56,472 nt of DNA from an uncultured Pseudorhodobacter sp. (GTDB taxonomy: Bacteria > Pseudomonadota > Alphaproteobacteria > Rhodobacterales > Rhodobacteraceae): contig CAJXWJ010000015.1 in the NCBI GenBank assembly GCA_913062925.1, positions 1-56,472 on the forward strand. Reading direction: 5' to 3'. Under the pieces are notes generated by a model. That model was not told where the DNA came from. It did not search any database and saw nothing but the letters and a program-made list of their open reading frames with translations. This document shows positions 1 to 56,472 of the stretch, in pieces; position 1 is the first letter of the stretch; each line of letters starts with the position of its first letter. The position numbers and the translations under genes are program-made.

Positions 1-1083
1 AAGCACGCGCTGCGACATCACAAGGCCACGGAATTTATTCATATTGGCCAGCATGTTGTCAGGGTAGATCACCAGCTTTTCGACCAGACCGGCAAGGCGG
101 TGCAGGGCAAAATCAAGCGTGATGGTGGTGTCTGGCCCAATGGCGCGTTCCACCGAGGAATGGCTGATATCGCGTTCGTGCCACAGGGCCACATTTTCCA
201 GCGCTGGGATCACCGACATCCGCACCAGACGCGCAAGGCCGGTGAGGTTTTCGCTCAGCACCGGATTGCGCTTATGCGGCATCGCCGAAGAGCCCTTTTG
301 GCCGGGCGAGAAAAACTCTTCGGCTTCAAGCACTTCAGTGCGCTGCATGTGGCGAATTTCGATGGCGATGTTTTCGATGCTGGAGGCAATCACGCCAAGG
401 GTGGCAAAATACATCGCATGACGGTCGCGCGGGATGACTTGAGTCGAGATCGGCTCGGGCGTCAGGCCCAGCATTTTGCAGACATGCTCTTCGACCGAAG
501 GGTCGATATTGGCAAAGGTGCCTACCGCGCCGGAAATTGCCCCCGTGGCGATTTCGTCGCGTGCCCGCGCCAGACGCGCGCGGCCGCGGTGCATTTCGGC
601 ATAAAAGCGCGCGAAGGTCAGGCCCATGGTGGTGGGTTCGGCATGGATGCCGTGGCTGCGGCCGATGCGCACGGTGTCTTTATGTTCAAAAGCGCGGGCT
701 TTGAGCGCGGCCAAAACTCGGTCCATGCCAGCAAGCAACAGATCGGTCGCGCGCACAAGTTGCACATTCAGCGTGGTGTCCAGCACATCAGAAGAGGTCA
801 TGCCCTGATGCACAAAGCGCGCATCATCCGCACCGATATGTTCGGCCAGATGGGTCAGAAAGGCGATGACGTCATGTTTGGTCACGGCCTCGATCTCGTC
901 AATGCGCGCGACATCAAAGGTGACGTCTTTGGCGCGCCAGACAGCTTCGGCATTGGCTTTTGGAATCACCCCAATCGCGGCTTGGGCGTCGCAGGCATGG
1001 GCCTCGATCTCGTACCAGATGCGGAATTTGGTCTCGGGGGACCAGAGAGCAACCATTTCGGGGCGAGAATAGCGTGGGATCAT
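1..1083 (-). CDS. purB: adenylosuccinate lyase, 3' end cut by window
   Basis: Adenylosuccinate lyase, the cytosolic purine enzyme that releases fumarate from SAICAR and from adenylosuccinate. The first 361 codons are present, beginning at ATG 1083 (MIPRYSRPEM); the family is usually about 430 residues, so roughly 70 C-terminal residues lie outside the window. The fumarase/aspartase signature SSAMPHKRNP is at residues 265-274, and the substrate-binding GMTSSDVLDTT segment is near residue 94. The frame is open throughout. It is followed (on the minus strand it is downstream) of the dipeptidase gene with about 115 bases between. Identification is firm; only the end is unseen. Confidence 0.95.
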   Translation of the reverse strand, partial: MIPRYSRPEMVALWSPETKFRIWYEIEAHACDAQAAIGVIPKANAEAVWRAKDVTFDVARIDEIEAVTKHDVIAFLTHLAEHIGADDARFVHQGMTSSDVLDTTLNVQLVRATDLLLAGMDRVLAALKARAFEHKDTVRIGRSHGIHAEPTTMGLTFARFYAEMHRGRARLARARDEIATGAISGAVGTFANIDPSVEEHVCKMLGLTPEPISTQVIPRDRHAMYFATLGVIASSIENIAIEIRHMQRTEVLEAEEFFSPGQKGSSAMPHKRNPVLSENLTGLARLVRMSVIPALENVALWHERDISHSSVERAIGPDTTITLDFALHRLAGLVEKLVIYPDNMLANMNKFRGLVMSQRVL

Positions 1084-1199
1084 CGGCGAGGCCTTTCGGT
1101 GCAAGGGCAAAGGGCGAGTAAGGCCCCGCCTTAGCCTGTGAGGGCTGGGGGTGCAAGAGAAGGGGTGGTGGATGCGGGCCTATACCATGCGCCTTTGCG

Positions 1200-2255
1200 C
1201 TATTTCCATGTGCGATCAAGCACGGCTAGCCAGTTGTCGAAGCACAGTTTGCGCATCAAGGCAGCATCATAGCCATGGTCGATCATTGCCTGTTGCAGCG
1301 CAGGCAGGCCTGTGACGTCGCCGATACCTTGTGGGAGCGTGGCCCCATCGAAATCCGAGCCAAAGCCAAGGTGGTCTTCGCCCAAGATCGCCAGCATGTG
1401 ATCGAGGTGCGCCAGCACATCCTGCCAGCCCATATCCGCTGATTGCTTGCCATCGCGGCGCAGGAAAGAGGTGGCAAAGTTCAACCCCACCATGCCGCCA
1501 GAATCGCGGATCATCTGCAACTGCCGGTCGGTCAGATTGCGGCTGCTGGCGGTGATGGCATGGGCGTTGGAATGGGTCGCCACCAAAGGCGCATCCGACA
1601 GGCGGGCGACATCGTTGAAGCCTGCCTCGTTCAGATGCGACAGATCAATCATGATGCCCAGCGCATTACAGGCGCGGATCAGATCCTTGCCCGCCGAGGT
1701 CAGACCCGCGCCGGTGTCGGGTGAGGCGGGGAAGGCAAAGGGCACGCCATGGCCAAAGATCGTCGGCCGCGACCAGACCGGGCCAAGCGAGCGCAGACCC
1801 ATGGCGTGAAAGGCATAAAGCGTGTCAAGATTGGCATCAATCGCCTCGGCCCCCTCCATATGCAGGATGCCTGCGATCACGCCTTGGGCGAGACAGGCGC
1901 TGATCTCAGCCGTGCTGCGGCAGATCTTGAAGCCACCGTTCGAGGCGCGCTCCATCCACAGCAGCTGCGCTGCCATATCCATCGCGATGGGTAGGGCTGT
2001 GGCGGGCTCGATCAGGGCAGGCAGTGGCAGCGTGAAGGGCGGGTTTTCCATCGCCGCCATATAGTCGGGGGCGTCATGCGCGATGGGCGAGGGGATATAG
2101 ATCGCGAAAAACCCCGCCGCAAAGCCGCCCTGACGCATGCGCGGCAGATCAAGGTGGCCCTTGCCCTCGCCGGTCAGCCAGATCGCCTCGCGGTTATGCG
2201 GTGCATTGTGCAGCCGCAGCAGGATGTCATTGTGGCCGTCGAAGGTTGGAAACAT
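1200..2255 (-). CDS. membrane dipeptidase (peptidase family M19)
   Basis: Zinc-dependent dipeptidase of the renal-dipeptidase family (amidohydrolase TIM barrel), expected to hydrolyse dipeptides. Zinc ligands are visible in the family order: the HND motif near the N terminus (FDGHND, residues 5-10), the bridging glutamate in HMEGAEA, then DLSHLN and VATHSNAH. The ATG at 2255 (MFPTF) is chosen although the frame is open 59 codons further, because the upstream part is translated repeat sequence and the family begins just before the HxD motif. The result is 351 residues, the usual length. No signal peptide is seen, so a cytoplasmic enzyme is likely despite the family name. Confidence 0.88.
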   Translation of the reverse strand: MFPTFDGHNDILLRLHNAPHNREAIWLTGEGKGHLDLPRMRQGGFAAGFFAIYIPSPIAHDAPDYMAAMENPPFTLPLPALIEPATALPIAMDMAAQLLWMERASNGGFKICRSTAEISACLAQGVIAGILHMEGAEAIDANLDTLYAFHAMGLRSLGPVWSRPTIFGHGVPFAFPASPDTGAGLTSAGKDLIRACNALGIMIDLSHLNEAGFNDVARLSDAPLVATHSNAHAITASSRNLTDRQLQMIRDSGGMVGLNFATSFLRRDGKQSADMGWQDVLAHLDHMLAILGEDHLGFGSDFDGATLPQGIGDVTGLPALQQAMIDHGYDAALMRKLCFDNWLAVLDRTWK

Positions 2256-2280
2256 GTGGAGACCTTTGGATGCTATGCGG

Positions 2281-2329
2281 GCCGCCGGGGCTCTGCCCCG
2301 GACCCCGGGATATTTGGGGACAGATGAAG
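2281..2329. repeat. dispersed palindromic repeat, copy 1
   Basis: A GC-rich hairpin (CCGGGGC-TCT-GCCCCGG) followed by GGATATTT and then ACAGATGAAG. The same arrangement, with small changes, occurs at 47599-47648. Both copies are intergenic. It looks like a small interspersed palindromic element; I recall similar strings in other Rhodobacteraceae genomes but could not search. Confidence 0.6.
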
Positions 2330-2457
2330 GCGCAAAGACGGAAGGCTGTCTGAGCGAGTGTCGGGCTTTGGTGCGCGGGTGGCAAGTGTTTCTTCGGCCA
2401 GGGGGTTTGAGCCGGCTGGCAGATTGTGGCATTGCTGTTTGGGTGGAGATTGGGGCG

Positions 2458-3270
2458 ATGGGGCAGGCGATGGCGATTTTGCACGACAGACTGCCACGGC
2501 TGGCATGGATGGAGCCTGCGGTCGCGCGTTTGCCGGGGATACAGCCGGTGCTGGATGACAGCTGGTTGCTGGTGGATGAGGCTTTTGCCGGCCAGATGGC
2601 GGAGCGGGATCGCTTGATCGCGCAAAGCCCGGCTTTGGTGCTGGGGATGCAAGAGGGCGCGCGCGCGGCGGCAGAGGAGCTTTACGAGGCGGTCTTGGCC
2701 AAGCTGGCGCGCAGCAAGGGCTATGTGGTGGGGGCAGACCGCGTGCTGCGCCCTGATGGGGTCGAGGTGGCACTGGATCGTGGCGCGCCCTTGCTGACCT
2801 TGGGGCGGCTGGTGCAGGAGGATCTGTGTCTGATGCAAAAGCAGGGAGAGGAGCATCTGCTGACGGGGGCGGTGTTGTGCTTTCCGGCCAGTTGGACTTT
2901 GGCCGAAAAGCTGGGCCGCGCGATGATTGGCATCCACCAGCCGGTTGCAGAGTATGGCCCTGATCTGGCCAAGCGGGTGCAGCGGTTGTTTGATGCGATC
3001 AGGCCCGAGCAGCCGCTGTGGCGGATGAATTACAACGTCTATGCCGAGCCCGAGCTGTTTCAGCCGCGGCGCGAGGCAGATCCGCAGCCGGTGCAGCGGG
3101 CCGGGCGGTATTTGCGCTCGGAGCGGCAATGTTTGCTGCGTTTGCCGAAAAGCGATGCGGTTTTGTTCAGCATTCACACCTATCTGGTGCCGCTTGAGAG
3201 CCTGTCAGAGGCGGCCCGCGACGGCTTGGTTGCGGCGGGTAAGCTGATCTTGGGGCCTGGCGCGGCATAG
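2458..3270 (+). CDS. DUF3445 / heme-dependent oxidative N-demethylase-like protein
   Basis: Matches by pattern the DUF3445 family, whose characterised member is the heme-binding alpha subunit of an oxidative N-demethylase (HODM). Seen here: a 270-residue soluble protein with no signal peptide or membrane segment, a tract reading FPASWTLAEKLG followed by IHQPVAEY, WRMNYNVY, and an RSERQCLLRLPKS tract ending in FSIHTYLVP, which are conserved blocks of this family. Start ATG 2458 has GGAG about ten bases upstream; ATG 2470 is an alternative. It is transcribed away from the dipeptidase gene, and the dispersed repeat lies between them. Substrate is unknown; demethylase activity is a family inference only. 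Confidence 0.72.
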   Translation: MGQAMAILHDRLPRLAWMEPAVARLPGIQPVLDDSWLLVDEAFAGQMAERDRLIAQSPALVLGMQEGARAAAEELYEAVLAKLARSKGYVVGADRVLRPDGVEVALDRGAPLLTLGRLVQEDLCLMQKQGEEHLLTGAVLCFPASWTLAEKLGRAMIGIHQPVAEYGPDLAKRVQRLFDAIRPEQPLWRMNYNVYAEPELFQPRREADPQPVQRAGRYLRSERQCLLRLPKSDAVLFSIHTYLVPLESLSEAARDGLVAAGKLILGPGAA

Positions 3271-3306
3271 GTGTGCGTTTTTCACGCCAGTAGGCCAGAG
3301 TCTGTC

Positions 3307-3933
3307 CTAGGTTTGGGCGTGCAGGCAGGCGGAAGGGCGGGCCGTGATTGCGGCGCGCAGGCGGGTCAGCGCGTCGGTTTTGCTGGGTGCAGTCTTGGTC
3401 AGGCATTGGCTGCGGCGGTGGTCGAAATCGCGTGACAGTAGCGCGCTGAGAAGGGTGTCATCGAGGCGCGGCAGGGCGCGCGGCGGTCGGTCGTGGCGCG
3501 GACGCGGTGCGCTGAGGCATTCGAGCAGATCGAGATCGACCTGCGCTTGGGTTTCATACCAGAGTATGGCGTTGGCCGGATAAAGCTGGTGTAAATGGTC
3601 GGCCAGACGCGAGCAGAGTGCTGGATGTTTTTGCGCTGCGAGCAGCCGCTTTGCTTGCCCCCGCGCCGCGATATCTGAGGGACCCACCGAGATACACAGC
3701 GCCATTTCCACGCCGTTGCGCGGGAAATCTTGCTGGGCCAAGCCAATGCGGGTGCCTGGCATCTCGAAGCTGACCCAATGTTCGGCTTCCCAGCGCAAGC
3801 GGCAGGGCACCGCCGAAAAGCGGGTGAGGGTCTTGTCGAGCTGGCTGACCAGATGGGCAAAGTTAACAATCGGCGCGGTTGAAAAAACCAACTCGGCAAT
3901 GGTCGAGACCTGAAACGCAGGGGAAAGGCACAT
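3307..3933 (-). CDS. unrecognised protein behind a CtrA box
   Basis: A 208-residue protein that I do not recognise. It has no signal peptide or membrane segment. The first two thirds look like a compact alpha/beta domain (RLRWEAEHWVSFEMPG, then NGVEMALCISVG), and the C-terminal third is basic and rich in Arg, Ser and Pro. Start ATG 3933 is preceded by GGAG at good spacing. A perfect TTAA-N7-TTAA site lies 72 bases upstream (4005-4019), so CtrA control is the best functional clue: in Rhodobacterales that means co-regulation with motility, GTA or cell-cycle genes. Its 3' end faces the DUF3445 gene, 36 bases apart. Confidence 0.75.
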   Translation of the reverse strand: MCLSPAFQVSTIAELVFSTAPIVNFAHLVSQLDKTLTRFSAVPCRLRWEAEHWVSFEMPGTRIGLAQQDFPRNGVEMALCISVGPSDIAARGQAKRLLAAQKHPALCSRLADHLHQLYPANAILWYETQAQVDLDLLECLSAPRPRHDRPPRALPRLDDTLLSALLSRDFDHRRSQCLTKTAPSKTDALTRLRAAITARPSACLHAQT

Positions 3934-4004
3934 TTTCTGTCTCCATTCTTAAGTCAGGAAAATATGCGTGGCAAATGCGCCCTGATCGCGGAAACATTGT
4001 GGCG

Positions 4005-4019
4005 TTAACGAGTTGTTAA
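4005..4019 (-). promoter_or_regulatory. CtrA box (TTAA-N7-TTAA)
   Basis: TTAA at 4005-4008 and TTAA at 4016-4019 are exactly seven bases apart, the full CtrA consensus. It sits 72 bases before the start of the unrecognised gene 3307-3933. The flank GGCG-TTAAC...GTTAAC is shared with the box at 6705-6719. Confidence 0.6.
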
Positions 4020-4080
4020 CCATTTTTCAGGAAACGAGAGCCGCAAGATCGGCTTGGGCTACAGCCGTGGATTGTAACGA

Positions 4081-4105
4081 AAAAGGCCGCCCGAAGGCGG
4101 CCTTT
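4081..4105 (-). terminator. intrinsic terminator of glnB-glnA
   Basis: Perfect ten-base arms (4082-4091 and 4096-4105) close a UUCG tetraloop on the minus-strand transcript, followed by a run of U. It starts about 20 bases after the glnA stop. Confidence 0.9.
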
Positions 4106-4124
4106 CTGAGTATGATCGCTGCCC

Positions 4125-5537
4125 TTAGCAGGAATAATACATCTGATATTCGATCGGGTGCGGCGTATGCTCGTAGGCATAAACCTCTTCCCACTTCAGA
4201 CCCATATAGGCTTCAAGCTGTGGACGGGTGAAGACGTCACCGGCCAAGAGGAAGTCCATATCCGCCGCCAGCGATTCGAGCGCTTCGCGCAGCGAGCCGC
4301 AAACGGTTGGGATTGCTGCCAATTCTTCTGGCGGCAGGTCATAAAGGTCTTTGTCCGAAGCTGGACCCGGGTCGATCTTGTTCTTGATCCCGTCAAGGCC
4401 GGCCATCATCAAAGCCGCGAAGGCCAGATAGGGGTTGGCTGCTGGATCGGGGAAACGTGCCTCGACGCGCTTGGCTTTTGGCGATTCTGTCCACGGAATA
4501 CGCACGCAGCCCGAGCGGTTGCGTGCCGAATAGGCGCGCAGCACGGGAGCCTCGAACCCAGGGATCAGGCGCTTGTAGCTGTTGGTCGAAGGGTTGGTCA
4601 GCGCGTTCAGGGCTTTTGCGTGCTTGAGGATGCCGCCGATGAAATACAGCGCCTCTTGGCTGAGATCAGCGTATTTGTCGCCCGAGAACAAAGGCTTGCC
4701 GTCTTTCCAGATCGACATGTTCACGTGCATCCCCGAGCCGTTATCGCCCTTCATAGGCTTTGGCATAAAGGTGACGGTCTTGCCGTAGGCGTGGGCCACG
4801 TTGTGGATCACGTATTTGTATTTCTGGATGTTGTCAGCCTGTTCAACCAAACCGCCAAAGATCATGCCCAGCTCGTGCTGGCAGGTCGCCACTTCGTGGT
4901 GGTGCTTGTCAACCTTGATGCCGATGCGCTTCATGGTCGAAAGCATCTCGCCGCGCAGGTCTTGCGCTTCATCCACTGGGTTCACAGGGAAATAGCCGCC
5001 CTTGTGGCCCGCACGGTGGCCGTAGTTGCCGCCCTCGGTGGCTGCATCGGTGTTCCAAGCGGCTGCTTCTGCGTCGATCTGGTAGGCCACTTTTTGTGGG
5101 GTTACCGAATAGCGCACATCGTCGAAGATGAAGAATTCAGCTTCGGGACCAAAGTAGGCAACATCGCCGATACCCGAAGATTTCAGGTAGGCTTCGGCCT
5201 TTTTGGCGATCTGGCGTGGGCAGCGGTCATAGGCTTCGCCGGTGTCTGGCTCGACCACGTCGCAATGCACGCAAAGCGTTTTCTCGGCGTAGAAGGGGTC
5301 CATATAGACCGAAGACGCATCCGGCATCAGTTTCATGTCGGACTGATCAATCGACTTCCAGCCAGCGATGGAGGAGCCGTCAAACATGAAGCCTTCTTCA
5401 AAGAAGTCTTCGTCCACAAGATCTGTCACCAGCGTAACGTGCTGGAGTTTGCCTTTTGGATCGGTGAAACGAATGTCGAGATACTCGATCTCTTCGTCCT
5501 TGATCAGTTTCAGAGCTTTTGCAACTGCGCTCATCAT
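4125..5537 (-). CDS. glnA: glutamine synthetase type I
   Basis: ATP-dependent condensation of glutamate and ammonia, the entry point of nitrogen assimilation; type I enzymes form cytosolic dodecamers. The 470-residue frame is full length and ends EYQMYYSC. Visible family blocks are [10 protein letters not shown] near residue 53, NGSGMH for the ATP/glutamate site, and [11 protein letters not shown], whose Tyr (about residue 399) is the adenylylation target of GlnE. The start is ATG 5537 or the adjacent ATG 5534 (MSAVAKALK). It lies about 60 bases downstream of glnB in the same direction, the classic alphaproteobacterial glnBA operon, and ends at a strong UUCG terminator. Confidence 0.97.
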
Positions 5538-5598
5538 GCTGCCTTTCGTTAGGGTTTCGGTATGGCGGTCAGGGGATCAGCCCGCCGGTGTAGACGTA

Positions 5599-6072
<474 letters not shown>

Positions 6073-6187
6073 TTATTTTAGGCGGTTTATGAACGGAATC
6101 GGGAGGGGTTGCCGCGGTTTCAGGCAGGATGGCGGAAAGACTGCGCGGAAAAGGAGGGGCGGCCGCCTTGGTGGGCGGCAGCAGGTG

Positions 6188-6667
6188 TTAGGCTTTGCTG
6201 GGGGAAATTGCGGGGCAGCTCATTTCCAGCGCGCCCACATAGATGATTTCGGGCTGTTCAAATTGCAGGCTGTAAAGACAAGCCTCGGCAAGCACCTCGC
6301 TGCGGATAAAGCTGCCGTCAATCAGCCGCTCGGCTGCGACCAAGGCAGCCTCGGTGTCAAACAGCGCTTTAGCGCGCCAGTCGCGCAGGAGAATCGGTTG
6401 TTGCGGTGCCACCTTCACATCGATATGCGGCCGACCATTGCCAAGCACACCTTGGGTGATGTGAACGACCTGAAGCTGTTGCGCCAAGATGCGGCTGATG
6501 CCTGCGACCTTGCGCATGCCCGAGCGGGTGATGACCGAGGCGCCGGGGGTCAAGTGTTCGATCGCGACTTCGCCGTTCAAGGTCAAGATATGGGTTCCGG
6601 CCAAAAGCCCATAGTTGATTGGCTGGGCTGCGACCGCAGCGGGTTGTTTGCAAAGCGTTGCGATCAT
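6188..6667 (-). CDS. Hint-domain protein
   Basis: A 159-residue protein with a Hedgehog/intein (Hint) fold as found in the Hint_2 family common in Rhodobacterales. Seen: GTHILTLNGEVAIEHLTPG, the opening block of the domain, with Thr-His where self-splicing members have Cys/Ser, then VKVAPQQPILL and the long strand region to residue 140. No signal peptide, RTX repeat or partner domain is visible, so it is a stand-alone Hint protein, and self-cleavage is not supported by the residues I see. A full CtrA box ends 38 bases before the start, so CtrA regulation is likely. Its molecular role is unknown. Confidence 0.8.
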   Translation of the reverse strand: MIATLCKQPAAVAAQPINYGLLAGTHILTLNGEVAIEHLTPGASVITRSGMRKVAGISRILAQQLQVVHITQGVLGNGRPHIDVKVAPQQPILLRDWRAKALFDTEAALVAAERLIDGSFIRSEVLAEACLYSLQFEQPEIIYVGALEMSCPAISPSKA

Positions 6668-6704
6668 CGCGCCATTCCCTGTCTTCGGCCCAGTCTGTCG
6701 GGCG

Positions 6705-6719
6705 TTAACTTTCTGTTAA
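6705..6719 (-). promoter_or_regulatory. CtrA box (TTAA-N7-TTAA)
   Basis: TTAA at 6705-6708 and 6716-6719, seven bases apart, within GGCGTTAAC...GTTAAC. It lies 38 bases before the Hint gene on the minus strand. On the plus side the next gene is tRNA-Leu, 180 bases away, so the Hint gene is the likely target. Confidence 0.6.
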
Positions 6720-6901
6720 CACTTTTTTCCCGCAGACTGTGGCGAGATTGCGTCCAAGCTGTGAGGATTTCGTGGAGGCGGACGGAAAACAGCAAATAAA
6801 TTTTTCCTCTCGCTTCCCCCGCGCGGCTTTGTTAGAAGGACGCGGATTTCAGGACGCAGGCTTCTGCTTTCGGGCGGGGGCTCTGCGTCTTGTTGAGTTA
6901 T

Positions 6902-6986
6902 GCGGGTATGGCGAAATTGGCAGACGCACCAGATTTAGGTTCTGGCGCCGTAAGGCGTGGGGGTTCAAGTCCCTCTACCCGCACCA
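6902..6986 (+). tRNA. tRNA-Leu (anticodon UAG)
   Basis: An 85-base tRNA with encoded CCA. The acceptor GCGGGTA pairs with TACCCGC at 6976-6982. The anticodon stem-loop CCAGA-TTTAGGT-TCTGG gives anticodon UAG, reading CUA and other CUN Leu codons. The long variable arm and GGTTCAAGTCC T-loop fit a class II leucine tRNA. It is 24 bases before tig and may share its transcript. Confidence 0.96.
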
Positions 6987-7010
6987 TAGGTTGATGAGAA
7001 GGACGAAGAT

Positions 7011-8345
7011 ATGCAGGTCACCGAAACCCTGAAAGACGGCTTGAAGCGCGCCTACACCATCACGGTGACCGCTGCCGAGTTGGACGCGAAAGTTCAGGAA
7101 AAACTGCTCGAGGCGCAGCCCGAGGTCGAAATCAAGGGCTTCCGTAAGGGTAAAGTGCCTTTGGCTATTTTGAAGAAGCAATTTGGTCAGCGCCTGATGG
7201 GCGATGCGATGCAAGATGCGATCGACGGCGCGATGAAGCAGCATTTCGACACCACCGGTGATCGTCCTGCGCTTCAGCCAGAGGTCAAGATGGTTGACGG
7301 CGAGACTTGGAAAGAAGGTCAGGACGTTGTGGTTGAGATGAGCTACGAAGCTCTGCCACCGATTCCAGATCTGGACCCAAGCCAAATCACGCTCGACCGG
7401 CTTTCGGTCAAAGCCGATGAAGCTTCGGTTGACGAAGCGCTGAAGAACCTTGCTGAAACCGCGCAAAACTTTGTGGCGCGTGGCAAGGGCCGTGCCGCCA
7501 AAAAAGGCGATCAGGTTGTGATCGACTTTAAAGGCTCGGTGGATGGTGTTGCATTTGAAGGCGGCGCTGGCGAAGATTACCCGCTGGTTCTGGGTTCGAA
7601 TTCGTTCATCCCAGGCTTTGAAGACCAACTGATTGGCGCGGCTGCCGAGGCAGAAGTCTCTGTCACCGTAACCTTCCCAGCAGAATATGGTGCAGAGCAT
7701 CTGGCCGGCAAAGAAGCCGTCTTTGCTTGCACCGTTAAAGAAGTGCGCAAGCCCGTTGCTGCCGCGATCGACGACGAAATGGCCAAGAAATTCGGTGCCG
7801 AAGATTTGGCAGCGCTGAAGGGCCAGATCGCTTCGCGTCTGGAAGAAGAGTACAAAGGGGCCGCCCGTGCCGTGCTGAAGCGCGCGATGCTGGACCAGTT
7901 GGACGCTTTGGTGAAATTTGACCTGCCGCCGGCTTTGGTGGAAGCAGAGGCTGCGCAAATCGCGCATCAGCTGTGGCATGAAGACAATCCAGAAGTTCAC
8001 GATCACAACCACGGCAATGTCGAAACCACCGAAGAGCACAAGACTTTGGCAGAGCGCCGCGTGCGTTTGGGCTTGGTTCTGGCCGAAGTGGGTCGTAAGG
8101 CCGAAGTCACTGTGACCGATGCCGAGATGACCCAAGCAGTCCTGACCCAAGCGCGTCAGTATCCAGGCCAAGAGCGTCAGTATTTCGAGTTCATTCAAAA
8201 GAACCCGCAAATGCAACAGCAGCTGCGCGCGCCGATCTTTGAAGACAAAGTCGTTGATCACATTCTGGCAGGTGCCAAAGTGACCGATAAGGACGTCAGC
8301 AAAGAAGAGCTGCAAAAGCTGGTTGAAGCTTTGGACGAAATGTAA
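7011..8345 (+). CDS. tig: trigger factor
   Basis: Ribosome-bound chaperone and peptidyl-prolyl isomerase that meets nascent chains at the exit tunnel. At 444 residues it is full length. The N-terminal ribosome-binding domain carries the signature GFRKGKVP near residue 45. The FKBP-type domain follows at about 150-240 ([16 protein letters not shown], then FIPGFEDQL), and the helical C-terminal chaperone domain contains a His-rich stretch (HDHNHGN). ATG 7011 has GAAGGA upstream. It lies just after tRNA-Leu and ends at a strong terminator. Confidence 0.97.
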
Positions 8346-8368
8346 TCAGATCTTCGGATCATGCGATG

Positions 8369-8400
8369 GGGCCGCCTTTCGGGGCGGCCCTTTTTCTTTT
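8369..8400 (+). terminator. intrinsic terminator of tig
   Basis: Eight-base arms GGGCCGCC (8369-8376) and GGCGGCCC (8383-8390), then TTTTTCTTTT. Confidence 0.9.
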
Positions 8401-8419
8401 GCCGATAAGGACCACGCCC

Positions 8420-9166
8420 ATGCCCGAGTTTTTGCCCGATCTGCCCGTTGAAGGGATTCTGGAGTGTTTGAAGCGCTCGCCGGGGCATGAAATCCGCTCG
8501 GGCAAATTTGACAGCCCGGAATCCTCGGCGGCCTTGGTGGCCAATGCCTTTGGCTGGTTTCTGAACCGCCCGCAGGTTTTGCCGCCTTTGCCCGGTGTGC
8601 CCGCAGGTCAGGCCGAGACCGTGACGCTTGAGGCCGAGATGCGCTATCCTTGGAAGGGCGGGCGTCAGCCTTGGCTGGATGTGGGGATCGAGACCGCCAC
8701 CACGCTGATCGGCATTCAAAGCAAGCGCTATGAGCCGTTTCGCCCCAGCAAGGTACAGGGTTTTTCCGAGCTGATTGATCGCCCCGAATGGCGCCAGACC
8801 ATGGGCGCCTATACCAAGATGCGTGATGATCTGGTGTCGGGGAAGGTTGATTTCGACGCGATGGATGCGGTGGGGCTGATCAAGCAGGCTTACGGCATTC
8901 AGACCCGCGCGGAAAAGCGCGCCTTGGGCGGGGTCTTGGTCTATCTTTATGCCGAACCTAAGACTTGGGCTTCAGGCAAGCCTGTGAACCCAGATCGGGT
9001 GATCCAGCACCAAAAGGAATTGGCCAAGTTCGCGCGTATGGTGGCGGGGGATGCGGTGGTGTTTGTGCCGCTGCGTTGGGCAGATTTGCTGCGGCAATGG
9101 GCTCAGGTGCCAGCACTTGCCGCCCATGTCGAGGCGCTGCGTGCGCGCTTTGGCAAGCTGGGCTAG
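8420..9166 (+). CDS. unrecognised protein, possible PD-(D/E)XK fold
   Basis: A 248-residue soluble protein, widely seen as hypothetical. Seen: a core strand arrangement WLDVGIET...LIGIQSKRYEPF (around residues 84-110) that resembles the D...(D/E)xK active-site region of restriction-endonuclease-fold proteins, here with Q-S-K as the second motif. The rest includes a basic helix FRPSKVQGFSELID and a long mixed C-terminal half. The ATG at 8420 is chosen because the preceding in-frame codons overlap the tig terminator. It converges on the DMT transporter gene, the two stops overlapping by four bases. Nuclease function is inference only. Confidence 0.7.
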   Translation: MPEFLPDLPVEGILECLKRSPGHEIRSGKFDSPESSAALVANAFGWFLNRPQVLPPLPGVPAGQAETVTLEAEMRYPWKGGRQPWLDVGIETATTLIGIQSKRYEPFRPSKVQGFSELIDRPEWRQTMGAYTKMRDDLVSGKVDFDAMDAVGLIKQAYGIQTRAEKRALGGVLVYLYAEPKTWASGKPVNPDRVIQHQKELAKFARMVAGDAVVFVPLRWADLLRQWAQVPALAAHVEALRARFGKLG

Positions 9167-10116
9167 ACCCGCTTGGCGCGGTATTCGCGCCACAGCACAA
9201 ACAGCCCCGCGCCGCTGATGATGCTGATGCCGATCCAGCCGGTGCGGGTCGGCCAATCGGCAAAGAACATCCAGCCGAAAATCACGCCCCAGATCATCGC
9301 GGTATATTCAAACGAGGCGACAATGCTGGCCTCGCCCATGCGGTAGGCTTGGGTCAGCAGCGTCAGCGCAATCGCGGCGATCACGCCGCAGGCGCACATC
9401 AGCGCCAGATCCTGCGGGCTGGGCGTGACCCATGCCCGTGTCAGGAACGCGAGGCTTTTGTGGGTTGCGCCCTCGAACTGGCCCGCGCCAAAGATCAAAG
9501 ACAGCAGCGTGGCGCAAAGCAAAAACACCGCATTGCCCCAAAACGCCATCGCCGAGGCGGTCTCGCTGCGGCCAAGCTGGCGGGCCGAGATCATCGCCAG
9601 CGCATAGGTGCTTGCGGCGGCCACGGCCAAAAGCGCGGCCCAGTCGAACAGATCGGTGCCGGGCCGCGCCATCAGCACAACGCCGCCAAAGCCGATGATC
9701 ACGGCGGTCCAGCGCGGCCGACCGACCTTTTCGCCCAGCATCGGCACCGACAGCAGGGTGATGAACAAGGGGGCTGCAAAGAACAGCGCCACCACGGTGG
9801 CAATCGGCAGCGCCGCCAGCGCCAGATAATAAAGCGTATAGGGCGCAAAGACCACAAAGCCGCGCCCGATCATCCGCATCATGCCGGGGGTAAACAAGGT
9901 TCTGCTGCCGCCATCAAACAGCACCAAGACCCAGATCAGCGGCAGGGCGGTCAGGCTGCGAAACACCATCGCCTCGGATAAGGGATAGTTGCCGGACAGC
10001 AGTTTCAAGATCAGATCCTGCACCGAAAACAGCGCGATGCCTGCGACAAGCAAGCCAATCGCGCGCAGGTTTTGCGCAACTGCCAGCAGCGGAAGTTTCG
10101 GAGTGATATCGGTCAT
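9163..10116 (-). CDS. DMT-family (EamA) transporter
   Basis: An inner-membrane drug/metabolite transporter of 317 residues with two EamA repeats and about ten hydrophobic helices, beginning near residue 18 (AIGLLVAGIALFSVQ). The charged SGNYPLSEAMVFRS segment after helix 1 is typical of the RhaT/S-adenosylmethionine-type exporters of alphaproteobacteria. Substrate cannot be told. The start is at 10116 (MTDITPKLP). The stop overlaps that of the convergent gene 8420-9166. Confidence 0.87.
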   Translation of the reverse strand: MTDITPKLPLLAVAQNLRAIGLLVAGIALFSVQDLILKLLSGNYPLSEAMVFRSLTALPLIWVLVLFDGGSRTLFTPGMMRMIGRGFVVFAPYTLYYLALAALPIATVVALFFAAPLFITLLSVPMLGEKVGRPRWTAVIIGFGGVVLMARPGTDLFDWAALLAVAAASTYALAMISARQLGRSETASAMAFWGNAVFLLCATLLSLIFGAGQFEGATHKSLAFLTRAWVTPSPQDLALMCACGVIAAIALTLLTQAYRMGEASIVASFEYTAMIWGVIFGWMFFADWPTRTGWIGISIISGAGLFVLWREYRAKRV

Positions 10117-10206
10117 CGCAGCCCTTTCAGATCAGCCTTAAGCTGCGGCGGAATGTCCGCGGGGTCTGCGCGATTTGCGACAGGCTGTGGGGTGAATTTG
10201 GCCATG

Positions 10207-10237
10207 AAAAAACCGCGCAAGGTTGCCCCTGCGCGGT
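10207..10237 (-). terminator. terminator of the fasciclin gene
   Basis: ACCGCGC (10212-10218) pairs with GCGCGGT (10231-10237). On the minus strand the stem is followed by a run of T (10207-10211 read as TTTTT). The loop AAGGTTGCCCCT is almost that of the terminator at 10908-10939. Confidence 0.8.
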
Positions 10238-10263
10238 GACGTCGTTGAGTTGGCGTGGGCCGC

Positions 10264-10743
10264 TTACATTGGCGGCAAGATGACCGCGTCGATCACATGG
10301 ATGACGCCATTGCTGGCCTCGATATCGGCGGCAGAAATCGGCGCACCGTTGATCTTTGCGCCGCCCTCAAGGGTGAAGGTGACATTGCTGCCCTGCACGG
10401 TCGCAGCTGTCATGCCTTCGGTCAGTGCCGAGGACATCACCTTGCCTGCGACAACGTGATAGGTCAGGATGGCGACCAATTTGTCTTTGTTTTCTGGCTT
10501 GAGCAGGTCTTCAACCGTGCCTGCGGGCAGGGCTGCAAAGGCTGCGTCGGTTGGGGCAAAGACGGTGAAGGGTCCAGCGCCCTTCAGCGTGTCCACCAGC
10601 CCTGCTGCTTGCACAGCGGCGACCAGAGTGGTGAAGTTGCCAGCGCCCACGGCGGTATCAACGATATCCTTGTCGGCGGCGTAAGAAGCGGTCGCCATCA
10701 AAGAGGCTGCGGCGGTCAGCGCAATGAAGGTTCTACGGATCAT
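10264..10743 (-). CDS. secreted fasciclin (FAS1) domain protein
   Basis: A 159-residue periplasmic or secreted protein with one FAS1 domain. A Sec signal peptide is clear ([22 protein letters not shown], cleaved near residue 22). The domain shows its two hallmark blocks: [15 protein letters not shown] near residue 59 and the H2-type end [14 protein letters not shown]. The YHVVAGKV motif is present. FAS1 proteins act in adhesion or surface assembly, but in this short single-domain form the role is not established. Start ATG 10743 is supported by the signal peptide. A perfect eight-base-arm palindrome lies 28 bases upstream. It ends at its own terminator. Confidence 0.9.
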
Positions 10744-10770
10744 GTGTCGTCTCCCATTAGGAAAGTGTGA

Positions 10771-10791
10771 ATACCAAACTTGTTTTGGTAT
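10771..10791. promoter_or_regulatory. operator-like palindrome upstream of the fasciclin gene
   Basis: ATACCAAA (10771-10778) and TTTGGTAT (10784-10791) form perfect eight-base arms around CTTGT, 28 bases before the start. The size and symmetry suit a dimeric repressor. The regulator is unknown. Confidence 0.5.
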
Positions 10792-10907
10792 AAGGGATAC
10801 GGGGGGCCATCGCGGCTGGATCGGTTCTGGGCGGTCACGAAAGCTCACATGGGCGTGATGGGATTTTGCGCGCGGAATGGGGCAGGGACCGCTGCCCCGC
10901 AGGCATG

Positions 10908-10939
10908 AAAAAACCGCGCGAGGTTGCCCCCGCGCGGTT
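10908..10939 (-). terminator. terminator of the rpsF-rpsR-rplI operon
   Basis: Perfect nine-base arms AACCGCGCG (10912-10920) and CGCGCGGTT (10931-10939), then T's on the minus strand. It starts 21 bases after the rplI stop. Confidence 0.85.
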
Positions 10940-10960
10940 CTTATTGGTTTAAAGCTGCGA

Positions 10961-11545
10961 TCAGTCGCGGCCGAGGTCTTCGTCGCCTTGGGCAGCGCCC
11001 ATTTCGTCAAAGAGGTTCGCGATCTCGAAATCAGCTTCGGCTTCTGCCTCGGCTGCGAGTTCTTGGATCGACTTGCCCGAAGCCTGAAGTTCAGCTTCTT
11101 CAACCGAACGAGCGATGTTCAGGTTGAATTTGACAACGACTTCTGGGTGCAGGATGGCCGAAACCGTGTGCAGGCCCAGTTCTTTGATCGGACGATCCAA
11201 GGTGATCTGTGCGCGGTTCACGGTGATGCCGCCAGCGGTTGCAGCGTCTGCTGCGTCGCGGGTGGTGACCGAACCGTACAGAGCGCCCGAATCGGAAGCC
11301 GAACGGATGATCACATAGACCTGACCGTCGAGCGTCGCGCCAAGGGCTTCTGCCTCTGTGCGGGTCTCGAGGTTGGTTGCTTCCAGTTGGGCTTTTTTGA
11401 CTTCGAACGCTTTCACGTTCTGATCATTGGCGCGCAGCGCCTTGCCCTGTGGCAACAAGAAGTTGCGTGCGTAGCCGTCTTTGACGTTGACGACTTCGCC
11501 CATTTGGCCAAGCTTGGCCACGCGCTGAAGAAGGATAACTTGCAT
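10961..11545 (-). CDS. rplI: 50S ribosomal protein bL9
   Basis: Large-subunit protein bL9, which binds 23S rRNA domain V and reaches out along the ribosome stalk. The N-terminal domain is clear ([21 protein letters not shown], then [13 protein letters not shown]). At 194 residues it is about 45 longer than the E. coli protein, with an acidic Glu/Ala-rich C-terminal tail, which is usual in Rhodobacterales. It is the last gene of the rpsF-rpsR-rplI operon, 11 bases after rpsR. Confidence 0.97.
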
Positions 11546-11556
11546 GTGTCAGATCC

Positions 11557-11784
11557 TCACTTCACTGCATAGGGCAGAAGGGCGAGGAAACGGGCGCGCT
11601 TGATGGCCTGAGCCAGCTCGCGTTGTTTCTTGGCCGAAACTGCGGTGATACGCGACGGCACGATCTTGCCACGCTCGGAAACGTAGCGCTGAAGAAGGCG
11701 CGTGTCTTTGTAGTCGATTGCCGGAGCATTGTCGCCCGAGAAGGGGCAAACCTTGCGGCGGCGGAAAAACGGTTTATTCGCCAT
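11557..11784 (-). CDS. rpsR: 30S ribosomal protein bS18
   Basis: Small-subunit protein bS18, which binds the 16S platform as a heterodimer with bS6. It has 75 residues, the normal length, with [14 protein letters not shown] at the N terminus and the signature region [19 protein letters not shown]. It lies between rpsF (29 bases) and rplI (11 bases) in the conserved order. The Cys in [10 protein letters not shown] is retained. Confidence 0.97.
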
Positions 11785-11813
11785 GGTTTATGAACCTTTC
11801 CTGAGGCTGATGA

Positions 11814-12266
11814 TCAACGACGCGGTGCGCCGCCGAAGGACGGACGCTCGCCACGGTCAGGGCGGTCGCCACCGAAGGAAGGACGCTCGCGACGTTCACC
11901 GCCACCAAAGCCACCCTCGGAACGCTCGCCACGCTCCCGGTCGTCGCGCTTTTGCATCTGGACCGATGGGCCCTCTACATGTGCGTCAACCTTGATCGTC
12001 AGCACGCGCATGACATCATCATGCAGGCGCATCAGGCGTTCCATTTCCTGCACGGCAGCCGACGGTGCGTCGGTTTTCAGCAGGGCATAGTGGCCTTTGC
12101 GGTTCTTGTTGATTTTATAGGCCATCGTTTTGACGCCCCAGTATTCATGCTCGACAACTTTACCGCCGTTGTCGGTCAGAACTGTGGAGAAGTGCTCGAT
12201 AAGGCCTTCAGCCTGCGCATTGGACAAGTCCTGACGCGCAATCATAACATGCTCGTAAAGCGGCAT
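11814..12266 (-). CDS. rpsF: 30S ribosomal protein bS6
   Basis: Small-subunit protein bS6, partner of bS18. The core is residues 1-100 (MPLYEHVMIARQDLS..., WGVKTMAYKINKNRKGHY). After it comes an unusual low-complexity tail of about 45 residues of Arg, Gly, Glu, Ser and Phe (repeats like RPSFGGDRPDRGE), giving 150 residues in all. E. coli bS6 also has a C-terminal tail, there modified by RimK with added glutamates, but with a different sequence. Start ATG 12266 is the first gene of the operon, 24 bases after a structured leader at 12290-12346. Confidence 0.96.
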   Translation of the reverse strand: MPLYEHVMIARQDLSNAQAEGLIEHFSTVLTDNGGKVVEHEYWGVKTMAYKINKNRKGHYALLKTDAPSAAVQEMERLMRLHDDVMRVLTIKVDAHVEGPSVQMQKRDDRERGERSEGGFGGGERRERPSFGGDRPDRGERPSFGGAPRR

Positions 12267-12289
12267 GTGTGCTCCGATCTGTCTGTTGT

Positions 12290-12346
12290 GGCGTATTTCA
12301 TAGGACGGGCAACACTTTCCACCGCCCGCCCACGAGAGGCTACGCC
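12290..12346 (-). promoter_or_regulatory. structured rpsF leader, possible bS6:bS18 autoregulatory RNA
   Basis: On the minus-strand transcript, GGCGUA and UACGCC (12341-12346 and 12290-12295) close a stem. Inside, GGGCGGGC (12324-12331) pairs with GCCCGUCC (12303-12310) with one G-U. The position 24 bases before rpsF and the two-stem shape fit the known bS6:bS18 leader, in which a CCG mimics the 16S site. I have not shown that the CCG is placed correctly. Confidence 0.4.
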
Positions 12347-12557
12347 GTTTCATGGAATTCGTGGAAAGATGTCGCCTTATAGCCGGATCGGCCAAGGATG
12401 CAAGGGCGCAGCTGCGGCTATTTGGGGGGCTTTGCGGCTTGTGCGCGATTGCACAGCCAGTGTTTGGGCACGCGGACTTGGCGCAGCGCTTGTCGGCCCG
12501 CACATTGGGCCAGACGCCGCCCCAGTCGGGGGGCGCAGACCTTTTTAGGAGAGATTG

Positions 12558-13133
12558 ATGATCCGTTTTGTTTCTGCCGCAGTTTTGGCCGCAACCTTGG
12601 CCGCCCCCGCCTTTGCCGCTCCAGAGAAATACCTGCTGGACCCAAGCCACAGCCAGATCGTTTTCACCTATAACCACCTCGGGTTTTCCACCACCACCGG
12701 CATGTTTTCGGGCTTTGACGGCGAGATCATGTTCGATCAAGCCGAGCCTGCTGCATCGAGCGTGACGGTCAGCTTTCCGGTCACCACCATGCTGACCGGC
12801 TGGCAAGAGCGCTTTGACCACTTTATGTCGCCCGACTTCTTCAATGCAGCGACGGGCGATCAGGTCAGCTTTACCTCGACGTCGATCGAGGTGACCGGAG
12901 AGAAGACCGCCAAGATCACGGGTGATCTAACCTTGAACAAGGTGACAAAATCGGTGGTTCTGGACGCGGTGCTTAATCAGACGGGCGAACATCCGATGGC
13001 GAAAAAGCCATGGGCTGGCTTTTCGGGCACCACCACTTTGCTGCGCAGCGATTACAATCTGGGGATGTTCGCGCCCTATATCAGCGACGAAGTTCAGGTG
13101 ATGATCTCGGTTGAAGCTTCCAAGGCCGAGTAA
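12558..13133 (+). CDS. secreted YceI-family protein
   Basis: A 191-residue periplasmic lipocalin-like protein of the YceI family, which binds isoprenoid lipids such as polyprenols or quinones. The signal peptide is clear (MIRFVSAAVLAATLAAPAFA, cleaved near residue 20). The mature part begins EKYLLDPSHSQIVFTYNHLGFS, the usual YceI opening, and includes SVSFPVTTMLTGW and KITGDLTLNKVTKSV. ATG 12558 has AGGAGA upstream. It converges on a gene encoding a cytochrome b561-YceI fusion, so the two YceI domains are neighbours by shared function, not by operon. Confidence 0.93.
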   Translation: MIRFVSAAVLAATLAAPAFAAPEKYLLDPSHSQIVFTYNHLGFSTTTGMFSGFDGEIMFDQAEPAASSVTVSFPVTTMLTGWQERFDHFMSPDFFNAATGDQVSFTSTSIEVTGEKTAKITGDLTLNKVTKSVVLDAVLNQTGEHPMAKKPWAGFSGTTTLLRSDYNLGMFAPYISDEVQVMISVEASKAE

Positions 13134-13151
13134 TATTTGCGCTTGAAAGGT

Positions 13152-13183
13152 AAAAGGCCGCCGGAGCAATCCGGCGGCCTTTT
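13152..13183. terminator. bidirectional terminator between two YceI genes
   Basis: A perfect 13-base-arm hairpin (AAAAGGCCGCCGG at 13152-13164, CCGGCGGCCTTTT at 13171-13183) with loop AGCAAT, flanked by T's on both strands. Confidence 0.92.
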
Positions 13184-13186
13184 GCT

Positions 13187-14386
13187 TTAGCTGCGCTCTG
13201 CGGTCAGCGCGATTTTGACGGCGACGGGAAAGCCGACTGTGGATTCATCTGCAAAGCCTGCACCTATGCCGAAATCGCGCCGGTCGAGGCTGACCGCGGC
13301 CTGCATCTGCGCGGTATCGCCGGTAAGGCTAAGGCTGAAGGGGAGGGTCAGCGGCCGTGCAATCCCGCGAATCGTCAAGATGCCCACCGCCTGATAACTG
13401 CCCGCTTCGGCGAGGATCTGGGCTTTGAACTGCGCGGTTTTGTAGCTGGCGACATCAAAGAAATCGGCGGATTTCGCCTGATCTGTCACTGCGCCCAACG
13501 TCAGAGAGCCGATGTCGATCGTGACCAGAACCTCGCCTGCGGGGCCGCTGGTTGTGGTTTCATCAAAGCTGATTTCTGCGCTCCAACTGGCAAAGCTGCC
13601 GGCAATCTCGGCTCCCATTTGCTTGACGTCAAAGCCCAAGCTGCCTTGGCTGACTTGCCAATTGCCGCCCAAGGCTTGGCTGGCGGTCTGAGGCGACGCG
13701 GCGGTGGCGGCGGGAGGCGCTTTGTCTTGCATCTGAAAGACAAGTGCCGCCGCTGCGGCATAGATCGCCAGAGCGCAGAGCATCGGTACAAGGTTTGCGG
13801 CTTTGGCGCTGGCCTGCAAGGGCGCTTTCAGCCCGCGCGTCATCCGCCGCAGCGTGTCATCGCGGTCAATCAGGTGATGCTTCAGCGCGCCTGCAATATG
13901 CAGCAAGACCGAGGCCACCAGCAGCTTGGTAAACAGCCAATGCGCGGCGGCAAACAGATCTGCCGTGATCTGAGATTTCGCCACAAATGGCAGGTCTTGG
14001 CCAAAGGGCCACAGGATCGGCGCAAAGCCTGACAGCGCGGCATGGTGGATCCAGCCCGTCAGGGGCACCGCAACCAAAGAGATATACAGCATCCAATGCA
14101 CCAAGGCTGCCAGCGCATTGGCGATTTTGGCCTTTGGGTGCAGCGGCAGCGGGTGGGGTTGCAGGAGGGCGGCAAGAATGCGGGCAAGGCCCAGAAAGAA
14201 CGCGACGACGCCAAGGGTCTTATGCAGGGAAAACAGCAGGGTTTTGCTGGCGATGGTACTGGCATCGGCGGGCAGGCTATTGGCGATCAGGCCAAGGGGA
14301 ATCGCGGTTAAAATAAGCAGGGCGGTCAGCCAATGTAGACTGCGGCTGAGGCTGCCAAAACTGGTGGGTGTATTGACAAGGGACAT
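13187..14386 (-). CDS. cytochrome b561-YceI fusion protein
   Basis: A 399-residue membrane protein in two parts. Residues 1 to about 180 form a four-helix di-heme cytochrome b561 with candidate heme His in SLHWLTALLI, LHKTLGVVAF, LVHWMLYIS and AHWLFTKLL...LHIAGALKHH. Residues about 240-399 are a YceI domain (LGFDVKQMG..., VGILTIRGIARPLTLPF, MQAAVSLDRRDFGIG) exposed to the periplasm. The start at 14386 (MSLVNTPTSF) is the first ATG with the b561 opening. Fusion puts a quinone/isoprenoid-binding domain on an electron-transfer domain, which suggests a quinol-linked redox role (inference). It converges on the stand-alone YceI gene. Confidence 0.9.
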   Translation of the reverse strand: MSLVNTPTSFGSLSRSLHWLTALLILTAIPLGLIANSLPADASTIASKTLLFSLHKTLGVVAFFLGLARILAALLQPHPLPLHPKAKIANALAALVHWMLYISLVAVPLTGWIHHAALSGFAPILWPFGQDLPFVAKSQITADLFAAAHWLFTKLLVASVLLHIAGALKHHLIDRDDTLRRMTRGLKAPLQASAKAANLVPMLCALAIYAAAAALVFQMQDKAPPAATAASPQTASQALGGNWQVSQGSLGFDVKQMGAEIAGSFASWSAEISFDETTTSGPAGEVLVTIDIGSLTLGAVTDQAKSADFFDVASYKTAQFKAQILAEAGSYQAVGILTIRGIARPLTLPFSLSLTGDTAQMQAAVSLDRRDFGIGAGFADESTVGFPVAVKIALTAERS

Positions 14387-14525
14387 GGGGGCTCCAAAAT
14401 GAACTGACGTTAAAATATCAGGCCTGACGCGCGTTGTAAGGCGCGGGTTTGCACAGCGATTGTGCGCAGACGTTGCACGGGCTGCGATCAAAGGGTAAGC
14501 CAAGGCCAACAAACAGGAGGGCCAG

Positions 14526-15470
14526 ATGAGCCGCGCATTCGTATTTCCGGGGCAGGGTGCCCAGACCATCGGCATGGGCCGGGCTTTGGCCGAGGCCTAT
14601 CCGGCCGCAAAGGCGGTGTTTGACGAGGTGGATGAGGCTTTGGGGGAAAAGCTGTCGGCCTTGATCTGGGAAGGTCAGATTGAAGAGCTGACACTGACCA
14701 AAAACGCCCAGCCCGCCCTGATGGCCACATCGATTGCCGCGCTGCGCGCGTTGGAGGCCGAGGGCTTGCGGATCGAAGACAGCGCGGATTTTGTTGCAGG
14801 CCATTCCTTGGGAGAATATTCGGCGCTTTGCGCGGTGGGGTCTTTGCAACTGGGCGATACTGCGCGGCTGTTGCGGATTCGTGGGCAAGCCATGCAAGAG
14901 GCGGTGCCTGTCGGGGTGGGGGCTATGGCTGCCCTTTTGGGGCTGGACTTCGCCGCTGCCACTGAAGTTGCTGCCGAGGCTGCACAGGGCGAGGTCTGTC
15001 AGGCTGCCAATGACAATGATCCGGCGCAAGTGGTGGTCTCGGGCCATCGCGGGGCGGTTGAGCGCGCGCTTGAGATTGCCAAAGCCAAGGGCGCCAAGCG
15101 CGCGCTGTTGTTGCCGGTCAGCGCACCGTTCCATTGCAGTTTGATGCAGCCTGCTGCGGCAGTGATGTCCGAGGCTCTGGCGGGGGTTGTGATCTCGACG
15201 CCGTCTTTGCCGATTGTGGTGAATGTGCGCGCCGAGGCCGTGACCGAGGCCGACCGCATTCGCGCGCTTTTGGTGGCGCAGGTGACGGGGTCGGTGCGCT
15301 GGCGCGAATCTGTGCTGTGGATGCAGGGCGCGGGGGTGACCGACTATTGGGAGATCGGCGCTGGCAAGGCCTTGTCTGGGATGATCAAGCGGATTGCCAA
15401 AGAGACAACCACCCGCGCCATCGGCGCGCCAGAGGATGTGCTTGCGGCGAAGGCCGAGGTCGAAGCCTAG
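14526..15470 (+). CDS. fabD: malonyl-CoA-ACP transacylase
   Basis: Loads malonate from CoA onto acyl carrier protein in type II fatty acid synthesis. It has 314 residues, full length. The oxyanion QGAQTIGMG motif is near residue 10, the nucleophile is Ser94 in GHSLGEYSAL and the catalytic His is His203 in SAPFHCSLM. ATG 14526 has AGGAGG upstream. It opens the fabD-fabG-acpP cluster, with 60 bases to fabG. Confidence 0.97.
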   Translation: MSRAFVFPGQGAQTIGMGRALAEAYPAAKAVFDEVDEALGEKLSALIWEGQIEELTLTKNAQPALMATSIAALRALEAEGLRIEDSADFVAGHSLGEYSALCAVGSLQLGDTARLLRIRGQAMQEAVPVGVGAMAALLGLDFAAATEVAAEAAQGEVCQAANDNDPAQVVVSGHRGAVERALEIAKAKGAKRALLLPVSAPFHCSLMQPAAAVMSEALAGVVISTPSLPIVVNVRAEAVTEADRIRALLVAQVTGSVRWRESVLWMQGAGVTDYWEIGAGKALSGMIKRIAKETTTRAIGAPEDVLAAKAEVEA

Positions 15471-15530
15471 GCTGGCGGATGAAATTGCAACACAAGGTTG
15501 CGGCGTAAGCCTGCCTTGGGAAGGAGAGAT

Positions 15531-16268
15531 ATGTTTGATTTGACAGGTAAAACCGCGTTGGTCACTGGCGCTTCGGGGGGCATTGGCGGTGAAATCGCCC
15601 GCGCGCTTTATGCGGCGGGGGCAAAGGTGGCGCTGTCGGGCACGCGGGTCGAGCCCTTGCAGCAGCTTGCGGCCGAATTGGGCGAGCGCGCTTTTGTGGT
15701 GCCTTGTAACCTCAGCGATCTGAGTGCTGTCGATGATCTGCCAAAAGCCGCGATCGCGGCGCTGGGCAGCCTTGATATCTTGGTTAACAATGCCGGTATC
15801 ACCCGCGACAATCTGTTTATGCGGATGTCGGACGAGGAATGGCAGGCGGTGATCGACGTCAATCTGACGGCGGTGTTCAAACTGTCGCGCGGTGTCTTGC
15901 GCGGCATGATGAAGGCGCGTTGGGGCCGGATTATCAATGTAACTTCGGTGGTCGGGCATTCGGGCAATCCAGGCCAGGGCAATTATGCTGCGGCCAAGGC
16001 TGGGGTTTTGGCGATGTCGAAATCCTTGGCGCAAGAGGTCGCAAGCCGCAACATCACCGTGAATTGCGTCGCCCCTGGGTTGATCGAAACCGCGATGACC
16101 GAAAAGCTGAACGACGAGCAGCGCGGCAAAATCCTTGCAGGTGTGCCTGCCGGCCGGATGGGCCAGCCGCAAGAAGTGGCCGCTGCCGTTCTCTATCTTG
16201 CCTCGCAAGAGGCGGCCTATGTCACCGGCACCACGATGCATGTGAATGGCGGCGGTGATATGTCTTAA
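15531..16268 (+). CDS. fabG: 3-oxoacyl-ACP reductase
   Basis: NADPH-dependent reduction of 3-oxoacyl-ACP, a short-chain dehydrogenase of 245 residues. The cofactor motif TGASGGIG is at 12-19, NNAGI at 86-90, and the catalytic residues Ser139, Tyr152 and Lys156 are in place (NYAAAKAG). Start ATG 15531 has AAGGAGA at good spacing; the upstream in-frame codons are not coding. It sits between fabD and acpP in the classic order. Confidence 0.96.
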   Translation: MFDLTGKTALVTGASGGIGGEIARALYAAGAKVALSGTRVEPLQQLAAELGERAFVVPCNLSDLSAVDDLPKAAIAALGSLDILVNNAGITRDNLFMRMSDEEWQAVIDVNLTAVFKLSRGVLRGMMKARWGRIINVTSVVGHSGNPGQGNYAAAKAGVLAMSKSLAQEVASRNITVNCVAPGLIETAMTEKLNDEQRGKILAGVPAGRMGQPQEVAAAVLYLASQEAAYVTGTTMHVNGGGDMS

Positions 16269-16300
16269 AACCGCAATTGGCAAAACCGCTTTGAAAGAGT

Positions 16301-16329
16301 TTGCCTAATGCGCGCGCGCTTGCTATAGG
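16301..16329 (+). promoter_or_regulatory. candidate sigma-70 promoter for acpP
   Basis: TTGCCT (16301-16306), a 17-base spacer and TATAGG (16324-16329). It would give acpP a leader of about 115 bases, which is unusually structured: CCCTGCC/GGCAGGG (16369-16375, 16405-16411) and the perfect palindrome GGGGAATTCCCC (16420-16431). Confidence 0.45.
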
Positions 16330-16451
16330 CGCGCTGGAATACACCGATGGTCGCTTGCGGCCGCGGTGCCCTGCCTTTCGCGGGGGAAAGCGCCCCTTGT
16401 TTGGGGCAGGGTAAAGACCGGGGAATTCCCCTAAACGTATGAGGAAATAAC

Positions 16452-16685
16452 ATGAGCGACATCGCTGATCGTGTGAAGAAGATCGTCGTCGAGCATCTGG
16501 GCGTCGAAGCAGAAAAAGTAACCGAGACCGCATCGTTTATCGATGATCTGGGTGCTGACAGCCTGGATACCGTCGAGCTGGTTATGGCTTTCGAAGAAGA
16601 GTTCGGCATCGAGATCCCCGATGACGCTGCCGAGACCATCCAGACCTTTGGCGATGCCGTAAAGTTCATCTCTTCGGCTGCTTAA
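16452..16685 (+). CDS. acpP: acyl carrier protein
   Basis: Small acidic carrier of fatty-acyl chains, 77 residues, the usual length. The phosphopantetheine is attached to Ser37 in the DSL motif ([18 protein letters not shown]). ATG 16452 is preceded by GAGGAAATAAC. It has its own promoter candidate and long leader, as expected for one of the most abundant proteins. In this genome fabF does not follow directly: an efflux operon lies in between. Confidence 0.98.
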
Positions 16686-16705
16686 GTTTCTTTGTAGACC
16701 AAAGC

Positions 16706-16734
16706 AAAAAGGCGCCCTTCTGGGCGCCTTTTTT
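16706..16734. terminator. terminator between acpP and the RND operon
   Basis: AAAAAGGCGCCC (16706-16717), a TTCT loop, and GGGCGCCTTTTTT. T-tracts on both strands could end both acpP and the minus-strand RND transcript. Confidence 0.9.
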
Positions 16735-16816
16735 GTTTTGCTGCGATTGGGTTTGGGCCGTGGCGGCAGGCGGGGCAGGCGGGCTCGATGCCCGCGTGAC
16801 CCGCGCCTGTTTATGC

Positions 16817-19800
16817 CTATTCGGCCGCCAGTTCCGGCCTGCCTTTGCGGCCCTTGGCTTCTGCCGCCGCTGCGCTGGTTTCCAGCGCTTGAATGCGGCT
16901 TTGCAGCTCAAGCGGGTCTGGCGTCTCGGCTTCCATCTCTTTTGCGCCGACGATGCCTTTGAACATCCAGGCGATCAATTTCGACAGATCATCCATGATC
17001 AGATAGAACGAGGGCACCACCACAAGGCTTAGCACGGTCGAGACGATAATCCCGCCGATCACCGCTGTCGCCATCGGCGCGCGGAAGGCCCCGCCCTCAC
17101 CAACCCCAAGCGCCGAAGGCAGCATGCCCGCAGACATCGCAATCGAGGTCATCACGATGGGCTGGGCGCGTTTGTGGCCCGCCTCCATCACTGCTTTGAA
17201 CCGCTCTTGGCCTTGGCGGCGCATTTCGATGATGAAATCCACCAAAAGGATCGCGTTTTTGGTGACAATGCCCATCAGCATCAAGATGCCGATCAGCACC
17301 GGCATCGACAGCGCCGAATTGGTCAAGATCAGCGCGGCTGCCACCCCGCCAATCGCCAGGGGCAGCGACAACAAAATGGTGAAGGGCTGGATCACCGATT
17401 TGAACAGCAAGATCAGCACCGTCAGCACCAGCATCGCGCCAAGGATCATCGCATTGGCAAAGCTGGCAAAAAGCTCGCTTTGCACCTCGGCGTCGCCGGC
17501 CTCTTTGATCACAGCACCTGCGGGCAGCTGCAAACCTGCGACAATCTCGGTCAGCCGCTCTTTGGCGGTGCCAAGCGCCACCCCGACCGGTAGGCCCGCG
17601 CCGATGGTGGCCTGACGGCTGCGATTCAGCCGTTTCACCATTGAGGGGCCTTCGCCGATTTGCACATCTGCCACCGTCGACAAGGGCACCGAAGCGCCGG
17701 TCTTGGTGATGACCTTCAGCGCCGAGATTGCGCGCAGATCTTTACTGCTGGCCTTGTCCAATTGAACACGAATCGGGATCAGCCGGTTGTCGATCGACAG
17801 TTTCGCCAAGGCGGCATCAACATCGCCGATGGTGGCCACCCGCAGTGTAGTTGCGATATCGGCTGCGGTGACGCCAAGGCGGGCGGCCTCGTCGCTGCGC
17901 GGGGTGATCTGCACCTCGGGGCGGGGCAAGGCGCCTTCCGAGCTGATATTGGCCAGCAAGGGTTCTGCGCGCAACGCCGATTCCAGAATTTGCACCGTGG
18001 TGTTCAGATCGGCCTCGCTGTTGGCCAGCACCGAATATGAGATGTCACGCTCGCCGCGGTCGTTCAGTTTAAAGGCGCGCATATCGGGGATGGCGGCGAT
18101 CCGCTTGAAGATCTCTTCCTCGATCACGTTTTGTGGCACCGGGCGGCCTTTGTCGGCCACCTCTGGCACCAAGCCGCCGATCAGCGGGATGCTGCGGCCC
18201 AATTGCGAGAGTTTCAGCAGCAAGGTTTGATCGAGTTTGACCAAAGTCACCGTCACCGAAGCGCGGCGGATATCCAGATCGCCCCGCGGCGACGACCCGC
18301 CCAGCACAAAAATCTTATCCACCCACGGCACATCTTTGATCAAGGCGGCCATGGCTTGGGTGGTCTGGTCGGTTTCAGCCAAGGTTGATCCCGGCGGCAG
18401 TTCAACCGAGATCGAGATGCGGCTGACATCTTCGGGCGGCAGGAACGACCCCGGCACCTTCAGCATGAAATAAAGCGAGACGATCAGCACGCCAATCGCG
18501 GTGATCATGGTAAAGTAATAGGTGGGCAGGCGGCGGAATTTGCCAGCGGCGGTTTTGCCCAAGAACGGCAGCGGCAGGCCTCCCAAAGTGGTGCGCTGCA
18601 CCAGTTTCAGGTAGTTGCGCATGAAGGGTCCGTCTTGGCCGTCGTGGTGGCCTGCGTTGGCGTCTTTGGCGCTCATCAGATAGGCCGCCATCATCGGCGT
18701 GATCAATCGCGCCACAAGCAGCGAGAAAGCCACGGCGATGGCGACAGTCAGGCCGAATTGTCGGAAATACTGCCCCGGAATGCCGCCCATGAACGACACC
18801 GGCATAAACACCGCGATGATGGTGAAGGTGGTGGCAATCACCGCAAGGCCGATCTCGTCTGCGGCCTCGATCGCAGCGCGGTAGGGGGTTTTGCCCATGC
18901 GGATGTGGCGGGCGATGTTTTCAATCTCGACGATGGCGTCATCGACAAGGATGCCTGTCGCCAAGGTAATCGCCAAGAACGACACCAGGTTCAGCGAAAA
19001 GCCCAACAGGTCCATCACCCAAAACGTCGGCACCGCAGACAGAGGCAGCGCCACCGCAGTGATCAGCGTGGCGCGCCAGTTGCGCAAGAAGGCCAGCACC
19101 ACCAGAATGGCCAGCAAAGCGCCCTCGAGCAGGGTGTGGATCGCGGATTCGTAGTTGCCATAGGTGTAGAACACCGTCTCGTCGACAAGGCTGATGTTCA
19201 CATTTGGATGGGCGCTGCGCAGCTGATCGAGCGTGGCATTGACGGTTTCGGCAACCGAGACTTCCGAGGCCCCCTTGGCACGAAACACCGAAAAGGTCAC
19301 AACCTGATTGCCATTAACCCGAGAGAACGAGCGCAGATCTTTGTAGGTGTCGGTCACACTGCCCAAATCGGACAGCCGCACATGCCGCCCCGAGGGCAGC
19401 GCGATGCTGGTTTGTGCCAGATTGGCCACGGTCTCGGCGTCGCCAAGGGTGCGGATCGCCTGCTCACCTGTGCCGATTTCCGAGCGGCCTGCGCCAAGGT
19501 TGGCGTTGGTGGCGCGCAGCTGCGCATTTACCATCGGCGCGGTGATGCCAAAGCTGCCCAATTTGATCGGATCAAGATCAATGTGGATCTCGCGGTCTGC
19601 GCCGCCAAAGCGGTCGATGCGCCCAACCCCCGGGCGGCCTTGCAGCGCGCGCAGAGTGGTGTCGTCGGTGAACCAAGACAGCTCTTCCAAGGTCATATCG
19701 GGGGCCGAAACCGCAAAGGTCATGATCGCCTGACCTTCCACCTCGATCTTGGTCACAGTTGGCGCGTCAATGCCCGAGGGCAGTTTTGCCCGTACGCGGT

Positions 19801-20137
19801 CGACGGCGTCTTTGACGTCTTGCAGCGCTTTGTCGGTTGGCACTTCGATGCGGAATTCAACGGCAGTGGTCGATAGCCCATCGACAACATTCGAGGTTAC
19901 GTTTTTCGCACCCGTGATGCCTGCGACGGCATCTTCGATCACTTTGGTGACTTGGGTTTCCATCTCGGCGGGGGCGGCGCCGGGTTGACTGACGGCGACG
20001 GCGATGACGGGCACATCGATATTGGGAAAGCGGGTGATCGGCAGCGCGTTGAAGCTTTGCCACCCCAGAACCATCAGGATGAAAAAGGCCAGCAACGGCG
20101 CAAGGGGATTGCGAATGGACCAAGCTGAGAAGTTCAT
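16817..20137 (-). CDS. RND efflux transporter permease
   Basis: Inner-membrane proton-driven pump of the HAE-1 (AcrB-like) RND family, 1106 residues with the expected two repeats of six helices and large periplasmic loops. The proton-relay aspartates are seen in ATGILVDDAIVEIENI, and the partner lysine in LMGIVTKNAILLVDF. The N terminus MNFSAWSIRNPLAP is typical. The tail (about residues 1060-1106) is charged and Ala-rich. ATG 20137 follows the adaptor gene's stop by eight bases. It is the last gene of a tetR-adaptor-pump operon. No outer-membrane factor is adjacent. Substrate is unknown. Confidence 0.94.
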   Translation of the reverse strand: MNFSAWSIRNPLAPLLAFFILMVLGWQSFNALPITRFPNIDVPVIAVAVSQPGAAPAEMETQVTKVIEDAVAGITGAKNVTSNVVDGLSTTAVEFRIEVPTDKALQDVKDAVDRVRAKLPSGIDAPTVTKIEVEGQAIMTFAVSAPDMTLEELSWFTDDTTLRALQGRPGVGRIDRFGGADREIHIDLDPIKLGSFGITAPMVNAQLRATNANLGAGRSEIGTGEQAIRTLGDAETVANLAQTSIALPSGRHVRLSDLGSVTDTYKDLRSFSRVNGNQVVTFSVFRAKGASEVSVAETVNATLDQLRSAHPNVNISLVDETVFYTYGNYESAIHTLLEGALLAILVVLAFLRNWRATLITAVALPLSAVPTFWVMDLLGFSLNLVSFLAITLATGILVDDAIVEIENIARHIRMGKTPYRAAIEAADEIGLAVIATTFTIIAVFMPVSFMGGIPGQYFRQFGLTVAIAVAFSLLVARLITPMMAAYLMSAKDANAGHHDGQDGPFMRNYLKLVQRTTLGGLPLPFLGKTAAGKFRRLPTYYFTMITAIGVLIVSLYFMLKVPGSFLPPEDVSRISISVELPPGSTLAETDQTTQAMAALIKDVPWVDKIFVLGGSSPRGDLDIRRASVTVTLVKLDQTLLLKLSQLGRSIPLIGGLVPEVADKGRPVPQNVIEEEIFKRIAAIPDMRAFKLNDRGERDISYSVLANSEADLNTTVQILESALRAEPLLANISSEGALPRPEVQITPRSDEAARLGVTAADIATTLRVATIGDVDAALAKLSIDNRLIPIRVQLDKASSKDLRAISALKVITKTGASVPLSTVADVQIGEGPSMVKRLNRSRQATIGAGLPVGVALGTAKERLTEIVAGLQLPAGAVIKEAGDAEVQSELFASFANAMILGAMLVLTVLILLFKSVIQPFTILLSLPLAIGGVAAALILTNSALSMPVLIGILMLMGIVTKNAILLVDFIIEMRRQGQERFKAVMEAGHKRAQPIVMTSIAMSAGMLPSALGVGEGGAFRAPMATAVIGGIIVSTVLSLVVVPSFYLIMDDLSKLIAWMFKGIVGAKEMEAETPDPLELQSRIQALETSAAAAEAKGRKGRPELAAE

Positions 20138-20145
20138 CCTGAGCC

Positions 20146-21321
20146 TCAGTTCGTTGCGGCGGCATCGGCCGCGATCGGGTTGATGTAATCGCCGTCGCGC
20201 ACGAAAGCGCCGGCTTTTGTCACGACGGTATCGCCCGCTTGCAGGCCTTGGATGATTTCCACCCAACCGCCATCGCGCATGCCTGTGGTGACGGGGAGGC
20301 TATGGGCTTGCCCGTCTTTGACCGCCAGCACTTGGGCTTGCCCATCGGCGCGACCAAGCGCGGTAATTGGCACCGCGACCACGTTTGCCGCGCGCAGCAG
20401 GATGCTGGCTTCGGCATACATGCCGGCCCGAATTGCGCTTGCGTCTTCAAAGCTGATGCGAAGGCGGCCAAGGCGGGTGATTGGGTCTATGCTTGGCTCG
20501 ACCAGCCGTACCAAGCCTTTGATCGGTGCGGCGGCGCCCACCAGCATAATCTCGACCGATTGGCCAATTTGCAGGCGGGCAAGGTCGGTTTCGGCGACAT
20601 CGGCGCGCAGCTCTAGCGCATTGTCGCGGATCAGGGTGAACATCGGCTGACCTTGCGCCGAGGCCACAGCGCCAAGCTGGGCGTTGCGGGCGGTGATTTC
20701 GCCTGCAAAGGGGGCTTTGACCTCGGTGCGCGAGAGTTGCAGATCGACGTTGGCAATCTGGGCTTCGACAAGGGCAAGCTGGGCTTTGGCGGCTTCGGCG
20801 GATTGGGTGGCAACCGCGATGCGCGAGCCGGCCGAGACGGCGGCGGCGGTGGCCTGATCGGCGGCGGCTTGGCTGGCGGTGCCTTGGGCCTTAAGCGCTT
20901 TGGTGCGATCGGCCACGCGCTGGGCTTCGGCGGCGGAAGAGGTGGCGTCAAGCACCTGCGCCTGAGCCTGAGCGATCTGGGCGCGGGCGGCGGCGATAGA
21001 GGCGGTCAGCTGCGCCTTTTGCAGCGTCAGCGTCGAGGAAGACAGCCGCGCCAGCACTTGGCCTTCGACCACAGTGTCGCCAACATCGGCAAGCAAAGCC
21101 TCGATCGGTTGGCCCTCGATCAGTGGCACCACTTGGATTTGTTGCAAGGGGGTGATCAGGCCGCTGGCCAGCACGATGTCGCGCAAGTCGCGGCTTTGCA
21201 CCTTTGATACGGTGATTGCGGGCAGGGTGGTTTGATCGCTCGGCGCGGTTTGCGCCCAAAGCGGAGCGGCAGCAGAGCCAAGCAGGGCGACAAGCATCAG
21301 GGGAAATATCGGGGTCATCAT
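20146..21321 (-). CDS. RND periplasmic adaptor (membrane fusion protein)
   Basis: HlyD/AcrA-type adaptor linking the RND pump to an outer-membrane channel. It has 391 residues with a signal peptide (MTPIFPLMLVALLGSAAAPLWA), a barrel/lipoyl region (QIQVVPLIEGQPIEALLADVGD), a long Ala/Gln coiled-coil hairpin at about 105-200, and a beta-barrel end (VVTKAGAFVRDGD). The start is ATG 21321 or 21318. Its ATGA overlaps the stop of the upstream tetR gene by four bases, which suggests translational coupling. Confidence 0.93.
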   Translation of the reverse strand: MMTPIFPLMLVALLGSAAAPLWAQTAPSDQTTLPAITVSKVQSRDLRDIVLASGLITPLQQIQVVPLIEGQPIEALLADVGDTVVEGQVLARLSSSTLTLQKAQLTASIAAARAQIAQAQAQVLDATSSAAEAQRVADRTKALKAQGTASQAAADQATAAAVSAGSRIAVATQSAEAAKAQLALVEAQIANVDLQLSRTEVKAPFAGEITARNAQLGAVASAQGQPMFTLIRDNALELRADVAETDLARLQIGQSVEIMLVGAAAPIKGLVRLVEPSIDPITRLGRLRISFEDASAIRAGMYAEASILLRAANVVAVPITALGRADGQAQVLAVKDGQAHSLPVTTGMRDGGWVEIIQGLQAGDTVVTKAGAFVRDGDYINPIAADAAATN

Positions 21322-21944
21322 TTAACTTTCAACGAGGCGCGGGCGACTTCGGCCAGCATTTGATCAATGGTGTTAAGAATAAGCGTGTTCAAAGCGTCGC
21401 GAGCCTCGGGCGCACGCGGCGCTTGCATAGAGGCGGCTTTGACCAGCAGCACGATATAGCTGGCATGGCTTTGAAAACGTTTGGTGATTTCGGCAAGCGG
21501 TAGCCCGGTTTCGCGGGCAAAGACCTGCATCAGATTGGCCGTGATCGAGGCTTCCATCCGATCGGCGGCCTGCGCGATCTCGGGTTTGCGCAGGGCGGCA
21601 GCGGTGATTTCGGCCCAGATTTGACCATCGACACACTCTTGATGCAGCTGAATTTGCAGTGCAACCTGTTGTTTCAGTGTTAAAAGCGGGAAAGGCGAGG
21701 TCATGATCTCGGCGAAATGCCCCTCCATTTCGGCCAGATCATGCGCGATCAGCTGCTCGACGATGGCAGCTTTGGAGGGGAAATAGCGGTAGAAATTACC
21801 AACACTCATCCCCGCCGCGCGGGCGAGGTCTTGCATCGACGCCCCGTCAAAGCCTTTTTCGGCAAAGGCGACGCGCACCAAAGCCAGAATGTCAAAGGTG
21901 CGTTGTTCAGCCCGAAGGTCTTGGGCGGTGGCGACAGAGGTCAT
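21318..21944 (-). CDS. TetR-family transcriptional regulator
   Basis: DNA-binding regulator of about 208 residues, probably the local repressor of the efflux operon. The helix-turn-helix is MQDLARAAGMSVGNFYRYF near residues 39-57. The ATG at 21944 (MTSVATAQDL) is preferred: an ATG at 21989 would lie beside a TGAACGTTCA palindrome (21975-21984), which is more likely the operator in the 5' leader. It overlaps the adaptor gene by four bases (ATGA), so regulator and pump are one transcript. Confidence 0.88.
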   Translation of the reverse strand: MTSVATAQDLRAEQRTFDILALVRVAFAEKGFDGASMQDLARAAGMSVGNFYRYFPSKAAIVEQLIAHDLAEMEGHFAEIMTSPFPLLTLKQQVALQIQLHQECVDGQIWAEITAAALRKPEIAQAADRMEASITANLMQVFARETGLPLAEITKRFQSHASYIVLLVKAASMQAPRAPEARDALNTLILNTIDQMLAEVARASLKVK

Positions 21945-21974
21945 GGAGGCTCCGGCATGGGGGCGAAAGGGAAG

Positions 21975-21984
21975 TGAACGTTCA
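21975..21984. promoter_or_regulatory. TetR operator candidate
   Basis: Perfect ten-base palindrome TGAACGTTCA, about 31 bases before the preferred tetR start, in a run of GAATGA/TTCATT. This is a common TetR-type operator core, so autoregulation is likely. Confidence 0.5.
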
Positions 21985-22158
21985 TTCATTTCTTATCAGC
22001 TTGGCAGAATAGGTCAATAAATCTTTGCGTGAAGCGCAGGGCTGCGACATTTAGCGCAAAATGGCGCGTGATCCAGACCAAGCAAGCCGATTGTTGCGCC
22101 CAAGGCGGGGGGCGTGTATCAGGCGGAAAAGCTGGATTGAACCAATTTGGGGGCAAAT

Positions 22159-23421
22159 ATGCGTCGTGTTGTCATAACGGGTCTGGGCATGGTCACACCC
22201 CTTGCCTGCGGTGTGGAAGAAACTTGGAGCCGTCTTTTGGCGGGCCAGTCTGGTGCCGGGCCAATTACCCGCTTTGATGCCAGCAATGTGGTGACGCAAT
22301 ATGCCTGCGAAATTCCCTTTGGCGATGGCACAGATGGCAGCTTTAACCCCAACGATTGGATGGAGCCGAAGGACCGTCGTAAGGTCGATGATTTCATCCT
22401 TTACGGCATGGCGGCGGCTGTGCAAGCGGTGCGCGATTCTGGTTGGGAGCCGCAAACCGAAGAAGATCGTTGCCGCACTGGCGTGATGATCGGCTCGGGC
22501 ATTGGCGGGCTGACCTCGATTGCCGAGACGGCGGTTTTGATCAAGGAAAAGGGTCCAAAGCGGGTTTCGCCGTTCTTTATTCCGGGATCGCTGATCAATT
22601 TGATTTCGGGGCAGGTCTCGATCCGCTTTGGCTTCAAGGGGCCGAACCATGCGGTGGTGACGGCCTGTTCAACGGGCGCGCATGCGATTGGCGATGCGGC
22701 GCGGCTGATCCAATGGGGCGATGCCGATGTGATGCTGGCAGGCGGGGCGGAAGCGCCGATCTCGGAAATTGGCATCGCGGGCTTTAACGCCTGCAAGGCG
22801 CTGTCGACCAAGCGCGGCGATGATCCGACCAAAGCCAGCCGCCCCTATGACGCCGATCGCGATGGCTTTGTGATGGGCGAAGGTGCAGGCGTGGTGGTGC
22901 TGGAGGAATACGAGCATGCCATGGCACGCGGTGCCAAGATCTATGCCGAGGTTCTGGGCTATGGGTTGTCGGGGGATGCCTATCACATCACTGCGCCGGC
23001 CGAAGATGGCGATGGCGGGTTCCGTTCGATGCAGATGGCGTTGAAACGCGCTGGGCTTGAGCCTGCCGATATTGACTACATCAACGCGCATGGCACCTCG
23101 ACCATGGCAGATACCATCGAGCTGGGCGCTGTCGAGCGGTTGATGGGGGATGCGGCGGCGCAGGCGACGATGTCTTCGACCAAGTCGAGCATCGGGCATT
23201 TGCTGGGGGCTGCGGGCGCGGTGGAGGCGATTTTCTGCGTGCTGGCGCTGCGCGATCAGGTGGCACCGCCAACGATCAACCTTGATAATCCGGCGATTGC
23301 CCCCAAGTTGGATCTGGCACCAAATGCGGCGCGCAAGCGCAAGATTGATGTGGCGCTGTCGAATTCTTTTGGCTTTGGCGGCACCAATGCCAGCCTTGTT
23401 TTGGGGAAGGTTAAGGCCTGA
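22159..23421 (+). CDS. fabF: 3-oxoacyl-ACP synthase II
   Basis: Condensing enzyme that elongates fatty acyl chains with malonyl-ACP. It has 420 residues, full length. The catalytic triad is Cys170 (VVTACSTGAHAIGD), His311 (NAHGTST) and His347 (SSIGHLLGAAG). ATG 22159 is chosen over the open codons before it. Its stop overlaps the mltG start by one base (TGATG), so the two are coupled. In most Rhodobacterales it follows acpP directly; here about 5.4 kb of efflux genes separate them. Confidence 0.97.
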   Translation: MRRVVITGLGMVTPLACGVEETWSRLLAGQSGAGPITRFDASNVVTQYACEIPFGDGTDGSFNPNDWMEPKDRRKVDDFILYGMAAAVQAVRDSGWEPQTEEDRCRTGVMIGSGIGGLTSIAETAVLIKEKGPKRVSPFFIPGSLINLISGQVSIRFGFKGPNHAVVTACSTGAHAIGDAARLIQWGDADVMLAGGAEAPISEIGIAGFNACKALSTKRGDDPTKASRPYDADRDGFVMGEGAGVVVLEEYEHAMARGAKIYAEVLGYGLSGDAYHITAPAEDGDGGFRSMQMALKRAGLEPADIDYINAHGTSTMADTIELGAVERLMGDAAAQATMSSTKSSIGHLLGAAGAVEAIFCVLALRDQVAPPTINLDNPAIAPKLDLAPNAARKRKIDVALSNSFGFGGTNASLVLGKVKA

Positions 23422-24581
23422 TGTGGAAGTCTGTTGCCTCTAATGCGTTGACTTTGTTTATTGTGATCCTTGTGGTTGCCTTTGGGGTCATCGCTTGGGG
23501 GCGGCAGCAGTTTGTTGGCGCGGGGCCATTGGCCGCGCCGATTTGTTTCAAGGTGGAACGCGGCGCGTCCCTGTCGCAGGTGGGGCGCACGCTGGAAGAG
23601 CAGGGTGCGGTCAGCGATGCGCGGATTTTCCGCATTGGCGCGGATTATTCGGGTCGGTCCAAGGATTTGAAATTTGGCAGCTATCTGATCGCGCCCAATG
23701 CCTCGATGGAAGCGGTGCTGGACGATCTGACGGCGGGCGGGCAATCGACCTGTGGGCGCGAGGTGAATTTCCGCATATCTGTGGCGAAAAGTCAGGTGAT
23801 CTTGCGCGAGCTTGATCCTGTCAGCAATCGCTATGTCGAAGTGGCAAGCTTTGATCCGGCCGCCGAGGCCGCGCCAAGTGCCTATCTGGATGCAGCGCAG
23901 GCAGGGGATCTGCGGTTGCGGATCACTTTGGCCGAAGGGGTTACATCGTGGCAGGTGGTGGATGCGCTGAAGCGGGCGGATTTTCTGTCGGGCAGCATCG
24001 AGGCGGTGCCCGCCGAGGGCATCTTGTCGCCTGACAGTTATGAGGTGGAAAAAGGGGCTGATCGTGCGGCGCTGATTGCCGAGATGGAAGCGCGGCAGGC
24101 GGCGACTTTGGCCGAGCTTTGGGCGCAGCGCGCGGCCGGGCTGCCCTATAAGACGCCGGAAGAGGCTTTGGTGATGGCCTCGATCGTCGAGAAAGAAACC
24201 GGTGTGGCGGCCGAGCGCAAGCTGGTGGCGGGGGTGTTTTTGAACCGCATTGCCAAGGGCATGCGGCTGCAAACCGACCCTACGGTGATTTATGGTGTGA
24301 CCAAAGGCAAAGGCCTGTTGGGGCGGGGGTTGCGCCAAAGCGAGCTTAAGGCTGCAACGCCTTGGAACACCTATGTTATTTTAGGTTTGCCGCCGACGCC
24401 TATTGCCAATCCGGGGCGGTTGAGCATCGAGGCGGCCTTGCAGCCAGAGCCGAGCGATTATCTGTTCTTTGTGGCCGACGGATCGGGGGGCCATGCCTTT
24501 GCCACAACCTTGGCCGAGCATAACGCCAATGTGGTGAAATGGCGCGCGATTGAGGCAGCCAAGCCTGCGGTGGCGCCTTAA
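23421..24581 (+). CDS. mltG: endolytic murein transglycosylase
   Basis: Inner-membrane enzyme that cuts nascent glycan strands and so sets their length. It has 386 residues: a short cytoplasmic start, one N-terminal membrane segment at about 9-26 (ALTLFIVILVVAFGVIAW), a LysM-like region and the YceG domain. The catalytic glutamate is in ASIVEKETG. The conserved ends GRGLRQSELK and NTYVILGLPPTPIANPG are present. The start overlaps the fabF stop. It lies just before the GTA leader, the conserved neighbour in this order. Confidence 0.95.
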   Translation: MWKSVASNALTLFIVILVVAFGVIAWGRQQFVGAGPLAAPICFKVERGASLSQVGRTLEEQGAVSDARIFRIGADYSGRSKDLKFGSYLIAPNASMEAVLDDLTAGGQSTCGREVNFRISVAKSQVILRELDPVSNRYVEVASFDPAAEAAPSAYLDAAQAGDLRLRITLAEGVTSWQVVDALKRADFLSGSIEAVPAEGILSPDSYEVEKGADRAALIAEMEARQAATLAELWAQRAAGLPYKTPEEALVMASIVEKETGVAAERKLVAGVFLNRIAKGMRLQTDPTVIYGVTKGKGLLGRGLRQSELKAATPWNTYVILGLPPTPIANPGRLSIEAALQPEPSDYLFFVADGSGGHAFATTLAEHNANVVKWRAIEAAKPAVAP

Positions 24582-24604
24582 GGGGTTAATGAAACCCTAA
24601 CTCT

Positions 24605-24655
24605 GCGCGCGCAAGTCACTGATATAAAACGGTTTTATCTTGACTTTGCGCGCGC
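24605..24655. promoter_or_regulatory. concentric inverted repeats in the GTA promoter region
   Basis: The outer repeat is GCGCGCGCAAGTCA (24605-24618) with TGACTTTGCGCGCGC (24641-24655), differing by one inserted base. The inner repeat is ATAAAAC (24624-24630) with GTTTTAT (24632-24638). Both share the centre near 24630. The right outer arm overlaps the TTGACT -35 candidate at 24640-24645. It is 117 bases before g1 and looks like an operator for the GTA activator. Confidence 0.5.
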
Positions 24656-24668
24656 TCTGATGTAGCAA
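24640..24668 (+). promoter_or_regulatory. candidate GTA promoter
   Basis: TTGACT (24640-24645), 17-base spacer, TAGCAA (24663-24668). The -35 is a near match; the -10 is weak, as expected for a promoter that needs an activator. It lies downstream of mltG and upstream of the terminator-like hairpin. Confidence 0.4.
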
Positions 24669-24692
24669 TTTCCTATGCTAGAAGAGATGGGC

Positions 24693-24726
24693 AAACGGCT
24701 TGGGGGCAACCCTTGGGCCGTTTTTT
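24693..24726 (+). terminator. terminator or attenuator in the GTA leader
   Basis: AAACGGC (24693-24699) pairs with GCCGTTT (24717-24723), with an inner GGG/CCC, followed by six T's (24721-24726). It lies after the promoter candidate and 45 bases before g1. It may end mltG transcripts and at the same time limit read-through into the GTA genes. Confidence 0.7.
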
Positions 24727-24771
24727 CATGTCTATCGTGCGGGGCGGCATGAAAGGTGGGTCAGACACCAT

Positions 24772-25095
24772 ATGAGCATAAATTTCTCGGCGGACGACGA
24801 ACCTGGGGTCGATATGTTGGCGCAGGTCGAACAGCTGATGCGCGTGGCGGCTGAAGAGCTGGTCACAGCGGTCAATTCGGTGAAACGCGGCAAACTCGAG
24901 GATGCAAAGGCAGCGATGACTGCCGTGCGCGACCTGCGGGCCGCTTATTTTGTTGTGATGGATGAAAGAGGTAAAGTTGAAAAACTCCGCAAGCAAGTTG
25001 CAGGGGCTGTCGGAACCGGCACGCTCGACCTATCAGCCGCGCGCGATGAGATCGGGCGCAGATTGGCTCGCCTCCGCGACGCCGCAACAGGTTGA
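24772..25095 (+). CDS. GTA g1, small terminase-like protein
   Basis: First gene of the GTA structural cluster, 107 residues, matching the position and kind of RcGTA g1, which is reported as the small terminase that selects packaging substrate. Seen: an acidic N terminus (MSINFSADDEPGVDML), then predicted long helices with a coiled-coil-like VEQLMRVAAEELVTAVNSV, LRAAYFVVMDERGKVEKLRKQ, and a C-terminal helix RDEIGRRLARLRDA. ATG 24772 follows a terminator-like hairpin. It overlaps g2 by at least 50 bases. Confidence 0.85.
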   Translation: MSINFSADDEPGVDMLAQVEQLMRVAAEELVTAVNSVKRGKLEDAKAAMTAVRDLRAAYFVVMDERGKVEKLRKQVAGAVGTGTLDLSAARDEIGRRLARLRDAATG

Positions 25096-26389
25096 GGATT
25101 TTATCGCAGGCCTAAGTGAAAACGCGCTTTTGGCGCTGCCTTGGATGTTCGAATTCTGGGCGCTGGCGCATCAGCTGCCGCCCGAAGGGGTGTGGAAGAC
25201 CTGGGTGATCATGGGCGGGCGCGGTGCTGGCAAAACGCGGGCGGGCGCGGAATGGGTGCGCGCGCAGGTCGAAGGCGCGGGGCCGCAGGATCCGGGCCGC
25301 GCGCGGCGGGTGGCGCTGTTGGGCGAGACGGTGGATCAGGTGCGCGAGGTGATGATCTTTGGCGACAGTGGCATCCTTGCCTGCTCGCCCCCCGACAGGC
25401 GGCCCGAATGGCAGGCCACGCGCAAGCAATTGCTTTGGCCCAATGGCGCGGTGGCGCAGGTCTATTCTGCGCATGATCCCGACAGTTTGCGCGGGCCGCA
25501 GTTTGATGCGGCTTGGGTCGATGAATTGGCGAAATGGAAGCGCGGGCAGAAGGCTTGGGATCAGCTGCAATTCGCGCTGCGCTTGGGCAAGAACCCGCAG
25601 CAGGTGGTGACAACGACGCCGCAGAATGTGGCGGTGCTGAAGCAGATCTTGAAGAACCCCTCGAGCGTGATGACCCATGCCCCCACCGATGCCAATCGCG
25701 CGCATCTGGCGGCCTCGTTCTTGGAAGAGGTGCGCAGCCGATACGCGGGGACCTTGCTGGGCGCACAAGAGTTGCAGGGGCTGTTGGTCGAGGATGTGCA
25801 GGGCGCGCTGTGGTCAACCGCCACGCTGGAGGCGCAGCGCATCGCACAAGCGCCGCGCTGTCAGCGCATTGTGGTGGCAGTGGATCCGCCTGTCACCGGG
25901 CATGGTGGATCGGACGCCTGCGGCATTGTGGTGGTGGGGGCGATCACTGAAGGCGCGCCACAAAGCTGGCGGGCGGTGGTGCTGGAAGATGCGTCGGTCA
26001 CGGGGGCCAGCCCCGAGCAATGGGCGCGTGCGGCCATCGCTGCGATGGAGCGGCATAAGGCAGACCGGCTGGTGGCAGAGGTCAATCAGGGCGGTGATCT
26101 GGTGGAAGGGGTGATCCGCCAGATTGACCCCTTGGTGCCTTACCGCGCTGTGCGGGCCAGCCGTGGCAAGGGCGTGCGGGCCGAACCGGTCTCGGCGCTT
26201 TATGAACAGGGGCGGGTGGCGCATCTGCGCGGGATGCCAGAGCTGGAGCTACAGATGTGTCAGATGACGGCGCAGGGCTATCTGGGCAAAGGCTCGCCCG
26301 ACCGCGTGGACGCTTTGGTTTGGGCGCTGACTGATCTGATCGTCGAGCCTTCCGAGAAATACCGCAACCCTCAGATGCGTAGCCTGTAG
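25046..26389 (+). CDS. GTA g2, large terminase subunit
   Basis: ATP-driven DNA packaging motor and nuclease. The Walker A motif GGRGAGKT lies soon after the start (IMGGRGAGKTRAGAEW) and the Walker B-like FDAAWVDELAKW follows. The C-terminal nuclease half has VVAVDPPVTG and EVNQGGDLVEG, with RVDALVWALTDL at the end. Start choice is uncertain: ATG 25046 overlaps g1 by 50 bases and gives 447 residues. TTG 24977 has a better GAGG site but overlaps by 119; ATG 24962 overlaps by 134. GTA terminases package random host DNA by headful. Confidence 0.93.
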   Translation: MRSGADWLASATPQQVEDFIAGLSENALLALPWMFEFWALAHQLPPEGVWKTWVIMGGRGAGKTRAGAEWVRAQVEGAGPQDPGRARRVALLGETVDQVREVMIFGDSGILACSPPDRRPEWQATRKQLLWPNGAVAQVYSAHDPDSLRGPQFDAAWVDELAKWKRGQKAWDQLQFALRLGKNPQQVVTTTPQNVAVLKQILKNPSSVMTHAPTDANRAHLAASFLEEVRSRYAGTLLGAQELQGLLVEDVQGALWSTATLEAQRIAQAPRCQRIVVAVDPPVTGHGGSDACGIVVVGAITEGAPQSWRAVVLEDASVTGASPEQWARAAIAAMERHKADRLVAEVNQGGDLVEGVIRQIDPLVPYRAVRASRGKGVRAEPVSALYEQGRVAHLRGMPELELQMCQMTAQGYLGKGSPDRVDALVWALTDLIVEPSEKYRNPQMRSL

Positions 26390-26506
26390 CCGCAGAGCAG
26401 CGCGCGCTGGTCTTAGAGCCTTTAAACTTTTCCGCTTTAGAACGGTTTGCAGACAAGAGGGCGGGCGGTCGTCAAAGGCCGCAGCCACGGATAGGAGCTT
26501 TGACAG

Positions 26507-27694
26507 ATGGTTTTCGATTTCCTGAAACGTGCCCCCGAGATGCAGGCTGCCCCTGTGACCGAGACCAAGGCTTCGGCCGTGGGGCGGGTGGTGGCCTTTG
26601 GCAGCTCGGGGCGGGTGGCGTGGAGCGCGCGCGATCTGGTGTCCTTGGCCAAGACCGGATTTCAGGGCAACCCGATGGGCTTTCGGGCCGTCAAGCTGAT
26701 TTCAGAGGCCGCAGCCGCGCTGCCTTTGGTGCTGCAAGACCACGAGCGGCGCTATGACAGCCATCCGGTGTTGGATCTGATCCGCAGGCCGAATGCGGCG
26801 CAGGGGCGGGCCGAGTTGTTCGAGGCGATCTACGGGCATCTGTTGCTTTCGGGCAATGCCTATATCGAGGCGGTGCCGGGGATGGACAAGCTGCCGGGTG
26901 AATTGCACGTCTTGCGCAGCGACCGCATGGCGGTGGTGCCGGGGCCAGACGGCTGGCCTGCGGGCTATGATTACACCGTAGGCGGGCGCAAGCACCGCTT
27001 TGCGATGTCAGAGGAGATGCAGCCGATCTGCCATCTGAAAACCTTTCACCCCGCCGACGATCACTATGGCTTTAGCCCGTTGCAGGCGGCGGCGGTGGCG
27101 ATTGATGTGCATACTTCGGCCAGTGCTTGGTCCAAGGCGCTGTTGGACAATGCGGCACGGCCATCCGGGGCGATTGTCTATAAGGGCGCGGATGGGCAGG
27201 CGCAGCTTTCCAGTGATCAATACGACCGGCTGGTCAGCGAGATGGAGATGCACCACCAAGGCGCGCGCAACGCTGGCCGCCCGATGTTGTTAGAAGGCGG
27301 TTTGGATTGGAAGCCGATGGGGTTCAGCCCTTCGGATATGGAATTCCAAAAGACCAAAGAGGCAGCTGGGCGCGAGATTGCCACCGCTTTTGGCGTGCCG
27401 CCGATGCTGATGGGGATTCCGGGGGATGCGACCTATTCGAACTATCAAGAGGCCAATCGGGCGTTTTACCGCCTGACGGTGCTGCCCTTGGTGGCGCGGG
27501 TCACGGCGGGGATTTCGCATTGGTTGTCGATGTTTAGCGGCGAGGTGGTCGAGCTGCGGCCCGATCTGGACCAGATCCCCGCCTTGGCGGTCGAGCGCGA
27601 TCAGCAATGGGCGCGGGTGGGGGCGGCAGATTTCCTGACGGCCGCAGAAAAGCGGGTGCTTTTGGGCCTGCCTCGGCTGTCGGAGGAGGCATGA
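26507..27694 (+). CDS. GTA g3, portal protein
   Basis: HK97-family portal, the dodecameric ring at the capsid vertex through which DNA enters and to which the tail attaches. It has 395 residues. Seen: FQGNPMGFRAVKLISEAAA near the start, the crown/stem region with NAYIEAVP, VLRSDRM, and GVPPMLMGIPGDATYSNYQEANRAFYRLTV (a strong portal block). The C-terminal part is Leu/Arg-rich. The stop overlaps g3.5 by four bases. It is 117 bases after g2; that gap holds no visible gene. Confidence 0.94.
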   Translation: MVFDFLKRAPEMQAAPVTETKASAVGRVVAFGSSGRVAWSARDLVSLAKTGFQGNPMGFRAVKLISEAAAALPLVLQDHERRYDSHPVLDLIRRPNAAQGRAELFEAIYGHLLLSGNAYIEAVPGMDKLPGELHVLRSDRMAVVPGPDGWPAGYDYTVGGRKHRFAMSEEMQPICHLKTFHPADDHYGFSPLQAAAVAIDVHTSASAWSKALLDNAARPSGAIVYKGADGQAQLSSDQYDRLVSEMEMHHQGARNAGRPMLLEGGLDWKPMGFSPSDMEFQKTKEAAGREIATAFGVPPMLMGIPGDATYSNYQEANRAFYRLTVLPLVARVTAGISHWLSMFSGEVVELRPDLDQIPALAVERDQQWARVGAADFLTAAEKRVLLGLPRLSEEA

Positions 27695-27936
27695 CCCAGC
27701 GCTCTGGCTCGGAAGGTTCGCGCTATGTCTACGACAGCTTTGACGCGGCATCGGCGCGGATAGAGGCGAATGAGCGTGTCGCCCAAGAGCGCTGGGCCGC
27801 ACTTGAGTATCGGCTGGGCCAAATTGATGCGGTGCTCGAGCGGTTGGAAAAGCGGATTTGGCTCGGCGTTTACGGGGTGGCGGCGTTTTTACTGGCGCAG
27901 ATGGCCGAGACCCTGCTGCGCGCGGCTGGCAAATAG
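27691..27936 (+). CDS. GTA g3.5, head-formation membrane-helix protein
   Basis: An 81-residue protein in the place of RcGTA g3.5. Residues 1-55 are hydrophilic with coiled-coil heptads (YRLGQIDAVLERLEKR), followed by one membrane helix, IWLGVYGVAAFLLAQMAETLL. ATG 27691 has GGAGGAGG just before and overlaps the portal stop by four bases. I recall a family annotated as GTA head formation protein at this location. The exact function is not known to me. It ends nine bases before g4. Confidence 0.78.
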   Translation: MTQRSGSEGSRYVYDSFDAASARIEANERVAQERWAALEYRLGQIDAVLERLEKRIWLGVYGVAAFLLAQMAETLLRAAGK

Positions 27937-27945
27937 GAGAATGCG

Positions 27946-28509
27946 ATGAATTGGAAGATGCAAGGCGCGCCCGAGCGCAAATATCACCAGCCAGAGGCCG
28001 GTTTGACCGTGACCGATGGCGCCACGGTGGCGGGCTATGCCAGCCTGTTTGGCCGCGTCGATCAGGGCAATGATGTGGTGCAAAAGGGCGCTTATGCGGC
28101 CAGCCTTGCCCGGCTTGCGGCCCGCGGCGGTGCGGTGAAAATGCTGTGGCAGCACGACCCCACCCAGCCAATCGGCGTCTGGGACGAGGTGCGCGAAGAC
28201 GCCACAGGCCTTTGGGTCAAGGGCCGCATTTTGACCGAAGTTGACAAGGGGCGCGAGGCCGCAGCCCTTTTGGGTGCGGGGGCGATTGACGGTTTGTCGA
28301 TCGGCTATCGCACCGTCAAGGCGGAACGCAACGGCAAGGGGCAGCGCCTTTTGTCCGAGCTGGAGCTTTGGGAGGTCTCGCTTGTGACCTTTCCAATGCT
28401 TCCTGAGGCGCGGGTTCAGGCTAAGGGCGATCTGCCTCAGGCCGAGGACTGGCGCGAGCTGGCAGCGCTGTTTCAGGCGGCTGCCGAAACCCTGGCCCAG
28501 CGCAGCTAG
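27946..28509 (+). CDS. GTA g4, HK97-type prohead protease
   Basis: Serine protease of 187 residues that trims the capsid N termini during assembly. Catalytic candidates: His70 in KMLWQHDPTQPIG, Ser118 in GAIDGLSIGYR and Glu143 in ELWEVSLVTFP, the three blocks of this family. The start has TAGGAGA upstream. It lies between g3.5 and the capsid gene, as in HK97 and RcGTA. Confidence 0.92.
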   Translation: MNWKMQGAPERKYHQPEAGLTVTDGATVAGYASLFGRVDQGNDVVQKGAYAASLARLAARGGAVKMLWQHDPTQPIGVWDEVREDATGLWVKGRILTEVDKGREAAALLGAGAIDGLSIGYRTVKAERNGKGQRLLSELELWEVSLVTFPMLPEARVQAKGDLPQAEDWRELAALFQAAAETLAQRS

Positions 28510-28541
28510 CGCGGCCCCTCACGACCAAACTCAAGGAAACC

Positions 28542-29753
28542 ATGATGACCGAGACAAAGGCTCGGGCTGGGGAAGTTATGCCTCACGCCCAGGAAACAGC
28601 CGCCAATCCGGGTGCGGACGTGAAATCCGCGATGGCTGGATTTTTGAATGCCTTCAGTGGCTTTCAAGGCGACGTTAAGAAATCACTGCAGCAACAGGAA
28701 GAGCGACTGACCATGCTTGATCGTAAACAGATGACCTATTCCCGCCCCGCGCTTTCGGTTCACGCCGAGCAAGATGTGCCCCATAAAAAGGCCTTTGCGG
28801 CCTATGTGCGTTCGGGCGATGACGACGCGATGCGCGGGCTGACGCTGGAAGGTAAGGCGATGTCTTCGGCGGTGGCGGCCGATGGTGGCTATCTGGTGGA
28901 CCCGCAAACCGCCGACAGCATCCGCACGATGTTGGTGTCAACCTCGTCGCTGCGGGCTTTTGCCAATGTGGTGCAAGTCGAGGCGACCTCTTATGATGTC
29001 TTGGTTGATCGCACCGAGGTGGGTTCGGGTTGGGCCACAGAGGCCAGCGCCACCACCGAGACCTCGACCCCGACCATCGAGCGGATCTCGATCCCGCTGC
29101 ACGAGCTGTCGGCGATGCCAAAGGCCTCGCAGCGGCTGCTGGATGACGCGGCCTTTGATGTTGAAGGCTGGCTGGCGGGCAAGATTGCCACCCGCTTTAT
29201 TCGCGCCGAGGCTGCGGCCTTTATCAATGGCGACGGAGTGGACAAGCCCAAGGGCATTTTGCTGGCGCCAAAGCTTGCCAATGACGTTTGGGCCTGGGGC
29301 AGCCTTGGCTATGTGGCGACAGGGGCTTTGGATGATTTTGCCACCACCAATTCGGTCGATTGCATCATCAGCCTGGTCTATGCGCTGGGGGCTGATTACC
29401 GCGCCAATGCGGCGTTTTTGATGAATTCGAAAACCTCGGGGGCGGTGCGCAAGATGAAGGACGCCGATGGCCGCTTTATGTGGTCGGACGGCTTGGCTGC
29501 GGGCGAGCCTGCGCGGCTGATGGGCTATCCGGTGATGATCTGTGAAGACATGCCCGATATCGCCGCCAATGCCTATGCGATTGCCTTTGGCGATTTCAAA
29601 GCCGGCTATACCATCGCCGAGCGCCCAGATCTGCGCATTCTGCGCGACCCCTTCTCGGCCAAGCCAAACGTGCTGTTCTATGCCTCCAAGCGCGTGGGCG
29701 GCGATGTCACCGATTATGCGGCGATCAAACTGCTGAAAATCGCGGTGTCCTGA
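28542..29753 (+). CDS. GTA g5, major capsid protein
   Basis: HK97-fold shell protein of 403 residues. Residues 1 to about 105 form the delta/scaffold domain, with charged helices (VKKSLQQQEERLTMLDRKQ). The fold begins after GKAMSSAVAADGGYLVDPQT, so the protease cut is likely near Lys105, by analogy to RcGTA (inference). Later blocks include TSSLRAFANVVQVEA and ERISIPLHELSAMPKASQR, and the A-domain end FGDFKAGYTIAERPDLRI. The start is ATG 28542 or 28545. A hairpin lies 12 bases after the stop. Confidence 0.95.
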   Translation: MMTETKARAGEVMPHAQETAANPGADVKSAMAGFLNAFSGFQGDVKKSLQQQEERLTMLDRKQMTYSRPALSVHAEQDVPHKKAFAAYVRSGDDDAMRGLTLEGKAMSSAVAADGGYLVDPQTADSIRTMLVSTSSLRAFANVVQVEATSYDVLVDRTEVGSGWATEASATTETSTPTIERISIPLHELSAMPKASQRLLDDAAFDVEGWLAGKIATRFIRAEAAAFINGDGVDKPKGILLAPKLANDVWAWGSLGYVATGALDDFATTNSVDCIISLVYALGADYRANAAFLMNSKTSGAVRKMKDADGRFMWSDGLAAGEPARLMGYPVMICEDMPDIAANAYAIAFGDFKAGYTIAERPDLRILRDPFSAKPNVLFYASKRVGGDVTDYAAIKLLKIAVS

Positions 29754-29764
29754 CATCTGACAAG

Positions 29765-29793
29765 ATGCCCAGCCCTCTGTGGGGGCCGGGCAT
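29765..29793 (+). other. stem-loop just downstream of the capsid gene
   Basis: ATGCCC (29765-29770) pairs with GGGCAT (29788-29793), with inner GCCC/GGGGGC pairing. No T-tract follows, so it is not a standard terminator. It may stabilise the upstream g5 message (inference). Confidence 0.5.
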
Positions 29794-29844
29794 TGGACGG
29801 CGCTTGCGGTCACATCAGCAGCGGGTTTCGCGAAGGGAATGGAA

Positions 29845-30444
29845 ATGACGTTAACAGAGATCACCAGCTTTGCCGCCAGCGCCTTGCCCTTGCAGGCGAT
29901 GAAGCAGCACCTGCGGCTGGGCACAGGGTTTTCCGATGACGCGCTGCAAGACGGGCTGATCGAGAGCTATTTGCGCGCAGCGGCGGTGGCGATTGAGGGG
30001 CGGATTGGCAAGGCGCTGTTGCAGCGGCGGTTTCAGCTTTGCCTTGCCGATTGGCGTGGTTTGGACGAGCAGCCTTTGCCGATTGCGCCGATCAGCGCCT
30101 TGGTGTCGTTGCGGCTGATGGATGCGGGCGGGGCGGCGGTTGAGGTGGCCCCTGCGCGCTACCGCTTGGTGGCGGATCTGCAGCGGCCAAAGCTGGTGGC
30201 TGTGGCTGGGTTTTTGCCTGCGGTGCCAAGTGGCGGCCAGATCGAGCTGGTGTTTGACGCAGGCTTTGGTCCCGATTGGGCGGATGTGCCGCCCGATCTG
30301 GCGCAAGCGGTGCTGCTGCTGGCGGCGGAATTTTATGAAAACCGTCACGAGCAAAGCCCGCGCGCGGCGGGTCTGCCGGTCAGCGTGCAGATGCTGATCG
30401 AGCGGTGGCGCATCGTGCGGGTGCTGGGGGGGGGCGGGCAATGA
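29845..30444 (+). CDS. GTA g6, head-tail connector protein
   Basis: Adaptor protein of about 199 residues that binds the portal ring (gp6/phiE125 gp8-type family). Seen: LTEITSFAASALPLQAMKQHLRL at the start, an all-helical core GLIESYLRAAAVAIEGRIGK, a beta insert and the C-terminal helices PPDLAQAVLLLAAEFYENR. ATG 29845 is preferred over 29839 for spacing from AAGGGA. It overlaps g7 by four bases. Confidence 0.85.
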   Translation: MTLTEITSFAASALPLQAMKQHLRLGTGFSDDALQDGLIESYLRAAAVAIEGRIGKALLQRRFQLCLADWRGLDEQPLPIAPISALVSLRLMDAGGAAVEVAPARYRLVADLQRPKLVAVAGFLPAVPSGGQIELVFDAGFGPDWADVPPDLAQAVLLLAAEFYENRHEQSPRAAGLPVSVQMLIERWRIVRVLGGGGQ

Positions 30445-30779
30445 GGCCAATCGCTTTGTCGCGGCCTTTGACGCTGGAGGCTTCGCAGACCGTCGCCGAT
30501 GGTGCGGGCGGCTTTAGTTTGGCTTGGCAGGCGCTTGGCACGCTTTGGGCCGAGGTGGTTGCAGGGGCGGGGCGCGAGGCGGCCGGCGAAGAGGTGACGC
30601 TGTCAACTGTTGCCTACCGCATCACGGTGCGCGCGGCCCCGATAGGCTCGCCAGCGCGACCACAGCCCAGCCAGCGCTTTCGTGACGGCGCGCGGGTCTT
30701 TGCCATCATCGCGGTCAGCGAGCGCGACGCCGAGGCCCGCTATCTGACCTGCATCGCCCGAGAGGAGAGCCCGACATGA
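30441..30779 (+). CDS. GTA g7, head closure protein
   Basis: A 112-residue head-tail joining protein, equivalent to HK97/SPP1-type head closure (phage head-tail adaptor family). A small beta-barrel fold is likely: WQALGTLWAEVVAGAGREAAGEEV, then VTLSTVAYRITVRAAP and QRFRDGARVFAIIAVSERD. ATG 30441 overlaps the g6 stop by four bases, and its own stop overlaps g8 by four. This chain of ATGA overlaps fits coupled synthesis in fixed ratio. Confidence 0.85.
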   Translation: MRPIALSRPLTLEASQTVADGAGGFSLAWQALGTLWAEVVAGAGREAAGEEVTLSTVAYRITVRAAPIGSPARPQPSQRFRDGARVFAIIAVSERDAEARYLTCIAREESPT

Positions 30780-31174
30780 GCTATCAGGCCGCAGCGGCGC
30801 TTCAGGCCGCAATTTACGCGCGACTGAGCAGCACGCCTGCGCTGGCGGGGATCAACATTGTCGATGCCGTGCCTGCGGGGACGAGTTTGGGCAGCTTTGT
30901 GCTGATCGGCCCCGAGCAGGTGCTGGATCAAAGCGACAAAACCGGTGCCGGGGCCGAGCACCGCTTTGAAGTCTCGGTGATCAGCGATGCGGCGGGGTTT
31001 ATGACCGCCAAGGATCTGGCGGCAGCGGTTTCAGAGGCGCTGTTGACCCTGCCGCTTGTGCTGAGTGTCGGGCATCTGGTCTCGATCGGCTTTCAAAGGG
31101 CCACGGCGCGGCGCTTGGATCAGGGCGCTGTGCGGCGGATTGACCTGCTGTTTCGCGCCCGGATCGCGTTTTAA
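30776..31174 (+). CDS. GTA g8, tail terminator (DUF3168)
   Basis: A 132-residue protein of the DUF3168 family, which caps the tail tube at the head-proximal end. Family blocks: AALQAAIYARLSSTPALAGIN, VLIGPEQVLDQSDKTGAGAEHRFEVSV and LVLSVGHLVSIGFQRATARRLDQG. It overlaps g7 by four bases. It is followed by an AT-rich gap with a hairpin, where the tight gene spacing breaks. Confidence 0.88.
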   Translation: MSYQAAAALQAAIYARLSSTPALAGINIVDAVPAGTSLGSFVLIGPEQVLDQSDKTGAGAEHRFEVSVISDAAGFMTAKDLAAAVSEALLTLPLVLSVGHLVSIGFQRATARRLDQGAVRRIDLLFRARIAF

Positions 31175-31186
31175 AGTTTCACTTAT

Positions 31187-31221
31187 CGAACATTTTTTAT
31201 CCATTTAGATAAAAATTTTCG
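31187..31221 (+). other. AT-rich hairpin before the tail-tube gene
   Basis: CGAACATTTTTTATC (31187-31201) pairs, with small mismatches, with GATAAAAATTTTCG (31208-31221) around CATTTA. The whole g8-g9 gap (31175-31249) is far more AT-rich than the rest of the cluster. It may be an RNA-processing or stability element or an internal promoter region. Confidence 0.5.
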
Positions 31222-31249
31222 ACATATTTTTACAAGATCGGAGAGAAGC

Positions 31250-31663
31250 ATGGCGGTACAGAATGGCAAGGACCTGCTGGTCAAGGTCGATATGATCGGG
31301 GATGGCAGCTTTGTCACCCTTGCGGGTCTGCGGGCAACGCGGATCAATTTTAACGCTGAAACCGTTGATGTCACCTCTTTGGAAAGTGCGGGCGGCTGGC
31401 GGGAATTGCTGGCGGGGGCGGGGGTGAAGACGGCCTCGATCTCGGGGGCGGGGGTGTTTCGCGATGCCGATACAGACGAGCGCGCGCGGCAGATCTTTTT
31501 CAACGCCGAGATGCCGCAGTTTCAGGTGGTGATCCCCGATTTCGGCGTGGTGGAAGGCGCGTTTCAGATCACCTCGATCGAATATGCCGGCAGCCATAAC
31601 GGCGAGGCGACCTATGACATCTCTATCGCTTCGGGCGGCGCGCTGAGCTTTACGGCGCTGTGA
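31250..31663 (+). CDS. GTA g9, major tail (tube) protein
   Basis: Tail tube subunit of 137 residues, TIGR02126/PHA-type major tail protein. Seen: the opening MAVQNGKDLLVKVDMIGDGSFVTLAGLRATRINFNAETVDVTSLES, then SGAGVFRDADTDERARQIFF and AQ-like strand QFQVVIPDFGVVEGAFQI. Hexamers stack to form the tube. GGAGA sits at good spacing before ATG 31250. It should be made in high amount, which makes the hairpin and AT-rich leader before it interesting. Its stop overlaps g10. Confidence 0.9.
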   Translation: MAVQNGKDLLVKVDMIGDGSFVTLAGLRATRINFNAETVDVTSLESAGGWRELLAGAGVKTASISGAGVFRDADTDERARQIFFNAEMPQFQVVIPDFGVVEGAFQITSIEYAGSHNGEATYDISIASGGALSFTAL

Positions 31664-31980
31664 TGGTGAACCCCTATTGCGGCGAGGTGGCGATCACTTT
31701 GGACGGCCAGCGCCACATTGCCAAGCTGACGCTGGGGGCCTTGGCCGAGCTGGAAGCAGCACTTGAGGCGCAGTCTTTGTTCGACCTGGTCGAGCGCTTT
31801 GAGCAGGGGCGGTTTTCCAGCCGCGATGTGCTGGCGCTGATTGTGGCGGGTTTGCGCGGTGGGGGCTGGCGCGGCACGGCGGCGGATCTGGCCACGGTCG
31901 AGATCGGCGGCGGCCCGCTTGAGGCCGCAAGGGTGGCGGCAGAGCTGTTGGCGCGGGCCTTTGCGCTGCCGCAGCCATGA
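31663..31980 (+). CDS. GTA g10, tail assembly protein
   Basis: A 105-residue protein in the RcGTA g10 position (gene transfer agent family protein). Seen: NPYCGEVAITLDGQRHIAKLTLGALAELEAALEA, a beta-hairpin then long helices DLVERFEQGRFSSRDVLALIVAGLRGG, like tail assembly chaperone N-terminal partners. ATG 31663 overlaps the g9 stop by one base. It overlaps g10.1 by four bases. It probably coats the tape measure with g10.1 (inference). Confidence 0.82.
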   Translation: MVNPYCGEVAITLDGQRHIAKLTLGALAELEAALEAQSLFDLVERFEQGRFSSRDVLALIVAGLRGGGWRGTAADLATVEIGGGPLEAARVAAELLARAFALPQP

Positions 31981-32216
31981 GCCGGCTGGATTGGGTGGGG
32001 CTGTTGCGCGCAGGCCTTGGGCAATTGCGCCTGACCCCGCCCGAGTTTTGGCGGCTTACCCCCGTCGAGCTGAGCATCATGTTGGGGGTCGATCAGGCAG
32101 AGCCCCCCCTGACGCGGGCGCGGCTTGAACAGCTTGCGGCGGCGTTTCCAGATCAACCAAAGGGGCCAAGCCATGACGACGGTGAAGGAACTACAAGATC
32201 AGATCACAGCGCTTGA
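31977..32216 (+). CDS. GTA g10.1, tail assembly chaperone
   Basis: A 79-residue protein of the small phage tail assembly chaperone family found in GTAs. The core is WVGLLRAGLGQLRLTPPEFWRLTPVELSIML, a very typical block, then LTRARLEQLAAAFPD. The last 14 residues overlap the start of g11 in another frame (43 bases). ATG 31977 overlaps the g10 stop by four bases. In other phages such chaperones are made by frameshifting; here I see no slippery heptamer. Confidence 0.85.
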   Translation: MSRLDWVGLLRAGLGQLRLTPPEFWRLTPVELSIMLGVDQAEPPLTRARLEQLAAAFPDQPKGPSHDDGEGTTRSDHSA

Positions 32217-32826
32217 AACCACGCTGGCGGGGTCAACCTCGATTGTGGGGGCCTTTGAGGGCGAGCTGTCGCGGATGCGAGAGTCGATGCTGTTTACCGG
32301 GCGCGAGGTGGGGGTGCTGTCCACCAGCATCGGCGGCGGGCTGCGGCGGGCCTTTGACGGTTTGGTGTTTGACGGGGCCAAGCTGTCGGATGCGTTGAAG
32401 ATCGTCGCCAAGACCATGGTCGACACGGTTTACGGCATTGCGATGAAGCCGGTGCAAAACGCGGTGGGCGGCGCTGTGGCCAGCGGCATCAACGGGCTGC
32501 TCAGCGGGATTTTGCCGTTTGAAAAAGGCGGCAGCTTTTCCCAAGGCCGGGTGATGCCCTTTGCCAAGGGGGGCGTGGTGGCAGGGCCGACGCCTTTTGC
32601 GATGCGCGGCGGGCAGGGGCTGATGGGCGAGGCCGGGCCAGAGGCGATCATGCCGCTGGCGCGCGGGGCCGATGGCCGTTTGGGGGTGCAAACCTCGGGC
32701 GCTGGGCGGCCTGTCACGCTGGTGATGAACATCTCGACGCCCGATGTGCAGGGCTTTCAGCGCAGCCAAAGCCAGCTTGCCGCCCAAGCCCAGCGCTTGC
32801 TGGCGCGCGGCCAAAGAAATCGGTGA
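32173..32826 (+). CDS. GTA g11, tail tape measure protein (short)
   Basis: A 217-residue tape measure protein, short like that of RcGTA because the GTA tail is short. Seen: an N-terminal helix (ELQDQITALETTLAGSTSIVG), the Ala/Gly/Val-rich repeat KPVQNAVGGAVASGINGLLSG, and the C-terminal GGSFSQGRVMPFAKGGVVAGPTPFAMRGGQGLMGEAGPEAIMPL, which is the strongest mark of the family. ATG 32173. It ends nine bases before g12. Confidence 0.9.
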   Translation: MTTVKELQDQITALETTLAGSTSIVGAFEGELSRMRESMLFTGREVGVLSTSIGGGLRRAFDGLVFDGAKLSDALKIVAKTMVDTVYGIAMKPVQNAVGGAVASGINGLLSGILPFEKGGSFSQGRVMPFAKGGVVAGPTPFAMRGGQGLMGEAGPEAIMPLARGADGRLGVQTSGAGRPVTLVMNISTPDVQGFQRSQSQLAAQAQRLLARGQRNR

Positions 32827-32835
32827 GGACCAAAG

Positions 32836-33468
32836 ATGGCATTTCACGAGATCAGATTTCCCTCCAACGTCAGTTTTGGCTCGCAAGGTGGGCCAGAGCG
32901 GCTGACCGAGATCGTCACGCTGGCCAATGGCTTTGAAGAGCGCAACACGCCCTGGCAGGAGTCGCGCAGGCGCTATGATGCGGGCTTTGGTCTGCGCAGT
33001 CTGGAGGATCTGGACGCGCTTTTGGCGTTTTTCGAGGCGCGTCGCGGCCAGTTGCACGCCTTTCGCTGGAAGGATTGGTCCGATTATAAATCGGGCGCTT
33101 TGGCGCAGCCAACAACCGCGTTGGATCAGGAATTGGGCTATGGCAACGGCATCAAAACCGTGTTTCAGCTGTGCAAGACCTACCGCTCGGGCGATCAGAC
33201 CTATCTGCGCCAAATCCGCAAACCGGTGGCCGGCACGGTGAAAATCGCCATCGCTGGCGATCCCAAGGTCGAGGGGCAAGAGTTCACGCTGGACCCCACC
33301 AGCGGCCTTGTCAGCTTTGCCGTGGCGCCAGACATCAACGCGTTGGTCACGGCGGGCTTTGAATTTGATGTGCCTGCGCGCTTTGACACCGACCGGATCG
33401 AGACCTCGATCGCCTCGTTTCGTGCGGGCGAATTGCCCAATGTGCCAATCGTCGAGGTGCGGCTATGA
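32836..33468 (+). CDS. GTA g12, distal tail protein (DUF2460)
   Basis: A 210-residue protein of the DUF2460 family, the distal tail ring that joins the tube to the baseplate. Seen: MAFHEIRFPSNVSFGSQGGPER at the start, NTPWQESRRRYDAGFGLRS, LLAFFEARRGQLHAFRWKDWSDY and the end FDTDRIETSIASFRAGELPNVPIVEVRL, all highly typical. It overlaps g13 by four bases. Confidence 0.93.
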   Translation: MAFHEIRFPSNVSFGSQGGPERLTEIVTLANGFEERNTPWQESRRRYDAGFGLRSLEDLDALLAFFEARRGQLHAFRWKDWSDYKSGALAQPTTALDQELGYGNGIKTVFQLCKTYRSGDQTYLRQIRKPVAGTVKIAIAGDPKVEGQEFTLDPTSGLVSFAVAPDINALVTAGFEFDVPARFDTDRIETSIASFRAGELPNVPIVEVRL

Positions 33469-34343
33469 TGCAGGCTTTGTTGGATCATGCGGGGCTTGGG
33501 GTGACGACGCTCTGTCGCGCGTGGCAGGTGACGCGGCGCGATGGGGTGCGCTTTGGCTTTACCGACCATGATTTGGATCTGCGCTTTGAGGATATGCTGT
33601 TCAAGGCCAGCACGGGGATGTCGGCGCGGGCTTTGCAAAACAGCACCGGCCTGTCGGTGGACAACAGCGAGGCGATTGGCGCGCTGGCGGATGCGGCCCT
33701 AGAAGAGGCCGATCTGATCGCGGGGCGCTTTGATGCGGCAGAGGTGCTGATCTGGCTGGTGAATTGGGCGGATCCTTCGCAGCGGGTCTTGCAGTTTCGC
33801 GGCAGCTTTGGCGAGATCAGCCGGGCAGCGGGCGGCTTTAAGGCCGAATTGCGCGGCCTGACCGAAAGCTTGAACCAGCCGATGGGGCGGATCTTTCAGC
33901 GCAGCTGTTCGGCGGTTTTGGGCGATGCGCGCTGCGGGCTTGGCCTGAACACGCCCGCCTTTATGGCCGAGGTGGTGCTGGACGGCTTTGACGCGCAGGG
34001 GCGGATGTTGGTGTCAAACCTAAACGCCTATGCCGATCGGTGGTTCGAGCGCGGCCGGCTGCGGGTGCAAAGCGGCGCGGCTGCGGGCCTAAGCGCGGTG
34101 ATCAAGCTGGACCGGCTGCAAAACGCGGGCCGCGTTCTGGATCTGTCGCACCGCCTGAGCGCGCCCTTGCAGGCGGGTGATCTGCTGCGGCTGGAGGCGG
34201 GCTGTGATCGCACGGCCGCGACCTGCAAGGCCAAGTTCGGCAACTTTCTGAATTTTCGCGGCTTTCCGCATATTCCGGGCGAAGATTGGCTGTCGTCTTA
34301 TCCGATCAGCGCGGGCCGCAATGACGGCGGGAGCCTGACCTGA
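33465..34343 (+). CDS. GTA g13, hub protein (DUF2163)
   Basis: Baseplate hub of 292 residues, DUF2163 family (phage BR0599-like). Seen: TLCRAWQVTRRDGVRFGFTDHD near the start and SCSAVLGDARCGL plus EAGCDRTAATCKAKFGNFLNFRGFPHIPGEDWL near the end. The four Cys in these two blocks resemble those that hold an iron-sulfur cluster in the lambda gpL tail-tip protein, so a cluster is possible here (inference). It overlaps g14 by one base and sits just before the peptidase. Confidence 0.9.
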   Translation: MMQALLDHAGLGVTTLCRAWQVTRRDGVRFGFTDHDLDLRFEDMLFKASTGMSARALQNSTGLSVDNSEAIGALADAALEEADLIAGRFDAAEVLIWLVNWADPSQRVLQFRGSFGEISRAAGGFKAELRGLTESLNQPMGRIFQRSCSAVLGDARCGLGLNTPAFMAEVVLDGFDAQGRMLVSNLNAYADRWFERGRLRVQSGAAAGLSAVIKLDRLQNAGRVLDLSHRLSAPLQAGDLLRLEAGCDRTAATCKAKFGNFLNFRGFPHIPGEDWLSSYPISAGRNDGGSLT

Positions 34344-34783
34344 TGCCGCAGCCAGAGGTGATTGTGGCGGCGGCGCGCTGCTGGATCGGCACGCCCTATC
34401 AGCATCAAGCAAGTGTCAAAGGCGCAGGCGCCGATTGTCTGGGCCTGCTGCGCGGGGTTTGGCGCGAGCTGATCGGGCCAGAGCCGACCGCCATCCCCGC
34501 CTATGCGCCCGATTGGTCGGAAACCGCAGGCATCGAGGCCTTGGCCGATGCCGCGCGGCTTTGGCTTTGCCCCAAGCCGCCCGAGGCCGAGGCTTTGGGG
34601 GATGTTGTGCTGTTTCGGATGCGGGCGGGGGCTATGGCCAAACATCTGGGGCTGATCAGCGGGCTTGGCGCTTTCCCAAGCTTTATTCATGCCTATAGCG
34701 GCCACGGCGTGGTGGAAACCGCGCTTTCGGCCCCGTGGCGGCGCAAAATTGTGGCGCGTTTTCAATTCCCTGAAGGACATTAA
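34343..34783 (+). CDS. GTA g14, NlpC/P60 cell-wall peptidase
   Basis: Baseplate peptidase of 146 residues, expected to open the recipient's peptidoglycan when the particle delivers DNA. The catalytic Cys is in KGAGADCLGLLRGVW and the His in AMAKHLGLISG. The family is also seen in tail-tip K-like proteins. ATG 34343 overlaps the g13 stop by one base. Followed by g15 with a three-base gap. Confidence 0.9.
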   Translation: MPQPEVIVAAARCWIGTPYQHQASVKGAGADCLGLLRGVWRELIGPEPTAIPAYAPDWSETAGIEALADAARLWLCPKPPEAEALGDVVLFRMRAGAMAKHLGLISGLGAFPSFIHAYSGHGVVETALSAPWRRKIVARFQFPEGH

Positions 34784-34786
34784 CCC

Positions 34787-37700
34787 ATGGCAACCCTGCT
34801 TTTATCTGCTGCCGGTGCGGCAATCGGCTCTGGCTTTGGCGGCACCATTCTGGGGCTTTCGGGCGCGGTGATTGGCCGCGCGGTGGGGGCTACGATTGGC
34901 CGTGCGATTGACCAACGCGTCTTGGGCGGCGGGTCAGAAGCGGTCGAGGTCGGGCGGATCGAGCGGTTTCGGGTGATGGGGGCCAGCGAAGGCTCGGCGA
35001 TTGCGCATGTCTGGGGCAGGGTGCGGCTGGCGGGGCAGGTGATCTGGGCCAGCCGGTTTTTGGAACATGTCAACACCACCTCGGTCAGCAGCGGCGGCGG
35101 CAAGGGCCGGCCGCGCACGGTACAAAGCACGACACAATACAGCTATACTGTCAGCCTTGCGGTGGCCCTTTGCGAGGGCCGCATCACTCGGCTGGGCCGG
35201 ATTTGGGCCGACGGGGTCGAGATTGCCGCCGACCAGCTGTCGCTGCGGCTTTATCATGGCGACGAGACGCAATTGCCCGACCCAAAAATCACCGCTGTCG
35301 AGGGTGCAGGCAATGCGCCCAGCTATCGCGGCATTGCTTATGTGGTGATCGAAGACCTTGATCTGTCGCGCTTTGGCAACCGCATCCCGCAGTTTTCCTT
35401 CGAGGTGATGCGCCCCGCGCAGGGGCAGGCGGCGCAGGCGCATCAGGGCTTTGATCAGATTATTCCGGGTGTCTGCATGATCCCGGGTTCGGGCGAATAT
35501 GCTTTGGCCACCACGCCTGTGCATTTCAGCGCGGGTCTGGGGGCCAATACCTCGGCCAATATCCACACGGTCAGCAGCCGCAGTGATTTCTCGAATGCGC
35601 TCGAGGCTTTGCGCGAAGAGCTGCCCATGGCCAAGGGCGCGTCTTTGGTGGTGTCGTGGTTTGGCAGCGATCTGCGCTGTGGCCTGTGCCAGCCGCAGCC
35701 CAAGGTCGAACAAAACGCCCAAGACGGGGTGCCGATGCCTTGGGTGGTCTCGAGCACACCGCGCGCCACGGCGGCTGCCGTGCCTTTGGTGCAGGGCAGC
35801 CCGGTTTATGGCGGCACCCCCGCCGATGCCTCGGTGATCGAGGCGATTGTGGCGCTGAAAGCCGCAGGGCGCGAGGTGACGTTTTACCCGTTTTTGCTGA
35901 TGGACCAGATGGCGGGCAATGCTTTGCCTGACCCTTGGACCGGGGCCTTGGGCCAGCCTGCCTTGCCCTGGCGCGGTCGCATCACACTCAGCGCAGCCCC
36001 CGGCCAGCCTGCAAGCCCAGACCGCAGCGCCGCCGCCGCCGCAGAGGTGGCGCAGTTTTTTGGCACCGCCCAGCCGTCGCATTTCACCCAAACCGGCCAA
36101 AGCGTTCTGTATAGCGGCCCCGCTGAATGGAGCTATCGCCGCTTTATCCTGCATTACGCCTATCTTTGTCGCGCCGCAGGCGGGGTCGATGCCTTTTGTG
36201 TCGGCTCCGAGCTGCGCGGCCTGACCTCTATTCGCGGCGCGAATGACAGCTTTCCCGCGGTTCAGGCGCTGCGGCAATTGGCGGGCGAGGTGAAGGCGAT
36301 TTTGGGCCCGCAAACCCAGATCAGCTATGCCGCCGATTGGTCGGAATATTTCGGCTATCACACCGAGGATCATGTTTATTTCAACATGGACCCGCTTTGG
36401 GCTGATCCGGCGATCGACTTTATCGGCATCGACAATTACATGCCGCTGTCAGATTGGCGCGATGGCAGCGATCACGCCGATGCCGCTTGGGGCGATATCT
36501 ATAACCGCGACTACCTTTACGCCAATATCGCTGGCGGCGAGGGGTTTGATTGGTATTACGCCGATGAGGCCGCTGCCGCTGCCCAAATGCGCACGCCGAT
36601 CCAAGACCCATATTATGGCGAGCCTTGGGTGTTTCGGGTCAAGGATATTCGCGGTTGGTGGGGCAATTCGCACCACGAACGCCATGCAGGGCTGCGCCAA
36701 GACAGCCCCACGGCTTGGATCGCAGGATCAAAGCCGATCCGCTTTACCGAATATGGCTGTGCGGCGATTGATAAGGGCACCAATCAGCCGAACCGGTTTT
36801 TAGATCCGAAATCCTCGGAATCCGCCTTGCCGCGCGGATCGAACGGGCTGCGCGATGATCTGATGCAGCTGGCCTATTATCAGGTGATGCACCGCTTTTG
36901 GACCGATGCTGCGCAAAATCCGCAGGCGTTTTTGTACAACGGGCCGATGCTTGATTTCGCGCAGTCCTTGGCTTGGGCTTGGGATGCGCGGCCCTTTCCG
37001 GCCTTTCCGGCCGCAAGCTCTGTCTGGTCGGATGGCGGCAATTACGACAAGGGCCATTGGCTGAACGGGCGGGCCAGCAATATCGACCTTTCGGCGCTGA
37101 TGGCCGAGATTTGCGCGGCCTCGGGGCTTGCGGATGCGGATCTGTCGGGCGCGCGCGGGCTGGTGCGCGGCTATACACTGTCCGAGGTGAACACCGCCCG
37201 CGCGGCCTTGCAGCCTTTGCTTTTGGCCTATCCCAGCGATGTGATTGAACGCGAGGGCCGCTTGGTGGTGCAGGCGCGCCGCGCCAAGGTGGGGCAGTGG
37301 CTGGACCCGCAGCGCTTTGTGCGCACGCCTGAACTTGACGGCACGCTTGAACTGACCCGCGCCGCAGAGGCCGAATTGCCGGTGCATCTGCGCATCAGCT
37401 ATATCGAGGCCGAGGGCGATTTCCCGGTCAGCATTGCCGCAGCCACCGCCGCCGATCACAGCACAGAGGTGGTGTCGCAATCCGAACTGCCCTTGGTGCT
37501 GACCGCATCCGAGGCGGCAACCATCGCAGAACGCTGGCTGGCCGAGGCGCAGGTTTCGCGCGATACCGCCCGCTTTGCGCTACCCCGATCGCAGATGGCG
37601 GTGCGCGTCGGCGATACGGTTGAAGTGGCGGGCCAAGCCTACCGCATCGACCGCGCCGAGCTTTCTGACATGCAGCTTTTGGATGCGGTCAGGGTGGATC

Positions 37701-38698
37701 CGAACGTCTACCAAGCCTCGGATCTGGTGGTGCCGCGCCGCAGCTGGGCCAGCGTGACGCCAGCGCTGCCGGTCTATCCCTTGATGCTGGATCTGCCGCT
37801 GATCACCGGGGGCGAGGTGCCGCAAGCCCCGCATGCCTGTGCCACCGCCCAGCCTTGGCCGGGGCCGGTGGCGCTGTGGCACTCGGCCACGCAGGATGAT
37901 TTCCGCTATAACATCAGTCTGGACCGCGCCGCCACGATTGGGCTGACGCAGACCCCGCTTGCGCGCGCGCGCTTTGGCCTTTGGGATCGCGGCCCGGCAC
38001 TGCGCCTGCGCATCGAGACCGGCACGCTTTCGTCAACCACGCCCGAGGCGGTGCTGGGTGGTGCCAATCTTGCCGCCATTGGCGATGGCTCGGCGCAGAA
38101 TTGGGAGCTGTTTCAATTTGCCAGCGCCACTTTGGTTGGCCCCAAGACCTATGACATCAGCCTGCGGCTGCGCGGTCAATTGGGCAGCGACGCGCTGATG
38201 CCAGCGGTCTGGCCTGCGGGCAGCACCTTTGTTTTGCTGGATGCGGCCTTGCAGCAGATTGATCTGCCGCTGTCGGCGCGCGGGCTTGCGCGCAGCTACC
38301 GCTTTGTTGCGGCAGATCGCGGCTATGATGACCTCTCGGCGGTGGGGCTGACCCAAGCCTTTGACGGCATCGGCCTGCGCCCCTATGCGGTGGTGCATCT
38401 GCGCGCAGCCAAAACCGCCGATGCGCTGGATCTGCGCTGGGTTCGCCGCAGCCGGATAGATGGCGACAGCTGGCAATCGGTCGAGGTGCCCTTGGGCGAA
38501 GATAACGAGGCCTATCTGCTGCGGGTGATCCAAGCCGGTGTGGTGAAACGCGAGGTGACGCTTTCCACCCCCGCCTTTCTCTATACCGCGCAGATGCAGG
38601 CCAGCGACGGCGTGGCGGGCGCGGTCAGCATCAGCGTGGCGCAGCTGTCAAACCTTTATGGGGCAGGGCCTGCGCGCAACTTGAGCGTGATGCTTTAG
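34787..38698 (+). CDS. GTA g15, megatron / host-recognition baseplate protein
   Basis: A 1303-residue protein, the longest in the cluster, forming the baseplate tip and receptor-binding part. In order: a glycine-rich hydrophobic start (residues 1-50), a GTA TIM-barrel-like domain with ISYAADWSEYFGYH, FIGIDNYMPLSDWRDG (about 500-560) and AIDKGTNQPNRF, then a phage-tail domain with LVVQARRAKVGQWLDPQRF and a C-terminal beta-rich region. It is intact over its whole length. It is the last core structural gene. Confidence 0.93.
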   Translation: MATLLLSAAGAAIGSGFGGTILGLSGAVIGRAVGATIGRAIDQRVLGGGSEAVEVGRIERFRVMGASEGSAIAHVWGRVRLAGQVIWASRFLEHVNTTSVSSGGGKGRPRTVQSTTQYSYTVSLAVALCEGRITRLGRIWADGVEIAADQLSLRLYHGDETQLPDPKITAVEGAGNAPSYRGIAYVVIEDLDLSRFGNRIPQFSFEVMRPAQGQAAQAHQGFDQIIPGVCMIPGSGEYALATTPVHFSAGLGANTSANIHTVSSRSDFSNALEALREELPMAKGASLVVSWFGSDLRCGLCQPQPKVEQNAQDGVPMPWVVSSTPRATAAAVPLVQGSPVYGGTPADASVIEAIVALKAAGREVTFYPFLLMDQMAGNALPDPWTGALGQPALPWRGRITLSAAPGQPASPDRSAAAAAEVAQFFGTAQPSHFTQTGQSVLYSGPAEWSYRRFILHYAYLCRAAGGVDAFCVGSELRGLTSIRGANDSFPAVQALRQLAGEVKAILGPQTQISYAADWSEYFGYHTEDHVYFNMDPLWADPAIDFIGIDNYMPLSDWRDGSDHADAAWGDIYNRDYLYANIAGGEGFDWYYADEAAAAAQMRTPIQDPYYGEPWVFRVKDIRGWWGNSHHERHAGLRQDSPTAWIAGSKPIRFTEYGCAAIDKGTNQPNRFLDPKSSESALPRGSNGLRDDLMQLAYYQVMHRFWTDAAQNPQAFLYNGPMLDFAQSLAWAWDARPFPAFPAASSVWSDGGNYDKGHWLNGRASNIDLSALMAEICAASGLADADLSGARGLVRGYTLSEVNTARAALQPLLLAYPSDVIEREGRLVVQARRAKVGQWLDPQRFVRTPELDGTLELTRAAEAELPVHLRISYIEAEGDFPVSIAAATAADHSTEVVSQSELPLVLTASEAATIAERWLAEAQVSRDTARFALPRSQMAVRVGDTVEVAGQAYRIDRAELSDMQLLDAVRVDPNVYQASDLVVPRRSWASVTPALPVYPLMLDLPLITGGEVPQAPHACATAQPWPGPVALWHSATQDDFRYNISLDRAATIGLTQTPLARARFGLWDRGPALRLRIETGTLSSTTPEAVLGGANLAAIGDGSAQNWELFQFASATLVGPKTYDISLRLRGQLGSDALMPAVWPAGSTFVLLDAALQQIDLPLSARGLARSYRFVAADRGYDDLSAVGLTQAFDGIGLRPYAVVHLRAAKTADALDLRWVRRSRIDGDSWQSVEVPLGEDNEAYLLRVIQAGVVKREVTLSTPAFLYTAQMQASDGVAGAVSISVAQLSNLYGAGPARNLSVML

Positions 38699-38700
38699 CA

Positions 38701-38985
38701 ATGCGGCGCTGTCTTATTGGCGATATCTGGGCGGCGGCGGCTTGTGTCGCGGCCTGCCCAGAACCGCAGCGCGAGGCTTTCGCGCGGTTGTTGATCACCC
38801 AAGCCGATGCCGCCCACCGCTACGCCAAACGCCTTGGGCGCGCGCATCCGGCTTGGGGCAATGGCAGCCTGATGGCGCGCGCGCTTTTGGCCCGCGCGCC
38901 GCAGCCCGCGACAGCTGACGCCAGCTTTTTAACCGCGCTTGGCCTTGTCGCCCACCTGCTTGCCGCGCGAAAATCTGGCCTTTGA
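38701..38985 (+). CDS. small unrecognised gene after GTA g15
   Basis: A 94-residue protein two bases after the g15 stop, on the same strand, so probably part of the GTA transcript. Seen: a hydrophobic first helix with Cys (CLIGDIWAAAACVAAC), then AFARLLITQADAAHRYAKRLGRAHPAWGNGSLMARALL, and a C-terminal helix LTALGLVAHLLAARK. I do not recognise the family. It may be a GTA accessory protein or simply a coupled neighbour. It ends before the cysE promoter candidate. Confidence 0.72.
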   Translation: MRRCLIGDIWAAAACVAACPEPQREAFARLLITQADAAHRYAKRLGRAHPAWGNGSLMARALLARAPQPATADASFLTALGLVAHLLAARKSGL

Positions 38986-38992
38986 CTTGGCA

Positions 38993-39022
38993 TTGTCCGA
39001 CCCGCGCCCCATATGCTATTAT
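38993..39022 (+). promoter_or_regulatory. candidate cysE promoter
   Basis: TTGTCC (38993-38998), 18-base spacer, TATTAT (39017-39022), 20 bases before the cysE start with AGGAGG. It suggests that cysE is transcribed independently of the GTA genes. Confidence 0.4.
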
Positions 39023-39042
39023 AGCGTAACAGGAGGCTGATC

Positions 39043-39852
39043 ATGGCTGAAACCAGCACAAAACTTGCAGCACTAGATCCGGTCTGGCAGCGCGTGCGCC
39101 AAGAGGCCTTTGCCATGGTGGAAAACGAGCCGCTTTTGGGCGGGCTTGTGCATTCCAGCCTGCTGCATCACCCCTCGTTGGAACGCGCGCTGGCCTATCG
39201 GTTTTCGCTGAAACTCGCCAGCGGCGAGATGAGCGAGCAGATCTTGCGCGAAATCGCGGATGAGGCCTATGCCAGCGACCCCAGCATTGGCCAAGCCGCG
39301 CGCGCCGATGTGACGGCGGTGTTTGACCGCGACCCGGCCTGCCTGCGCTTTATCCAGCCGATCTTGTTCTTCAAGGGCTATCAGGCGATCCAAGCCTACC
39401 GCATTGGCCATTGGCTGTGGCAAAACGGGCGGCGCGATATGTCGTATTTCGTGCAAATGCGGGTGTCCGAGACCTTTGGCGTCGATATCCACCCAGCCGC
39501 GAAAATCGGCCGTGGCATCATGATCGACCATGCCCATTCCATTGTGATCGGCGAAACGGCTGTGGTCGGCGACAATGTCTCGATGCTGCATTCGGTCACG
39601 CTTGGCGGCACCGGCAAGGAAGACGGCGACCGTCATCCAAAGATTGGTGACGGGGTGCTGATCGGGGCAGGGGCCAAGGTTTTGGGCAATATCCATGTCG
39701 GCCATTGCTCGCGCATCGCCGCGGGGTCAGTGGTGCTGCAAGATGTGCCGCCTAACACCACCGTTGCGGGCGTTCCGGCAAAAGTCGTGGGCGAGGCAGG
39801 CTGCGCGCAGCCTTCGGTGACCATGGACCAATTGCTTTGCGGTAAGATCTAA
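39043..39852 (+). CDS. cysE: serine O-acetyltransferase
   Basis: Makes O-acetylserine from serine and acetyl-CoA, the first step of cysteine synthesis. It has 269 residues: an N-terminal helical domain, then the left-handed beta-helix of hexapeptide repeats (HPAAKIGRGIMIDHAHSIVIG, VSMLHSVTLGGTGK). Its Cys-rich, basic end (GEAGCAQPSV) is usual. ATG 39043 has AGGAGG. It is the standard downstream neighbour of the GTA cluster. Confidence 0.95.
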   Translation: MAETSTKLAALDPVWQRVRQEAFAMVENEPLLGGLVHSSLLHHPSLERALAYRFSLKLASGEMSEQILREIADEAYASDPSIGQAARADVTAVFDRDPACLRFIQPILFFKGYQAIQAYRIGHWLWQNGRRDMSYFVQMRVSETFGVDIHPAAKIGRGIMIDHAHSIVIGETAVVGDNVSMLHSVTLGGTGKEDGDRHPKIGDGVLIGAGAKVLGNIHVGHCSRIAAGSVVLQDVPPNTTVAGVPAKVVGEAGCAQPSVTMDQLLCGKI

Positions 39853-39854
39853 CG

Positions 39855-39891
39855 AAAAAGCCCCCGCAGATCGCTCTGCGGGGGCTTTTTT
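39855..39891. terminator. bidirectional terminator between cysE and the pdh operon
   Basis: Perfect 16-base arms (AAAAAGCCCCCGCAGA at 39855-39870, its complement at 39875-39890) with a TCGC tetraloop. T-runs on both strands. It ends cysE and pdhC. Confidence 0.93.
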
Positions 39892-39905
39892 AGGCTGTGC
39901 AGGCT

Positions 39906-41180
39906 TTAGGCCAGCATCGCCAAGGGGTTTTCCAGATTGTCCTTGATCGCGGTCAAAAGCTGCGCGCCCAAGGCGCCGTCGATCACGCGGTGATCCACCG
40001 AAAGTGTCACCGACATCACCGTGCCAACCACAACCGCACCGTCCTTGACGATTGGCTTGGCCACACCTGCGCCCACAGCCAAAATCGCAGCATGTGGCGG
40101 GTTGATGATCGCGTCAAAGTTATCAATGCCGAACATACCCAGATTTGAAATCGCAAAGCTGCCGCCCTGATATTCGTGCGGCGCAAGTTTGCGGTCACGC
40201 GCACGCTTGGCAAGGTCTTTCATCTCGGCCGACAGCGCCGAAAGCGACTTGGCTTCGGCATCTTTCAGAACCGGCGTGAACAGCCCGCCTTCAATCGCCA
40301 CCGCCACCGCGACATCTGATTTCTTGAACTGCAACACCCGATCGCCAGCCCAGACCGCATTGGCCGCAGGCACCTGTTGCAGCGCCAAAGCGCAGGCCTT
40401 GATGATGAAATCATTCACCGACAGCTTGACGCCGCGCGCTTCCAGCTTGGCGTTCAGCTGACCGCGAAAGGCCATCAGCGCGTCCAGCTCGATATCGCGG
40501 CGCAGATAGAAATGCGGCACGGTTTGCTTGGCCTCGGTCAGGCGCGCGGCAATGGTTTTGCGCATGCCGTTCAGGGCGATTTCCTCAAACGGACGGTCAG
40601 CATAGGTCTTAAGCACGGTTTCGGTCGAAGGACCGCTTGCCGCTGCAACCGCAGCCATAGGCGCCTGCACGGGGGCCGCTGCCACCGCAGCCACAGGGGC
40701 CGCCGCTTTTGCACCTTCGACATCGGCGCGCACGATGCGCCCATGTGGACCCGAGCCTTTGATCGCTGTCAGATCCAGACCCTTTTCCGCCGCAATCCGC
40801 CGCGCCAAAGGCGAGGCAAACACCCGCGCGCCGCCAGCTTTTGCCGCCACAGGGGCAGCAACCGCTGCCACCGCTACAGGTGCTGCAACCACGGGGGCCG
40901 CAACCACCGCAGCCGCAGGCTTGGCATCCGCCGCATCGCCGTCTTCCAACAGCATCGCAATCGGCGTGTTCACCTTGACGCCCGCAGTGCCCTCGGCGAT
41001 CAGCAGCTTGCCGATCGTGCCCTCGTCCACCGCCTCGAACTCCATCGTCGCCTTATCGGTTTCGATTTCTGCGATGATCTGGCCCGATTTGACCGCGTCG
41101 CCCTCTTTCACCAGCCATTTCGCCAGCGTGCCTTCCTCCATCGTCGGAGACAGCGCGGGCATAAGAATTTCTACAGCCAT
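39906..41180 (-). CDS. pdhC: pyruvate dehydrogenase E2 (dihydrolipoamide acetyltransferase)
   Basis: E2 core of the pyruvate dehydrogenase complex, 424 residues. One lipoyl domain (residues 1-78, lipoyl Lys in [12 protein letters not shown]), an Ala/Val/Pro-rich linker, the peripheral subunit-binding domain ([21 protein letters not shown], residues about 130-165), a second linker, and the catalytic domain ending in [17 protein letters not shown] 41180. It is the last gene of pdhA-pdhB-pdhC, ten bases after pdhB. The lipoyl domain closely repeats that of E1 beta. Confidence 0.96.
40944..41180 (-). repeat. lipoyl-domain repeat, copy in pdhC
   Basis: The first 79 codons of pdhC closely match those of pdhB (42313-42549), including [11 protein letters not shown] and [20 protein letters not shown]. 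This looks like domain duplication rather than recent copying, as several residues differ. Confidence 0.7.
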
Positions 41181-41190
41181 TTTCGCCTCC

Positions 41191-42549
41191 TCAGCGGTAG
41201 CAAACAGATTTGACAGCAGCGACCACATCGGCAGTCGTCACCAAAGCCAGCTTTTCAAGGTTGGCGGCATAGGGCATCGGCACATCTTTGCCGGTGCAGG
41301 TCACCACCGGCGCGTCCAGATAATCAAAGGCGCGCTGCATGATGGTGCTGGCCAAGTGATCGCCGATCGAGCCTACGGGGAAGCCTTCCTCGACGGTGAC
41401 GCAGCGGTTGGTTTTCTGCACGCTGGCAAGCACGGTGTCATAGTCAATCGGGCGCAGGGTGCGCAGATCAATCACCTCGGCCGAGATGCCCTCGGCGGCC
41501 AGCTGTTCCGCCGCTTCCAGCGCATAGGTCATGCCGATGCCAAAAGACACGATGGTCACATCCGTGCCCTCGCGCCAGATCCGCGCCTTACCGAAGGGAA
41601 TGGTAAAGTCAGCCAAATCAGGCACTTCAAAGGATTTGCCATACATGATCTCGTTTTCAAGGAAGATCACCGGGTTCGGATCGCGGATCGCCTGCTTCAG
41701 CAGACCCTTCGCGTCGCTCGCCGAATAGGGCATCACCACCCGCAGGCCGGGGATCGCTGCATACCAGGCCGCATAGTCTTGGCTGTGCTGAGCGCCGACG
41801 CGGGCCGCGGCACCATTGGCGCCGCGAAACACAATCGGACAGCCCAATTGGCCGCCAGACATATAGTTGGTCTTTGCCGCCGAATTCAGAATGTGGTCAA
41901 TGGCTTGCATGGCGAAGTTAAAAGTCATGAACTCGACAATCGGGTTCAAACCACCCCAAGCCGCACCAATCGCGATGCCGGTAAAGCCGGCTTCGGTGAT
42001 CGGTGTGTCAACGATCCGCTTGGGGCCGAACTCGTCCAGCAAGCCTTGGCTGATCTTGTAAGCGCCCTGATATTCGCCAACCTCTTCGCCCATCAACATG
42101 ACGTTGGGATTGTCGCGCATCTCTTCGGCCATCGCCTCGCGCAGGGCTTCCCGCACGGTCATGGTCTTCATTGGCGTGCCGGCGGGCCAATCGGGGCTGG
42201 CCTTTGACACCACCGCCACCGCAGCGGCAACGGGTGCTGCGGCTGCTGCCGCCACAGGTGCGGCAACGGCTGCGGCCACTGGGGCAGGGGCCGCATCAGC
42301 CGATTCGCCGTCTTCCACCAAGGTCATGATCGGCGTGTTCACCTTCACGCCCGAGGTGCCCTCGGCCACCAGAATCCGGCCAACCTTGCCTTCATCCACC
42401 GCCTCGAATTCCATCGTGGCCTTATCGGTTTCAATTTCAGCGATGATCTGGCCAGATTTGACCATATCGCCCTCTGCGACCAGCCATTTCGCCAGCGTGC
42501 CTTCTTCCATCGTGGGCGAAAGCGCGGGCATAAGAACGTCTACTGCCAT
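41191..42549 (-). CDS. pdhB: pyruvate dehydrogenase E1 beta with N-terminal lipoyl domain
   Basis: E1 beta of 452 residues, about 120 longer than E1 beta elsewhere. A lipoyl domain fills residues 1-78 ([14 protein letters not shown]), followed by an Ala-rich linker at about 85-120, then the transketolase-type E1 beta ([54 protein letters not shown]). Lipoyl domains on E1 beta are known in alphaproteobacteria. ATG 42549 is 13 bases after pdhA. It is transcribed with pdhA and pdhC. Confidence 0.95.
42313..42549 (-). repeat. lipoyl-domain repeat, copy in pdhB
   Basis: Partner of the repeat at 40944-41180. Confidence 0.7.
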
Positions 42550-42562
42550 GGTTTTCTCCCCC

Positions 42563-43552
42563 TCAGGCGTAAATATCGGTCCAAAGCTCGGACAGGGCCG
42601 GCTCTGGGCTTGCTTTGGCGAATTCGGCGCTGGCGTTCACCACCTCTTTGATCGACTTGTCGATCGCCTTCAGATCTTCATCCGAAGCAAGGCCAGAGTT
42701 CAGCAGCAAATCACGCACATGTTCGATGGCATCCTTTTCGGATTTCATCTTTTCGACCTCTTCGCGGGTGCGGTATTTCGCCGGATCCGACATCGAGTGG
42801 CCGCGATAGCGATAGGTCATCATTTCCAGAATATAGGGGCCTTTTCCGGCGCGGCAGTGTGCCACGGCCTTTTCGCCCGCCTCTTTGACCGCCAGCACAT
42901 CCATGCCGTCAACCTGCTCGCCTGCAATGCCATAAGCCAAGCCACGGCCAAACAAGGTTTCCGATTTGGTCGAACGCGCCTGCGAAGTGCCCATGGCGTA
43001 GTGATTGTTTTCAATAACAAAAATCACAGGCAGATCCCAAAGTTCGGCCATGTTATAGGTCTCGTAGACCTGGCCTTGGTTGGCAGCACCATCGCCGAAA
43101 TAGGCGAAGGTCACATTGTCATTGCCTTTGTATTTATCGGCAAAGGCCAGACCTGCGCCCAGCGGCACCTGTGCGCCAACAATGCCGTGGCCGCCGTAGA
43201 AATGCTTCTCGCGGCTGAACATATGCATCGAGCCGCCCTTGCCCTTGGAGTATCCCCCCTCGCGCCCGGTCAGCTCGGCCATCACGCCATTGGCTTCCAT
43301 GCCGCAAGCCAACATATGGCCGTGATCGCGGTAGCTGGTGATGCGCTTGTCACCCTCTTTGGTGCAGGCCTCAAGCCCAACCACAACCGCCTCTTGCCCG
43401 ATATAGAGGTGACAGAACCCCCCGATCAGACCCATGCCATAAAGCTGGCCAGCTTTTTCTTCGAATCGGCGGATCATCAGCATCTCGCGGTAGAACTTAA
43501 GCAGTTCTTCCTTCGACACATTTGATTTCTCTGGGGCTTTTTTCGCAGCCAA
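42563..43552 (-). CDS. pdhA: pyruvate dehydrogenase E1 alpha
   Basis: Thiamine-diphosphate-binding E1 alpha subunit, 329 residues. The ThDP/Mg motif [20 protein letters not shown]...ENNHYAMGT is intact (about 165-200). It also has the phosphorylation-loop region [15 protein letters not shown], although regulation by kinase is not expected here. The start is TTG 43552 ([18 protein letters not shown]) with GGGAGGA eight bases before; no earlier ATG fits. A palindrome at 43579-43600 sits 27 bases upstream. First of pdhA-pdhB-pdhC. Confidence 0.95.
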
Positions 43553-43578
43553 GGTGGCGTCCTCCCGTCACGTTGCAA

Positions 43579-43600
43579 GATCGTTTAGTGTTAAACTATC
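43579..43600. promoter_or_regulatory. operator-like palindrome upstream of pdhA
   Basis: GATCGTTTA (43579-43587) and TAAACTATC (43592-43600), with GTGT between, match in eight of nine pairs. A dimeric repressor or activator may bind here. Confidence 0.5.
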
Positions 43601-43703
43601 TATACAGCATCGGTGAAAAAACGCAAAAAAGAAAATGCAGCGAAGTTTCCGCTGCATGGCTGCTATGCAAAATTTGAAATTCAGACAGGTTTGGGTCGCC
43701 CGA

Positions 43704-44006
43704 TCAGCGGATCACGACCTCATCGGCGCGCAGATAGCCCAGCACATCGCGCACGCGCTCGTCCAAAAGGTCGATGTCCAGATACTCATCCGACAGCCGT
43801 CGCGTCAGATTGTTCATCTGTGCAAGTTCGGATGCAAGCAGATCGCGCTCGGCGGTTAGCTTCACGATTTCGGCGTTAATCTGAACGCGACGGAAAATTC
43901 CGTAATCGCCCTGAACCGCCGCAAAGGTGAAGTAACCGCCCAGCGTAAACGCAAGCACAATAAAAAACATGCCACCCATAGCGGGCCGTGATTGCGGGGT
44001 AATCAT
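43704..44006 (-). CDS. ftsB: cell-division protein FtsB / septum formation initiator
   Basis: Small single-pass membrane protein of the FtsQLB divisome complex, about 100 residues. One helix (MFFIVLAFTLGGYFTFAAV at about 12-30), then a periplasmic coiled coil (INAEIVKLTAERDLLASELAQMNN). The end has LDERVRDVLGYLRADEVVIR, typical of alphaproteobacterial FtsB-like proteins. ATG 44006 is preferred over the open codon at 44027. It lies between the aldolase and the pdh operon, all on the minus strand. Confidence 0.88.
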   Translation of the reverse strand: MITPQSRPAMGGMFFIVLAFTLGGYFTFAAVQGDYGIFRRVQINAEIVKLTAERDLLASELAQMNNLTRRLSDEYLDIDLLDERVRDVLGYLRADEVVIR

Positions 44007-44140
44007 CTGCTCTGCCTCTACGCCCACCCCTCATTGTCGGGGATGGTTCGTTTGGCCACCATGTCACATCTTGCGAATCATGTGAATCCTCAAAATGCAG
44101 CTGCAAGCAAAAAAACGCTTATGGCATCAAGGCTTTGGCC

Positions 44141-45070
44141 TTAGGCGCGGCCGCGATAGATCTCGACCAATTTGCCCAGCATCGCCAAAGCCTCGCCGCG
44201 GTCGCGCTGAAACGAATTGCGCCCGATGATCGAGCCGTTGCCGCCGCCGTCGCGGATGGCGCGGGCGTCATCATAGACCGCATCGGCCCCCTTGGCCGCC
44301 CCGCCCGAAAACACGATCAAGCGCCGCCCCGCAAAAGAGGCATCGACGCAGTGCTTGACCCGCTGCGCCATGTCGGCAATGGCAATGCTTTGATCTTCAT
44401 AGACCTTTTTCGCCTCGGGCAACATCAGATGATCGGTCGAAAGTTTGATCTTGATGATATGCGCGCCCAAAAGTGCTGCGATATGGGCGGCGTAGGCGGC
44501 GACATCAATCGCGGTTTCGCCCGATTTGCTGATCGCCTCGCCGCGCGGATAAGACCAGATCACGGTGGCAATCCCCGAGGCTGCTGCCTCGCGCCGCATC
44601 TCGACGATCTCTTCGAACATATCCAGCGCCATGTCAGAGCCGGGATAGATGGTAAACCCAATCGCCGCACAGCCCAAACGCAGCGCATCAGCCACCGACC
44701 CCGTCACCGCCTGATTTTTGCCAGCCGTGTCTGACATCAGCGAATTGGACGAGTTCAGCTTTAAAATCGTTGGAATTTGGCCGGCAAAAGTATCTGCCCC
44801 AGCCTCAAGCGAGCCCAAAGGTGCGGCATAGGCGTTTAGCCCCGCGTCGATGGCCAATTGATAGTGGTAATGCGGGTCATAGCCTGCGGGGTTTGGCGCA
44901 AAGCTGCGGGCGGGCCCATGTTCAAAGCCCTGATCGACCGGCAGAATGATCATCTTGCCGGTGCCGCCCAGCTTGCCCTCCATCAGGATCCGGCACAGAT
45001 TTGCCTTCACGCCGGGGGTCTCGCCCTCGTAATTGGACAGAATTTTCTGAACGGCCTTTGTCGCGCGCAT
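44141..45070 (-). CDS. class I fructose-bisphosphate aldolase (DhnA-type)
   Basis: Archaeal-type class I aldolase of 309 residues that splits or forms fructose 1,6-bisphosphate through a Schiff base. Seen: IILPVDQGFEHGPARSFAPNP, LKLNSSNSL, CAAIGFTIYPGSD and ALLGAHIIKIKLSTDHL, the last carrying the likely Schiff-base Lys. The end is FSGGAAKGADAVYDDARAIRDGGGNGSIIGRN. ATG 45070 is chosen since upstream in-frame codons are not aldolase-like. Two tandem operator-like sites lie upstream (45137-45171). It follows pgk on the same strand. Confidence 0.93.
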   Translation of the reverse strand: MRATKAVQKILSNYEGETPGVKANLCRILMEGKLGGTGKMIILPVDQGFEHGPARSFAPNPAGYDPHYHYQLAIDAGLNAYAAPLGSLEAGADTFAGQIPTILKLNSSNSLMSDTAGKNQAVTGSVADALRLGCAAIGFTIYPGSDMALDMFEEIVEMRREAAASGIATVIWSYPRGEAISKSGETAIDVAAYAAHIAALLGAHIIKIKLSTDHLMLPEAKKVYEDQSIAIADMAQRVKHCVDASFAGRRLIVFSGGAAKGADAVYDDARAIRDGGGNGSIIGRNSFQRDRGEALAMLGKLVEIYRGRA

Positions 45071-45136
45071 GGGATGCTCCTCAGCGGGGAAAGTGGTTTC
45101 CTTGCTGGTAGAAAGCTTCCGAGCATGGCGCAATAT

Positions 45137-45171
45137 TGGTTACGCTAACATCAGATTTGTTTACGCTAACA
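45137..45171. promoter_or_regulatory. two tandem LacI-type operator candidates
   Basis: TGGTTACGCTAACA (45137-45150) and TGTTTACGCTAACA (45158-45171) share TTACGCTAACA, 21 bases apart, two DNA turns. The central CG and TGTT...AACA ends fit LacI-family sites. CceR, the alphaproteobacterial regulator of central carbon metabolism, is a candidate. It lies between pgk and the aldolase gene. Confidence 0.5.
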
Positions 45172-45213
45172 AGACCTTAGGCGAGGCACAGCGGCCCCGC
45201 CTAAGCCCAATTT

Positions 45214-46389
45214 TCACCCCAAGGCTGCAACGCCGGGCAGAGTTTTGCCTTCCATCCACTCAAGGAAAGCGCCGCCTGCGGTCGAGATGAAGGTAAAGTC
45301 GGCAGCCGCCCCCGCTTGGTTCAGGGCCGCGACCGTATCGCCGCCACCTGCCACCGAGACCAGCTTGCCGGCGCGTGTCAGCTCTGCTGCGGCCTGCGCT
45401 GCGGCATTGGTGGCGGCGTTGAACGGCTCGATCTCGAACGCGCCCAAAGGCCCGTTCCAGATCAGGGTTTTGCAGCCCTCGAACACTTGGCGCAAAGCTG
45501 CAACGGTTTGCGGGCCTGCGTCCAAAATCATCGCATCACTGGGGCAATTGGCGGCGGCCACGGTCTGATTGTCGGCGCCTGCCTTGAATTCGCGCGCCAC
45601 CACCACATCGATCGGCAGATGAATGGTGCAGCCCGCAGCCTTGGCCTTGGCGATGATCTCAAGTGCTGTCGGTGCCATATCGCGTTCGGCCAAGGATTTG
45701 CCAACCTCGATGCCTTGGGCGACAAGGAAGGTGTTGGCCATGCCGCCGCCGATCACCAGATGATCGACTTTGCTGACCAGATTGCCCAGCAAGTCGAGCT
45801 TGGTCGAGACTTTCGCCCCGCCCACAACCGCGACCACAGGCCGCTCGGGTTTGCCCAAGGCGGCCTCTAGGGCTGCCAATTCTTCGGCCATCAAGCGGCC
45901 CGCAAAAGACGGCAGCAAGCGGGCCACGCCCTCGGTCGAGGCATGGGCGCGGTGCGCCGCCGAAAACGCATCATTGCAGAAATAATCGCCCAAAGCCGCC
46001 AAATCTGCCGCCATCTGCGGGTCATTGGCCTCTTCCAGCGGTGAAAAGCGCATGTTCTCAGCCAGAACCACCGCGGTTTGCGGCAAAGCGTTGATCGCCT
46101 CGCGGCTTGGATGCTCCATAAAGGTCACGCTGCGGCCCAAGGCGGCCTCAAGCGCTGGCAGCACCAAACGCAGGCTCATCTCGGGCAGGGTTTTGCCCTT
46201 GGGGCGGCCGAAATGCGCCAAAAGCACCACCTTGGCACCGCGCGCGATCAGATCTTCGACCGTTGGCACGATCTTTTCGATCCGCGTCGCGTCAGTAACC
46301 TGCGCGCCTTCCATCGGCACGTTGATGTCCACGCGGGTCAGCACCACTTTGCCCGCCAAGGCCATATCGTCGATTGTCTTCCAAGTCAC
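45214..46389 (-). CDS. pgk: phosphoglycerate kinase
   Basis: Reversible transfer of phosphate between 1,3-bisphosphoglycerate and ADP. It has 391 residues with the signature [13 protein letters not shown] near residue 15, the substrate region [14 protein letters not shown] near 200, and the nucleotide loop [18 protein letters not shown] at the end. The start is GTG 46389 (VTWKTIDDM, made as Met) with AAGGAG at good spacing; no suitable ATG is near. It precedes the aldolase gene on the same strand, with the tandem operators between. Confidence 0.96.
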
Positions 46390-46522
46390 AGCGCGCTCCT
46401 TATGCAGGCTTTCGGTCTTGCACCTGTTTCCGCCCATCCGAGGCTTTCGTCAACTGTTTGCCCTTTCCCTTATCCGCATCAAACGCTAGTTTCCGCGTCA
46501 AATGTCACAAAGGATAAAACCA

Positions 46523-47032
46523 ATGGCCGAGATCAAAGACCCAGAAAACACCGTGATCATCACCCTCAAAGACGGCGAAGTCGTCATCGAGATGCTGAAT
46601 GATATCGCGCCTTTGCATGTCGAGCGGATGAAGACGCTGGCGCGTGAGAAGGCCTATGACAATGTCTGCTTTCACCGCGTGATCGACGGCTTTATGGCCC
46701 AGACCGGCGATGTCGCCAATGGCAATATGGAAAAAGACTTTAACCTGCGTCGCGCAGGCACCGGTGGGTCGGAATATCCTGATCTGACCCAAGAATTCTC
46801 GGGCATTCCGCATGATCGTGGCACCATTGGTGCGGCGCGGTCGTCTAACCCGAACTCGGCCAACAGCCAGTTTTTCATCAACTTTTCCGACAACCACTTC
46901 TTGAACCGTCAATATACCGTTTACGGGCGGGTGATTTCGGGGATGGATTTGGTCGATAAGATCACCAAGGGCGAGCCACCAGCAAACCCCGATCGGATGA
47001 TCACCGTGCGGGTGGCTGCAGATGTTCAATAA
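46523..47032 (+). CDS. cytoplasmic cyclophilin-type peptidyl-prolyl isomerase
   Basis: Prolyl isomerase of 169 residues without signal peptide. Cyclophilin blocks: NVCFHRVIDGFMAQTGDV and NSANSQFFINFSDNHFLNRQYTVYGRV, with the active-site Arg in FHRV and the Gln/Phe of SQFF. ATG 46523 has AAAGGA. It overlaps the next gene by 11 bases. The second gene encodes an exported version, so the pair serves both compartments. Confidence 0.93.
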   Translation: MAEIKDPENTVIITLKDGEVVIEMLNDIAPLHVERMKTLAREKAYDNVCFHRVIDGFMAQTGDVANGNMEKDFNLRRAGTGGSEYPDLTQEFSGIPHDRGTIGAARSSNPNSANSQFFINFSDNHFLNRQYTVYGRVISGMDLVDKITKGEPPANPDRMITVRVAADVQ

Positions 47033-47588
47033 GATCGCATTGGCAGCCCTGCTGCTGGCGGCGGCCCCGGCCTTTGCCGAAGGCGACGGCCCCGGCCCGA
47101 ACCTGGTAATCGAGGTGGACGGCGGCGTGAAGGGCGAGGTCGTGATCGACCTTGACACCCTGCACGCGCCAAAACACGCAGCCCAAATCGTCGCACTGGC
47201 GAAATCGGGCGGCTATGATGGCGTGGTGTTTCACCGCGTGATCGACGGCTTTATGGCGCAGACCGGCGACGTGAAGTTTGGCAAAAAGGGCGGCGACACC
47301 TCGATGGCGGGCATGGGCGGATCGGATCTGCCCAATATCGCGGCAGAGTTTTCCGACGTGCCTTTTGAGCGTGGCACCGTGGGGATGGCACGCTCGGCGG
47401 ATCCGGATTCTGCCAACAGCCAGTTCTTCGTGATGTTTGCACCGGGGGATTTCCTGAACGGGCAATATACGGTGATTGGCAAAGTTATCAAAGGCATGGA
47501 GGTGATTGACGCGATCAAGCGCGGTGCCGGTGGTAATGGCGAGGTGAGCGAGCCTGACTTTATGGCGCAGGTGACTGTGACCGAGTGA
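47022..47588 (+). CDS. exported cyclophilin-type peptidyl-prolyl isomerase
   Basis: Periplasmic prolyl isomerase of 188 residues. The signal peptide MFNKIALAALLLAAAPAFA is clear, cleaved near 19. The cyclophilin domain shows VVFHRVIDGFMAQTGDV and NSQFFVMFAPGDFLNGQYTVIGKV. It is a paralogue of the preceding gene, with 11 bases of overlap between them, which points to tandem duplication. The dispersed repeat and a hairpin follow its stop. Confidence 0.93.
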   Translation: MFNKIALAALLLAAAPAFAEGDGPGPNLVIEVDGGVKGEVVIDLDTLHAPKHAAQIVALAKSGGYDGVVFHRVIDGFMAQTGDVKFGKKGGDTSMAGMGGSDLPNIAAEFSDVPFERGTVGMARSADPDSANSQFFVMFAPGDFLNGQYTVIGKVIKGMEVIDAIKRGAGGNGEVSEPDFMAQVTVTE

Positions 47589-47598
47589 TCGCTGCGGC

Positions 47599-47648
47599 GG
47601 CCGGGGGCTTTGCCCCCGGACCCCCAGGATATTTTCAGACAGATGAAG
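47599..47648. repeat. dispersed palindromic repeat, copy 2
   Basis: CCGGGGGC-TTTG-CCCCCGG hairpin, then GGATATTT and CAGACAGATGAAG, aligning with 2281-2329. It lies between the cyclophilin gene and tyrS. Confidence 0.6.
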
Positions 47649-47676
47649 GGGCAGGGCGCGCGCGTCCTGCCCTTTT
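47649..47676 (+). terminator. terminator of the cyclophilin pair
   Basis: GGGCAGG (47649-47655) pairs with CCTGCCC (47666-47672), then TTTT. It lies immediately after the dispersed repeat and just before the convergent tyrS stop. Confidence 0.65.
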
Positions 47677-47678
47677 GT

Positions 47679-48929
47679 TTAGGCCAAGACCACCAAAGCG
47701 TGGCGCTTTTTGCCGACGGTGAGTTTTAGCGGTTCGGCCAGATGGCCCGCGCCAATGCGCAGGCCTGCGTCGGTGACGATTTCGTCGTTCATTTTGGCGC
47801 CGCCTTCAAGGATCAGGCGTTTGGCGTCTTTGCCCGAGCCTGCAAGCCCTGCACGCAGGATCAATTGCACGATGCTGATGCCCTCACCCAGCTCTTCGGT
47901 CGAGACGGTGACGGTGGGCAGATCGTCGCCGACGCCGCCGCGCTCGAAGACCTCGCGGGCGGTGGCCTCGGCGGTTGTGGCGGCCTCGGGCCCGTGCAGC
48001 AGAGCTGTGACCTGATTGGCGAGGATGATTTTGGCGGCGTTGATCTCGGAGCCTTGCAGCGCGCCGAGGCGGTCGCAGTCTGCAAGCGGCAGTTCGGTGT
48101 AAAGCTTGAGGAAGCGGCCGACATCGGCGTCGGTGGTGTTGCGCCAGAACTGCCAGAATTCATAGGGCGAGAGCATGTCGCCGTTCAGCCAAACTGCGCC
48201 GCTGGCGGATTTGCCCATTTTCTTGCCGTCAGAGGTGGTCAGCAGCGGCGAGGTGAGCCCGTAGATATCATGGTCCAGCACCCGGCGCGTCAGATCAATA
48301 CCATTGATGATATTGCCCCATTGATCCGAGCCGCCCATTTGCAAGATACAGCCATAGCGGCGGTTGATTTCAAGGAAATCATAGGCTTGCAGGATCATGT
48401 AGTTGAATTCAAGGAAAGACAGCGACTGTTCGCGGTCGAGCCGGGATTTGACCGATTCAAACGACAGCATCCGATTGACCGAGAAATGCCGCCCGATGTC
48501 GCGCAGGAAATCAAGGTAGTTCAGCCCATCGAGCCATTCGGCGTTATTGACCATGATCGCGTCATTGGGGCCTTCGCCAAAGTGCACATAGGGCGCGAAG
48601 GCCTGCTTGATGCCGGCGATATTGGCGTCGATCTGGGCCGAGGTCAGCAGCGGGCGTTCTTCGGCGCGAAACGAGGGATCGCCGACTTTGGTGGTGCCGC
48701 CGCCCATCAGCACGATGGGCTTGCCGCCGCATTTTTGCAGCCAGCGCAGCATCATGATCTGGATCAGCGAGCCCACATGCAGCGATTTTGCGGTGGCGTC
48801 AAAGCCGATGTAAGCAGGCACGCCCCCTTTGACCAAAGCCTCGTCAAGCGCTTGATAATCCGTGCAATCGGCCAGAAAGCCACGGGTCATCATTACGCTC
48901 ATGAATTCGGATTTCGGATGGTAGGTCAT
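47679..48929 (-). CDS. tyrS: tyrosyl-tRNA synthetase
   Basis: Class I synthetase that charges tRNA-Tyr, 416 residues. The HIGH-like motif is SLHVGSL, KMSKS-like KMGKS is in [12 protein letters not shown], and an S4-type RNA-binding domain ends the protein ([21 protein letters not shown]). The start at 48929 (MTYHPKSEF) is a typical opening; later Mets are alternatives. It is divergent from anmK, with only about 57 bases between the preferred starts. Confidence 0.96.
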
Positions 48930-48986
48930 TGCTCACTCATGCTTTAAGGTAGCATGGGTATAGCGGGGCTGGGGGCTAAAGGGAAT

Positions 48987-50081
48987 ATGGGCAAGCAGGC
49001 TGATCTGTGGGTTCTGGGCACAATGTCGGGCACTTCGCTGGATGGGGTCGATGCGGCGATGCTGCGCTGCGATGGCCAGCGCATTGCCGAGTTTGGTCCC
49101 AAGGCCTATCGCGCCTATTCCGAGGCCGAGCGGGCAACCTTGCGCGCGGGGTTTGGCAAATGGCCGGGGCAGCCGGGGGTGGCGGCTGCGGCCGAGGTGG
49201 TTGAAACCGCGCATGCAGAGCTGTTGTCGCGGTTTTCGGGCTATGATCTGATCGGGTTTCATGGCCAGACCTTGGCGCATGATCCGGCCGCTGGGCGCAC
49301 GCATCAGGCAGGGGATGGCGCGGTTTTGGCGCAGGCTTTGGGCAAGCCTGTGGTCTGGGATTTTCGCAGCAATGATGTGGCGATGGGCGGGCAGGGCGCG
49401 CCGCTTGCGCCGTTTTTCCACTTTGCTTGTGCGCAGTATATGCAGGCGGATCAACCGCTTGCGATTTTAAATCTGGGCGGGGTGGGCAATGTCACTTGGA
49501 TCGACCCGCGCCTGCCTGCGCCTGAAGCTGCGGGCGCTTTGCTGGCCTTTGACACCGGGCCTGCCAATGCGCCGATCAACGATCTGATGCAGAGGCGGCG
49601 CGGGCTGGCGCAGGATTTGGGCGGGGCGCTGGCGGCTGCGGGCCGCGTCGATCAGGCGCTGGTAGAGGCGTTTCTGGCGCAGGGCTATTTTCACAAAATC
49701 CCGCCAAAATCCTTGGACCGCGATGATTTTGCAGGCTTTTATGCCAAGACCGCAGCGCTGTCTGATGCCGATGCGGCGGCGACGCTGACGGCGATTGCGG
49801 CGGCTTGTGTTGCGCAAGCTGCGCAGTTTTTTCCCGCCCCAGTGGCGCAGCTTTTGGTTGCGGGTGGCGGGCGGCACAATGGCGCGCTGATGGCAGAGCT
49901 TGCCGCGCGGCTGCCCTGCGCGGTGCGCCCGATCGAGGCTGCGGGCTTTGACGGCGATATGTTAGAGGCGCAGGCCTTCGGCTTTTTGGCCGCGCGGGTG
50001 GTTGCAGGCCTGCCCACCTCTTGCGCCAGCACCACGGGCGTGGCGGCAGCGATTGGCGGCGGTAAGATCAGCCGGCCTTAG
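48987..50081 (+). CDS. anmK: anhydro-N-acetylmuramic acid kinase
   Basis: Phosphorylates and opens 1,6-anhydro-MurNAc in peptidoglycan recycling. It has 364 residues from ATG 48987, which is the normal length; ATG 48954 (11 residues longer) is possible. The ATP-binding P-loop-like motif [14 protein letters not shown] is at the start. Also seen: [24 protein letters not shown] and [15 protein letters not shown]. Its stop overlaps the convergent transporter gene by four bases. Confidence 0.93.
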
Positions 50082-50974
50082 CGCCCGCGCGCTTGGCGCA
50101 GCATCGAGGCGGTATAGATCACCAGCGCCGCCCAGATCATCGGAAAGGCAATCATCCGCGCGGTGCCAAACGGCTCGCCAAAGACGAAAACCGCCGTCAG
50201 AAAGATCATCGTCGGGGCGATGTATTGCAAGATGCCGATGGTCGACAGCCGCAGCAGTTTCGCACCATTGGCATAGATCATCAAAGGCACAGCCGTGACC
50301 AGACCGCAGCACAGCAGCAGCACTGTGTCAGAGGTTGATCCGGCGATGAAATGCGAGGTTCCCGTAATTTCGGCCCAAAGGATATAGCCCAAGGCAAAGG
50401 GCGTAAGGATCAGAATTTCAAGGAAAAAGCCTTGGTTTGGCCCAATCGGCAGCGACTTTTTCAGATAGGCATAGGCGCCCCAGCTGATCGTCAGACCAAG
50501 CGCTACCAGCGGCAGCTTGCCTGCCTCGAGTGTCAGCACGATCACCGCCAAGGCCGCCAGCGCAATCGCCCATTTCTGCGACAGGCTAAGCTTTTCGCCC
50601 AGCAGCATCGCGCCCAAAAACACCGAAAACAGCGGGTTGATATAATAGCCCAAGGCCGCGTCCAGCGCATGGCCCGCGCCGATCGCCCAGACGTAAATCC
50701 CCCAGTTGATGGTGATCAGCGCCGCCGTCGCCGCCCCCATCAGCAGCATTTTCGGGGTGCGCAGCGCCACCATCAGATCGCCGGTGCGCCCCGTTGCCCA
50801 AAGCACCACGCCCGCAATCGGCAGCGACCAGATCACCCGATGCGCGATCACCTCGGCGGGCGAGATATGCGCCAGCGCCTTCATGAAAATCGGCAAAAAG
50901 CCCCAAAGCACATAGGCGGTCAGCGCAAAGCCCAAGCCGCGCAGCGAGTCTTCATTTTTTACCGTGGTGTTCAT
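50078..50974 (-). CDS. RarD-like EamA transporter
   Basis: An inner-membrane transporter of 298 residues with about ten helices. The first block [22 protein letters not shown] and [11 protein letters not shown] are typical of the RarD/EamA group (chloramphenicol-resistance-permease type), whose substrate is unclear. Also seen: [22 protein letters not shown] perfect 15-base palindrome (TTGTAT-ACG-ATACAA) is 44 bases upstream. It converges on anmK with four bases overlapping. Confidence 0.87.
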
Positions 50975-51017
50975 GCCAAACAGCTAGCCTGCGGCCGTCC
51001 GCACCGCCACCGCAATT

Positions 51018-51032
51018 TTGTATACGATACAA
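51018..51032. promoter_or_regulatory. palindrome upstream of the RarD-like gene
   Basis: TTGTAT-ACG-ATACAA, six-base arms, 44 bases before the start. GntR-type repressors use similar sites, which is the basis for the guess. Confidence 0.4.
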
Positions 51033-51047
51033 TCCAAGCGCGCGATA

Positions 51048-51935
51048 TTAGCGGCGGCGGCGCAGATAGGCGGCGGTAAAGGCGCGGTAGCCTGCGGCTG
51101 TCACCCGCAACTCGGCCCGCATCAGGCGGTGCAGGCGCGGCAATTGGTAAAACGGCACGGCGGGAAAGACGTGATGTTCGGTGTGATAGGGCATGTTCCA
51201 AGCCAAAAACCGCATCAGCGCCGTGGTCGTGGTGGTGCGGGTGTTCAAAAAGATCTCGGCCACCTTTGGGCAATCACCATGTTCGGCCAAAAGATAGAGC
51301 CGCAGTGCGGGTTGACCCAAAACCATCGGCAGCAGCCAGACCCAGAACAGCAGCGGCGTCAGCAACAGGCTGAGTGCGACCACCGCGTAGCCCAGCAGCA
51401 TGACTTGCGCCTCGCGCTGCACCCGCGCCGCTGCGCTGCGGGGCAGATAGCTTGCATCCGTGCGCCCCATAGCATGGTCGGCGATTTGGCGGATCTGGCC
51501 GCGCCAATAGGGCAGGCCGCTGACATGAAGCGCCCAATCGCGCCAGCTTTCGGGCTTTGGCCCCGCAAGCTCGGGGTCGCGGCCATCGATATTGGTCCAG
51601 CGGTGATGGGCCAGATGAAAATAGCGAAAGTTTTCAAACGGCAGCAGCAGCAAAAAGCCACAAGCCCGCCCGACCGCCTCGTTCAGCGGTTCCGAGGCAA
51701 AGGGCGTCTTATGCGTCGCCTCATGTTCCAGCGTGAACAAAAACACAATCAGCACGCCCTGCACCGGCAGCAAAGCCCACCACAGCGGCAGGCCAAGCCC
51801 GATCCACGCGCCGCAAACCGCGATCAAACCGGCATGGCCCAGCAGATGCCGCAGCCCCTCGCGGTCGGATCGCAGCATCAGCCGCGCTTTCACCGCCATC
51901 GGCAGGGCGGCGATAAAGGCCTGATCGCGTCTCAT
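51048..51935 (-). CDS. membrane fatty acid desaturase / hydroxylase-type protein
   Basis: Di-iron membrane enzyme of 295 residues. The three His boxes are in place: HEATH (71-75), HLAHH (107-111) and HTEHH near 255. Hydrophobic helices flank them. It could act on acyl chains or carotenoids; the family is broad. The ATG overlaps the upstream cupin gene stop by four bases. The start at 51935 (MRRDQAFIA). Confidence 0.85.
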   Translation of the reverse strand: MRRDQAFIAALPMAVKARLMLRSDREGLRHLLGHAGLIAVCGAWIGLGLPLWWALLPVQGVLIVFLFTLEHEATHKTPFASEPLNEAVGRACGFLLLLPFENFRYFHLAHHRWTNIDGRDPELAGPKPESWRDWALHVSGLPYWRGQIRQIADHAMGRTDASYLPRSAAARVQREAQVMLLGYAVVALSLLLTPLLFWVWLLPMVLGQPALRLYLLAEHGDCPKVAEIFLNTRTTTTTALMRFLAWNMPYHTEHHVFPAVPFYQLPRLHRLMRAELRVTAAGYRAFTAAYLRRRR

Positions 51936-52345
51936 CGCGGCAAATCAAAGGTAGGGGGCGCAAGCTCGAACCCCTCAAACCGAAACCCGGGCGAGACGGT
52001 GCAGGACACCAAGCTCCAGGCCCCCAAACTGCGCGCCGCCTGCCACCAGCCCTGCGGCACCACCGCCTGCACCTGATCGCCGCCCAGCACATCAGGCCCC
52101 AAGATCACCGATGCGGCGCGGTCGGTGCCCAAGGACAGCTCAAGCTTGGCGCCCGCATGCCAAAGCCAAATCTCATCGGCGTCAACGCGGTGCCAATGGC
52201 TGGCCTCGCCTGCCTTCAGCAGAAAGTGAATCGCCGTGCCCACCGCGCGGCCCGCAACCTCGGGCCCGACCCAGGTTTGGCGATACCAGCCGCCCTCGGG
52301 GTGCGGCGCAAGCCCCAGCTTTGCAATAATCCGGTCAGCGTCCAT
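51932..52345 (-). CDS. DUF985 cupin protein
   Basis: A single-domain cupin of 137 residues in the DUF985 family (cupin_5). Seen: IIAKLGLAPHPEGGWYRQTW, AIHFLLKAGEASHWHRVDADEIW (metal-site His and Glu), and VVPQGWWQAARSLGAWSLVSCTVSPGF. Small-molecule function is not known. ATG 52345 is supported by the family opening. It overlaps the desaturase start, so the two are coupled. Confidence 0.85.
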   Translation of the reverse strand: MDADRIIAKLGLAPHPEGGWYRQTWVGPEVAGRAVGTAIHFLLKAGEASHWHRVDADEIWLWHAGAKLELSLGTDRAASVILGPDVLGGDQVQAVVPQGWWQAARSLGAWSLVSCTVSPGFRFEGFELAPPTFDLPR

Positions 52346-52403
52346 CGCGGCCCCCTTTCGCATCTTGTGCCAAGATGTCAGCATCGCTGTAAAGGGAGAA
52401 GCC

Positions 52404-53459
52404 ATGAAAATCCTTATCATCGGTGCGGGTCTGTTGGGGGCAAGCCTTGCGTTTCGCTTGGCGCGGGCGGGGGGCGAGGTCACGGTGATCGAGGCCGCGC
52501 GCCCCGCAAGCGCTGCCTCTGGCCGCAGTTTTGGCTGGATCAACGCCAGCTTTTATGCTGATGCCGCCCACCACCGCCTGCGTGCCGAGGCGATGCGCGC
52601 GCATCACCGCCTGCAACGCGAGATGGCGCTGCCCGCGCCGCGCTGGCAAGGTGCGCTGTGGTGGGAGGATCAGGGCCAAGGCTTTGATCAGATGCAGGCC
52701 GATCTGGCCGCTTTGGGCTATCCGGCCGATCCGGTGACAGCCGAACAGATCGCGGCCTTGGAACCCGCGCTTGCGCATCCGCCCGCCCGCGCGCTGCACT
52801 TTGTCACCGAAGGCGCCACCGATGCCACAGCCCTGACCCATGCGCTGCTTGCAGCCTCTGGCGCGCGGGTTCTGTCGGGGCTTGCGGCCAAAGGCCTGAT
52901 CCAGACCGGCGGGCGGGTCAGCGGGGTTGCAAGCGCAATCGGGCCGCTGAGCGCTGATCACACCATTCTGGCCGCAGGTGTGGCCACGCCGCAGCTTTTG
53001 CACAGCATCGGGCTTGATCTGCCGATGTTGCAGCGGCCCGGCCTGATCTTGCGCAGCGACCCCGTGGCGTTTCGCATCCATCATATCCTTGTCACGCCCG
53101 AACAGGAAATTCGCCAAACCGCCGATGGCAGCCTGATCGCGCCCTGTGCGGCGCATCATCAATCTGACCCAAGCGAAAGCATCGCCGAAGGTGCTGCGCA
53201 AACCACGCTTGCCAATCTATCAGACCTTTTTGGCAGCAAAATCAGCCTTGCCCAGACCCTGATCGGCCATCGTCCGGTGCCCGGCGATACGCTGCCCGTG
53301 CTGGGACAGGCCTGCGACGGGCTTAGCCTTGCGGTGATGCATTCGGGCGTCACCCTTGCCGCCTTTGCCGCCGAGGCTTTGGCCGATCAGATCTTGGGGC
53401 AGGGGGCGGATGCGCTGTGGCAGCCCTATGCGCCTGCGCGGCTGTTGCGGGCGCTGTAA
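52404..53459 (+). CDS. FAD-dependent amine oxidoreductase (DAO-type)
   Basis: A soluble flavoprotein of 351 residues with the Rossmann motif IIGAGLLGASLAFRLARAG at the start and the C-terminal DAO block RPVPGDTLPVLGQ, SLAVMHSGVTLA. The family acts on D-amino acids, glycine or sarcosine-like amines; substrate cannot be told. ATG 52404 has AAAGGGAGAA upstream. It converges on eno, with a shared terminator. Confidence 0.85.
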   Translation: MKILIIGAGLLGASLAFRLARAGGEVTVIEAARPASAASGRSFGWINASFYADAAHHRLRAEAMRAHHRLQREMALPAPRWQGALWWEDQGQGFDQMQADLAALGYPADPVTAEQIAALEPALAHPPARALHFVTEGATDATALTHALLAASGARVLSGLAAKGLIQTGGRVSGVASAIGPLSADHTILAAGVATPQLLHSIGLDLPMLQRPGLILRSDPVAFRIHHILVTPEQEIRQTADGSLIAPCAAHHQSDPSESIAEGAAQTTLANLSDLFGSKISLAQTLIGHRPVPGDTLPVLGQACDGLSLAVMHSGVTLAAFAAEALADQILGQGADALWQPYAPARLLRAL

Positions 53460-53462
53460 CGC

Positions 53463-53494
53463 AAAAGGCGCGCGCAAAGCTGCACGCGCCTTTC
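53463..53494. terminator. bidirectional terminator between the flavoprotein gene and eno
   Basis: AAAGGCGCG (53464-53472) pairs with CGCGCCTTT (53485-53493), loop CGCAAAGCTGCA. T-runs on both strands. Confidence 0.8.
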
Positions 53495-53513
53495 TAAAAC
53501 GAGGCTTAAAACA

Positions 53514-54899
<1,386 letters not shown>

Positions 54900-56192
54900 T
54901 TAAATTGGCCGCAGCTTTAGCTTGGTCAGACGGTTTTCCTGCCGTGCGATCACCTCAAAGCGAAAGCCGTGGAACTGAAACACCTGTCCCTCGTTGGGAA
55001 TGGTCTGGGCCTCGTGGATCACCAAGCCCGCCAGCGTATTGGCTTCGGTGTCGGGCAGGTTCCAATCCATCGCGCGGTTCAAATCGCGAATGGTCATGCT
55101 GCCGTCGATCAGAAAATCGCCGTTCTCGCTCATCTTTGGCCCAGAATTGCGCGCCACCACATCGAATTCATCGGTGATATCGCCGACGATTTCTTCCAAG
55201 ATATCCTCCAGCGTGATCAGCCCTTGCAGCGCGCCATATTCATCGACAACCATGGCAAAATGCGTGCGCCGTTTCAGGAATTCGCGCATTTGCTCATCAA
55301 GACTGGTGGTGTCGGGGATGAAATAGGGCTTCATCGCGACTTTGACGATATCAAGCGCCTCGATCCCGCCACCGTCACCGCGCAACAGCCTGTCGACCTC
55401 GCGCAACAGGTCTTTGGCATGGATCACGCCCAAAATGTTTTCCTCGTTGTCGCGGTAAAGTGGCAGGCGGGTATGGGCCGAGGCCAGCACTTTGGTGATC
55501 AGATCGCCCGGTGGCAGGTCTGCGTCGATCATCTCGATCTGGCGGCGGTGGCGCATGATCTCGTCCACCGTGCGCTGGCCCAGATCCAAGGCCCCCAAAA
55601 GCCGGTCGCGCGCGTCTTTCTCCATTGCGCCTTCGCTATGGCCCAAGGCAATTGCGCCGACGATTTCTTCTTGCAACGCCAGCATCTTACGGCTTGGGTC
55701 GGTCTTGACGCCCACCAAAAACAGCAGCGCGCGCACCAAGGCCCGCACGATGGTGATCACCGGCGAGAACACAAAGATCAGCACGCGAATAACCGGCGCC
55801 ACCCGTGCCGCCACCGCCTCGGGGAAGGTGATCGCAAGGGTTTTCGGCAGCACCTCGCCGAAAATCAGGATCAGGACCGTCATCACCAAGGTCGCCACCG
55901 CCACACCATTATGGCCAAACACCCGCGTCAGCAGCGCCGTGGCCAGCGAGGCCGACAGGATATTGACGATATTGTTGCCCAGCAGCAGCGCGCCGATCAT
56001 ACGTTCGTTGTCTTCGGTGACCTGCATCGCAGCATCGGCACCTTTGGAGCCTTTGTCTGCCTGCGCCTTCAGCTTGCCACGCGAGGCCGCTGTCAGCGCT
56101 GTTTCCGAGCCGGAAAAAAAGCCCGACAAAACGATCAATCCCAAAATTCCGGCGGCAGTCAGCCAAAAGGCCATATCGAGCGTGCTATCCAT
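54900..56192 (-). CDS. CorC/CNNM-family membrane protein with CBS domains
   Basis: Membrane protein of 430 residues: an N-terminal DUF21/CNNM domain with several helices (residues about 10-150), then paired CBS domains (about 210-330) and a C-terminal CorC_HlyC domain (about 345-428). Family members are linked to Mg2+/Co2+ efflux. Blocks: SGFFSGSETALTAASRGKL, ILEEIVGDITDEFD and DYG-like VVDEYGALQGLITLEDILEEI. It lies just before xerD on the same strand. Function inferred from family only. Confidence 0.9.
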   Translation of the reverse strand: MDSTLDMAFWLTAAGILGLIVLSGFFSGSETALTAASRGKLKAQADKGSKGADAAMQVTEDNERMIGALLLGNNIVNILSASLATALLTRVFGHNGVAVATLVMTVLILIFGEVLPKTLAITFPEAVAARVAPVIRVLIFVFSPVITIVRALVRALLFLVGVKTDPSRKMLALQEEIVGAIALGHSEGAMEKDARDRLLGALDLGQRTVDEIMRHRRQIEMIDADLPPGDLITKVLASAHTRLPLYRDNEENILGVIHAKDLLREVDRLLRGDGGGIEALDIVKVAMKPYFIPDTTSLDEQMREFLKRRTHFAMVVDEYGALQGLITLEDILEEIVGDITDEFDVVARNSGPKMSENGDFLIDGSMTIRDLNRAMDWNLPDTEANTLAGLVIHEAQTIPNEGQVFQFHGFRFEVIARQENRLTKLKLRPI

Positions 56193-56246
56193 GTCGTCCT
56201 GTGTCGGCTGAGTACCAGTTGTTTATGGGGTCTGCGGCGCAGGGGT

Positions 56247-56472
56247 TCAAGCCTTGCGCGCAGGCTTTGCCAAAGGATGATGCGTCAAAACCAGATCCTT
56301 AAGCTGGGCGTCCAGCACATGGGTGTAAATCTCGGTGATGGCGACATCGGCATGACCGAGCAGGGTCTGGATTACCATCAGATCGGCCCCGCCTGCCAGC
56401 AGATGGGTGGGAAAGGCGTGGCGCAGGGTGTGCGGTGTCACCAGAGCAGGCGACACCCCCCCCGCCACCGCG
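56247..56472 (-). CDS. xerD: tyrosine recombinase XerD, C-terminal end only
   Basis: The last 75 codons of a site-specific tyrosine recombinase; the rest lies past the window end. Seen: [12 protein letters not shown] (catalytic His-x-x-Arg), [25 protein letters not shown] (catalytic His and Tyr nucleophile). These fit XerD, which with XerC resolves chromosome dimers at dif. XerC or a mobile-element integrase cannot be excluded from the end alone, but its place beside core genes supports XerD. Confidence 0.8.

Follow-up and report, generated by a model that had tools for sequence, protein, structure and literature searches.

Late promoters of phage lambda that depend on Q carry an operator between the -35 and -10 elements, a -10-like element just after the transcription start and a terminator ahead of the late genes, which in lambda lies much farther from the start than the leader hairpin described here. 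Antitermination in the GTA of Bartonella is reportedly also the subject of a paper. In Caulobacter crescentus the GTA cluster is transcribed from PgtaT under GafY, GafZ and IHF, the activator being a homologue of GafA split in two; GafZ acts there as an antiterminator, with a reported site in the -35/-10 spacer and IHF farther upstream, and mutation of the palindrome at that place brought GafZ enrichment down to background (PMC11150451). No similarity of GafZ to known antiterminators was reported (PMC11150451), and the C-terminal portion of GafA corresponds to Caulobacter GafZ (PMC9632790). GafA itself is a dimer (PMC9638019). In R. capsulatus it bound one of five promoter probes, lying 76-125 bp upstream of g1 in the -10/-35/start region (PMC6363796), and its C-terminal part bound there as well as to a fragment with the -35 of the gafA promoter (PMC9638019); in one of these two papers its action is explained by contact with the omega subunit. 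For this best-studied GTA, contacts of GafA with the promoter and with the omega subunit have thus both been reported. The word terminator does not occur in the two R. capsulatus GafA papers (PMC6363796, PMC9638019), and neither a leader terminator nor an IHF site is described for Rhodobacterales GTA promoters in the accessible portions of the literature covered (PMC6363796, PMC9638019, PMC11150451, PMC13236601, PMC6473078, PMC3692519, PMC11841831, PMC13420450, PMC9632790).

Here we analyse the region upstream of g1 in an uncultured Pseudorhodobacter sp., within a stretch of 56,472 nucleotides (assembly GCA_913062925.1, contig CAJXWJ010000015.1) that we call the window. The first-pass annotation of this DNA had placed a GTA promoter region here, formed by two nested inverted repeats, and a conserved promoter does lie directly upstream of g1. 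From sequence and analogy, we consider it probable that the region is a composite GafA-dependent GTA promoter working in the manner of the antitermination promoters of lambda Q and Caulobacter GafYZ (Table 1). The arrangement may serve to keep cell-killing GTA genes off until the activator allows read-through.

Table 1. Features of the promoter region and its neighbourhood, in window coordinates.
Feature	Position	Strand	Remarks
Upstream gene	23421..24581	+	presumably MltG-like; ends 23 bp before the left arm
CtrA-like full site, TTAATGAAACCCTAA	24586..24600	+	TTAA-N7-TTAA, one mismatch
Left outer arm	24605..24618	+	CGnnCG core at 24606-24611; runs into the IHF-like site
IHF-like core, CAAGTCACTGATA	24612..24624	-	one mismatch to consensus YAANNNNTTGATW; overlaps the left arm
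Inner repeat, ATAAAAC/GTTTTAT	24624..24638	strandless	A/T-rich tract adjoining the IHF-like core; repeat itself not conserved
-35, TTGACT	24640..24645	+	TTGAC in 79/79 rows, partly circular as the anchor contains TTGAC
CGnnCG spacer core	24649..24654	strandless	proposed contact of the GafA C-terminal domain; conserved columns 92, 92, 92, 88%
-10, TAGCAA	24663..24668	+	TA conserved (T 88%, A 94%); spacing 17 bp
TATGCT, -10-like element	24674..24679	+	candidate pause element at predicted +1 to +6 (start site predicted)
Candidate intrinsic terminator	24688..24728	+	GC-rich hairpin, stem 24693-24723 by the scanner, then a T run; ahead of g1
GTA g1 (small terminase position)	24772..25095	+	ATG by inspection; start in the ORF list is 24700 TTG
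GTA large terminase	24962..26389	+	query for relatives

Three sets of loci were compared. The best 80 among the terminase matches listed gave 78 usable relatives, which together with the window make 79 rows; L033 was dropped for its poor anchor and L067 since its contig begins inside, L089 and L097 were anchored by hand, and L099 has no upstream sequence, so that upstream tests cover 78 of the 79 rows. All 220 phage terminases among the search records had less than 60% identity. A held-out set was drawn from the 29 family loci that scored best among 135 other genomes matching a covariance model of the element, which spans the -35 to the leader; five with a core already in the first set were dropped, leaving 24 loci from new genera. 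The third set consists of 20 gafA promoters, from the window's own genome and 19 other genera, a further one (L148) having been dropped for want of a clear position of its CtrA-like site.

The order and spacing of the parts are conserved, and the element is a single-copy feature of the genomes that carry it. The own genome has one full-strength match to the covariance model, that of the window (97.4 bits). Further copies were sought there and rejected: the next matches are weak (22.2 and 21.7 bits), both lie inside open reading frames, and the latter covers the hairpin half of the model only. Within the family, 136 of 198 genomes match at E <= 0.01, each exactly once, though some of these coincide with, or stand close to, rows used in building the model. 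A terminase follows in 28 of the 29 best-scoring other loci, the element starting 319-646 bp before the terL match; L121 is the one with no match on its examined stretch. In the class sample of 289 genomes four match: that of the window, a further member of the family, one from another family and a weak match, on whose examined flanking stretch there was no terminase. The locus of the other family (L163, genome G250; E 4.4e-6) has TTGACA followed by a strong terminator-like hairpin, has no CGnnCG in the spacer and is followed by a GTA-type terminase with 45% identity over residues 47-326. On this sequence evidence, a composite promoter-terminator arrangement is conserved before the GTA genes across much of the family.

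The element also goes together with gafA. A search for DUF6456 found a single match in the own genome, on another contig, which is its gafA, and the domain occurs in 178 of the 198 family genomes. Element and gafA are both found in 133 of these, gafA only in 45, neither in 17, and the element only in three (G114, G160, G196), an association with p = 2.5e-7, a value that ignores kinship and is therefore too low. With the element directly upstream of g1 and terL in a gafA-bearing genome, the locus fits a GafA-dependent GTA promoter of the Rhodobacterales by position.

Within the core promoter the right outer arm (24641-24655), which the first-pass annotation had correctly described as overlapping the TTGACT -35, comprises, to judge from its letters, that -35 and, within the spacer, an operator-like core. 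An exact CGnnCG occupies this position in 67 of the 79 rows and 18 of the 24 held-out rows; it is not exact in the other 12 and 6, and L033, which stands outside these counts and has TTGACT, is likewise without it. The presumed -10 of the window is poor. Among the gafA promoters CGnnCG occurs somewhere in 20/20 (10.8 in shuffled sequence), and in 20/20 a copy starts 58-64 bp before the CtrA-like site, compared with 1.1 after shuffling, a place that was chosen once the alignment had been viewed; a longer spacer motif gave no signal in these promoters (14/21, shuffled 11.85). We propose the core as the contact of GafA, and it may already be known, as putative GafA sites are said to be given in Figure S7 of PMC9638019. 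Being common to GTA and gafA promoters, CGnnCG offers a definite DNA target for mutation. The guess in the first-pass annotation that the repeats are a site for GafA is thus a sound one for the right arm, where a conserved -35 and CGnnCG coincide with the -10/-35/start region at which R. capsulatus GafA is reported to bind (PMC6363796, PMC9638019), and an improbable one for the two repeats as a paired operator. When the bound R. capsulatus probe is projected from g1 of the window with the window's spacing, it covers 24647-24696 and excludes the left arm, which argues against a GafA site at the left arm if the spacing is as in the window.

Downstream of the core promoter lie two parts that the first-pass annotation did not include, a -10-like element at the predicted start and a candidate leader terminator. 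The former reads YANGCT in the MAFFT alignment of 79 rows, with A, G and T at positions 2, 4 and 6 in 77/79, 79/79 and 79/79 rows, and CANGCT in 24/24 held-out loci. A at position 2 and T at position 6 are the key letters of a -10 element. G at +4 and the adjoining GAAGA are as invariant as these two, so the start block may be conserved for another reason.

A terminator-like hairpin with a T run precedes g1 in 78 of 79 loci (the exception is L048), starting at +12 to +23, compared with 41 of 237 shuffled leaders and 6 of 79 stretches of terS coding sequence. With a threshold of -15 kcal/mol the hairpin is found in 77/79 loci, against 9/237 shuffled leaders and 1/79 terS sequences. Its pairs show compensatory changes: 62 cells changed on both sides as opposed to 17.5 after shuffling, with lower values for slid structures, and the 24 held-out loci gave 25 versus 5.9 in an alignment that was fitted to the model and so favours it. 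An Rfam search of window positions 24400-25000 returned one chance match (15.2 bits, gathering score 38), which lies on the opposite strand and does not touch the element. Present between promoter and first gene in nearly all loci, the hairpin lends itself to a direct and cheap test of antitermination, which would link R. capsulatus with the GafZ mechanism of Caulobacter.

Two further observations concern the leader. The stem (24688-24728 in the window) extends beyond the T run, where alignment A1 (columns 49-53 with 103-108) has two-sided changes in four of the five outer pairs in the first set; in the held-out set the outer stem is 97.5% paired, with a two-sided change in one of the five. 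The RNA made on read-through may itself be functional. A second conserved block, CTCGTGCGG...GCATGAGAGGCGGG, lies between the terminator and g1 (about 24732-24756; alignment A2) and could form a small hairpin before the start of g1.

Upstream of the -35 two kinds of site recur. With at most one mismatch allowed, 51 of 78 loci have TTAA-N7-TTAA (3.62 shuffled), and 20 have it exactly (0.28); spacings of N5, N6 and N8 occur in no locus and N9 in one, and the held-out set gave 16/24 (1.56) and, for exact matches, 10/24 (0.09). Measured against the full CtrA site TTAA-N7-TTAAC, for which the consensus comes from PMC3692519, the window has one mismatch and its relatives are enriched at N7. In R. 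capsulatus, CtrA showed no binding to the GTA promoter in vitro (PMC6363796), which argues against a direct role of CtrA. The IHF-like core, allowing one mismatch, occurs in 45 of 78 loci (2.56 shuffled) and exactly in 10 (0.16), and 43 of the 45 start 25-29 bp before the -35; among held-out loci the figures are 12/24 (0.81) and 1/24, 10 of the 12 standing at -25 or -29. About half of the loci thus have no match. The window differs by one mismatch from WATCAANNNNTTR, a presumed consensus word that matches papers on IHF. In the window the core adjoins the A/T-rich tract of the inner repeat. An A/T tract at one side is a feature of IHF sites.

That the left block is a site for CtrA or another protein and not for IHF, DNA bending having no part in the promoter, seems to us somewhat unlikely. 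It is favoured by TAA-rich words of the IHF-like core that overlap CtrA-like words in several held-out loci; the TTGATA part of the core and its fixed place in 45/78 loci nevertheless fit the IHF consensus, and IHF acts at the Caulobacter promoter (PMC11150451). In six such loci (L117, L120, L123, L124, L129, L131) a TTAA-N7-TTAA-like match stands at -26, near the -35 and over the IHF-like core, and there the two assignments are inseparable.

The antitermination promoter that we favour would work as follows. Upstream sites, namely TTAA-N7-TTAA, the IHF-like bend site and often a second CGnnCG, would assist in bringing in RNA polymerase and GafA, whose C-terminal domain would sit on CGnnCG between -35 and -10, and the -10-like element at +1 to +6 would hold the polymerase near the start while GafA joins. 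The modified polymerase would then pass the terminator and go on into g1, and an initiating polymerase without GafA would make a leader RNA of about 50 nt and stop. The pause at +1 to +6, termination at the hairpin and antitermination by GafA at this promoter are steps that we propose from the sequence. Antitermination would add to the published omega-contact model.

Set against a Q-type promoter, the locus offers a candidate for each part: the terminator between promoter and genes is matched by sequence and covariation, the conserved CGnnCG stands at the operator position as a putative operator, and the conserved -10-like sequence just after the predicted start is a candidate pause element. 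On paper the lambda promoter works alike, a comparison also drawn for Caulobacter (PMC11150451). With Caulobacter PgtaT, as far as that source describes it, the locus has in common its place at the promoter of a GTA cluster, an operator between -35 and -10 (putative here), an upstream IHF site (IHF-like here) and an early terminator (by sequence here). The two differ in that the Caulobacter terminator comes after the first gene, whereas the hairpin here precedes g1; in the -35, a degenerate AATCAT in PgtaT but TTGAC here; in the spacer, with the ZBE palindrome GCGCCCG-CTGGCGC there and CGnnCG here; and in the CtrA-like site upstream, which is found here, unlike in PgtaT. The RcGTA promoter of R. 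capsulatus, compared by description, resembles the locus of the window in gene position, in the presence of gafA in the genome and in a bound fragment that covers -10, -35 and start; a terminator, a pause element, an IHF site and a core motif all go unmentioned in the accessible parts of the two papers (PMC6363796, PMC9638019). The differences from Caulobacter in site sequence, -35 and terminator position speak against antitermination, as do the 45 gafA-bearing genomes without a detectable element, the rows in which the spacer has no exact CGnnCG, the poor -10 of the window and the silence of the two R. capsulatus GafA papers on a terminator.

Alternatively, GafA may control initiation only, recruiting RNA polymerase through omega contact to a weak promoter, and the hairpin may merely block read-through from the upstream gene or shape the 5' end of the mRNA. 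This accords with the published omega model and the poor -10 of the window; the hairpin would stop polymerases arriving from upstream as well, and the two-sided pairing changes past the T run in the first set suit an mRNA stem. Yet a terminator that lies a constant, short way past the start acts on this promoter as well, one would look for an insulator upstream of the promoter, and the aligned loci have a near-consensus TTGAC; we regard this explanation as unlikely. For antitermination one can go further and suggest, as no more than a tentative possibility, that the GTA switch in Rhodobacteraceae is set after initiation: the promoter would fire in most cells, its transcript would be cut at the leader terminator as a ~50-nt RNA, and GafA would load at CGnnCG, aided by the start-proximal pause, and act as a processive antiterminator. 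If true, a single terminator would be where a lethal gene-transfer programme is switched on or off.

The repeats themselves are there as the first-pass annotation had described them, letters and coordinates included: an outer repeat with arms of 14/15 bases at 24605-24618 (GCGCGCGCAAGTCA) and 24641-24655 (TGACTTTGCGCGCGC), within which 24605-24614/24646-24655 pair perfectly (10/10), and a perfect inner repeat (7/7, 24624-24630/24632-24638). Either repeat alone is ordinary in the window and only their common centre is unusual. Perfect 10-mer repeats with gaps of 20-45 bp number 6, compared with 4.65 (sd 2.08) in 20 dinucleotide shuffles, and perfect 7-mer repeats with gaps of 0-4 bp number 29, compared with 32.9 (sd 6.45); 10-mer repeats are in excess when gaps of 0-60 bp are counted (26 versus 9.0 shuffled). 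One concentric pair is present in the window and none in the 20 shuffles, in a count made post hoc. Near matches to TTGACTTTGCGCGCG (<=2 mismatches) were found at 48 places in the own genome, against 13 for the reversed control.

Two functional levels of symmetry at one centre, as had been suggested, are not borne out by the relatives. A coevolving outer palindrome was rejected, as arms from the same locus pair no better than arms from different loci: the summed score over 78 loci is 686 for own pairs and 684.8 (sd 7.4) for permuted ones, with 921 of 2000 permutations reaching the own score, and the 24 held-out genera average 8.29 when arms are paired within a locus and 8.32 when they are paired across loci. 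The window's own match (14/15) is the best of the 78. Scores are somewhat higher than against shuffled upstream sequence over the 78 loci, which fits a core common to both arms and not pairing between them. The inner repeat was rejected as a conserved operator too: it is present in 2/78 loci, those of the window and L054, and shuffled sequence has it at a rate of 1.15% per locus. With neither arm complementarity nor inner repeat conserved, the nested symmetry appears peculiar, and incidental, to the window genome. Alignment of the upstream regions of relatives thus finds both arms conserved, the left one for reasons other than symmetry, namely the IHF-like core and a second CGnnCG.

This second copy, starting 20-45 bp before the -35, occurs in 57 of 102 loci (16.3 shuffled), and where both copies are present (50 loci) they are spaced by 44-46 bp in 30 and by 33 bp in 8; the window has 43 bp. 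It is on this copy and its spacing, and on no other sequence feature, that a paired operator can be based, that is, one in which the outer arms form a single inverted-repeat operator for a GafA dimer and the inner repeat a second. CGnnCG in both arms, two preferred spacings about a helical turn apart and the dimeric state of GafA (PMC9638019) would suit it; complementarity that does not follow the locus, an inner repeat in so few loci, a left CGnnCG absent from 45/102 loci and binding of R. capsulatus GafA to one probe of five (PMC6363796) do not, and it strikes us as distinctly improbable. Barely credible is a last explanation, by which the conserved start block would open a leader peptide from an ATG at +2 and attenuation would follow: ATG is found in 62/79 loci but is lacking in 17/79, which mostly have AAG, and the open frames are 10 to 97 codons long and end differently.

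Minor observations were made on other genes of the system. A gene for a GH108 muramidase in the own genome (L161, 415-1026, minus strand) is a candidate GTA endolysin; it is the sole GH108 gene found, it lies behind a gene that we take to be ccmE-like, and inspection by eye revealed no clear site in its promoter. In 18 of the 20 gafA promoters the word GTTGCG begins 80-85 bp upstream of the CtrA-like site (0.08 shuffled). The word GTGTTGCG is exact in 13 of 20 gafA promoters (0.15 shuffled; search set L140-L159 and L103) and upstream of 15 of 102 GTA promoters (0.28 shuffled; L035, L037, L039, L040, L042, L048, L052, L065, L070, L081, L085, L088, L091, L096 and L111), so that gafA and GTA promoters have, at the level of sequence, a site in common.
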